A stretch of 34,671 bases of DNA. It comes from Bryobacteraceae bacterium (GTDB lineage Bacteria > Acidobacteriota > Terriglobia > Bryobacterales > Bryobacteraceae). A model generated the notes under the pieces. The model ran no database searches and had not been told where the DNA came from. It worked only from the letters and a program-made list of their open reading frames with translations. A program made the position numbers and the translations under genes. Every line of letters begins with the position of its first letter. Position 1 is the first letter of the stretch. The DNA is taken from assembly GCA_028275505.1 (NCBI GenBank), contig JAPWUP010000019.1, positions 1 through 34,671 of the forward strand, written 5' to 3'. Below are positions 1-34,671 of the stretch, piece after piece.

Positions 1-290
1 GCCTGCTGAATCTCGATGTACCGTTCCGGCGTCGGCGCCTGTTGGACGCGCGGTCGCGTGCGACGGCTGGTCGCGGACTTTTTGCGGGTCCCGGATTTGC
101 TTGCGGAAGCTTTCCTGCTCCGCATGGCCTGAGCGCCCGCTTTGCCTGTTGATTTCCGAGCTTGCACGCTGCTGCGGACCGCGGGACCGCCGGAAGAGCC
201 AGTCGTGCCGGATCCCTGACGTTGTTGAGCCCCGCTTGGCACGGCTCCGAGCGTTGCCCACAGGATCAGCGATCCGGCGATCAGGCGCAC
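1..290 (-). CDS. Secreted basic protein, N-terminal part only (possible peptidoglycan-binding protein)
   Basis: This reading frame starts inside the window and runs off its left edge. A GTG at 288-290 is preceded by a strong ribosome binding site, GGAGG at 296-300, five bases away. The first 20 or so residues form a signal peptide (RLIAGSLILWATLGAVPSGA). A low-complexity segment rich in Ser, Gly, Arg and Lys follows. The last visible residues, PTPERYIEIQQA, resemble the start of a peptidoglycan-binding helical domain (ERxxEIQxAL...), but the diagnostic part lies outside the window, so that assignment is inference. The frame follows the HtrA protease gene on the same strand after a 64-base gap and may be co-transcribed with it. 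Confidence 0.6.
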   Translation of the reverse strand, partial: MRLIAGSLILWATLGAVPSGAQQRQGSGTTGSSGGPAVRSSVQARKSTGKAGAQAMRSRKASASKSGTRKKSATSRRTRPRVQQAPTPERYIEIQQ

Positions 291-354
291 ACTTTCCTCC
301 CGTCGGTACTCGAACCGGCTTTATGCTATCACGCCGCCTGGTGCGGCAGGAACC

Positions 355-1962
355 TCACTTCGGGTTCTGCGGTAGCGTGCCTGCGGCAAAGAACGGCTGC
401 CACTCCGGCTGCTGGCCACGCCCGGTGGTCGGCGAGGCACGCATGACGCGGAACGCAACCGCATCGCCAGGCCTCAGGCCGCTCTGGATCCGCAGCACGT
501 CATCCACCGTCCTCACCGGTTGTCGGTTGATGGCGGTGATGATATCGCGCGGCATCAAACCGATGTCCTCGGCGAACGAGCCAGGCTCCACTTCCGTGAT
601 CAACACGCCCTGGCCCTGGTAGCCGAGTCGCTCCCGGTCACTGTCGGTCAGGTTCTTGATGCTCATGCCGAAGCGGGCTTGTGTACTGGTCTCCACGCCC
701 GGGGCTTCCGGCCGGAGCCGTCTGCCGGCCAGGTGCGGGAAGACTTGGGTGCGTTCGGCGATCTTGACCTTGAAGTCCATCTTCTTGCCGTCGCGCAGGA
801 CCGTGACCGTAGCCTCGCTGCCAACCGGGGTGTTGGCCACGCGATTCACCAGGTCATCGCCGTCCTTGACCGGCTGCCCGTTGTACGCAATGATGATGTC
901 TTCTGCCTTGATGCCGGCCTTCTCAGCAGGCCCGCCAGGCGCCACTCGTTCCACGAAGACGCCCTGAGTGGCGCCGTAGGCTTTGAGCAGATCCTCGCGG
1001 CCCTGGCGGAACTCGATGCCGATGGAGCCGCGCGATACCTTTCCCGTCTTGATGATCTGGTTGTAAACGCTGACGGCGAGATTGATGGGCAGTGCGAACC
1101 CGACGCCAGCGTAACTGCCGGTGTCCGTAGCAATCGCGGTGTTAATGCCGATCACTTCGCCGCGCACGTTGACCAGCGGGCCGCCGCTGTTGCCCGGGTT
1201 GATGGCTGCGTCGGTTTGCAGGAACCGTTGGAGCTGGTGCTCCGGGTCGCCCACCTGGCGGCCCTTGGCGCTGATGATGCCCGCCGTCACCGTGGCTTCC
1301 AGCCCGAAGGGCGAACCGATGGCGATCACCCAGTCGCCAACCTGCGTGGAGTCCGAGTTACCGATTTTGGCCGGCACCAGCGGCCGGCCCACGCCCTCCA
1401 CTTTGATCACGGCCAGGTCCGTTTCCGGATCCGATCCGATCAGTTTGGCGTCGTACAGTTTCGAATCGTTGTGGAACTTGACCTGGATCCGGGTGGCATC
1501 CTCGACCACGTGCAGATTGGTCAGGATGTATCCGTTCTTGTCCACCACAACTCCGGAGCCGGTACCCTGGCGGCGGAAAGGCATGCGAGGCAAATCCTCG
1601 AACGGGCTACCAAAAAACCGACGGAACCAGTCCCAGCCGGGCTGGTCCTCTTCGTCAAAGGGAGAGGGCTGGCGTGGCCGCTGTCGCTGACCCCGTCGTT
1701 GCGTCGGCTGGCTCTCGTAAGTCGAGGTAATATTGACCACCGAGGGTGATAATTGTTTCGCCAAATGGGTGAAGGCCGTGGACAAGTCCACGGGATCCGG
1801 GATCTGCAAGGGGGTTGCGTCAGGAGCGAAGGCCGATTGCGAACTGCCGGCCTTCGCGCTCCCGGTGAGGAGAGTGCCAATCAGGATCCCCACCGAGAGC
1901 GTAAACAGCAACAGAGTCACGGAAACGAGTCGCTGCTGGCGGATTCGAGCTATAAGGTTCAT
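355..1962 (-). CDS. HtrA/DegP-family periplasmic serine protease with two PDZ domains
   Basis: A trypsin-like protease and chaperone of the Deg/HtrA family, expected in the periplasm or anchored to the inner membrane, where it degrades misfolded envelope proteins. An N-terminal hydrophobic segment (about residues 12-35) is followed by a trypsin-like domain with the full catalytic triad: His151 in TNLHVVEDA, Asp182 in ETDLAVIKV and Ser259 in NPGNSGGPL. Two PDZ domains follow (about 300-390 and 425-525). The loop before the protease core is rich in Arg, Gln and Pro, as is usual for this family. I chose ATG 1960-1962 (535 aa). The upstream in-frame ATG at 1993-1995 overlaps a perfect TATAAT (1994-1999, minus), which looks like a promoter -10 element. 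The gene follows the EamA gene by 39 bases. Confidence 0.95.
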   Translation of the reverse strand: MNLIARIRQQRLVSVTLLLFTLSVGILIGTLLTGSAKAGSSQSAFAPDATPLQIPDPVDLSTAFTHLAKQLSPSVVNITSTYESQPTQRRGQRQRPRQPSPFDEEDQPGWDWFRRFFGSPFEDLPRMPFRRQGTGSGVVVDKNGYILTNLHVVEDATRIQVKFHNDSKLYDAKLIGSDPETDLAVIKVEGVGRPLVPAKIGNSDSTQVGDWVIAIGSPFGLEATVTAGIISAKGRQVGDPEHQLQRFLQTDAAINPGNSGGPLVNVRGEVIGINTAIATDTGSYAGVGFALPINLAVSVYNQIIKTGKVSRGSIGIEFRQGREDLLKAYGATQGVFVERVAPGGPAEKAGIKAEDIIIAYNGQPVKDGDDLVNRVANTPVGSEATVTVLRDGKKMDFKVKIAERTQVFPHLAGRRLRPEAPGVETSTQARFGMSIKNLTDSDRERLGYQGQGVLITEVEPGSFAEDIGLMPRDIITAINRQPVRTVDDVLRIQSGLRPGDAVAFRVMRASPTTGRGQQPEWQPFFAAGTLPQNPK

Positions 1963-2001
1963 GGGACTGCTGCTCCGGAGGCTGCTGCTCACCATTATAG
2001 G

Positions 2002-2904
2002 CTACGGACGCCCATCCCGACGGGCCGATTGTCGGGAACGGGCCAGGAGCTTCAACTCGACGAGCAGGATCCCGGTCAGGATCAGAGCGGCGCCGGCCCC
2101 CTGCCGCCAGCTCAGCCTCTCGCCTGTGACAACGAACGAAGTCAGCCAGGCAAAGACAGGCTCCAGCGCGAAAATCAATGCGGTGTGAGTCGGCGTGGTG
2201 CGCTGTTGTGCCCAGGCTTGAACGGAAAAGGCCAGGGCCGTGGCCAGCAGGCCCGTGACGACCAGGGCTACCAACACCCGCGGACTCCAGCGCAGGTATC
2301 GGGCCTCAACCCCGACCAGGCTGGCCGCGCACAGAGCCGTGGTAACGATCTGGACCAGCGTCAGAGCCTGATAGTTCACCCGCGGTGCCCAGTGTCCGAC
2401 CGCCAGGATGTGCAACGCGAAGCCCGCCGCGCAGCCGATCGTCAGGATATCGCCTGGGTTCATCCCGCCCCAACCGCCCTCCAGCGTCAGCAATCCCATA
2501 CCCACGGTGGCGATCGCCACGCCCGCGATCTCGTCAGCCGATGGCATCCGTCTGCGCATCAGCCCTCCGAACATCGGCACCATCACGATGGAGAGGCCGG
2601 TCAAGAAGGCTGACTTGGATGGCGTGGTGTAACGCAGGCCCAGCGTCTGCAACCAGTAGCCGACGAACAGGCACAGCCCAGCAATGACCCCGCCGCTTGT
2701 CAGCGTGCGGCCCGTCTGGAACTTGGAGGCCAGTGGCCGCGCCGCGATCGCTAGCGCGATGGCAGCCAGACTGAAGCGAAGCGCCAGGAAAAGCAAAGGC
2801 GAAACGTCGTGCAGGGCTTCCTTGACTACCACGAAAGTGGCGCCCCACACCAAAGCCACCCCGGCCAGAGCCAAGTCCGCTTGCCAGCGCCGCCTTTGAT
2901 CCAC
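2002..2904 (-). CDS. EamA-family (DMT superfamily) membrane transporter
   Basis: A drug/metabolite-transporter-superfamily permease of about 300 residues with roughly ten hydrophobic helices arranged as two EamA repeats. The opening ALVWGATFVVVKEAL is the typical first helix of the family, and the second repeat ends with the usual late helices (ALIFALEPVFAWL, GAALILTGILLVE). Substrates cannot be read from the sequence. The start is the GTG at 2902-2904, two bases past the stop of the upstream M20 peptidase gene. An in-frame ATG at 2995-2997 would add 31 non-hydrophobic residues and overlap the peptidase gene by about 90 bases, so I consider it less likely. The stop codon is TAG. Confidence 0.9.
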   Translation of the reverse strand: MDQRRRWQADLALAGVALVWGATFVVVKEALHDVSPLLFLALRFSLAAIALAIAARPLASKFQTGRTLTSGGVIAGLCLFVGYWLQTLGLRYTTPSKSAFLTGLSIVMVPMFGGLMRRRMPSADEIAGVAIATVGMGLLTLEGGWGGMNPGDILTIGCAAGFALHILAVGHWAPRVNYQALTLVQIVTTALCAASLVGVEARYLRWSPRVLVALVVTGLLATALAFSVQAWAQQRTTPTHTALIFALEPVFAWLTSFVVTGERLSWRQGAGAALILTGILLVELKLLARSRQSARRDGRP

Positions 2905-2906
2905 TC

Positions 2907-4148
2907 TCAAAGCAGCCGGGCCCCTTCTTGCATGAGCAGACAAAGGATCAGGAGGATGCGTTTCAATCCCAGGTCGCGACCCTCGGGATGATACCACTCC
3001 GCGTCGGTATGAGCGCCGCCGCCCTGGCCACCCGCTCCGATGGAAACCGCAGGCAAGCCGAGCGATAGCGGGATGTTGGCGTCCGTGGAAGCCGAATCAA
3101 GCCGCGAGCGGATGCCAAGATGGGCATCCACTGCCCGGATGCAGCTCAGCAGGGGCGAATCAGGCGGGAGCTGTCCACCGGGCCGAAATCCGATCTCCCG
3201 CAGCCTCGCTGTGAGCTTGCCCGCCGTCGCTCTTTTGTTTTCCGCCTGCAAGGCTTCCTCGACCACGCCGCTCAGGATCTCCACCCAAGGCTCGAGATCG
3301 GCTTCGGATTCTGCCCGGAGGTCCAGTTTGGCTCGCGCCGAAGTGGGGATGGCATTGACGCTGGAACCGCCCTCGATCAACCCGAAGTTGAAGGCGCAGT
3401 GGGCTTGCGGTTCGAGCCCGTTCGGGAAGCGATCCAGGAACAATGTGATGGCCCGACTAAGCGCGTGGACAGGGTTCACGGCGCCGGCGTCGCTCCAGCT
3501 ATGCCCACCGGGGCCGGAATAGGAAATCTCGAACCTCCGGCTGGCTACTGCCCGGCAGGTAATATGCTCCGTCGAGGGTCCGTCCAGAACGATGAAGGCA
3601 CGCCAGCGGCTTGCCAGCGGCGAGGCGGTGCACAGGTGGCGCATCCCGCAGAGGTTGCCTTCGCCCTCTTCGCCCACGTTGGCGACCAAGGCCAGGTGGT
3701 GCGTCGTCCCCCGCAAGGGCTGACACGCACGCCAGGCTCTCGCCAAGGCCAGCAGAGCTGCCAGGCCAGCCCCATTGTCGGCGACGCCCGGCCCGCGCAG
3801 CCTTCCGTCCGGCTCCACCGTGATTTCGTCTTTGTGCCGTGGCGCCAGCACCGTGTCCAGGTGAGCCGTGAGCGCGATCAGCGGCCCCGAGGCCGGCTCG
3901 GGGAACGCGATCACGTTGCCCGCGCGATCCATTTCCACCTCGCAACCCAGGCTCCGGAACTGATTCGCCATCCATTCGGCGCGCCTTTGTTCGAAAAACG
4001 TCGGGGCGGGGATCCGGCAGAGTTGCAGGTGCTGCTCGTGGACCCACTGCTTTTCGCGGGTGATCCACTGCAGGCATTCCCGGATCCGTGGCGATTCGAT
4101 CAGCTCGGCCAGAGCAGCGCCCAGTTTGTTGGCCGTACCCGCGCCCAT
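2907..4148 (-). CDS. M20-family zinc metallopeptidase (ArgE/DapE/PepT-like)
   Basis: A 413-residue cytoplasmic metallopeptidase or deacylase of the M20 clan. The dinuclear zinc site is complete: His96 and Asp98 in TAHLDTV, bridging Asp124 in GVADNGAG, catalytic Glu160 with Glu161 in GEEGEG, Asp189 in VLDGPS, and a C-terminal His in GGGAHTDAEWYHP. The family's dimerisation (lid) domain is inserted near SGPGGHSWSD. PepT-like peptidases and related carboxypeptidases share this layout, so the substrate stays open. It is the first gene of a minus-strand run with the EamA transporter and HtrA, and it faces a divergent small gene across a 111-base spacer. It has no strong ribosome binding site. Confidence 0.9.
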   Translation of the reverse strand: MGAGTANKLGAALAELIESPRIRECLQWITREKQWVHEQHLQLCRIPAPTFFEQRRAEWMANQFRSLGCEVEMDRAGNVIAFPEPASGPLIALTAHLDTVLAPRHKDEITVEPDGRLRGPGVADNGAGLAALLALARAWRACQPLRGTTHHLALVANVGEEGEGNLCGMRHLCTASPLASRWRAFIVLDGPSTEHITCRAVASRRFEISYSGPGGHSWSDAGAVNPVHALSRAITLFLDRFPNGLEPQAHCAFNFGLIEGGSSVNAIPTSARAKLDLRAESEADLEPWVEILSGVVEEALQAENKRATAGKLTARLREIGFRPGGQLPPDSPLLSCIRAVDAHLGIRSRLDSASTDANIPLSLGLPAVSIGAGGQGGGAHTDAEWYHPEGRDLGLKRILLILCLLMQEGARLL

Positions 4149-4259
4149 CTGAGAGCCAGTGTATCAACGCCCGTCCCGGCGCGAAAAACCGGAATCAAGT
4201 TTCAAAAAACTCTGGCTTTCCCGCCCCCAACTCCCTACAATGAATCTGCGAGGTGACCC

Positions 4260-4529
4260 ATGTTCCGGCCCCTCAGGGGCTACAAGGCCCGCTACCACTA
4301 CCTCAACCTCCTGGTTTCCTGCGACTTCGATCATTGCAACGTCTTCGTACTGGGACCTGACCTGGTAATCCAGGGTGTTCGGCAGTTCGACGAGGCCAAG
4401 GCGCGCGAGCACGCCCTGGCGGTGGCGAAAACCTATATCCACGAGGAGAAGAAGGAGGACTTGCCGGTTCTGGAAACCGTCGAGTGGCAACCCCTTGGGC
4501 CCGGTGAGTGGTTGAACTGGCGCCCGTAA
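4260..4529 (+). CDS. Small conserved protein of unknown function (89 aa)
   Basis: I do not recognise a named family. The protein is short, soluble and mildly acidic, with aromatic residues clustered near the N-terminus (YKARYHYLN) and a C-terminus ending in PGEWLNWRP. There is no signal peptide or membrane helix. The start is well supported, because GAGG lies a few bases upstream of the ATG. A possible -10 element, TACAAT (4236-4241), sits just upstream, although no convincing -35 element accompanies it. The gene heads a plus-strand group of three and is divergent from the M20 peptidase gene. Confidence 0.75.
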   Translation: MFRPLRGYKARYHYLNLLVSCDFDHCNVFVLGPDLVIQGVRQFDEAKAREHALAVAKTYIHEEKKEDLPVLETVEWQPLGPGEWLNWRP

Positions 4530-4580
4530 CCTGCGGTGAGATCGGGCCGCCAGCACGAGGGAGAGGAGTGTGCTGTTAGG

Positions 4581-5165
4581 ATGTTTTCGATCAGCCCATC
4601 TGCCATGAAGTGCAAATGTCTTTTCCTGGCCAGGACGTGGAATCCCTGGCTTTTGGTTTTGTGCGGGATAGTTGCGCTCACCGCCGGCTGCTCGCGCCGC
4701 TCCGGGGCCCGAGCGCCGCAAGTTTTCTTGATGGGGGAGCGGGTCGAGGTCGGACCGTTGATTTACGTCGTTCAGGACCTTGAGTGGCGCGACCAGCTCG
4801 GCGAAGGCATCCAGGCCCAGATGCCTCGCCACCGTTTCCTGCTTGTCCGCCTGAGCGTCACCAATAGCGGGATCCGTGAGACGGACATCCCGCCGCTGGC
4901 CGTGATCGGTTCCGACGGTCGCCAGTATCCCGAGCTGGAGAAAGTCGAGGGAGTACCCGAGTGGCTCGGTTACTTGCGAACGATCCAGCCCGCCGCCACC
5001 GAACACGGCCGGGTGGCCTTCGATGTTCCCAAGGGCGCTTACCGGCTCCGCGTGGCTGCCGTGCTGGACGACGATCAGGAGCGAGAGGCCCTCGTGGAGC
5101 TTCCTTTTCAAGGGATGCCCTCGCCGCAGTTGCCCCTGACCGGGCCGGGCACGCCCTCGCAGTGA
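4581..5165 (+). CDS. Lipoprotein with a DUF4352-like beta-sandwich domain
   Basis: An exported lipoprotein of about 194 residues. After a short basic stretch and a hydrophobic helix comes a lipobox, LTAGC, with the lipidated cysteine at about residue 37. The mature part (residues 45-180) has the layout of DUF4352-like immunoglobulin-fold domains: a VEVGPLIYVVQDLEW strand, then FLLVRLSVTNSG, a DGRQYP turn and a closing RVAFDVPKGAYRLRV. Such domains are widespread in secreted proteins and their role is unclear. I chose ATG 4581 because a purine-rich GGAG track lies about 12 bases upstream. A GTG at 4536 would add 15 residues without a ribosome binding site. The end overlaps a possible GTG start of the next gene. 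Confidence 0.75.
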   Translation: MFSISPSAMKCKCLFLARTWNPWLLVLCGIVALTAGCSRRSGARAPQVFLMGERVEVGPLIYVVQDLEWRDQLGEGIQAQMPRHRFLLVRLSVTNSGIRETDIPPLAVIGSDGRQYPELEKVEGVPEWLGYLRTIQPAATEHGRVAFDVPKGAYRLRVAAVLDDDQEREALVELPFQGMPSPQLPLTGPGTPSQ

Positions 5166-5173
5166 TTGCCCCG

Positions 5174-6001
5174 ATGCCGCTGACCGCGATTGCCTGGCTG
5201 CTGCCGGGTTTGCTTTTGTCCGCGGCCCCCGAGCTGCGGATCGCCAACATTACGTTGCACCAGTACGATGGCGGGCCCGCTCTAGGCGCCGACTTCCGCT
5301 TCGGACGCGGTGAAAGCGTTTTCGTTCGCTATCGCGTGCTGGGCTTTGCGCGCAGCCGCGACGCGCAGGTCCATCTGGAATGCACGTTGGATGCTCTGGA
5401 TTCACGCGGGGTGCGCCTCGTGCCCACGCAGCGCAAATCCGTCCAGACCGAGCTCGCCCCGCAGGACAAGGACTGGGCTCCTGTGCTGCTCCACGAGTTC
5501 GTGATTCCCCCGCTGGTGGACCCGGGAAGCTATCGCATCGTGATCGAGGCGGAAGACAAGCTGTCGGGCGCGCGCGCCCGCGCCGAGACGACCTTCCAGG
5601 TCCGCGGCCCCATCGTCGAACCGAGCGACACCCTGGTGGCGCGCAATTTCCGGTTCCTGAAAGGCGAGGAAGGCCCCGTGGTAGAGGGCGCGCCGATCTT
5701 CCAGCGCGGCGAAATCCTGTGGGCGCGCTTCGAAATCACGGGTTACAAGATCGGCGAGAACAACCGTATCGAGGTCGAGTACGGTTTGAGTGTGCTCGGA
5801 CCCACCGGCAAGGAAATTTATTCCGAGCCCGTGGCCGCCGCTGAGCGCAGCACGCCTTTTTACCCGCACCGGTATTTACCCGGGATCCTCAGCCTGAACC
5901 TGGAGAAGGCACAGCCGGGCGATTACATACTGGTTGTGAAGATTCGGGACCTGGTCGGCGGCCAGCAGTACGAGGCTCGTCACCCCTTTACGGTGCGCTG
6001 A
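5174..6001 (+). CDS. Secreted protein of unknown function with two beta-rich domains
   Basis: About 275 residues with an N-terminal signal peptide (PLTAIAWLLPGLLLSAA). Two repeated-looking beta-sandwich segments follow. Each has an exposed-edge strand of the type ESVFVRYRVLGF (first domain) or EILWARFEITGY (second domain), and each ends in a PGxY strand pair (PGSYRIVIEAED; PGDYILVVKIRD). I know no named family for it, and the internal similarity suggests a duplication. The ATG at 5174 is preferred. A GTG at 5162 overlaps the stop of the lipoprotein gene and is also possible. Close spacing to the lipoprotein suggests co-expression and a shared envelope role. It converges on the Tat-exported protein gene with only 17 bases between. 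Confidence 0.7.
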   Translation: MPLTAIAWLLPGLLLSAAPELRIANITLHQYDGGPALGADFRFGRGESVFVRYRVLGFARSRDAQVHLECTLDALDSRGVRLVPTQRKSVQTELAPQDKDWAPVLLHEFVIPPLVDPGSYRIVIEAEDKLSGARARAETTFQVRGPIVEPSDTLVARNFRFLKGEEGPVVEGAPIFQRGEILWARFEITGYKIGENNRIEVEYGLSVLGPTGKEIYSEPVAAAERSTPFYPHRYLPGILSLNLEKAQPGDYILVVKIRDLVGGQQYEARHPFTVR

Positions 6002-6018
6002 TTGCCGCCTCGCGCAGT

Positions 6019-6936
6019 TCAGGTGGCGGCGGGTCCTCCCGCCAGGATGCGGCTCACGATCTCGACGTTCTCCCGGATTTCGTCCTTGAAGCGCGGGAAC
6101 ATGCCCACGATGATGGCGTCCTGCGGCTTGATGTTGGTCAGCACGAACCGGAAAGCCGCCTCCAGCCGCTCGGGCGTGTTGACGTTACGCCCCGCGCCCA
6201 GCACCTTGAAAGCGAAGCAGGTCTTGCGCGTCTTGCGCACCACCGCGCACATGCGCTCGGGATCGCGCTCCATATAGATCTCGCCCACCGGCGCCTCGCC
6301 GAACTCCTTGCGCGCCTCCTCCGGCGTGCGCGTCACGCGGTACATGCAGGTCATGTAATAGTCCACGTTCCAGCCGTGTTCCTCGATGTACTCGATCACG
6401 GCAGGGTTGTGCGTGGAAACGCCCGCCGGAACGCCCGCGTCATGCACCGCGTTGACGAAATCGCGCACGATGCTCATCTGGCCGGCGCGGAAGCGCTCGT
6501 CCGTGCGGTTGCCGTGGTGGGCGATGCCGATGGGGTTCAGTCGCGCGACTTCGGGCAACAGCTTCCAGTTCTTCATCAGCTCGAAGTCGGCCAGCAGCAG
6601 CCAGTGCATCTTGCCGCCCTCGGCCCGGTAACGCTTGAGGTCCTCGATGGTGGGATCGTTGTAATGCACCTGCCAGGTGTTGATGCCGCACTGCTCGGCC
6701 CGGTGCAACACTTCGATGCGCCGGTCCTGCGTCATCCATTCCCGCATCAGGTTGTCGAGAATGCGATTGAAGTGGGAATAGCCGTAGAGCGGGTTGGATC
6801 CGATGATCAGGCGGGTAATCTCAACCTGACCGAATTTGACCTTGGGCAGGGGAGGCGGAGCTGCGCCCGCCGTAACGGCGAGCGATCCCGCGATCCCGAG
6901 AAATTCCCGACGAGTGGCGCCATCCCGTGCTGACAT
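6019..6936 (-). CDS. Tat-exported TIM-barrel protein, aldo/keto-reductase-like
   Basis: A protein of about 305 residues with a twin-arginine signal at its N-terminus (TRREFLGIAG), so it is probably exported folded. The body reads like an alpha/beta barrel: ITRLIIGSNPLYG near the start, INTWQVHY, and ADFELMKNWKLLPEVARL. The last third has AVVRKTRKTCFAFKVLGAGR and PQDAIIVGMFPRFKDEI, both reminiscent of aldo/keto-reductase-like proteins. I do not see a complete catalytic tetrad of that family, so the activity is uncertain. ATG 6934-6936 is chosen because the Tat signal begins there. A TATAAT (6946-6951, minus) lies only 10 bases upstream, which suggests its own promoter and a nearly leaderless message. 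It is the last gene of the minus-strand glycan operon, 38 bases after the flavoprotein gene. Confidence 0.7.
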   Translation of the reverse strand: MSARDGATRREFLGIAGSLAVTAGAAPPPLPKVKFGQVEITRLIIGSNPLYGYSHFNRILDNLMREWMTQDRRIEVLHRAEQCGINTWQVHYNDPTIEDLKRYRAEGGKMHWLLLADFELMKNWKLLPEVARLNPIGIAHHGNRTDERFRAGQMSIVRDFVNAVHDAGVPAGVSTHNPAVIEYIEEHGWNVDYYMTCMYRVTRTPEEARKEFGEAPVGEIYMERDPERMCAVVRKTRKTCFAFKVLGAGRNVNTPERLEAAFRFVLTNIKPQDAIIVGMFPRFKDEIRENVEIVSRILAGGPAAT

Positions 6937-6974
6937 AGCGAGCAAATTATAACACCTGGGGCCCGGAAGGGCTC

Positions 6975-8444
6975 CTACTTTGCCGCCGCCTGGCTTTGCC
7001 AGGCCAGGATTTCTTCTTCGCCCACCGCCCGCCCTTCCTCCAGGTAATCTTCTTCCACGTTGACGCGCCACAAATCGAAGCGCCCGCCCAGCACGTTGCG
7101 CGCCGCCAGCATCCCCGTCAGCATGGAGTGGTCCTGGTTGTTGTAACGGTGCATGCCGTTGCGCCCCACGACCTGCAAGTTGGGAACCGTCTCGAGAAAA
7201 CGCCGCACTGCGCTCAAGCCGCGCTGATAGGCGTCGTCATAGACCGGGTACGCCTTCTCCATGCGCACCACGGCCCCGTCCACTACGCGTCCTGCCCCGG
7301 CCAGGCCCAGCGTTTCGATCTCGCCGCTGGCCATCGCGATCAGTTCTTCGTCCGCAGTCCTCCACAGCTCGTCATCCTGGAAGCAGAAGTATTCCATGCC
7401 CAGGCACGTCTTGCCGGGATCCGGGCTCATTTCGGGGCTCCAGTTGTTGTAGTTCTGGATGCGCCCCACCTTTACTTCGGGATCGTGCACGTAAATCCAG
7501 TTATCGGGGAAAAGATTGCTGCCCTCGACGATGAGCGCCACGGTGAGAAAGTCACGGTAGTGGAAGTCCTCCGCCGCGGCTTGTAACTCGGCGGGCGGTT
7601 CCGGATCGAGCGCACGGATGAAATCCTTGAGTGCGATGCTGCTGATGTAGTGTTCTCCTCGCCACAGCCGCCCGCCTGCCTGGACCGCCACGACCCGTCC
7701 CGGGGCCCAGTAAATCCGCTCCACCGGCGCCCCTGTTACCACACGCCCGCCGCCCGCCTCCACCAGCTCGCGCGTGCGCTCCCACATCATGCCCGGGCCG
7801 CGTCGCGGGTACTCGAACTGGCGAATCAGGGTCTTGACTGCCTTTTGTTTGTCGGCCAAGGTCCGCGAGAAGGCGTTGCGCAGGATCGAACCCGGCGACA
7901 GCCCGCGGATACGCTGCGCCGCCCATTCCGCCCGGATCCGGTTGCAGGGCAGGCCCCAGACCTTTTCCGTGTACGTGCGGAAGAAAATCTCGAACAGGCG
8001 TCGCCCGAAGCGGTTCGAGATCCAGGTTTCCAGATCGTCTTCCGGCATTCGCGGCGCCAGCCGGGCGCGCAGGTAACTCAGGGCGCAGCGCAAGGATTCG
8101 AAAGGCCCCAGCCCGATGACGGCGTTCAGCGGCTCCAGTGGGTACTGAAAGAACTTGCCCCGGTAGTAAATGCGCGACAGACGGGACCGGGTGAGCAAAT
8201 CCGCTCCCAGAACCTCGCGCCACATTTGCTCCACCAAGGAGACCTTGGTGAAAAAGCGGTGCCCGCCGATGTCGAAAAGGAAGCCCTTGTAGCGGACGGT
8301 GCGAGCCAGCCCGCCCACCACGTCGTCCTTTTCCAGCACCAGGGGGCGCACGCCGCGTCGCACCAGTTCGTAAGCCGCCGTCAAGCCGGCGGGTCCCGCC
8401 CCCAAAATCACAACGGGGTAGAAATGTTCCGCCTCCCCGCTCAT
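6975..8444 (-). CDS. FAD-dependent oxidoreductase, UDP-galactopyranose-mutase-like
   Basis: A 489-residue flavoprotein with the Rossmann dinucleotide motif VVILGAGPAGLTAAYEL at residues 11-27. A glutamate-ended strand and VGGLARTV follow, as in the UDP-galactopyranose mutase/amine-oxidase-like group. GGHRFFTK, the EIFFRTYTEKVWGLP segment and the C-terminal NQDHSMLTGMLAARNV are typical of the FAD-dependent proteins often found beside glycosyltransferase genes. A role in making or modifying a nucleotide sugar or polyprenyl-linked glycan is likely from context. True mutase activity is not proven, because many relatives of this length are uncharacterised. The gene starts six bases after the triple-RidA gene and ends in TAG. 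Confidence 0.85.
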   Translation of the reverse strand: MSGEAEHFYPVVILGAGPAGLTAAYELVRRGVRPLVLEKDDVVGGLARTVRYKGFLFDIGGHRFFTKVSLVEQMWREVLGADLLTRSRLSRIYYRGKFFQYPLEPLNAVIGLGPFESLRCALSYLRARLAPRMPEDDLETWISNRFGRRLFEIFFRTYTEKVWGLPCNRIRAEWAAQRIRGLSPGSILRNAFSRTLADKQKAVKTLIRQFEYPRRGPGMMWERTRELVEAGGGRVVTGAPVERIYWAPGRVVAVQAGGRLWRGEHYISSIALKDFIRALDPEPPAELQAAAEDFHYRDFLTVALIVEGSNLFPDNWIYVHDPEVKVGRIQNYNNWSPEMSPDPGKTCLGMEYFCFQDDELWRTADEELIAMASGEIETLGLAGAGRVVDGAVVRMEKAYPVYDDAYQRGLSAVRRFLETVPNLQVVGRNGMHRYNNQDHSMLTGMLAARNVLGGRFDLWRVNVEEDYLEEGRAVGEEEILAWQSQAAAK

Positions 8445-8450
8445 TGCCCG

Positions 8451-9668
8451 CTATTTTACTGCGATCAGCGAGATCTGCTCGAGCATCGGCCAGCGATCCT
8501 CCGCGTCCGGTTTGCGCTCCACGGGCGGCAGCGGCTGCACGGTGGTGCGCGTCGGGAAAGCGCCGGGCGTGAAGTACTGCGCGTAGACGCGGTTCATGCG
8601 CTCGAAATCGGCAATGTCGTCCAGGTAGACGTTGGTCGCCACGACGTGCGAGAAATCCAGCTCTGCCTCTTCCAGTCCGTCCAGCAGATTCCGCATCGTC
8701 TGCCGCAGTTGATGCTCCACCGTGGAGGCGTAAATGCCGCTGCGCGGGCCGGGTATGAAACCCGACTTGGCCGAGCAATACAAAGTGTCCGCGGCGAACA
8801 CGCAGGGGCTGGCCGTCGCGCTGGGCGCCATGTTTTTGGGTCGCACGGCGCGCCGTCGGGTGAGGTCCTTCACGGCCACGCCTGTGAACTCGATTCCGGC
8901 GCCTGCCGGCAGCGCCTTGACCCGAATCGTGGCCCGCGCCGGCGTGTTGCCGAACTCGAAGCGGCGGGCGTAAAGCCGGTTCATCGTTTCCATCGGCACC
9001 CGGTCCGTCAGGTACGGATTCACGAAAACCAGATGCCGGAAGTCGAGGCCGGCTGCCTTCAGGATTGCGCCGAGTTGGTTCAGCGCCGTCTCCACTTGCG
9101 CTTCGGGTTCGGCCGGGATGCGAGCAGCCAGCGCCTCGTAGCCGAGCACGCCCGAGACGAAAACGCGATCCCCGGCATCCACGGCCGCCGAACAGAAAGG
9201 TGGCACGGCGACGTCCTTCAGGAGCGTAACCTTCTTGCGCGCCAGGTCGCGCACCGCCACCGCGTTGATCTCCACCGGCGTACCGCCCGGCATGCGCTCC
9301 ACGCCCAGCACGGCGCAGGCGGGCGCATCGTGCGGGAAAAACTCGCGCCACACCGGCCCGAGTTCCTCCCAGCGACGGACGTCTTCAAGATAGATCTGCG
9401 AGTACACCACGTGGTCCATGCTCAAGCCGGCGGCTTCGACCACCGCGCGGACGTTCTCCAGCGTCTGACGCACTTGCGCGCGGAAGTCGCCCGGCATCGC
9501 TCCGTCAGGAGTCCGCGCACCCTGCCCCGAGACGTAGAGCCAATCTCCCACGAGGATGCCGGGACTGTATGGCCCGATCGGTTTGACGCCGGGCGGGAAG
9601 ATCGCGCGCCTCTCCGCAGCGCTCGCGGCGGTTACGACCAACAGGAAAGCCAGGACTCGCATGCTCAT
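8451..9668 (-). CDS. Secreted protein with three tandem RidA (YjgF/UK114) domains
   Basis: About 405 residues. A signal peptide (MRVLAFLLVVTAASA) is followed by three consecutive RidA-like units. Unit 1 (about 20-140) has YVSGQGARTPDG and QVRQTLENVRAVVEAAGLSM. Unit 2 (about 150-270) has VFVSGVLGYEAL and QVETALNQLGAILKAAGLDF. Unit 3 (about 280-395) has LYCSAKSGFIPG and QLRQTMRNLLDGLEEAELDF. RidA proteins are normally single-domain cytosolic imine/enamine deaminases of about 130 residues. The arginine usually needed for deamination is present in unit 2 (PARATIRV), replaced in unit 1 (APACAVLGV), and in unit 3 occurs as PTRTTV. The start at 9668 lies four bases after the stop of the glycoside-hydrolase-like gene. 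The stop is TAG. Substrate and role are unknown. Confidence 0.85.
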   Translation of the reverse strand: MSMRVLAFLLVVTAASAAERRAIFPPGVKPIGPYSPGILVGDWLYVSGQGARTPDGAMPGDFRAQVRQTLENVRAVVEAAGLSMDHVVYSQIYLEDVRRWEELGPVWREFFPHDAPACAVLGVERMPGGTPVEINAVAVRDLARKKVTLLKDVAVPPFCSAAVDAGDRVFVSGVLGYEALAARIPAEPEAQVETALNQLGAILKAAGLDFRHLVFVNPYLTDRVPMETMNRLYARRFEFGNTPARATIRVKALPAGAGIEFTGVAVKDLTRRRAVRPKNMAPSATASPCVFAADTLYCSAKSGFIPGPRSGIYASTVEHQLRQTMRNLLDGLEEAELDFSHVVATNVYLDDIADFERMNRVYAQYFTPGAFPTRTTVQPLPPVERKPDAEDRWPMLEQISLIAVK

Positions 9669-9672
9669 GAGC

Positions 9673-11832
9673 TTACTCGACCACGAGCACTTCGTACTCA
9701 TCCAGCCGCGGCAAGCTGACCTGGATACGCCCGCCCTGGCGGCGGAAATCCAGCGTGCGATTCGCCACCAGCGCCCTGACGCTGCGCGCCGGCGCGACGC
9801 CTTCCAGCTCCACCGTGATGTTCGTCAAGGGCACGATGCGCTGGATCGGCCGCGTCATCTCACCGGTGAAGTTGAGCAGATGCACGAGCCGGCGTCGTCC
9901 GTTTTCCTGCGAGCGCAGGACTACTTCCACCGAGCCGGGCGCATTTTCCAGCCGCACAGGCGCAGGCGCCAGCTCGCGAACCAGGTTGCCGACCAGAGCC
10001 AGGTGCTCGCTCATGTGAAAGCCCTGGATCGAGTTGCCCAAATCGCCCGCCACATAGACTGCACGACCTTTGCCGGCGCGGTGGAGCACCACGGCGGGGT
10101 CTTCGGAAACCTCGGGCACGCCATCGTATTGTCCCGCCAGCGGCCGCGTGAAGTACAGCGCCGTCTGTCCCTGGCCTCCTCGCACGCGCAGGTGGTAGAT
10201 CATGGCCGGAATCAACTGGCGCCGGAAGCCCGGCAGCAGATCGGGAGCGCCTGCGGCCGCCTGCATGAAGTCCCAGCGCTTGGGCCCGACGATCCGCTTG
10301 CCATCGTGCACGCCGAAGACATCCGCCAGCGCGAAGTCTTCGCGGCGCACGCCGGTTTCATCGTAGAGCGAGGTTTCGAAAGTGGCCACCAGGTTGCCGC
10401 CCGCCTGCACGTACGAGCGCAGGCGATCTGCGACCTGCGCGCTCATGCAGGCCACGTTGGGCAGTACGATGAGCGCGTAACGCTCCAGTCGCTCGCGGGC
10501 CAGCGATTCGTCGTCAATCACGTCGAACGGCGTATGGGAACGCACCAGCGCCTCGGCCAGCCCGTTGAACTCCCCGTCCAGATTGCCCACTTCACTGCGG
10601 GCCGGCACGCGGTCCACGTCAATCAACTGCGCGTCGGCGCCCGCATAAAAGCTTGCGGTCAGGTCGGACCAGACCAGCGCCACGCGCGCCTCGGACCGTG
10701 TTCCCACGAAATATTTGGCGTTCCGCTCCACGAACCGGTTCATGGCGGCCATGGCGTCGGTCTCGGGTAGCGCCGCTTCGAAGGGCGAGAAAGCCAGCCA
10801 CACGCTGGCGCCGTTGGCGATCGAGTCGGCGTAAAGCAGGCGCAGCTCGGGCGCGGGCAGGATCGAAAACGTCCACGGCTTGTGGGCGGCGGCGGCGAAA
10901 ATCACGCGCGGCTTGTCCGGCGCCTGTGTTTCCAGCAAGCGCGCCGTCAGGCCGGCTTTCCAAAGCGAGGTGCGCGTAAGGTCGCCGTAAATGAAACCGC
11001 CCTCGCTGCCCAGCAGATCCTGCGCTTGGACGAGAACGCGGTTGAAGCGTCCGGTGGCCCAGTTGCCTCCGCGCACGCCGCCGTTCATGTAAAAGGCGAT
11101 CTCGGGGTTGACGGACTTGATTACGCGGCGCGAATCGCGCAGGAAGTCCGCCAGGCTGCGCGCCTGAAATTCCATCAGGGTGGCGAACGCACGGCCGCGT
11201 CGCTCGCGTTTGGAAGGCATCTCACCGCCGTACAGCTTGCGATACTTTTCGCGGCAGTACCGGCAGTAGCAGGTTTCCGCGAAGAAGACCGGACCGTCGT
11301 AGAAAATGCCATCTATCGGGTAAGCGCACAGATCGCGCAGGACCTGGAAGACCCATTCCCGCCACGGGCTGTTCACGCACAGCGAGGTGCCCGTTTGATA
11401 AATGCCCTCGAGTGGGCGTCCCTGCTCGGTGATCTGGACCCAGTCCGGGTGACGGCGGGCGAATTCGTGGTTGAACCAGTGCACGTTGAAATAGATGAAC
11501 ACGCGCAGCCCGCGCGCCTTGGCTTCCGGCAGGTACTGTTTCAGATAGTCGGGATTGACGCGGCTGGCCACACGGCTGGCGAAGAAGAAGCCTTCGTCGT
11601 CCAGACCCTTGCGATGCTGCATGACGGCAAGGTGCTCGGCGTTGAAGCCCAGTCGCGCCTTCAGTGCAGCCGATTCCGCGGGCGACTCGGCGATCCCCGG
11701 ATGATAATCGGTCAGCAGGTGAATGATGCGCAGGGGCTCGCGTTCCCACCAGGGAACGCTCTGACCGCAGGCAAGACCGGCCAGCATCAGCAGCGCCGGC
11801 GCGAACGTGAGGTGCAGTGGATGGCGTGTCAT
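9673..11832 (-). CDS. Secreted TIM-barrel glycoside-hydrolase-like protein with a beta-galactosidase-trimerisation-like domain
   Basis: A 719-residue exported protein with an N-terminal signal (LTFAPALLMLAGLACGQ). Residues 35-400 look like a TIM barrel of the alpha-amylase/GH42 type: GFNAEHLAVM, GLRVFIYFNVHWFN, YPIDGIFYDGPVF followed by a CYCRYC cysteine cluster, then NPEIAFYMNGG. Residues 410-560 match the flavodoxin-like trimerisation domain of GH42 enzymes (ALIVLPNVACMSAQVADRL, YVQAGGNLVATFET). A C-terminal beta domain ends the protein. The substrate is unknown, and Asp or Glu residues in YDGP may be catalytic. An AGAGA-type ribosome binding site precedes the ATG. It sits in a tight operon between a GT2 gene (12 bases) and the triple-RidA gene (4 bases), which points to surface or secreted glycan as substrate. 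Confidence 0.75.
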   Translation of the reverse strand: MTRHPLHLTFAPALLMLAGLACGQSVPWWEREPLRIIHLLTDYHPGIAESPAESAALKARLGFNAEHLAVMQHRKGLDDEGFFFASRVASRVNPDYLKQYLPEAKARGLRVFIYFNVHWFNHEFARRHPDWVQITEQGRPLEGIYQTGTSLCVNSPWREWVFQVLRDLCAYPIDGIFYDGPVFFAETCYCRYCREKYRKLYGGEMPSKRERRGRAFATLMEFQARSLADFLRDSRRVIKSVNPEIAFYMNGGVRGGNWATGRFNRVLVQAQDLLGSEGGFIYGDLTRTSLWKAGLTARLLETQAPDKPRVIFAAAAHKPWTFSILPAPELRLLYADSIANGASVWLAFSPFEAALPETDAMAAMNRFVERNAKYFVGTRSEARVALVWSDLTASFYAGADAQLIDVDRVPARSEVGNLDGEFNGLAEALVRSHTPFDVIDDESLARERLERYALIVLPNVACMSAQVADRLRSYVQAGGNLVATFETSLYDETGVRREDFALADVFGVHDGKRIVGPKRWDFMQAAAGAPDLLPGFRRQLIPAMIYHLRVRGGQGQTALYFTRPLAGQYDGVPEVSEDPAVVLHRAGKGRAVYVAGDLGNSIQGFHMSEHLALVGNLVRELAPAPVRLENAPGSVEVVLRSQENGRRRLVHLLNFTGEMTRPIQRIVPLTNITVELEGVAPARSVRALVANRTLDFRRQGGRIQVSLPRLDEYEVLVVE

Positions 11833-11844
11833 GGGATGATCTCT

Positions 11845-12855
11845 TTATCTTTGCCTCGCGGGCGGCGCGCCGGCAAGCAGGAAGTACAGGCGCCAGTAGG
11901 CGTCCCAGCCCGTCGTCCGTTGGATCTTGAGGATTTGCCGTTCGCCCTCGTTCAGGACCGCCTCGAGCAACCCGCGCTCCGCCTGTACAGAAGAGGCGCG
12001 GATTGAATCGAACATTTTCATTCCTTCCTGTTTCCCTCGGATCCAGGCCGCGAACGCGCCCCGCCGCAGCGCCAGCGCCCCCCACAGCAGTTGCGCGGCC
12101 AGCACCGCCCGCCCGTACCTGCGTTTCCAGTCCGCCGGGTAGTGTTTGGCCACGAGCAGGAGTTGGTTGCGCGCGATCAGGCGCACGGTGGCGGCGCTCC
12201 AGCGGCCCAGCGTGGCGCTGCCCGCGTGGCGGCCACGCGCCTGCGGAACGTAAAGGCCGCGGATCCCGCGCACCGCGCAGCGCAGGCAGAACTCCACGTC
12301 TTCGAGGTACGAGCCGAAGCGTTCATCCAACGGGCCCGTCTTTTCGAACAGCTCGCGTCGCAGCAGGATGGCGGTGAATCCTGCGAAGGCAATCGCGCGG
12401 GCCTGATCCCAGTCCGGCCCGTCCAGCCGTCCGGAGCCCGCCCGCCACGCCGTTGCGCCCCGGCAGACCAAGTCGAAGGTCCCGTCCAGTCGCCGCGGAT
12501 CGGATTCCGAGAGGAGCTTGCCGCAGGCAAACCAGGCGCCGTTTGCCTCTGCGGCCCTCACCAGCCGCTCCAGCCAGTCGGCCTCCGGCGTCACGTCGTT
12601 GTTCAACAGCGCGACCCATTCGTGGCGGCAACGCGTCAGGCCTGCGTTCACGGCCGCTGCGAACCCCGCGTGCTCGCGGAGTTGGACGACCTCCGCTCCC
12701 AGGCTGGCGGCCGCCTCCGCGCTGCCATCCGTCGAGCCGTCATCCGCCACGACGATCTGCGCGGGCGTCAGGGTTTGCCCGCGCAGCCGGGACAGCAGGG
12801 ACACCAGCCGCGCGCGGCCGTTCCAGTTGGGGATCAGGACGCTGACCGGCTCCAT
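11845..12855 (-). CDS. Family 2 glycosyltransferase (rhamnosyltransferase-like)
   Basis: A 336-residue GT-A fold enzyme that probably transfers a sugar from a nucleotide donor onto a lipid-linked or protein-linked glycan at the inner membrane. VSVLIPNWNG begins the fold. VADDGSTDGS binds the nucleotide, and LLNNDVTPEADW (about residues 83-94) carries the metal-binding NND in place of DxD. YLEDVEFCLR is the usual GT2 catalytic-base region. The C-terminal 80 residues are basic and helical, without a clear membrane helix. The gene starts three bases after the preceding GT2 gene and is followed by the glycoside-hydrolase-like gene. The sugar specificity cannot be read. Confidence 0.9.
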   Translation of the reverse strand: MEPVSVLIPNWNGRARLVSLLSRLRGQTLTPAQIVVADDGSTDGSAEAAASLGAEVVQLREHAGFAAAVNAGLTRCRHEWVALLNNDVTPEADWLERLVRAAEANGAWFACGKLLSESDPRRLDGTFDLVCRGATAWRAGSGRLDGPDWDQARAIAFAGFTAILLRRELFEKTGPLDERFGSYLEDVEFCLRCAVRGIRGLYVPQARGRHAGSATLGRWSAATVRLIARNQLLLVAKHYPADWKRRYGRAVLAAQLLWGALALRRGAFAAWIRGKQEGMKMFDSIRASSVQAERGLLEAVLNEGERQILKIQRTTGWDAYWRLYFLLAGAPPARQR

Positions 12856-12858
12856 GAC

Positions 12859-13560
12859 TCAGCCGTTCTGCGGCGCCGGTTTCCTGCTGCGACGGAAGCG
12901 CTTCTTGACCAGAAACCAAAGGTTGTAAATCCCGTCCCGCCACGGATTCAGCTTCTTCTCGCCCAGCCGCGACGAGTACAGGATGGAAATCTCGCCGAAG
13001 CGGATGCGCGGATTTTTCAGAGCCTCGATCTTGATCTCCTCGGAAAAGGCCATGCCGTCGGCTTCCAGCGTCATTTCCTCCAGGATGGAGCGCCGGAAAA
13101 CCCACATGCCGGATTGCGAATCGCGCACCCAGCGCAGATAGAGCAGGGACATGGCCAGCGAAAGAATCAGATTGCCGATCTTGTGTTTCAGGCTCATGGC
13201 CTTGGGATCGCGCACGGGGAACCGCGAGGCATTCAGAAAATCCACTTCCAGATGCAGGAAGGCTTCCAGCAGGTAGGAAATGGCGTCCACCGGGTAGCTG
13301 TGATCGCCGTCCAGCGTGACGATCAGGTCGCCGGTGGCGTGCGCGAATCCCTTGCGGTAGGCGCGTCCGTAGCCCCGCACGTCCTCGCGGATCACTTCGG
13401 CGCCGAGGCTGCGGGCGATTTCCGAAGTGCGGTCGGTGGAACCGTTGTCCACCACGATCACCTGATCCACGAAGGCGGGCATGCGTCGTAGCACTTGCTC
13501 GATGCCCTGTTCTTCGTTCAGGCAGGGGATCACGACCGTGATGCGGTGGCCTTTGTACAC
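12859..13560 (-). CDS. Family 2 glycosyltransferase, dolichol-phosphate-mannose-synthase-like
   Basis: A 233-residue GT2 enzyme of the polyprenyl-phosphate-sugar synthase type. ITVVIPCLNEEQGIEQVL opens the domain, VVDNGSTDRT follows, and LDGDHSYP holds the DxD metal-binding motif (residues 84-86). DSQSGMWVFRR and ADGMAFSEEIKIEA are usual for this group. There is no C-terminal membrane pair, so the soluble short form is likely. It probably makes a polyprenyl-phosphate-linked sugar for the surface glycan. The start is a GTG at 13558-13560 with only a weak ribosome binding site. It is the first gene of the minus-strand group and divergent from the small secreted protein gene at 13602. Confidence 0.88.
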   Translation of the reverse strand: MYKGHRITVVIPCLNEEQGIEQVLRRMPAFVDQVIVVDNGSTDRTSEIARSLGAEVIREDVRGYGRAYRKGFAHATGDLIVTLDGDHSYPVDAISYLLEAFLHLEVDFLNASRFPVRDPKAMSLKHKIGNLILSLAMSLLYLRWVRDSQSGMWVFRRSILEEMTLEADGMAFSEEIKIEALKNPRIRFGEISILYSSRLGEKKLNPWRDGIYNLWFLVKKRFRRSRKPAPQNG

Positions 13561-13601
13561 GGCTCTGATTGCGTGTCTTCGAAGCTATCATAGTGAATGT
13601 C

Positions 13602-14090
13602 ATGAAACGCTGGTTGTGGTGGCTGGCCTTGCCGCTGGTGGCGGCCCAACCTTCCGAACTGTCGCGCATCCGGACGATCTACCTGTTGCCCATGGGACAT
13701 GGTCTGGATCAGTACCTGGCTGGAAGTCTGACGCGCATGGGCGTCTTTCAGGTGGTGGCCGATCCCAAACAGGCCGACGCCGTGTTCACGGATCACCTGG
13801 GCGAGGCTTTCGAGCAGCGCATGAACGAGCTTTACCCGCCGCAACCGGCGCAGGCCCCATCCGAAAAGCAGGATCAACAGGAGAGCAGGAGCAAGGCCGC
13901 CGCGCGCGAAGAGGCGCCCCGGATTTCGAGCTGGGGACGCGGTCGCGGCACGATTTTTCTGGTGGATGCGCGCACGCGGATGGTGCTGTGGTCCACCTAC
14001 CAGCGCCCGCGCAATTCCTCGCCCGACGAAATTGAGCGCACGGCGCGGCGCATTGCGGAACGCCTCAAGCGCGATCTGCAGAAAAAGTGA
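13602..14090 (+). CDS. Small secreted protein of unknown function
   Basis: A protein of 162 residues with a signal peptide (MKRWLWWLALPLVAAQ). The mature part starts with IRTIYLLPMGHGLDQYLAGSL, then FQVVADPKQADAVFTDHLG, and ends with GTIFLVDARTRMVLWSTYQRP before a basic helix. I associate similar small proteins with Acidobacteria, but no function is known to me, and that association is memory rather than a search. The middle, about residues 85-115, is a charged low-complexity segment. ATG 13602 is chosen for the signal peptide. It is the only plus-strand gene between the two minus-strand glycan groups, and its last 26 bases overlap the end of the convergent GT2-GT4 gene. Confidence 0.75.
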   Translation: MKRWLWWLALPLVAAQPSELSRIRTIYLLPMGHGLDQYLAGSLTRMGVFQVVADPKQADAVFTDHLGEAFEQRMNELYPPQPAQAPSEKQDQQESRSKAAAREEAPRISSWGRGRGTIFLVDARTRMVLWSTYQRPRNSSPDEIERTARRIAERLKRDLQKK

Positions 14091-16437
14091 GCGCCGCCGG
14101 CGCCACCGCCCGTTTGCGTCGCAATCCTTCGCGATATTCCTCCGCCAGTCGTGCGGTGATGATCGCGCTGTCCCAGTGAGCCACCACCTCTTGCCGGGCG
14201 CGCTCCACCATGGCGCGGGCGCGGCCGGGGTCCTCCAGGATCTCGACCACGCGCCGGGCGAACGCCTCGGGGTCGTCCGCCAGATAGCAGAACTCGCCGT
14301 CTCGCCTCGCCAAACCTTCGGCGCCGAGCCGGGTGGAGACGACGGGAATCCCCGTTGCGAAGGCCTCCAACAGCTTGACACGCACCCCCGAGCCGCTGAG
14401 AATCGGGCACACGAACACGGCGTAGCGGCCCAGCGGCTCGCGCACGTCCTCGACGCGGCCCCGCAGCTCGATGGCTTCCAGCGGCCCGCTCAGCCCGTAA
14501 CGCGGCGGCGGGTCCGATCCCACCACGACCAGGCGTGCCGAGGGCCTCAGGGCCAGCACGCGGGGCAGAACTTCCCGCACGAACCATTGCAAGGCGGCCT
14601 GATTGGGCAGGTGGCGGAAGCTGCCCAGAAAGAGCATGGTGTCCGGCTCCCTGCCATCGGGACGGAAGGGATAATGGCTGGTCTCGATGCCGGCGCGCAG
14701 CCCGTCGCGAACGCGATCCGCGAGCGCAGGCAGGAAGGAGAGCAGGTACTCGCGGTTCTCGCGGCTGCACACCTGGATGTGATCGAAGCGCGGCAGCGTG
14801 CGCAACTCGTAACGCAGGGCGCGCAGGTATTCGAAGGCCGCCCGCACTTTCCACAGAGCGCCCCGCTTCTCGCGCAACGCCCGACCCAGCGACTGGAAAT
14901 AGATGTCGTGCTCGAACAGGGCGCAAAGCAGATTGCGGTAATCGCCGTGGTACTGCGCCAGCGGAGTGTACTCGAGCTGGATCACGTCGCAGCGACCCAG
15001 GTAAATCTGCCGGTGGATGAGCCAGTGCAGGTCGGGTAGCGCCAGTTCCCGCACCGCGTGAGGCGCCAAAGATGCCGGACCCGGGCTGGAGGGCGGGCGC
15101 ACCAGAAATTCCATGCTCGCGCAAAACGGGCGCAAATCCTCGTGCGCTTTGCGTTCCTCTTCTTTGTCCAGCAGCGCGATCAGGTGCACCTCGGCGTGGC
15201 GCGCCAGCGCTCTCAGCGTGTGCAGCATGAAGACGCCGCCCCCGTGCACGGGCGGGCAGATGGGATAAGGCGAAACGAACAGCACACGCAGCCTGTCTTC
15301 GTCCTCCGGCGCCTGGAAGCGATCGCGGAAGTAGCCGCCGAGAGGCCGCCGGAAGGCTTCCTCGTCACCGATGGCGGAGGCAGAACGGGCGCGCCAGCGC
15401 GCGGCCAGCGCGGCGGGCAGCCGGCCCACTGCCCGCCACAGCGCACTGAAGCTTGAGCGTTCCGGTGAGTCGCCCGCCACTGCGCTCACCAGTCCGTCGG
15501 CCAGCGTGAAGAAGAAGTGTCCCGCCAGCCGCCGCCACTCGTGAATGTTCTTCCACGCGAAGAGCAGGAAATTGCGTTTGAGAATACGTTCGATTTGCGC
15601 GGGCCGGAAGTGCTTGCCGATGGTGCCGCGGTGTTCGTGCCAGACGATGCTGCGCGGCTGGTAGAGAACTTTCCAGCCGCGTTTCCATGCCCGGTATCCC
15701 AGATCCGCGTCTTCCAGATAGAAGGGCGCGTAGAGTTCGTCGAAGCCGCCCAGCTCGAGGAACTTGCGCCGGTCAAACGCGCAGGAGCCTCCGCCCCCGT
15801 AAAAGCAGGGAAAGAGTTCGCGGATGCCATCGTCCACCCGGTGGCGCACGCGCAGCGAGCCGTTCTCCCACCATCCCTCGGTCAGCCCCGTTTCCTCACG
15901 GCGGCGCGCAGGATCGCTGAAAAAGATCTGGCACGAGACGGCAAACACGCACCCGTCCTGAAAACCTTCGAGGAGCGGCCCGAGGAAGTGCGCATCCACG
16001 CGCATGTCGTTGTTGAGCAGGACCACAATGTCGTTGCGGGCCTCGCGCACGCCCGCATTGGCCCCACCCGCGAACCCCAAGTTGCGTCCGGGCCGGATGA
16101 CGCGGACTCGCGGAAACTCGCTCCGGAGGAACTCGGCTGTGCCGTCGGTGGACCCGTTATCCACCACGATGATCTCGTTGTCGGGATGGCCCTCCAGCGC
16201 CGCGACCACCGAGGGCAGGTTCCGCGCCAGCAGGTCGCGCCCGTTCCAGGAAGGGATGACCACGCTGGCGGCGCGAGTCGCTGGTCGGGAATCGGGGCGC
16301 GTCCTGTCCAGACGGCGCCCCGCGATCCACCAGAGCAGATCCGTCAGCGCAAGGGCAACAGCCACAGCCAGCATCAGCAGGGCCGCGCCGACAGTCAGCG
16401 GCAAGGCCAGCAGCAGGCGAAGCAGCAACCGCATCAT
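14065..16437 (-). CDS. Membrane-anchored GT2-GT4 fusion glycosyltransferase
   Basis: A 790-residue protein with two catalytic glycosyltransferase modules. Residues 5-38 form one or two membrane helices. Residues 57-300 are a GT2 domain: ASVVIPSWNG, VVDNGSTDGT, LLNNDMRVD (metal-binding NND) and FYLEDADLGYRAWKRG. After a linker, residues 382-780 are a GT-B (GT4-like) domain: LRVLFVSPYPICPPVHGGG at its start, MLFLGSFRHLPN, LVVVGSDPP and the donor-site helix GSGVRVKLLEAFATG with its conserved Glu. Each half is near the normal length of a separate enzyme, so it could add two different sugars in sequence. The ATG overlaps the methyltransferase stop by four bases, indicating tight coupling. The 3' end overlaps the convergent gene at 13602. 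Confidence 0.9.
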   Translation of the reverse strand: MMRLLLRLLLALPLTVGAALLMLAVAVALALTDLLWWIAGRRLDRTRPDSRPATRAASVVIPSWNGRDLLARNLPSVVAALEGHPDNEIIVVDNGSTDGTAEFLRSEFPRVRVIRPGRNLGFAGGANAGVREARNDIVVLLNNDMRVDAHFLGPLLEGFQDGCVFAVSCQIFFSDPARRREETGLTEGWWENGSLRVRHRVDDGIRELFPCFYGGGGSCAFDRRKFLELGGFDELYAPFYLEDADLGYRAWKRGWKVLYQPRSIVWHEHRGTIGKHFRPAQIERILKRNFLLFAWKNIHEWRRLAGHFFFTLADGLVSAVAGDSPERSSFSALWRAVGRLPAALAARWRARSASAIGDEEAFRRPLGGYFRDRFQAPEDEDRLRVLFVSPYPICPPVHGGGVFMLHTLRALARHAEVHLIALLDKEEERKAHEDLRPFCASMEFLVRPPSSPGPASLAPHAVRELALPDLHWLIHRQIYLGRCDVIQLEYTPLAQYHGDYRNLLCALFEHDIYFQSLGRALREKRGALWKVRAAFEYLRALRYELRTLPRFDHIQVCSRENREYLLSFLPALADRVRDGLRAGIETSHYPFRPDGREPDTMLFLGSFRHLPNQAALQWFVREVLPRVLALRPSARLVVVGSDPPPRYGLSGPLEAIELRGRVEDVREPLGRYAVFVCPILSGSGVRVKLLEAFATGIPVVSTRLGAEGLARRDGEFCYLADDPEAFARRVVEILEDPGRARAMVERARQEVVAHWDSAIITARLAEEYREGLRRKRAVAPAALTFSADRA

Positions 16438-17708
16438 CGTTGTTCACCCAGCTCGGGACCCAGCCCAAAGGCCCTGCCCAGCCGCACCCAGCGCGAGGCC
16501 CGCACGGCCGCCAGCCGCGCTTCCAGCTCCCGCACCTGCGCATCCAGCCGCTGGGCCCACTCAGTGCGCTCGACGACGGTGGCTTCGGCTCGATCGAGCA
16601 ACTGCACGCATTCGGCCAGCTCCCGCGAGCGAGCCTCCAGCTCCGCGCGCGCCGCCATCAGTTCGGCGGTGAGCTGCTCTTCCACCTGTCGCGCCCACTG
16701 CGTTCTTTCCGCCAGCTCCCGCTCCAGTTCGGCCACTTTTTGTTCGTAGCCGGCCACGGCGCGACGCGCGGCTTCCTGTTGCTCGGCCAGCTCCTGCTGC
16801 AGGGCGACGATGCGCGCCCGCGCCGCCGCCAGCTCCTGATCGAGGGACGCGGCCCAGCGATTGCTACGTTCCAGCTCGGCGGTCTGCGACCGGTACATTT
16901 CGAGCAATTCCTGTTTTTCCCGCCGCGCCTCTTCCAGCCAGGCGTCCTTCTGGGCCAGCTCCTCTTGTAGTGCGGCAATGTGCCGCTCGCGCTCGCGCAG
17001 CAGGTTGGCCGCCCGCGGCGTCCAGATCAGCGCCGGCGGCAGCGGCCCCGGTTGGAGGCGGCACACAGCCAGCAGGAAATGCGCCTCGGCGGGATCGGGT
17101 TGCGCTTGCTCCATGGCGCCCTCCACCGGCGGTCCTGCTTCGACGGGCACGATGGTGATGGCGGCCTGATGGTTCTCGACGTAAAGGGAGACGAAGGGGA
17201 AGAAGTCAGCCAGCTCCGCGCGCAGCTCCTGCCAGTCGAACTCGCGGTGATGATAGGGATTGGGCCCGGACTCCCCGCGAGCTTCGGCGTAGTAAAGACG
17301 ATTCGGCGTCGAAATCAGACACTCGCCCTCGGGTGTCACCACGCGACGCAACTCGGCCAGCAGGCCGCGCCAGTCCGCCAGGTGCTCGATCACTTCGAAG
17401 GCTACGATCACGTCGAAGCTGGCCTCGGGGAAGGGCAGCGCCGTGACGGTGGCGCGCAGAAAAGAAAGGTTGTCGCGCCGGTAATGCGAGCGAGCGAACT
17501 CGATTGCCTCCCCAGACACATCCACGCCGCAGACCCAGTTCGCCTGCCCGGCGAGCAGGGCCGCGCCGTAGCCCGTGCCGCAGCCGGCATCGAGCACGCG
17601 GCGTCCTTGCGCCCTGCGCGATGCGAACACGTAGCGCGCCAGGTGCTCGTTCCACAAATCCGGTTCGATCTGGCCCGGGATGGCGCGCTCGCCCGTGAAT
17701 TCAGCCAA
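16434..17708 (-). CDS. SAM-dependent methyltransferase with a long C-terminal coiled coil
   Basis: A 424-residue protein. Residues 1-215 are a class I methyltransferase. They begin with FTGERAIPG, and motif I is VLDAGCGTGYGAALL (38-52). The acidic VDVS follows, then FDVIVAFEVIEHL and LRRVVTPEGECLISTPNR. From about residue 233 to 402 the chain is a charged coiled coil with three similar ER(S/T)-x-WA segments (Trp285, Trp338, Trp384). It ends in a basic amphipathic stretch, RWVRLGRAFGLGP, that could touch the membrane. The layout recalls WbdD-type O-antigen terminators, which carry a coiled coil as a length gauge, but no kinase domain is present here. The start is TTG with GGAG seven bases upstream, overlapping the end of the Wzt gene. 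Confidence 0.85.
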   Translation of the reverse strand: MAEFTGERAIPGQIEPDLWNEHLARYVFASRRAQGRRVLDAGCGTGYGAALLAGQANWVCGVDVSGEAIEFARSHYRRDNLSFLRATVTALPFPEASFDVIVAFEVIEHLADWRGLLAELRRVVTPEGECLISTPNRLYYAEARGESGPNPYHHREFDWQELRAELADFFPFVSLYVENHQAAITIVPVEAGPPVEGAMEQAQPDPAEAHFLLAVCRLQPGPLPPALIWTPRAANLLRERERHIAALQEELAQKDAWLEEARREKQELLEMYRSQTAELERSNRWAASLDQELAAARARIVALQQELAEQQEAARRAVAGYEQKVAELERELAERTQWARQVEEQLTAELMAARAELEARSRELAECVQLLDRAEATVVERTEWAQRLDAQVRELEARLAAVRASRWVRLGRAFGLGPELGEQR

Positions 17709-19011
17709 CGCGAGACTCCGCTGCTGGGGCTGTTTGCAGCCGGGCGTTCACTTCCACCCGGCAGGGCAAATGGATGTAGCCGTAAATCTGGCCCTCACTG
17801 TGGCCCATCTGAAGCGCAATGGCGTTGTCAATCCAGTCGCACATGCGGTAATGCAGCAGGGTGCCGTCGGCGATGGCGGGCGAGAACGAGAAGGAGGCCG
17901 GATAGAGTTCAGGCAGGTCCACGTGGAAATCCACCGTGTAGATGTCGCCGGGCAGCATGGGCGGCAGCTCCACGCCTTCGCGCGCGGTGTTGGTGCCGGA
18001 GAAGTCAATGCCCAGGTGATTTCGCAGCATGAAGCCTACGATGGGCATGGGGATTTCTTCTTTGGCGCGCACGCTGATGCGCACCACGATGCGGGAATTG
18101 GGCTCGAGCAGTTGCAGCGGCCGCCCGTACTCATCGAGCACCGCGATGCCCAGCACCTCGGCGCGCCCGTCGCCATAACGATGATCAATGTTCGGGATGC
18201 GGTCCACGATCTCGGGAGCGACAATGCGGCCCGCCGTGCGGTCACGCTCGGGCCGCTTCTTCAGTTGCAGATAAGCGGAATCCTTCTCCACCATCGCCGC
18301 CAAGTACTTGGCCACGACGGCGTCGGCAGGCCCCAGTTCGCGGATGCGGCCCTGGTCCAGCCATAAGGCCCGGTCGCCAATGGCCTTGACGTCGCCCATC
18401 GAGTGCGAGACGAACAGGATGGTGATGCCGCGCGAGCGCAATTCGTGGACCTTGCGCATGCAGCGCTGGCGAAAGTAGATGTCGCCCACGGCCAGGGCCT
18501 CGTCCACGAGCAGAATTTCCGGATCCACGTGGATGGCCACGGCGAAGGCCAGCCGTACGATCATGCCGCTCGAATAGGTTTTCACGGGCTGGTTCATGAA
18601 ATCGCCGATCTCGGCGAACTCTTCGATCTCGCGGTATTTCTGCTCGATCTGTCGGGTAGTGAACCCCAGGATGGCGCCGTTCAGGAAGACGTTGTCGCGT
18701 CCGGTGAACTCGGGGTTGAAGCCCGAGCCCAGCTCGAGCAGCGCCGAGACCCGCCCGTTCACCTTGATCTCGCCCTCGGTGGGTCGCAGAATCCCGGCCA
18801 CCAGTTGCAACAGGGTGCTTTTCCCGGACCCGTTTTCGCCGATGATGCAGAAGGTCTCGCCCCGCCGGACTTCGAAATCGAGATCGCGCAGCGCCCAGAA
18901 ATCCCGGTGGAACCGCAGGCGATTAAAAGTCAGCAGTTCCTTGAGGCGATCCAGGGGCGAGTCGTAGATAGGGTAGCTCTTGGAAAGGCCTCGTACCTCG
19001 ATGGCGTTCAC
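17701..19011 (-). CDS. wzt: Wzt-type ABC transporter ATPase with a carbohydrate-binding C-terminal domain
   Basis: The ATPase of an ABC-2 polysaccharide exporter, which would act at the inner membrane with a Wzm permease. From the GTG start (436 aa), Walker A GENGSGKS is at about 58-65, the signature YSSGM at 146-150, Walker B ILLVDEA at 166-172 and the H-loop histidine at about 203. SALLELGSGFNPEFTGRDN is diagnostic of the Wzt/TagH group. Residues 279-419 form a Wzt_C-like beta-sandwich (YGDGRAEVLGIAVLDEYG ... FMLRNHLG). In O9a-type systems that domain recognises the finished glycan. No permease gene lies nearby. GTG 19009-19011 is chosen over a TTG at 19057-19059 because family similarity begins there. 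It heads the operon with the methyltransferase and GT2-GT4 genes. Confidence 0.92.
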   Translation of the reverse strand: MNAIEVRGLSKSYPIYDSPLDRLKELLTFNRLRFHRDFWALRDLDFEVRRGETFCIIGENGSGKSTLLQLVAGILRPTEGEIKVNGRVSALLELGSGFNPEFTGRDNVFLNGAILGFTTRQIEQKYREIEEFAEIGDFMNQPVKTYSSGMIVRLAFAVAIHVDPEILLVDEALAVGDIYFRQRCMRKVHELRSRGITILFVSHSMGDVKAIGDRALWLDQGRIRELGPADAVVAKYLAAMVEKDSAYLQLKKRPERDRTAGRIVAPEIVDRIPNIDHRYGDGRAEVLGIAVLDEYGRPLQLLEPNSRIVVRISVRAKEEIPMPIVGFMLRNHLGIDFSGTNTAREGVELPPMLPGDIYTVDFHVDLPELYPASFSFSPAIADGTLLHYRMCDWIDNAIALQMGHSEGQIYGYIHLPCRVEVNARLQTAPAAESRVG

Positions 19012-19408
19012 GGTTCCGAGCTCAGTCGCTGGAGCGTCGAGACAGGCTCTCTTTACCAAAATCTAGCGAGGATGGATACCGGTGTCAAACGAGGGAGTCG
19101 CGAGAAAAACGAATGGGCGGTTGTGCGTCGGGTTGTCGCAAGGGCTTAGGAGACACCGTCCAAGCGCCTCGCCCTTCCTCTGGCTGCTTTTCCTGAATGC
19201 GGTGCAATGTCCCGCGGCGCGCGGGAGCGCTCAGGCTCTCGCAGGCGTCTCAGGTTTCAGCCAGCGACTCTCCCTTCGCCAACCGCCCACCTGTGTGGAC
19301 GTTCGTTATGTTCCACCTCCCAAGGAACTCCCGAGGTTTCTCTCCCTCGGGCCGCCCCGGCCCCTGTGGACCGGAGCAAAAGCCGGCGTCCTTGAACGCC
19401 ACGCTTTC
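19012..19408 (-). promoter_or_regulatory. Long structured 5' leader of the Wzt operon (candidate cis-regulatory RNA)
   Basis: This stretch has no convincing gene on either strand. Read on the minus strand, it begins where the promoter at 19415-19443 would start transcription and ends at the Wzt GTG. Its first 115 bases are packed with potential hairpins. 19379-19407 has two 5-bp helices (AAAGC/GCTTT and GGCGT/ACGCC). 19349-19363 is GGGCCG/CGGCCC. 19330-19351 is CCCGAGG/CCTCGGG with an 8-base loop, and 19295-19316 is GTGGAAC/GTCCAC with one bulge. The sequence does not match any riboswitch consensus I know. Whether it folds as one RNA is inference. Confidence 0.4.
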
Positions 19409-19414
19409 ACCTTT

Positions 19415-19443
19415 AATATGCACCCGCGCGTGCCGCCTGTCAA
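19415..19443 (-). promoter_or_regulatory. Sigma-70-type promoter for the Wzt operon
   Basis: On the minus strand a perfect -35 element, TTGACA (19438-19443), is separated by exactly 17 bases from a -10 element, CATATT (19415-19420). The predicted start, about seven bases further on near 19408, falls at the edge of the first hairpin of the leader. Confidence 0.6.
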
Positions 19444-19553
19444 GGGATTTTTACACCTCCGAAGCATTTTCTCCCGACGCGTTAAGCAATTCACCCGAAC
19501 CAGGCGCCTGGCGACCGCAAGGCGGGGCCTCGCCTGAAAGCCCGCACCTTACC

Positions 19554-19582
19554 TTGACGCTGCCGTGTGGGCGTGATAGGAT
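19554..19582 (+). promoter_or_regulatory. Sigma-70-type promoter for the TonB-dependent receptor gene
   Basis: TTGACG (19554-19559), a 17-base spacer and TAGGAT (19577-19582) form a near-consensus promoter. The start of transcription would be about 30 bases ahead of the ATG at 19619, leaving room for the purine-rich ribosome binding site GGGGAAAGGG. It is divergent from the Wzt promoter. The roughly 110 bases between the two promoters hold nothing else that I can identify. Confidence 0.6.
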
Positions 19583-19618
19583 ATGCGCTGCAGTACTTTC
19601 ACATTCGGGGAAAGGGTC

Positions 19619-20119
19619 ATGCAAACAAGGGGTCACGCCACACTCTGGCTCGCAGTCTCTCTTCGCTGCTTGCTCGCCGCGCTGGGCTTTAGCCAGGAGT
19701 TCCGCGCCACCCTATCTGGTCGCGTCTTCGACCCGACGGGCGCCGCGGTCCCTAACGCGCGCGTGGAAGCAGTCAACGTCGCCACCAACGAAACCACGAC
19801 GGCGACCACCGACGTCTCGGGCGCCTACACGCTGCCCTTCCTGCGCCCGGGCACGTATAGGCTGACGGTCACCGCCTCCGGTTTCAAAACATTCACCCGT
19901 GAAAACATCGTTCTGCAAGTCGGCCAGATCGCCGGCATTGACGTAAAGCTCGAGGTCGGCGAGGTGGCCGAACGGATCGAAGTCACCGCGCAAGCCGCGC
20001 TACTGGAAACGCAGACCGCCAGCCGCAGCGGCATCGTCAACACTACGCAGGTCACCGAACTGCCACTCAACACGCGCAACCCTTTCATGCTGGGCGCCAT
20101 GATGTCGGGCGTCATCTAG
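19619..20119 (+). CDS. TonB-dependent receptor, N-terminal part up to an in-frame TAG
   Basis: These 166 residues are the front of an Oar-like outer-membrane receptor. A signal peptide (LWLAVSLRCLLAALGFSQ) is followed by a carboxypeptidase-regulatory-like beta domain (residues 28-112: LSGRVFDPTGAAVPNARVE, SGAYTLPFLRPGTYRLTV) and the start of the plug (LPLNTRNPFMLGAMMSGVI). Translation then meets TAG at 20117-20119. The frame continues open on the other side without a shift for another 1,024 codons, so this and the next entry are one ancestral gene. The start ATG has an excellent purine-rich ribosome binding site. If the stop is real, the product is a periplasmic fragment with no barrel. Confidence 0.85.
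   Translation: MQTRGHATLWLAVSLRCLLAALGFSQEFRATLSGRVFDPTGAAVPNARVEAVNVATNETTTATTDVSGAYTLPFLRPGTYRLTVTASGFKTFTRENIVLQVGQIAGIDVKLEVGEVAERIEVTAQAALLETQTASRSGIVNTTQVTELPLNTRNPFMLGAMMSGVI
20117..20119 (+). other. In-frame amber (TAG) codon splitting the TonB-dependent receptor
   Basis: TAG at codon 167 of the frame that starts at 19619, context ATC TAG CGG. Upstream and downstream sequence are in the same frame and encode adjoining parts of the plug domain. One base change would restore Tyr, Gln, Lys, Glu, Trp, Leu or Ser. A 6-bp hairpin (GCCGTT/AACGGC with loop CGAT, 20145-20160) lies 25 bases downstream, but it is in conserved coding sequence and is probably incidental. Confidence 0.9.
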
Positions 20120-20137
20120 CGGGGCAACGCCATCTGG

Positions 20138-23100
20138 ATGCGGCCGTTCGATAACGGCGCCATCGCCGAGTGGGTGGTCAACGGCGGCCGCCAGCGCCGC
20201 AACGAGTTCCTCCTCGACGGCGCGCCCAACAACGCCCAGATGGGAGGCAACAACATCGCTTACGTGCCTATCGTGGACGCGGTGCAGGAATTCAACATCC
20301 AGACCAACACGTACGACGCCCAGTACGGCCACACCGGCGGCGGCATCTTCAATGTCGTGCTCAAGAGCGGCACCAGCGATTTCCACGCCACCGCCTGGGA
20401 GTTCATGCGCCGGCAAAGCTGGGACGCCAACACATTCCAGAACAACGCGATCGGCGCCAAGCGCCCCGACCACAAACTGGATCAGTACGGATTCCAGTTC
20501 GACGGCCCGGCCTACATCCCGGGCATCCTGAAGAAGGACAGTCGTGTCCGCCTGTTCTACCTCGGCAGCTTCGAGCGTTATCACGAGCTGTGGCCTCAGT
20601 TCCTGCGCAACTCCTACCCCGAGCCGGAAATGCGCAACGGCGACTTCAGCAAGCTGGTCAACGCCGACGGCTCGCCCATCTTCATTTACAACCCGTTTAC
20701 CACGCGGTTCGACGCCAACCAGAATCCTATTCGTGATCCGTTCCCGGGCAATATCATCCCGCCCAGCATGATCAATCCCATCGCCCGCAACGTTACCAAA
20801 TACATGCCCCTGCCCAACGCCAAGACGCCGAACGTACGTTACTCCACCCAGAATCTGATTCACGAAAAATACGCTGCTGAAGATAACTTCTATAACCTGA
20901 TTTTGAAGTTCGACTGGAACTTCGGCGACCGCCATCGCGCCTTCGTACGCCACGCCTCCAATGACCGGACCGAGGACCGCTGCATCAACGGCATTTGTGA
21001 AGGCCCGGGCATGAACGGCCAGCAGCCCTTCCAGCGCATCAATGACGCCTACGTGGTGGACTGGGTCGGCACCATGACGCCCACCCTGATCCTGAACGCC
21101 CGCCTTTCTCACAACCGCTTTATCGAGAAGGGCTACGGGCGGGGCAACGTGGGCTTCGATCTGACCTCGCTAGGCCTTCCCGCCTCGCTGATCAACCAGC
21201 TGCCCACTCCGCGGTATTTCGGGGTGTGGAACTTCGACGGCTACTCCACGATGGGCCGTTACCAGTCCATCAACATCACCAATACCTATAACCTGCAAGG
21301 CAACGCTACCAAGATCTGGCGCACTCATACGATCAAGGTGGGCGCCGATCTCCGGCGGATCCACTACATCCTCCAGAACACAGGTAATATTTTGCAATTC
21401 GATCACAGCGCCGCCTGGACCCGCCGGCTGTGGAACCAGGCCGAGGTCAACTCGGGCGACGGCTACGCGACTTTCCTGCTCGGACTTTCCGGCGGCTCCT
21501 CCAACTATCCTTTGTTCCCCTTCTTCCGTCAGTGGTACTTTGCTCCGTATCTTCAGGACGACTGGAAGATCACCCGCCGGCTCACGCTGAACCTGGGCGT
21601 ACGGTGGGACTACAACGGCCCGCCGGATGAAAAGTACAACCGGTTGAACCGCGGTTTCGATCCCACCGTGCGCAACCCCGTGGTGGACCAGATCCCGCCC
21701 GCCATGCTGGCGCAGTACCCGCAGTTGCGCGACCTGAAGGGCGGCCTGCTGTTTGCCGGCGTTGGCGGACTGCCGCGCGCCGCGGGCGATCGCGACCTGA
21801 ACAACTGGCAGCCGCGCATCGGCGCCGCCTACCAAATCAGCTCGAAGCTGGTCATGCGCGGCGGTTTCGGCATTTACTACTCCAACCCCAGCAACGACTA
21901 CTTGCAAACCGTGGGCTTCTCCACCAGCACTCCGATTGTCAACAGCCTGGACGGCGGCCGCACGCCCATCCCCAACGTTTTGAGCAATCCCTACCCGTCG
22001 GGAATCAACGTCCCTACGGGCGCTTCGCTGGGGCCGCTCACCTTCGTGGGCCGCAACACGAGCTGGTTCAATCCGCGTTTCCGCATCCCGTCCGTGCGGC
22101 AGTTCTCCTTCGGCTTCCAGTACCAGGTCACGCGCACCGCTACTGTGGATCTCTCCTACATCGGCAGCCGCACGGTGGATGAAAACGACTCCAAGGCGTA
22201 CAACATCCCCAGCCTGGAGTTCCGCAAGCAGTGCAACCTGCTCGAGGGCGGGAACCCTGCTTACTGCGACGCCGCTCTGCCCAATCCTTTCCGCGACGTG
22301 CCAGCTTTCGCCGGGACCGGCTTCTACACCGCCAACACGCTTTCCCGTTACCAGCTCAATCGCCCGTTCCCGCAGTTCAGCGGCGACATGACCGAGTTGG
22401 GCCGCAACGACCAGCGCATCTGGCACAACGGCCTGCAAGTCAGCTACAACCAGCGCACGGGCCGCGACGTCACGCTGCTCGTCAATTACACACTTTCCAA
22501 GACCATCGAGCGCACCGGCTGGCTGGATCCCTTCGCCGGCGTCATGCAGCAGGGTCCGATCACTTACGACCGGCTGCACATGTTCAAGGCCACGGCCGTG
22601 TATGAGCTGCCCTTCGGCAAGGGCCGTCGCTGGGGTTCCGGCGCCACGGGCCTGGTCAGCAAGCTCATCAGCGGATGGGAGCTGACCACGTTCATCAACA
22701 CCACCTCGGGCGAGCCCATGGACCTGCCGGGCAACGTGATCATCCTCAAAGACCCGCGGGTCAAGCCCGACTGGAGCCAGGAGCGCGTCCGCTTCTGGAG
22801 TCCCTGCGTGCTGCGGCAGTACAACGACGGCAGCATCCGACCGCAGCCCTACAGCATCGCGGCCGGCTGCGGCACGGACTTCGCCAACTACGCGTGGTTG
22901 ATGACGGCCAGCTACGCGCCGCGCTATACGCCCTACCGCACTTCCTGGATCCGCTCCCACGCCTGGTTCAGCATGGACGCTTCGCTGAACAAGACCACCA
23001 GGATCGGTGAGCGCGCCCGGTTCCAGTTCGGAATCGAAGCTTTCAACGCGCTCAACCACACCAACTTCACCTGGGAGCGCGGCACCACCGATCCCAACAG

Positions 23101-23194
23101 CCCGAACTTCGGCCTGATCTACTTGAGCCAGTCGTCCCTGACCAACAACGGTTACCCGCGGCAGGTCCAGGTGCGGCTGAAGTTCTACTGGTGA
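20138..23194 (+). CDS. TonB-dependent receptor, rest of plug and beta-barrel (same frame, after the TAG)
   Basis: A 1,018-residue open frame from the first ATG after the amber codon. It carries the remainder of the plug (RPFDNGAIAEW, NEFLLDGAPNNAQMGGNN, YVPIVDAVQEFNIQTN, YGHTGGGIFNVVLKSG) and a large beta-barrel with alternating aromatic strands. It ends in the aromatic-terminated strand QVQVRLKFYW that BAM-assembled barrels need. Nothing in the barrel looks decayed, as there are no further stops or frameshifts. Without readthrough or a separate signal peptide this part could not be exported. Relatives of this size in Acidobacteria are thought to import oligosaccharides or other large substrates. 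The gene ends at a hairpin shared with the convergent deacetylase gene. Confidence 0.88.
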   Translation: MRPFDNGAIAEWVVNGGRQRRNEFLLDGAPNNAQMGGNNIAYVPIVDAVQEFNIQTNTYDAQYGHTGGGIFNVVLKSGTSDFHATAWEFMRRQSWDANTFQNNAIGAKRPDHKLDQYGFQFDGPAYIPGILKKDSRVRLFYLGSFERYHELWPQFLRNSYPEPEMRNGDFSKLVNADGSPIFIYNPFTTRFDANQNPIRDPFPGNIIPPSMINPIARNVTKYMPLPNAKTPNVRYSTQNLIHEKYAAEDNFYNLILKFDWNFGDRHRAFVRHASNDRTEDRCINGICEGPGMNGQQPFQRINDAYVVDWVGTMTPTLILNARLSHNRFIEKGYGRGNVGFDLTSLGLPASLINQLPTPRYFGVWNFDGYSTMGRYQSINITNTYNLQGNATKIWRTHTIKVGADLRRIHYILQNTGNILQFDHSAAWTRRLWNQAEVNSGDGYATFLLGLSGGSSNYPLFPFFRQWYFAPYLQDDWKITRRLTLNLGVRWDYNGPPDEKYNRLNRGFDPTVRNPVVDQIPPAMLAQYPQLRDLKGGLLFAGVGGLPRAAGDRDLNNWQPRIGAAYQISSKLVMRGGFGIYYSNPSNDYLQTVGFSTSTPIVNSLDGGRTPIPNVLSNPYPSGINVPTGASLGPLTFVGRNTSWFNPRFRIPSVRQFSFGFQYQVTRTATVDLSYIGSRTVDENDSKAYNIPSLEFRKQCNLLEGGNPAYCDAALPNPFRDVPAFAGTGFYTANTLSRYQLNRPFPQFSGDMTELGRNDQRIWHNGLQVSYNQRTGRDVTLLVNYTLSKTIERTGWLDPFAGVMQQGPITYDRLHMFKATAVYELPFGKGRRWGSGATGLVSKLISGWELTTFINTTSGEPMDLPGNVIILKDPRVKPDWSQERVRFWSPCVLRQYNDGSIRPQPYSIAAGCGTDFANYAWLMTASYAPRYTPYRTSWIRSHAWFSMDASLNKTTRIGERARFQFGIEAFNALNHTNFTWERGTTDPNSPNFGLIYLSQSSLTNNGYPRQVQVRLKFYW

Positions 23195-23201
23195 TCGGCA
23201 A

Positions 23202-23242
23202 GCGGGGCCGCGATCGCAGGGCGCACGCGATCACGGCCCCGC
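23202..23242. terminator. Bidirectional hairpin between convergent genes
   Basis: Two 16-base arms (23202-23217 and 23227-23242) pair with one mismatch around a 9-base loop. It lies eight bases after the receptor stop and covers the end of the deacetylase gene, so it could end transcription from both sides. No T-run follows, so termination may need Rho. Confidence 0.55.
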
Positions 23243-23932
23243 CCCGAGTAGATCGCTCAGGGTAACCAGCGCGAAGCCCCGTTCGCGCAGCACAGGAAGC
23301 AGTCGCCGGACGGCTTCCATGGTGGGCGCGATGTCCGGCCGCGGGTCCAGTTCGCGGCCGTCGTGAAGGCAGAGGATCGCGCCATTGCCGGCGCGGCGCT
23401 CCAAGCGACGCACGATCCGCTCGGCGGGCAGCTTCCAGTCTTGCGCGAGCACAGTCCACGTGACCAAAGTCAGGTCCAGCCGACGCAGGGCTTCCCGCAG
23501 ACCCAACCAGCGAACGCCGTAGGGAGGGCGGAACCAGCGCGGGGGCCTGCCTGCGACTGCTGTGATCGCCCGCTGCGCCGTCGCTACCTCCTGGTAAATG
23601 AACGCGGGGTTGCGCAGCCAGAGGCGCGCGTGCGCGTAGCCGTGATTGCCGAGTTCGTGGCCTGCCTCGACCGCGGCGCGCACGATTTGCGGGTAGCGTT
23701 CGACGTTGAGGCCGCAGACGAAAAAGGTTGCTCGCGCCTCGTGCTGCGCCAGCAGCTCGAGCAGCTCGGGCGTGCCCGGGCTCGGACCGTCATCGAAAGT
23801 CAGCGCGATGGCGGCGCGGTTTCGCGGGCCGCGGTAGATCGAGGGTCCGAGCCACTGGCAGGAAGGGCCGCGCACGGCATAGGCAGCCGCGGCCAGGGCA
23901 GCAGCGACGCCTGCGGCGAGTTCCGGAAACAT
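23231..23932 (-). CDS. Polysaccharide deacetylase (NodB homology, CE4)
   Basis: A 233-residue metal-dependent deacetylase that removes acetyl groups from amino sugars in peptidoglycan, chitin-like or exopolysaccharide chains. The CE4 motifs are intact. TFDDGP (45-50) holds the catalytic base and metal Asp, and GHELGNHGYAH contains the metal His97 and His101. RPPYG (135-139) and ILCLHDG with His190 complete the site. An N-terminal hydrophobic helix (residues 5-20, AAGVAAALAAAAYAV) anchors or exports the protein. The gene starts 16 bases after the enolase-superfamily gene and is probably transcribed with it. Its 3' end lies within a hairpin shared with the receptor gene. Confidence 0.92.
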   Translation of the reverse strand: MFPELAAGVAAALAAAAYAVRGPSCQWLGPSIYRGPRNRAAIALTFDDGPSPGTPELLELLAQHEARATFFVCGLNVERYPQIVRAAVEAGHELGNHGYAHARLWLRNPAFIYQEVATAQRAITAVAGRPPRWFRPPYGVRWLGLREALRRLDLTLVTWTVLAQDWKLPAERIVRRLERRAGNGAILCLHDGRELDPRPDIAPTMEAVRRLLPVLRERGFALVTLSDLLGAGP

Positions 23933-23948
23933 CGCTCACCAGTGACGC

Positions 23949-25193
23949 TCAGCTCTTTCCGGCCCACTTCACGCTGTGGTCCGAGCTGACGTAGAGGGTC
24001 TGCGGCGGCGAATCCAGGCGGAACCACGTCCACGGCCCCGGGATCCATGGGTAGCGGTGGATGACGTCTTCGTTGACCGTGACGCCCAAGCCGGGTTCGG
24101 AGGGCACGACCAGATCGCCCTTCTCCACCACCAGCGGCTCGCGCAGGATTTCCTCGGCCAGCGGGAACGGGTACATGCCCGGGCGACCGCCATTGGAATA
24201 ACACGGGTATTCCAGCCACTCCACCACGGTTTCCGGCCAGCAAATGCCCAGGTGCGCTGCCGCGATCAACTCGAGCGCCGTGCCCCAGCTGTGGAACGCG
24301 AAACGCAGCCCTTCGCGCGCGATCTCGCTGAGCAACGTCCGACCGGTGGGATAGCCGCCCTGGCAGCAGATATCCATCTGCACGTAGTGCACGCAGTTGT
24401 TATGGATCAGGTCCAGGAAACTGTCTTCACTGGGTTCGTGTTCGCCGGAAGCCAGGGGCACGTAGTTCTTCTCTTTGAGGCGGCGGTAGGATTCGTGATC
24501 TTCGGGCGGCCAGGGTTCTTCCAGCCACGCGATCCGGTACTCCGCCATTTGCTGCGCCAGCCGCTCGACAGTTTCCCAGGAATAGCTGCGATCGCCCATG
24601 CGCCACCAGGCATGCGCGTCCACCATGAGCTCGACATCGGGACCCACGACCTCGCGCATCAAACGCACCGCCTCGAGGTCTCCTTCGGGTCCCAGCGCGG
24701 GCCGCATCTTGTAGGCGGGGAAACCGAGGGCGGCGATCTGAGCCGCCTCCCGGGCATACCCTTCGGCGGGCTGGTACATCCCGGCGCTGCCATAAACTCG
24801 AATGCGATCGCGCACGCGCCCGCCGAGCAACTCCGACACCGGCACGCCCAGCGCTTTGCCCAGAGCATCGTACAGTGCAATCTCGACCGCGCAGTAGGGC
24901 TTGATGGCTTCGGGATGCTGGCGTGCGGGACCCTCCAGGAAGAGGATGCGCAGGGCGTCCGGATCCGCCAGGGTCTTGCCTTCCAGAAACGGTGCGACGA
25001 CGCGTTCAATCGCCTGCTGGGCGGATTCGCTTGCCGGCCCGGGGCCGTACCCCACCAGACCGTGTTCGGTCTCGACGCGGATCAGCATGGCGTCCCGCTT
25101 GACGATGGTTCGTTCCCCGCCCCAGAAGGGCAGCCGCAGGGGTTCAGGCAAGGGCGAGCTGAGCAGGAAGGATCGGACGCTGGTAATGCGCAT
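23949..25193 (-). CDS. Enolase-superfamily dehydratase/racemase (mandelate-racemase-like)
   Basis: A 414-residue enzyme with the capping domain and (beta/alpha)7-beta barrel of the mandelate racemase group, which abstracts the alpha-proton of acid sugars and related carboxylates. Metal ligands are visible at Asp192 (VDAHAWW), Glu225 (WLEEPW) and Glu251 (SGEHE). A catalytic His is at 301 (FAFHSWGTALEL). The first base motif is Lys162-Met-Arg164 rather than Lys-x-Lys, as in several acid-sugar dehydratases. The likely role is dehydration of an aldonic acid or similar compound, but the substrate is unknown. Its promoter should lie in 25194-25238, downstream of a terminator. The deacetylase follows 16 bases later. 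Confidence 0.88.
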   Translation of the reverse strand: MRITSVRSFLLSSPLPEPLRLPFWGGERTIVKRDAMLIRVETEHGLVGYGPGPASESAQQAIERVVAPFLEGKTLADPDALRILFLEGPARQHPEAIKPYCAVEIALYDALGKALGVPVSELLGGRVRDRIRVYGSAGMYQPAEGYAREAAQIAALGFPAYKMRPALGPEGDLEAVRLMREVVGPDVELMVDAHAWWRMGDRSYSWETVERLAQQMAEYRIAWLEEPWPPEDHESYRRLKEKNYVPLASGEHEPSEDSFLDLIHNNCVHYVQMDICCQGGYPTGRTLLSEIAREGLRFAFHSWGTALELIAAAHLGICWPETVVEWLEYPCYSNGGRPGMYPFPLAEEILREPLVVEKGDLVVPSEPGLGVTVNEDVIHRYPWIPGPWTWFRLDSPPQTLYVSSDHSVKWAGKS

Positions 25194-25238
25194 GGCAGTT
25201 TCCAGCTTTTCGCTGCCTGCGGCCCGTTGTCAAGCGAC

Positions 25239-25274
25239 AAAAAGAGCCGGGCGCCGCGGGGGAGGCGCCCGGCT
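25239..25274 (-). terminator. Rho-independent terminator of the molybdopterin-binding gene
   Basis: A perfect 11-bp stem (AGCCGGGCGCC / GGCGCCCGGCT, arms 25245-25255 and 25264-25274) with an 8-base loop. It is followed on the minus strand by CTTTTTG, with the T-run at 25239-25243. It lies about 58 bases after the stop codon of the upstream gene and isolates the enolase-superfamily operon. Confidence 0.85.
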
Positions 25275-25331
25275 GAGGAGCATCCACGGTGGGTTCGGAG
25301 GTGACGCCACCGTGCTGTGGAGGAGACTGTA

Positions 25332-26303
25332 TCAGGCTAACAGGCCTCCGTGGCCGAGACAGGCGACTTCCCAACCCGAAACCCGATACCTCGCCAGCAA
25401 CGGAGGCAGCAATAAGTCTACCACGTTTGGCTTGGCGGAGCGGTAGCAACCCGGCGCGGACACCACGGGGATGTCGTCGCAGTAAGCCAGCAGGAGCAGA
25501 TTGCCGGGCTCCACCGGCGCCAGGAACTTTTCCAGTTGCCCGCCCACCTGGGCTACGGCGCGCCCGATCGCATCGGAAGGCCCGGCCGGCGCCGTGGTCG
25601 AAGCGATCAGGATCACCGTGGGTCGCACCCGCAGCAGGTGTTGCAAGGCACGCACCAGCGCGGCATCTTCTTCGACGGCGCAGAGCGTGAACCCGGGCGT
25701 GACGCCGAAACGCTCCAGCTTTTGCCGGACGATGCTTTCGAACAGTTGGCGCGCGCGATCGCCGTGCAAGGGATCGCTGTAGAGGACCCCGATCACGGGC
25801 GTGCGAATCGGGCGTGCCTGCAACAAAGGCCCGCGCTCGCGCAGGACCGAGAGGATAGCTTCCAGTTCCTGCTGCGCGACGGCGAAGGGCGCGCTCTTGA
25901 TCGTGGCGATGCGCTGCCCGGCGCGGGCAAACCCGAAATTGGTCACCGTCGCGATCACGACCGAAAAAGTGCAGTTGATTTGCCGCAACAAATCTTCATC
26001 GAGGAGGACGCAGCAGTCTTCCGTGGCCAGCAAATTTGCGCGGCCGCCAGGGGCCAATTTCACCTCGGCCGCCCCACAGGCCATGTGGGAAGCAACGGCC
26101 AGCACGGCTTCGTCTTCGGGAACCTCGCCTTCTTCCAGCTCGGTCACCCAGATCTTGTCCAGTCCCTCGGTGGCCAGAAGCTGGACGTCTTCCTCGCTGA
26201 TGACATGTCCCTTGGCCAGCAGCTTCTTGCCGCTGGCCCGGAAAATCGTGCAGGCAAGAATTCGCCCTGTTGCTTCGCGGACATCCACGGCTTGCGCTCG
26301 CAT
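25332..26303 (-). CDS. Molybdopterin-binding-domain (MoeA/MoaB-like) protein
   Basis: A 323-residue cytoplasmic protein. The N-terminal part (residues 1-65: VREATGRILACTIFR, GHVISEEDVQLLATEGLDKIWV) resembles domain I/II of MoeA. Residues 165-310 look like the Mog/MoaB fold that binds molybdopterin (IGVLYSDPLHG, TVILIASTTAPAGPSDAIGRAV). VSAPGCYRSAKPNVVDLLLPPLL is a recognisable late motif of this variant family. The usual MoeA length is about 400 residues with another domain, so this is a shortened relative of unclear enzymatic role. No molybdoenzyme or other molybdenum-cofactor gene is in the window. The start is supported by AGAGG seven bases upstream. Confidence 0.8.
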   Translation of the reverse strand: MRAQAVDVREATGRILACTIFRASGKKLLAKGHVISEEDVQLLATEGLDKIWVTELEEGEVPEDEAVLAVASHMACGAAEVKLAPGGRANLLATEDCCVLLDEDLLRQINCTFSVVIATVTNFGFARAGQRIATIKSAPFAVAQQELEAILSVLRERGPLLQARPIRTPVIGVLYSDPLHGDRARQLFESIVRQKLERFGVTPGFTLCAVEEDAALVRALQHLLRVRPTVILIASTTAPAGPSDAIGRAVAQVGGQLEKFLAPVEPGNLLLLAYCDDIPVVSAPGCYRSAKPNVVDLLLPPLLARYRVSGWEVACLGHGGLLA

Positions 26304-26448
26304 GTTCGACCTCTTGTCGCAATATGGCGCGCCGTCAACCCGGATAATTGTATAAAAGTAGACGTCGAACGAACGCTTCTTTCTCGCGGGACAGGACGAA
26401 TTTTTTGCGGGGAACGGGTACGCATTTTAGGGGTAGGAGGGATACTGA

Positions 26449-26691
26449 ATGAAAGTTAACAAACGTTTGCAGGAACTGGACTCACATCCCTCGCTTCCCG
26501 CTTTCAGAGGCCTTGCTCACCCGCTACGTATGCGGCTACTCCGGCTCATGAGAGATTTTTCAGAACCGCAATCTCGTCGCAGCTCTGGAATTTCGGGCAG
26601 CGCAGGCAATCCTTCCACGCTTTCAGCGGCAATTCGGAACGGTCCACCTCGAAATATCCGAGCTTTCGGAAGAATTCGGGGATGTAGGTAA
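26449..26691 (+). pseudogene. Possible remnant of an ArsR-like regulator (first ~35 codons)
   Basis: An ATG with a good ribosome binding site (GGAGG eight bases upstream) opens a frame whose first 35 residues include FRGLAHPLRMRLLRLM. This resembles the start of the winged-helix domain of ArsR-type repressors (xALAHPLRLRILRLL). From about 26546 the frame runs antisense through the GNAT gene and no longer looks like a protein. It may be a truncated gene, a leader peptide or chance. Confidence 0.25.
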
Positions 26692-27049
26692 AGGCGAAAA
26701 CGGTCCGCAAACCCAGATCGCGCGCTTCCTGCTCCAGCGCCGCCACCAGACCGCGTCCGAGGCCGCGTCCCTGCGCCGCCGGATCCACCGCCAGCGAACG
26801 GATCTCGCCGCTGGAAGGGGAATAGATGTGCAGCGCTCCGCAGGCAAGCAACCGTCCGGCCTCGCGCACCACCGTGAAATCGCGGAGGTTTTCCGCCAGT
26901 TCGAGCTCGGTGCGCGGCAGCATGATGCCTCGGGCCGCAAACGAATTGATGAGCCGCAGCAGTTCGGGAATGTCGGCGACGACGGCCTTGACGAAGGCTG
27001 GCTCCAGAGTACAGACCCAGGGCGATGCGGCGGTGGGATCAGGGTTCAC
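26546..27049 (-). CDS. GNAT-type N-acetylglutamate synthase
   Basis: A 167-residue acetyltransferase. The acetyl-CoA loop reads LAVDPAAQGRGLGRGLV (Q/R-x-x-G-x-G around residues 93-98), preceded by the beta4 strand EIRSLAVD. The body matches short N-acetylglutamate synthases (ENLRDFTVVREAGRLLACGALHIY; FRKLGYFEV; a C-terminal CLRCPKFQSCDE cysteine cluster). It would acetylate glutamate to start arginine synthesis, and its place as third gene after argC and argB fits that role. The GTG start at 27047-27049 overlaps the argB stop by four bases. A closely related general GNAT function cannot be ruled out from sequence alone. Confidence 0.85.
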   Translation of the reverse strand: MNPDPTAASPWVCTLEPAFVKAVVADIPELLRLINSFAARGIMLPRTELELAENLRDFTVVREAGRLLACGALHIYSPSSGEIRSLAVDPAAQGRGLGRGLVAALEQEARDLGLRTVFAFTYIPEFFRKLGYFEVDRSELPLKAWKDCLRCPKFQSCDEIAVLKNLS

Positions 27050-27831
27050 GAGGGAGTCTCCTGCTCGATGAGCCGGGTGCCGACGTGCTCGCCGGCCAGC
27101 AAGCGGGGCACGACGTCGGTTTCAGCGCCGGGGGCGATCAGCACGCGGCCTACTCCGGCTCGCAAGGCGCCCAGGGCTGCCTCGAGTTTGGCCTGCATGC
27201 CGCCGGTGGCGATGCCCTCGGCGATAAGCTGTCGGGCCTGGTTTGAGGTAAGCTCGGGCAGGGGTCTTCCGTTTCCATCCAGCACTCCGCCGACGTCGGT
27301 GAGAAGGATGAGGGCGTCAGCCCGGAAGCCCGCAGCGAGCGCCGCGGCCATTTGATCCGCGTTCACGTTGTAGATGGCCCCGCGCCGATCGCCCCCCACG
27401 CAGGCTACTACCGGCATGTAACCGTGTTGCGTCAGCAGCTCCAGCAGCTCGGAATTGGCCCGCACCGGGCGTCCCACCGCGCCCAGTTCTTCACTCAGCG
27501 GCTCGGTTTCCATCAGGCAGCCATCCACGCCGCTCAAGCCAATCGCCATGGCGCCCGCCTCGATCAACGTCGCCACCAGTTGACGGTTGATGCTGCCGGC
27601 CACCACCATCAGCACAGCTTCCAACACCTCGGGGGTGGTGACGCGCAGGCCGTTCACGAACCGGCTGCTGACGCCGCGCTCAGCCAGGAAGCGGCTCATC
27701 TGTTTGCCGCCGCCGTGCACCACCACCAGCCGCGCGCCGTCCGACGCAACCTGCGCCAGCTCGCGGGCCAGGCGCCGCCGGGACGCTTCGGTTTCGAGCA
27801 GCGTGCCGCCCAGCTTGATGACCGCCCTCAC
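27046..27831 (-). CDS. argB: Acetylglutamate kinase
   Basis: A 261-residue amino-acid-kinase-family enzyme catalysing ATP-dependent phosphorylation of N-acetylglutamate, the second step of arginine synthesis. Hallmarks are the start VIKLGGTLLE, the substrate loop LVVVHGGGKQMSRFL, LRVTTPEVLEAVLMV and NVNADQMAAALAA for N-acetylglutamate and nucleotide binding. ILLTDVGGVLD and the lysine in GGMQAKLEAAL complete the set. The length is slightly short of the common 280-300 residues, and the regulatory N-terminal helix of arginine-inhibited kinases is missing, so it is probably not directly inhibited by arginine. GTG 27829-27831 overlaps the stop of argC by four bases. Confidence 0.95.
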   Translation of the reverse strand: MRAVIKLGGTLLETEASRRRLARELAQVASDGARLVVVHGGGKQMSRFLAERGVSSRFVNGLRVTTPEVLEAVLMVVAGSINRQLVATLIEAGAMAIGLSGVDGCLMETEPLSEELGAVGRPVRANSELLELLTQHGYMPVVACVGGDRRGAIYNVNADQMAAALAAGFRADALILLTDVGGVLDGNGRPLPELTSNQARQLIAEGIATGGMQAKLEAALGALRAGVGRVLIAPGAETDVVPRLLAGEHVGTRLIEQETPS

Positions 27832-28835
27832 AGCAGCGCCTCCGTTTCCGCAAAGCCGAGCATCAGGTTCATGTTCTGCACCGCCTGGCCGGCAGCACCT
27901 TTGACGAGATTGTCAATGGCGGCCACCACCACGCCGCGACCCGTGCCCGCGTCGTACACCACCCCCAGATCGCAGTAATTCGTGCGCTGTACGGCGCGCA
28001 AATCGGGCAGGTGCCCCGGCTCGTAAAGCCGTATGAACGGCTCGCGCCCATAGCGCCGCTCGTAGATCTCGAGCAGGGCTTCCGGACCCGCGATTTCCAA
28101 GCCGCGGAAATAAACCGTTTCCAGAATGCCCCGGTCCACGGGGACCAGTTGGGCGGTGAAGCTCAGCTCGCCTTCCTCCAGTTCGCAATTCAGCAGGATC
28201 TCCGGCACGTGCCGGTGGTCGAGCACGGAATACGCGCTCAGATTTTCCGTGACCTCGCAGAAGCTGGTGCGCAGGGTGGGCTTGCGCCCGGCCCCGCTCA
28301 CGCCCGATTTGGCGTCGCAGACGATCCCCGCATAGCGGTCCACCACGCCAGCCTCCACCAAAGGCCGGATCGCCAGGCTGGCGGCCGTGGGATAGCAGCC
28401 AGGGTTGGCCACCAGGCGCGCGTTGCGGATGCGATCCCGATAAAATTCCGGCAAGCCGTAGACCGCCTCGGCCAGAAGCTCGGGTTGCGTGTGCTCGGCC
28501 CTGTACCACCGGCGGTAGGTTTCGGGCAGCCGCAGGCGGAAGGCGCCACTCAAATCAATCACGCGAGCGCCGGCTTCCAGCAGGCTCGGGGCCAGCTCCA
28601 TGGAGACCTCGGGCGGCGTGGCCAGAAAGACCACCGCCAGCTTGTGTTCCCGCACCGCTGCCGGCGTCAGAGGAACGCAGGGAGGACGCGTTTCCCCCCG
28701 GATGCGCGGCGCCTCATCGGTCTCGCCCCGATGCTCAAGCAGCCAGGGTTCGACATGGCGGTGCCGCGCCAGGATGCGCAGCAGCTCCGCGCCGCTGTAG
28801 CCGCGAAACCCGACAATGCCTGCCCGCTTCTTCAT
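27828..28835 (-). CDS. argC: N-acetyl-gamma-glutamyl-phosphate reductase
   Basis: A 335-residue NADPH-dependent reductase, the third step of arginine synthesis. GIVGFRGYSGAELLRIL is the nucleotide-binding start. VFLATPPEVSMELAP and the catalytic Cys147 in NPGCYPTAA follow. GVSGAGRKPTLRTSF and the substrate-binding GHLPDLRAVQRTNYC complete the signature. It is the promoter-proximal gene of the argC-argB-NAGS operon. Only weak ribosome-binding sequence precedes the ATG. A palindrome and a -10-like element lie 13-36 bases upstream. The argJ and argD genes are not in the window. Confidence 0.95.
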   Translation of the reverse strand: MKKRAGIVGFRGYSGAELLRILARHRHVEPWLLEHRGETDEAPRIRGETRPPCVPLTPAAVREHKLAVVFLATPPEVSMELAPSLLEAGARVIDLSGAFRLRLPETYRRWYRAEHTQPELLAEAVYGLPEFYRDRIRNARLVANPGCYPTAASLAIRPLVEAGVVDRYAGIVCDAKSGVSGAGRKPTLRTSFCEVTENLSAYSVLDHRHVPEILLNCELEEGELSFTAQLVPVDRGILETVYFRGLEIAGPEALLEIYERRYGREPFIRLYEPGHLPDLRAVQRTNYCDLGVVYDAGTGRGVVVAAIDNLVKGAAGQAVQNMNLMLGFAETEALL

Positions 28836-28847
28836 CGTGCGTTTAAA

Positions 28848-28871
28848 TATTCAGGTACTTGAATAAATATA
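28848..28871 (-). promoter_or_regulatory. Palindromic operator candidate with -10 element upstream of argC
   Basis: The near-perfect palindrome TATTCAGGTACTTGAATA (28848-28865) abuts a -10-like TATATT (28866-28871, minus), so it would cover the transcription start. The TTCA/TGAA half-sites are like those bound by ArgR, although their order is inverted compared with a single ARG box. No clear -35 element is visible. Confidence 0.45.
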
Positions 28872-28907
28872 ACACACCGGTGGGACCCGGGGATTTTCCG
28901 GCGCTCC

Positions 28908-29354
28908 TCAGGATTCGGCGGCCGACTTTTCCGCCAGCTCGCCCAGGATGGGCAGCGAGTACACTTCGTCCCGGCTGGTCTTGATCATCATGAAGATCCC
29001 CACCGCCACCAGTCCCAGGTTCAACCACTTGTCCGGGCGCAGCGCTCCGCCGGGAAGCGTGCGGAAAAACGGCCCTACCACCCACTCCACGATGAGATAG
29101 ACGACAAACAGGTACAGCCCCTGGAAAGCGTGGAAGCGGACGGTGCGGTTCTGCCGGAACCGCTCGCTGGCCAGCACCCCGACGGCCGCGATCCAGCCGA
29201 TCAGCGGCACGTAACACAGCACGGAAGCGGTTCGCGGGCTGAGGGTCTCGCGCGGCGGCTGTCCGCGCTCCGGCACGGGCTGGCGCGCCCCGCAGCGGCG
29301 GCAGTAGACGTCCGTCTCCGCCACCTGATTGCCGCACTGGCAACAATAGGGCAT
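28908..29354 (-). CDS. Zinc-ribbon membrane protein (DUF4870-like)
   Basis: A 148-residue protein. The N-terminus has a zinc ribbon with paired Cys motifs (CCQCG and CRRCG). After a Pro-rich linker, residues 45-125 hold about three membrane helices (VLCYVPLIGWIAAVGVLA, FQGLYLFVVYLIVEWVV, NLGLVAVGIFMMI). The layout of a zinc ribbon followed by a DUF4870-like membrane domain is known from many bacteria with no clear role. A strong ribosome binding site (AGGAAGG) precedes the ATG. The gene sits downstream of the divergent secreted hydrolase promoter region and upstream of argC on the same strand. Confidence 0.8.
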   Translation of the reverse strand: MPYCCQCGNQVAETDVYCRRCGARQPVPERGQPPRETLSPRTASVLCYVPLIGWIAAVGVLASERFRQNRTVRFHAFQGLYLFVVYLIVEWVVGPFFRTLPGGALRPDKWLNLGLVAVGIFMMIKTSRDEVYSLPILGELAEKSAAES

Positions 29355-29436
29355 CGCGCCTTCCTGTTGAGAACTACGAGGAGCGGCGGAAGCAAGTTCC
29401 CCCGATCCGCTGGTTCTCTATGATACGATTTCCGCC

Positions 29437-30447
29437 ATGCGGCGAGTCCTGCTCTCGGTGGCCTTGCTCGCGCTCGTGCCCGCCTGGCCTGCAGCGCGCG
29501 ATTTGCGGATCTACTTCGTGGACGTCGAAGGCGGCCAGGCCACCTTGATCGTCACACCCGACGGCGAGTCTCTGCTGGTGGACGCCGGCTGGCCGGGCTT
29601 CGACGATCGGGACGCCAAACGCATCCAGGCCGCCGCCCGCCACGCCGGCATTCAGCGCATTGACTATCTGCTGATGACGCATTACCACCTGGATCACGTG
29701 GGCGGCATCGAACCCCTGCTGAACTACGTGCCCGTGGCCTGTTTCGTGGATCACGGCGAGAACACGGAAACTGGGGAAAGCGCCCGCAAGCTTTCAGAAT
29801 CGTACCGCCGCGCCCTCTCCAAGGGCCGTCGCCTGACCGTAAAGCCGGGCGACAGGATCCCGCTGCGCGGTGTGGAAGTCCTGGTCGTCGCCGCCCGCGG
29901 CGACCTCATACCACGTTCCTTGCCCGGCGCCGGCGCGCGCAATCCGCACTGCGAAGGGACCGCGCGCAAGGACGATGATCCCACCGAGAACGCCCGCTCG
30001 ATCGGCTTCCTGCTGCGCTACGGCAAGTTCCGTTTCCTCGACCTGGCCGACCTCACCTGGAACAAGGAGCTGGAGCTGGTCTGCCCGGAGAACCGCATCG
30101 GCACGGTGGACGTTTACCTGGTGAACCACCACGGGACGAATCTCTCGAACGCACCGGCCCTGGTGCAGGCGATTCGCCCGCGCGTCGCCATCATGAACAA
30201 TGGCGCCAAAAAGGGAGGCTCGCCCGAAGTGCTGCGGCTGTTGCGGAGCCTGCCCGGGCTGGAGGATCTCTGGCAGCTTCACCTTTCGCTGAATGCCAGC
30301 CGCGAAGAGAACGCGCCTGAAAACCGCATCGCCAATCTCGATACTCCCTGCCAAGGATACTGGATCGAGTTGCGCGCTGAGCCGAATGGCTCGTTTACCG
30401 TCACCAACCAGCGCACCGGCGAGAGCAAGCGCTACCCGCCGCGTTGA
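29437..30447 (+). CDS. Secreted metallo-beta-lactamase-fold hydrolase (ComEC C-terminal-like)
   Basis: A 336-residue exported protein with a signal peptide (RRVLLSVALLALVPAWPAA). The metal-binding motif is THYHLDHVGG (His81, His83, Asp86, His87 region), preceded by LLVDAGWPG. Later come LDLADLTWNKELELV and VYLVNHHGTNLSNAP, with a further His pair, as in the ComEC/Rec2-related group of extracellular metallo-hydrolases. ComEC relatives act on nucleic acids or phosphodiesters, but this lone domain could have another substrate. There is no ribosome binding site, so the message may be leaderless from a TATGAT-like element around 29419. It converges on the lipoprotein gene with three bases between stops. 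Confidence 0.88.
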   Translation: MRRVLLSVALLALVPAWPAARDLRIYFVDVEGGQATLIVTPDGESLLVDAGWPGFDDRDAKRIQAAARHAGIQRIDYLLMTHYHLDHVGGIEPLLNYVPVACFVDHGENTETGESARKLSESYRRALSKGRRLTVKPGDRIPLRGVEVLVVAARGDLIPRSLPGAGARNPHCEGTARKDDDPTENARSIGFLLRYGKFRFLDLADLTWNKELELVCPENRIGTVDVYLVNHHGTNLSNAPALVQAIRPRVAIMNNGAKKGGSPEVLRLLRSLPGLEDLWQLHLSLNASREENAPENRIANLDTPCQGYWIELRAEPNGSFTVTNQRTGESKRYPPR

Positions 30448-30450
30448 TTT

Positions 30451-31074
30451 TCAGCGGGCAGTGGCCAGATACTCGCCCGTGGAAGCGTCCACGAAAATCG
30501 AGTAAGCGCTGGTGCCCACGGAACGACCCCAGATGACGCGCCAGGCGGGGTTCGGGAAGCGCTTGGTTTTCTCGAGGAGGTAACTCATGGGCATGTCCGG
30601 GTTCTTCTTGGCGTAGTCGGCGCCTTTTTTCATGGCGACCTCGTGGGCGGCGGTGGCGTCTACCTTGAATGCCGCCACGGGGAACGGCTCGGCCTGTCCG
30701 CGCGGCCCGGTCCAGGTCTCCTCCGGCCCCGCGAAAACGCCCTTGTGCAAGTTACCCTCGGCCTCGATCACTGAGTATGTGATGCGTCGCGCGCGACCCA
30801 GCCGCTGGGAAACGAACACCGCCTCCCAGGCGCCGCACTTGCCCGCCTTGCAGGGGACCTCGGTCAGCTCGATGCTGGCCACGCGCAACGGCGTCGCGTC
30901 CGGCGCCCAGCTTCGCGCGTAAACGTACATCTGATGGAATGCATACTGGGCGGAGACCGGCTCCGGCGGCTTGGGCGGTTCCTTGGCCTTTTCCGCTTTC
31001 CTGGGCGCCTGCTCGCAAGCAGCCAGGAGCAGAAGGCAAGGCAGGGGAATCAGGTAACGATAACCTCGTCGCAT
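30451..31074 (-). CDS. PepSY-like lipoprotein
   Basis: A lipoprotein of about 207 residues. The signal sequence RRGYRYLIPLPCLLLLAAC ends in a lipobox (LLAAC) with the lipid cysteine at about residue 20. After a Pro/Lys/Glu-rich tether the C-terminus has AWRVIWGRSVGTSAYSIFVDASTGEYLAT, the strand-turn pattern of PepSY-like domains (WxVxxG...xxxxVDAxTG). No catalytic motif is present. PepSY domains are thought to bind or inhibit peptidases, and the gene lies next to a secreted peptidase gene, which is suggestive only. ATG 31074 fits the signal best. A GTG at 31092 is an alternative. Confidence 0.72.
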   Translation of the reverse strand: MRRGYRYLIPLPCLLLLAACEQAPRKAEKAKEPPKPPEPVSAQYAFHQMYVYARSWAPDATPLRVASIELTEVPCKAGKCGAWEAVFVSQRLGRARRITYSVIEAEGNLHKGVFAGPEETWTGPRGQAEPFPVAAFKVDATAAHEVAMKKGADYAKKNPDMPMSYLLEKTKRFPNPAWRVIWGRSVGTSAYSIFVDASTGEYLATAR

Positions 31075-31145
31075 GGCGGGAACCTTTCGCACCGCACCAT
31101 TTTAGCCGACCGCGGGCGCGGTTCCGGACAAGCCCGTGGGTTTTC

Positions 31146-32261
31146 TTAGTGAAGCACCCGATAGCGTCGCAGGATCTCGATGGTCGCTTCGATGGGCAAG
31201 GCCTCCACGGTGCGGCCGCGCCCGGTGGTGGTCACAGCGCGGAACAGCGAGTTGTAGACGGCCTCCTCGGTCGCCTCGATCACCGCCAGAAACAGCGGCG
31301 ACATGGCTTCGTTCGAGAGCACCCGCGCCGGCTGGCGGGGCCGATCCGCGTAGATCCGCAGTTCAGGCGCGGTGCTGAACGCGATGGCGTAATCGCCGCT
31401 GCCGTTGGCGCCGGACGATCCCGTGCGTCCCAGACCCAGCATGGACCGCGCCGCCAGCCGCTTGAGATTGCGTGCATCCAGCGGCGCGTCAGTCGCGATC
31501 ACCACGATTACGGAGCCGTCGCCCGTGCCTGAACCCGCCCGCAGTTCCCTTCCTACGGGCGCGCCACAGATGCGCAGGTCGCCACCGTAGTTGGTTTGAA
31601 CGAGCACGCCCACCGTCCAGCCTCCCTGCGCCTCGGGCAACCGCCTCGACGCCGTGCCGATTCCGCCCTTGAAGCCGAAAGCGATGGTTCCCGTCCCCGC
31701 GCCGACGGCGCCTTCTTCCACCGGCCCGCCGCGCGCGTTGCGCAGTGCCTGGAACACTTCCTCGCGTCCCACGGGCCGGCTGCGAATGTCGTTCAGCGCG
31801 CCGTCGTTGGTCTCGGCCACTACCGGGTTGATCGAGCGCACATTCTCGTTGCCGGGTAACGCCAGCATGTAATCTACCAGCGCGTCGGCAACCCTCCACA
31901 CGTTCAGCGTGGAAGTCAGCAGGATCGGCGTTTCGATCTCTCCCAGCTCATTGACCTGCGTGGAACCGATCAGCTTGCCGAACGCGTTGCCGATGAAGAC
32001 CGCGCCCGGGACTTTTTCGCGGAAAAGATTGCCGGTGTGCGGCAGGATGGCTGTGACGCCGGTGCGGATGTCTTCGCCACGGATCAGCGTGGCGTGGCCC
32101 ACCGCCACTCCGCTGACGTCCGTGATGGCGTTCAGCGGCCCGGGAGGCAGGCTGCCCACCACGATTCCGAGATCGCGGGCGCGCGGACGCTGGTTTTGTT
32201 CGGCCATGATCACGCCTCCGCAAAGCAGCACCCCAAGCGGGACAAGCAGGTGGAATCGCAC
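31146..32261 (-). CDS. DmpA-type (P1 family, S58) self-processing aminopeptidase, secreted
   Basis: A 371-residue enzyme of the DmpA/BapA family: N-terminal nucleophile hydrolases that cut themselves into two chains and then act as aminopeptidases on L-, D- or beta-amino acid amides or short peptides. The autocleavage site is visible at Gly249-Ser250 in GTGDGSVIVV, and the nucleophilic Ser heads the new chain. NAITDVSGVAVGH, GAVFIGNAFGKLIGSTQV and VVAETNDGALND are family motifs. A signal peptide (LLVPLGVLLCGGVIMA) makes it secreted. The GTG start has AGGAG eight bases upstream and follows the pseudopilin-like gene by four bases. Confidence 0.92.
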   Translation of the reverse strand: MRFHLLVPLGVLLCGGVIMAEQNQRPRARDLGIVVGSLPPGPLNAITDVSGVAVGHATLIRGEDIRTGVTAILPHTGNLFREKVPGAVFIGNAFGKLIGSTQVNELGEIETPILLTSTLNVWRVADALVDYMLALPGNENVRSINPVVAETNDGALNDIRSRPVGREEVFQALRNARGGPVEEGAVGAGTGTIAFGFKGGIGTASRRLPEAQGGWTVGVLVQTNYGGDLRICGAPVGRELRAGSGTGDGSVIVVIATDAPLDARNLKRLAARSMLGLGRTGSSGANGSGDYAIAFSTAPELRIYADRPRQPARVLSNEAMSPLFLAVIEATEEAVYNSLFRAVTTTGRGRTVEALPIEATIEILRRYRVLH

Positions 32262-32265
32262 TCGC

Positions 32266-33726
32266 TCATCTCCTGCGCGTGCCAGGGGTCAGGGACGGCT
32301 GGCTTTGACCTTGCGAGCCTGTCGCGGGCGCCGTCGCCTGACCAGGCTGTATGCCGATCTGGCCCAGCCGCCCCATCCTCAGCGGATCCTTGCGGAAGTC
32401 GTAAACGAACTCCCACTCGTTGTATTTGGTCCGCTCGTTGTAGACCATGATGGACTCGCCTTCCGCCGTGCTGGCCACGCCAGCGATGCCACCGCCCATG
32501 ATCTGCACGCCCAGAGCGCCGGCCTGCTGCTGTTGAGCTTGGATCGCGGCAAGACCGCCTGGCCGCGGCTTGGTGAGAAGATCCCGGATGAGCTGGAGGG
32601 CCGGGTTCTGGGCTGGCTCCGAGGGGAGAGGCTGGTAGCCTGGCTGCGGGAACGTGCTCTGACCGGGTGCAGGCGCGCCGCTGACGCCCGGTTGCGTCGA
32701 GTAAACCGGCTGGGGCGGTTGCGACGGCTGCGTAGTGCCGGGCGTGATCGTGATCGCGCCGAGCGAGGGCACTCCGGGCTGCCCGTATGGCCCGGGCAGC
32801 CCCGGAACATTCTGTGTGGGATAGGGAGGCTGCTGGCCGGGCGGAAGGGGGGCCTGTCCGGGAGCTTGGGGCACGCCCACCTGAATGGGGATGCCGGGCG
32901 TGGGCTGGATCCCGCCGGTCTGGACCGCTCCGGAAGTCGTCCCCGGCTGCAAGGAGACCTGGCCCGGCACAGGGTAGGCTGGCTGGCCGTATTGGACTTG
33001 GCCAGGGATCGGATACACCGGTTGGCCAGTTTGGCCGGGCCCCTGACCCGGTGCGGGATAGACCTGTTGCTGCCCGGGTTGGATCGGGTACACGACGACC
33101 CCGGAAGGCGAGGTCTGCGGCTGGGCAATTGGCACAGGTTCGAACCTTGGCTGATCGGGTCCACCCGGGCTGGCGTAGGGCGGCAGTCCGACGTAAGCGA
33201 CCCCAGGCGGCTGGTCCGGCGAGCCGCCTGCCGTCGGGTCAACTGCGAAGCCGGGCGCCGGTTGCGCGCCCGGCAATTCGCTCGGTCGTCTCCGGATGAC
33301 GGGCAGAGGGCCTTGCTGGCCCTCGGCTTGCGCCTGTTCCTTGCTCTCCAGTTTCTGTTCACCCGTCGAGCCGGGTTTGTTCAGGACCGAATCCGTGAGG
33401 ACGCCGCCCGGCCCGATGTGAATCAGCCGCCACTCGTCCTTGCCCGTCATCGGGTCCTTGTAGCGCCGGCGCAGGAAGCGGATGTTGTTGGTTTTTTCGA
33501 GATCGCTCAACTGGGCCGGGTAGCGGTTGAACTTGCGCACGTAGAGCTGGATGGCGCGCTTGTACTGCTCGCCCCGTTCGATCAGCAATTGTTCTTTCTC
33601 GCGCTGGCGTTCGAAGGCGATGCGCGGCAGTTCGCGGTAAAAGAGGAACGCGACGGCTGCCGCCATGGCGAACACAAACAGCAGAGCGAAACCGGATTCC
33701 CGGGATTGTGCGCGCGCCGCGCTCAT
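32266..33726 (-). CDS. Pseudopilin-like protein with a long Pro/Gln/Gly-rich linker
   Basis: A 486-residue protein. An N-terminal membrane helix (residues 11-30, SGFALLFVFAMAAAVAFLF) replaces the usual GFTLIE methylation site but keeps the short leader and Gly-Phe. A conserved pilin-like helix and GspG-like part follow (YKRAIQLYVRKFNRYPAQLSDL, RYKDPMTGKDEWRLI). Residues 140-375 are a disordered linker of repeating Pro, Gln, Gly and Tyr (PGQ, VYP). The C-terminus (405-448: IMGGGIAGVAST ... YNEWEFVYDF) is ordered again. It belongs to type IV pilus or type II secretion machinery by context with PilO- and PilP-like genes. The overlap with the PilP-like gene is four bases. Confidence 0.75.
   Translation of the reverse strand: MSAARAQSRESGFALLFVFAMAAAVAFLFYRELPRIAFERQREKEQLLIERGEQYKRAIQLYVRKFNRYPAQLSDLEKTNNIRFLRRRYKDPMTGKDEWRLIHIGPGGVLTDSVLNKPGSTGEQKLESKEQAQAEGQQGPLPVIRRRPSELPGAQPAPGFAVDPTAGGSPDQPPGVAYVGLPPYASPGGPDQPRFEPVPIAQPQTSPSGVVVYPIQPGQQQVYPAPGQGPGQTGQPVYPIPGQVQYGQPAYPVPGQVSLQPGTTSGAVQTGGIQPTPGIPIQVGVPQAPGQAPLPPGQQPPYPTQNVPGLPGPYGQPGVPSLGAITITPGTTQPSQPPQPVYSTQPGVSGAPAPGQSTFPQPGYQPLPSEPAQNPALQLIRDLLTKPRPGGLAAIQAQQQQAGALGVQIMGGGIAGVASTAEGESIMVYNERTKYNEWEFVYDFRKDPLRMGRLGQIGIQPGQATAPATGSQGQSQPSLTPGTRRR
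32604..33309 (-). repeat. Degenerate Pro/Gln/Gly/Tyr coding repeats
   Basis: Encodes residues 140-375 of the pseudopilin-like protein. Short imperfect units centred on Y-P-(I/V)-(P/Q)-G-Q and PGQ recur, clearest at residues 212-262. It probably arose by repeated slippage or duplication and is likely length-variable between strains. Confidence 0.7.
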
Positions 33727-34394
33727 GAGGGTTCCTCCAGCGCCAGCGTCTGCTGATGCTTGTGCTCGATATCTTCCACCACCGCCGAGTTTACTCCGAT
33801 CCGCACCACCTTGTAGCGTTTCTGAATTACCTCGCCCTCGCCCGCCACGATGATATCCTCGCCGTTCAGAAAGAAACCGCGTCTGGGACCGGCTCCCGGG
33901 TTGCTGGCATAGCCGTAGAACTTGAGCGGGATCGGCGGCGGTGGCGGTTTCGGCGTTTCGGCGGGCTTGGGCGCCTCGCGCGCAGCGTCATCGGTCTTGG
34001 GCTTGGGAATGACTTTGGGCTCCGGATTCTTGGGCAAAGGCGCCGGTCCGAACTGGAAGAGGTTGCGCGCCCCGCCGGTCAGCGTCACCGACTGCAAGCG
34101 GGCCAGCAAGTCTAGCCGCAGGGTCGGATCAATCGTGCCGGGATCCAGGGGCCGCTCGCGCCGATCCACTTTCAAAGAGGGCCGGAACTCGCGCAACACG
34201 GGACGAGGGGGCGCCGGACGGGCTTCGGGCTCCGGGCGCGCGGATGAGGGCAGCGGTGAGGTCCGCGCGACGGTCGCGCGAGTGCCGGGCGGCGCCGGCC
34301 CGGATTGCAAAACGTTGGTGTACGTCACGTAGGCGAGAACCACGAGCAGGCCTGCCAGCAGCGCGACTTTCTTCGGCTCCGCTCCGACCTTCAT
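33723..34394 (-). CDS. PilP-like pilus assembly protein
   Basis: A 223-residue inner-membrane-anchored protein. A short cytoplasmic start is followed by one membrane helix (VALLAGLLVVLAYVTYTNVL). A long Pro-rich tether (residues 35-165) then leads to a compact C-terminal beta domain with PLKFYGYASNPG, RRGFFLNGEDIIVAGEGEVI and YKVVRIGVNSAVVEDIEHK. The last three strands match the PilP/GspC HR-like beta sandwich that links the PilMNO platform to the secretin. Its start overlaps the PilO stop by four bases and its end overlaps the pseudopilin start by four. A PilQ gene is not in the window. Confidence 0.75.
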   Translation of the reverse strand: MKVGAEPKKVALLAGLLVVLAYVTYTNVLQSGPAPPGTRATVARTSPLPSSARPEPEARPAPPRPVLREFRPSLKVDRRERPLDPGTIDPTLRLDLLARLQSVTLTGGARNLFQFGPAPLPKNPEPKVIPKPKTDDAAREAPKPAETPKPPPPPIPLKFYGYASNPGAGPRRGFFLNGEDIIVAGEGEVIQKRYKVVRIGVNSAVVEDIEHKHQQTLALEEPS

Positions 34395-34671
34395 GGCGCT
34401 GATGCCTCCCTCCGCGCCGCCACCGCCGCCGGCGCCGCCTGGTCGCGCACGAAAGCGTTCAGCTTCATCGTCACGTTCAGCGTCATCCCGGAGGCCTGCG
34501 GTGCGGCTTGCAGGTCGCTCAGGATCAGCAGACGCGGCGAGCGATCCAGCAGGTTCAGGAAATGCATCAGGTCGGCGTACGTGCCTTCGTAGCCGGCGTT
34601 AATGGTCATCATGCTGAGGCCCTGGCTGCCTTCGATCGGCTCGAACTGGAAGGAACCTTCTTTCGGCTTGA
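34391..34671 (-). CDS. PilO-like pilus assembly protein, C-terminal part (cut by window edge)
   Basis: The frame is open through the right edge, so the N-terminal membrane helix and coiled coil lie outside the window. The visible 92 residues show the ferredoxin-like C-terminal domain of PilO: MMTINAGYEGTYADLMHFLNLL, followed by RLLILSDLQAAP and a TLNVTMKLNAFV strand. It ends in an Ala-rich tail. PilO with PilN forms the inner-membrane alignment platform of type IV pili. The order PilO then PilP with ATGA overlap is the usual pil order, which suggests pilM and pilN follow beyond the edge. Confidence 0.75.
   Translation of the reverse strand, partial: KPKEGSFQFEPIEGSQGLSMMTINAGYEGTYADLMHFLNLLDRSPRLLILSDLQAAPQASGMTLNVTMKLNAFVRDQAAPAAVAARREASAP

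Follow-up and report, generated by a model that had tools for sequence, protein, structure and literature searches.

The window analysed here, i.e. the whole stretch of 34,671 nucleotides comprising positions 1 to 34,671 of contig JAPWUP010000019.1 (assembly GCA_028275505.1, Bryobacteraceae bacterium), carries a gene for a protein with three RidA domains (3x-RidA), flanked on the same strand by three genes that are relevant to the analysis below:

9673..11832, (-): secreted GH-like gene, upstream of 3x-RidA, with GHL6 and a GH42M/GLMA-like domain (Pfam)
8451..9668, (-): 3x-RidA gene, ATG at 9668, 405 aa, signal peptide and three RidA (PF01042) domains
9615..9668, (-): Sec-type signal peptide, approximately residues 1–18, with a putative cleavage site (from the sequence and from the same feature in relatives)
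9252..9584, (-): RidA domain 1, residues 29–139 (profile matches and residue alignment)
8868..9239, (-): RidA domain 2, approximately residues 144–267 (residue alignment)
8454..8855, (-): RidA domain 3, approximately residues 272–405 (residue alignment)
6975..8444, (-): cytosolic FAD protein, downstream of 3x-RidA, with NF005548 and Amino_oxidase PF01593 (Pfam/NCBIfam)
6019..6936, (-): RR-leader gene without a Pfam or NCBIfam match, found near 3x-RidA in both genus sisters

PF01042 matches three stretches of the 405-aa protein (226.9 bits, E 5.8e-68, cut-off 27.3), and so does the NCBIfam model TIGR00004, 'Rid family detoxifying hydrolase' (219 bits versus a cut-off of 106). The N-terminus, MSMRVLAFLLVVTAASAAER, has the appearance of a Sec signal peptide, with a short basic start followed by a hydrophobic core and an A-x-A site; here and below, signal peptides were called with our own hydrophobicity rule and by inspection of the sequences, not with SignalP. 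The description of one chain comprising a signal peptide and three RidA domains, given in the first-pass annotation of this DNA, is thereby corroborated. The genome from which the window is derived (G000; 392 contigs, 98.9% complete) encodes also a cytosolic RidA of 126 aa (L003), adjoined by a gene that we take, from its sequence, to be dihydroorotate dehydrogenase-like. Thus, the exported forms add to the usual RidA and do not replace it. A third RidA of this genome, 155 aa long, is a secreted single-domain protein bearing a signal peptide (L168:8242-8709, (-), contig C381; also L002).

The AlphaFold2 model of the window protein (56 sequences; mean pLDDT 95.8, pTM 0.92) was compared with known structures. 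Its single domains match RidA structures, e.g. TdcF (2uyj: Z 13.0, 1.1 Å over 123 residues), while residues 40–404 superimpose on the chorismatase 4bps (Z 26.8, 285 residues, 2.9 Å, 12% identity). Among the matches listed, the only PDB chains aligned over the whole length with high Z-scores are chorismatases, plus FBXO22 chains with lower scores (Z 14–15). The chorismatases (4bps, 5a3k and 5ag3 in the PDB), which we take to be of the FkbO/Hyg5 type, are single-chain pseudo-trimers of RidA-like domains, so the whole-chain match supports a pseudo-trimer for 3x-RidA as well; they differ from it in catalyzing another reaction and in the low sequence identity quoted above. No chorismatase model is present among the Pfam and NCBIfam matches of the window protein at E <= 0.001. 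The predicted structure therefore strongly suggests that the three fused domains fold into the trimer-like body normally built from three RidA chains. Trimer mimicry by one chain had been put forward in the first-pass annotation, together with modelling as the way to check it, and the whole-chain match favours the trimer-like packing that it envisaged.

The three domains are not equivalent with respect to the catalytic residues of RidA. Domain 1 retains the counterparts of Tyr17, Gly31 and Glu120 (Y34, G48 and E133), and exhibits a Cys (Cys118) at the position of Arg105 and a Gly (Gly104) at that of Asn88. Domain 2 retains the counterparts of Asn88, Arg105, Pro114 and Glu120 (N230, R245, P254 and E260) and has lost the Tyr, and domain 3 retains those of Asn88 and Arg105 (N359 and R374), with Ala at both the Tyr17 and the Gly31 positions. 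Among 82 aligned proteins (the alignment and the tree exclude L103, which is cut by a contig end, and the residue counts exclude also L094, where no 3x-RidA ORF was called), the counterpart of Arg105 is an Arg in 68 for domain 1, 77 for domain 2 and 81 for domain 3; the counterpart of Tyr17 is a Tyr in 81/82 for domain 1 and is mostly absent from domains 2 and 3. The Cys at the Arg105 position of domain 1 is found in the window protein and in both its genus sisters. In TdcF, Glu-120 spans the subunit interface to residue 107, a neighbour of Arg-105 (PMC1884159). It follows that Tyr34/Gly48/Glu133 of domain 1, facing an Asn/Arg half-site contributed by either domain 2 or domain 3, would make up a canonical site in 3x-RidA, and the residue comparison suggests that probably a single such site is left in the genus of the window. 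The decay of the domain 1 Arg in this genus fits with this arrangement: judging from conservation, the only half-site available to the Arg side of domain 1 would be one without Tyr.

Could 3x-RidA have followed the path of the chorismatases, lost imine hydrolysis and adopted another reaction on an extracellular substrate at one asymmetric site? The best whole-chain structural match is a chorismatase, and the domains have indeed diverged, with the Tyr confined to domain 1, an Ala at the Gly31 position of domain 3 and loss of the domain 1 Arg in the genus. On the other hand, the identity to chorismatase is as low as 12%, the best sequence families are those of RidA, the Arg105 counterparts persist in domains 2 and 3, and the recurring genomic partners (see below) are PLP enzymes, the usual context of RidA; we therefore regard a new enzyme of this kind as unlikely. 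A periplasmic chaperone or scaffold devoid of enzymatic function, comparable to the holdase activity of some RidA proteins, appears even less probable. A family member with chaperone activity has been described (PMC4433059) and one site has decayed in the genus of the window, but a general chaperone would be expected neither to keep a near-invariant Arg in its second and third domains nor to pair specifically with PLP enzymes. The retention of the Arg residues in these two domains favours catalysis over a bare scaffold.

Of 200 Bryobacterales genomes, 71 encode homologs of 3x-RidA (E <= 1e-40), with full-length identity of 77% and 76% in the two genus sisters, so that the gene is no chance occurrence. 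When 396 genomes of the phylum were searched with alignment A1 (E <= 1e-60), 10 gave a match, including the window's own; the other nine are from outside the order. A signal peptide was called by our rule in 75 of 83 homologous ORFs (this count excludes L094, which is retained among the 81 loci discussed below), in agreement with the earlier prediction that the protein is exported. Five of the eight exceptions fall into a single clade of genus g9 (L075, L098, L099, L101 and L102), in which 3x-RidA has apparently returned to the cytosol; of the others, L103 is truncated, and L056 and L059 are borderline by our rule. Tandem pairs of 3x-RidA genes are present in L079, L113 and L115, with a lipobox-like LGC motif in some copies. 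In one of the 81 loci (L087:6297-8381, (-)), 3x-RidA is fused with an SMP-30/gluconolactonase (SGL) domain in a 694-aa frame. A tblastn search of plasmids yielded 41 records covering the query; in the 12 listed, the match spans only ~390–440 bases, as a single RidA gene hits each of the three domains, and the search is thus uninformative with respect to triple fusions.

The immediate neighbours in the window are tightly spaced, 4 bases separating 3x-RidA from the upstream GH-like gene and 6 bases from the downstream flavoprotein gene, exactly as noted in the first-pass annotation. When 40 further loci from the order were searched by tblastn, the GH-like gene was found only in one sister (L040), and the flavoprotein gene only in the other (L041), where it is split; it is absent from L040. 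Clustering of the 81 loci agrees that neither neighbour is kept beyond the genus. Conservation of the neighbourhood, proposed earlier as a check, is thus lacking for both genes, and they were dropped as candidate functional partners; in particular, the GH-like gene is probably not a partner of 3x-RidA. Pairing with FAD amine oxidases is a known context of RidA (PMC4433059), and the gene at 6975–8444 was considered in this light and rejected: it is of the PRK07208 type, lacks a signal peptide, and shows the patchy occurrence in the sisters described above. Farther upstream on the same strand, positions 11845–19011 of the window comprise a run of glycosyltransferase and methyltransferase genes (Pfam/NCBIfam), likely a surface-polysaccharide cluster. 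The gene at 17701 is presumably ABC-ATPase-like, judging from its sequence.

The first-pass annotation had read these neighbours as a hint of a function on a sugar-derived imine or of glycan binding. Cooperation of 3x-RidA with the products of these two genes, acting on a glycan or on an imine derived from one, would accord with the tight spacing in the window and with sugar-acid genes at some loci (the aldolase and amidohydrolase of L047, the SGL lactonase fusion of L087). It is made improbable, to about the same degree as the chaperone, by the confinement of both neighbours to the genus, with one in each sister; nor did we find any evidence of glycan binding, as Pfam identified no carbohydrate-binding domain in the protein.

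A different class of neighbours emerged from the comparison of 81 loci, i.e. the window and 80 loci fetched from the order, in which genes were predicted with a codon-usage caller and neighbour counts were checked by tblastn (the caller misplaced some starts, e.g. in L045, L065 and L119, and made the DgaE-like gene of L097 over-long). Genes for DgaE-like PLP ammonia-lyases lie within 3.1 kb of 3x-RidA in 14 of the 81 loci, representing nine genera. In 11 of these 14 they occupy position +1 or -1, compared with a rough chance expectation of 0.2–0.7, which rests on assumed copy numbers of 5, 10 or 20 per 4,500 genes. They occur upstream, downstream or divergent relative to 3x-RidA. A HisC/PtaA-like PLP transaminase is encoded directly upstream in a further pattern seen in 7/81 loci from six genera (that of L081 is partial, at a contig end), and four of these genes overlap the start of 3x-RidA by 4 bases. 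Intact partner genes carry RR (Tat-type) leaders: the automatic rule passes 15/21, the leader was read by eye in the partners from L047, L097 and L116, and those from L081, L084 and L119 are contig-cut or start late. Outside the order, a DgaE-like neighbour is present in 6/11 loci, with an RR leader in all six. A tree of 93 3x-RidA sequences implies that DgaE adjacency changed at least 12 times. Neither partner is nearby in 60/81 loci, some of which are cut by contig ends.

Fifteen of the 81 loci (L058, L075, L076, L078, L090, L101, L102, L104–L109, L111 and L112) have 3x-RidA downstream of a ribosomal operon that ends in frr, in 14 cases directly after frr; from their sequences, we take the genes of this operon to be rpsB-tsf-pyrH-frr, mostly with rplM and rpsI.

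At the level of whole genomes, a DgaE-family match is present in 71/71 genomes with 3x-RidA versus 83/129 without it (Fisher p 6e-11, ignoring the relatedness of genomes; the overlap of the two genome lists was read by eye). 3x-RidA has no PLP gene beside it in the window. Two DgaE-like proteins bearing RR leaders are encoded elsewhere in G000 (contigs C15 and C372), unlinked to 3x-RidA, and one of them shares 59% identity with the type found beside 3x-RidA in L047; no HisC-like partner was found in this genome at E <= 1e-60. For the reciprocal comparison, 20 DgaE-like loci were taken from genomes lacking 3x-RidA. Six of them (L151, L152, L153, L155, L156 and L158, from genus g12 four times and from g11 and g19) encode, within ~3 kb, a single-domain RidA with its own Tat leader. 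Thus, the pairing of exported DgaE-like enzymes with an exported RidA exists with two forms of the latter.

The recurrence of secreted PLP enzymes next to 3x-RidA suggests that imines are both made and cleared outside the cytoplasm. This runs contrary to the first-pass annotation, according to which export removes the protein from the enamine intermediates of amino-acid metabolism: a separation from PLP enzymes is not supported, as the PLP neighbours of its relatives themselves carry Tat leaders. Of that interpretation as a whole, trimer mimicry and export are supported, and the separation and the functional role of the two named neighbours are not. It could also be that Bryobacterales export many enzymes of cytosolic type and that shared export is a habit of the lineage, an impression gained from flanking genes that were not counted. 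Many flanking genes at these loci bear Tat or Sec leaders (again uncounted), so exported RidA and PLP genes might lie adjacent by inheritance alone. We consider this the least probable reading of all: the adjacency is seen repeatedly, across several families and orders, with the genes arranged and oriented in different ways, and where 3x-RidA is absent its place is taken by a distinct single-domain RidA with Tat export.

What reaction may the PLP partners catalyze? Five DgaE-like partners scanned with TIGR01437 score 140–167 bits (cut-off 385.3), and none of the 200 genomes of the order yields a DgaE match over the curated cut-off; for this reason the partners are named only 'DgaE-like'. Two HisC-like partners score 281 (E 1e-83) and 289 bits with the PtaA model NF051461, whose cut-off is 500. 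The DgaE-like partners match the DGL structure 7lc0 (E 1e-33 to 1e-37), and the PLP-binding Lys of the SGxK motif is perfectly conserved in 45/45 aligned proteins. This residue is called Lys-217 in the paper on DGL (PMC9529869) and was counted as residue 213 (SGAK) in 7lc0, while His-162/163 agree exactly. In an alignment that is loose in places, Arg-226, which binds the carboxylate in DGL (PMC9529869), is kept in 35/45 proteins, and the phosphate-site residues Arg-301, -332 and -346 in only 2, 5 and 5 of 45, respectively. The proton donor His-163, referred to as strictly conserved (PMC9529869), is found in 0/43 proteins with a residue at this position, which lies in a gappy loop and is Asp or Glu in 29 of them. 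The missing His was considered as a mark of RidA-paired DgaE-like enzymes and discarded, because it is equally absent in the 20 loci without 3x-RidA. Wild-type DGL releases an imine and its H163A mutant an enamine, and RidA has been named as the remover of such enamines (PMC9529869). The release of a reactive intermediate by a lyase with a non-phosphorylated substrate would be in keeping with a partner of RidA in the periplasm. The L047 cluster encodes also an EF_0837-type amidohydrolase and a GarL-like (HpcH/GarL-type) aldolase; together with the SGL fusion of L087, these genes provide hints of sugar-acid breakdown, each in few genomes.

On balance, we favour the interpretation of 3x-RidA as an exported imine/enamine deaminase serving exported PLP enzymes. 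The predicted Sec signal peptide would take the protein across the inner membrane, where it would meet 2-imino or 2-enamine acids generated by Tat-exported PLP enzymes, chiefly DgaE-like ammonia-lyases and PtaA/HisC-like transaminases. By analogy to RidA chemistry and in view of the gene pairing, it would hydrolyse these compounds to the 2-oxo acid and ammonia and thereby spare the exported PLP enzymes from attack. As for the physiological substrates, one may speculate on periplasmic amino acids or on amino-sugar acids that lack a phosphate group. Against the link to PLP enzymes stands the presence of DgaE-family genes in 83/129 genomes that lack 3x-RidA. A more far-reaching scenario is offered tentatively, and we would not rate it quite as high as an even chance: the whole imine chemistry may be extracytoplasmic, with Tat-exported DgaE-like lyases, devoid of His-163 and mostly of the phosphate-site Arg residues of DGL, releasing enamine or imine from amino acids or from amino-sugar acids without a phosphate, an exported RidA of either the triple or the single-domain form clearing it, and exported RidA having been recruited to this task more than once (as a Sec-exported triple and a Tat-exported single protein).

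Several elements of this prediction have precedents. Triple fusions are known as '3x-RidA', e.g. EF_0115 of Enterococcus faecalis V583 (Niehaus 2015, PMC4433059), to which the window protein is likened by its description; the same paper had already proposed that they mimic the trimer in a single chain and reported the clustering of RidA genes with PLP enzymes. It contains no mention of signal peptides or of the periplasm, while the window protein is predicted to be exported and its relatives pair with exported PLP enzymes. Compared with the RidA subfamily (RidA and TdcF of E. coli, RidA of S. enterica), the window protein shares the domain fold, the Arg in domains 2 and 3 and the genetic link to PLP enzymes, and differs in being a single chain with a signal peptide and non-equivalent domains, with the domain 1 Arg lost in the genus. 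PtaA and PvdN of pseudomonads are Tat-exported PLP enzymes that work in the periplasm (PMC6206403). The HisC-like partner is related to PtaA while missing its cut-off, and the passages on PtaA and PvdN in that source mention no RidA. In the ong cluster of Pseudoalteromonas, growth on an amino-sugar acid requires the RidA protein OngD along with a PLP enzyme (PMC9537276); OngD has just one domain (127 aa) and deamination was placed in the cytoplasm, in contrast to the triple and presumably exported window protein. A search of the open-licence PMC literature revealed no paper on an exported RidA. Thus, the triple architecture and the partnership of RidA with PLP enzymes are already known, and the compartment is new.

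Protection of the cell interior from reactive enamines is the textbook role of RidA. If our prediction is true, common bacteria of the soil type would face the problem of enamine damage, and carry out PLP elimination chemistry, in their periplasm as well, and 3x-RidA would offer a first way into the large group of DgaE-like enzymes exported by Tat.

Follow-up and report, generated by a model that had tools for sequence, protein, structure and literature searches.

Does a lone amber codon in an otherwise intact receptor gene mark a very recent nonsense mutation, an error in the assembly, or a stop that the ribosome reads through? The question arises in a stretch of 34,671 nucleotides (contig JAPWUP010000019.1, hereafter "the window") from the draft genome of a Bryobacteraceae bacterium, in which the following features bear on the answer.

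19619–23194, forward strand: TonB-dependent-receptor-type gene with a CarboxypepD_reg domain and an OMP_b-brl_4 barrel, with one interruption (translation, Pfam, ortholog alignment).
20117–20119, forward strand: in-frame TAG at codon 167 (the same-genus ortholog has TGG; other close homologs have TTC, TTT, TAT or TAC).
19619–20119, forward strand: predicted truncated product of 166 amino acids, comprising signal peptide, CarboxypepD_reg and the following segment, without the barrel (translation, Pfam; signal peptide by eye).
20138–23194, forward strand: downstream open frame from ATG 20138, 1,018 amino acids, with the whole barrel model and without a signal peptide (ORF list, Pfam).

Translating the frame at 19619–23194 gave 1,191 codons followed by a final TGA, with the TAG at codon 167 as the one internal stop and the sole lesion of this receptor-type gene in the assembly. 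Aligned to the window by tblastn, the ortholog from a same-genus genome (G002) matched across 19604–23191 in a single frame with exactly one stop and zero frameshifts, such that the preliminary description, which had called 19619–23194 intact save for this codon, holds on both translation and alignment. The gene probably starts at ATG 19619, because the stretch just upstream (ttcgggg..agggtcatgc) is conserved in the ortholog. A mechanical ORF caller divided the gene into 19583–20119 and 20138–23194, and the Pfam matches are likewise distributed on the two sides of the stop, with an N-terminal PF13620 (CarboxypepD_reg; E 2.3e-24) in 19583–20116, the PF25183 (OMP_b-brl_4) barrel in 20120–23191 (E 8.5e-165, model positions 1–838 of 838), and a weak TonB_dep_Rec_b-barrel match in the second part of the gene. 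Judged from its sequence, the predicted product is a TonB-dependent-receptor-type protein of a kind expanded in Acidobacteriota. Its domain order and full-length homology resemble those of the acidobacterial OMP_b-brl_4 receptors with a CarboxypepD_reg N-terminus, from which it differs only by the premature stop; as in those receptors, which have many paralogs per Bryobacteraceae genome, paralogs are numerous here, and the closest records to the gene are draft genomes of Bryobacteraceae and related Acidobacteriota. Re-initiation at ATG 20138, only 18 bases past the stop codon, could in principle give a useful split product, but we regard this as extremely improbable. The product would lack the N-terminal domain and would not be an exported receptor because the downstream frame has no signal peptide, and the ATG did not arise in response to the stop, since the uninterrupted ortholog has the same methionine.

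We then compared codon 167 across relatives. The G002 ortholog (locus L051/L032) shares 91% amino-acid identity with the window's gene, is 1:1, and sits between genes that agree with the window in order and orientation on both sides; its codon 167 is TGG (Trp). Aligned to the same position, about 60 more distant homologs, among them the closest paralog within the window's own genome (L002), have TTC, TTT, TAT or TAC (Phe/Tyr), and the position sits inside a well-conserved motif (e.g., RNPFMLGAMMSGVTFRGAAIWQRPFD). A second same-genus genome (G001, 81% complete) yielded no clear ortholog. A stop at this position was found in neither the ortholog nor any of the approximately 60 homologs, and since it is absent from all of them the TAG is private to the window's genome, one G-to-A transition away from the ortholog's TGG. 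This is the pattern expected of a young nonsense allele, namely a stop that is absent from orthologs and a single substitution away. The preliminary description had listed relatives carrying the gene without the stop among the observations that would count against its account, and on this comparative side such relatives are what we found.

Pairwise dN/dS against the ortholog was 0.056 upstream of the stop and 0.057 downstream, at the low end of the values for neighbouring genes (0.044–0.211), and amino-acid changes downstream of the stop, polarised with an outgroup (L052), numbered 30 on the window's lineage versus 26 on the ortholog's. In a simple Poisson simulation, a clear excess of changes is expected once unconstrained evolution takes up more than about 3% of the branch. 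Because dN/dS is equally low on both sides and there is no excess of amino-acid changes, any loss of function occurred within roughly the last 3% of the lineage's branch. Together with the single lesion, these values agree with the earlier view that decay has not begun. Taken alone, the low downstream divergence would fit three cases alike: a very young stop, a spurious one, or continued production of the protein.

Of these, we consider it probable that the stop is a nonsense allele or polymorphism of very recent origin rather than a programmed switch. On this reading, a single G-to-A transition very recently turned TGG into TAG and left one gene of a large receptor family with a nonsense allele, which may be either fixed or segregating in the sampled population. 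Translation would end after 166 residues, and because this is ahead of the beta-barrel the allele is most probably null. Its loss may be tolerable given the many related receptors in the genome, and further decay would have lacked time. We infer both that the organism itself carries the mutation and that function is lost through it; the low downstream dN/dS, which is also expected under maintained readthrough, is a point against a null allele.

An assembly or base-call error, or a base from a minority strain, is a possible but unlikely source of the TAG, in which case the organism's gene would be intact with TGG. The window's genome (G000) is a metagenome-type draft of 392 contigs (4.66 Mb, 98.9% complete) with an estimated contamination of 3.4%, the stop is a single base from the ortholog codon, and the remainder of the gene is perfectly preserved, all of which suit an error or a strain mixture. 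On the other side, the gene has no second lesion, and most of the window's main genes align to the ortholog region without a frameshift. Substitution errors are uncommon in short-read consensus sequence, and a two-contig genome of the same family (G010) likewise has a single-stop receptor.

Leaky or programmed amber readthrough that sets the amount of full-length receptor would account for the strong constraint that persists downstream of the stop, but we consider it very unlikely. A programmed stop is expected to be conserved at the same site in orthologs, which was not so in the approximately 60 homologs. No tRNA with a CUA anticodon was detected among 40 tRNA genes in G000 or 35 in G002, both of these being incomplete sets that lack tRNA-Tyr and a few others; the suppressor search that the preliminary description had called for has thus come up empty, within a set whose missing tRNA-Tyr leaves some room for readthrough. 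In G010, a normal tRNA-Tyr (gta) adjoins tRNA-Thr about 1.5 kb from tRNA-Trp, an arrangement which by analogy suggests that the tRNA-Tyr gene of G000 may simply have been lost in an assembly gap. RF1 is intact in G000 (prfA, 552.7 bits, above cut-off), and the three window genes cited earlier as ending in TAG do so (minus-strand ORFs ending at 2002, 6975 and 8451). Genome-wide reassignment of TAG, already doubted in the preliminary description, is rejected on the intact RF1, on the use of TAG as a terminator, and on the barrels elsewhere in G000, where just 1 of the 61 scored has an in-frame TAG. A stimulatory 3' hairpin is not indicated either, as the predicted fold of 20120–20240 does not stand out from that of shuffled sequence (fold z-score -0.53).

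The tRNA searches also turned up a 7.4 kb array of 31 tRNA genes in G010 (L217, C1:2135037-2142440; ARAGORN), which looks like a mobile-element or phage array and includes two tRNAs whose anticodon loops are unusual (given as 'ta' and 'ttgg'). The same genome carries a tRNA-SeC (tca) at L221 (C1:5279664-5279753), and none was seen in the G000 tRNA search.

We evaluated how often receptors of this family carry a single in-frame stop. Across the four family genomes scored, this was so for 4 of 244 PF25183 barrel matches (~1.6%), located in G000:C191 (TAG), G002:C36 (TAG), G005:C193 (TAG) and G010 (TGA), and outside this set further cases were found at L050 (TAG) and L094 (TAG, with TAA in a second receptor). 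Protein kinases, taken as a control family, gave 8 matches in two genomes, too few to be informative. Because receptors are so numerous per genome (in G000, 145 matching segments, with 61 barrel matches scored out of 131 candidates), one or two single-stop receptors per genome are ordinary. The eight stops including the window's comprise 6 TAG, 1 TAA and 1 TGA, and this TAG share is unremarkable because receptor codon usage, with CAG, TAC, TGG, GAG, AAG, TCG and TTG each one step from TAG, already predicts 61–63% TAG (6 of 8 seen versus ~62% expected, P ~0.36). TAG enrichment is therefore rejected as a sign of recoding. In a tiny sample chosen post hoc, 3 of the 6 TAGs lie at positions that are usually Tyr in homologs and the window's lies at a Trp/Phe site, residues of a type that a near-cognate tRNA could supply; we regard this pattern as a weak lead. 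The broader idea it evokes, that amber codons are tolerated at aromatic sites in certain Bryobacteraceae receptors because a near-cognate tRNA reads UAG appreciably and the alleles stay functional at a low level, seems to us highly improbable. Among the three choices offered at the outset by the preliminary description, a very recent nonsense mutation is favoured and a sequencing error or strain mixture possible, while readthrough gains no specific support, given the private stop, the intact RF1, the lack of a detected suppressor tRNA or 3' structure, and the ~1.6% base rate.

Short-lived in-frame stops in genes under apparent purifying selection have been reported to be widespread in bacteria, and readthrough has also been proposed as a general possibility (Belinky et al. 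2021, PMC7918605). The window's gene resembles those cases in its isolated in-frame stop, otherwise intact sequence and low dN/dS, whereas the set analysed there required a stop in at least two species and ours is seen in one genome. The stop fits their short-lived class, and the event is of an already-known kind; the literature search yielded no study of stops in receptors from Acidobacteriota. Should the nonsense allele be real, it illustrates the everyday turnover of a very large receptor family and warns against taking an isolated in-frame stop in a draft genome for recoding, which is rarely the cause. Readthrough, if demonstrated, would imply that amber codons are decoded leakily in this family of largely uncultured acidobacteria.

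Several of the single-stop receptors can be described further. The second such receptor of G000 (L143, G000:C191, minus strand, barrel at C191:1520-4333) has one in-frame TAG at a site that is Tyr in most paralogs (LMGA*TLSK). Others from Bryobacteraceae, with single in-frame stops that are mostly TAG, are L148 (G002:C36:16842-19397), L149 (G005:C193:10434-12956), L094 and L050, and the stops of L148 and L094 fall at usually-Tyr positions. Elsewhere in the window, gene starts or boundaries are provisional within the region 11793–13669, where the G002 ORF matches over approximately 11793–13132 overlap the window ORFs at 11845–12855 and 12740–13669 but lie in frames other than theirs.
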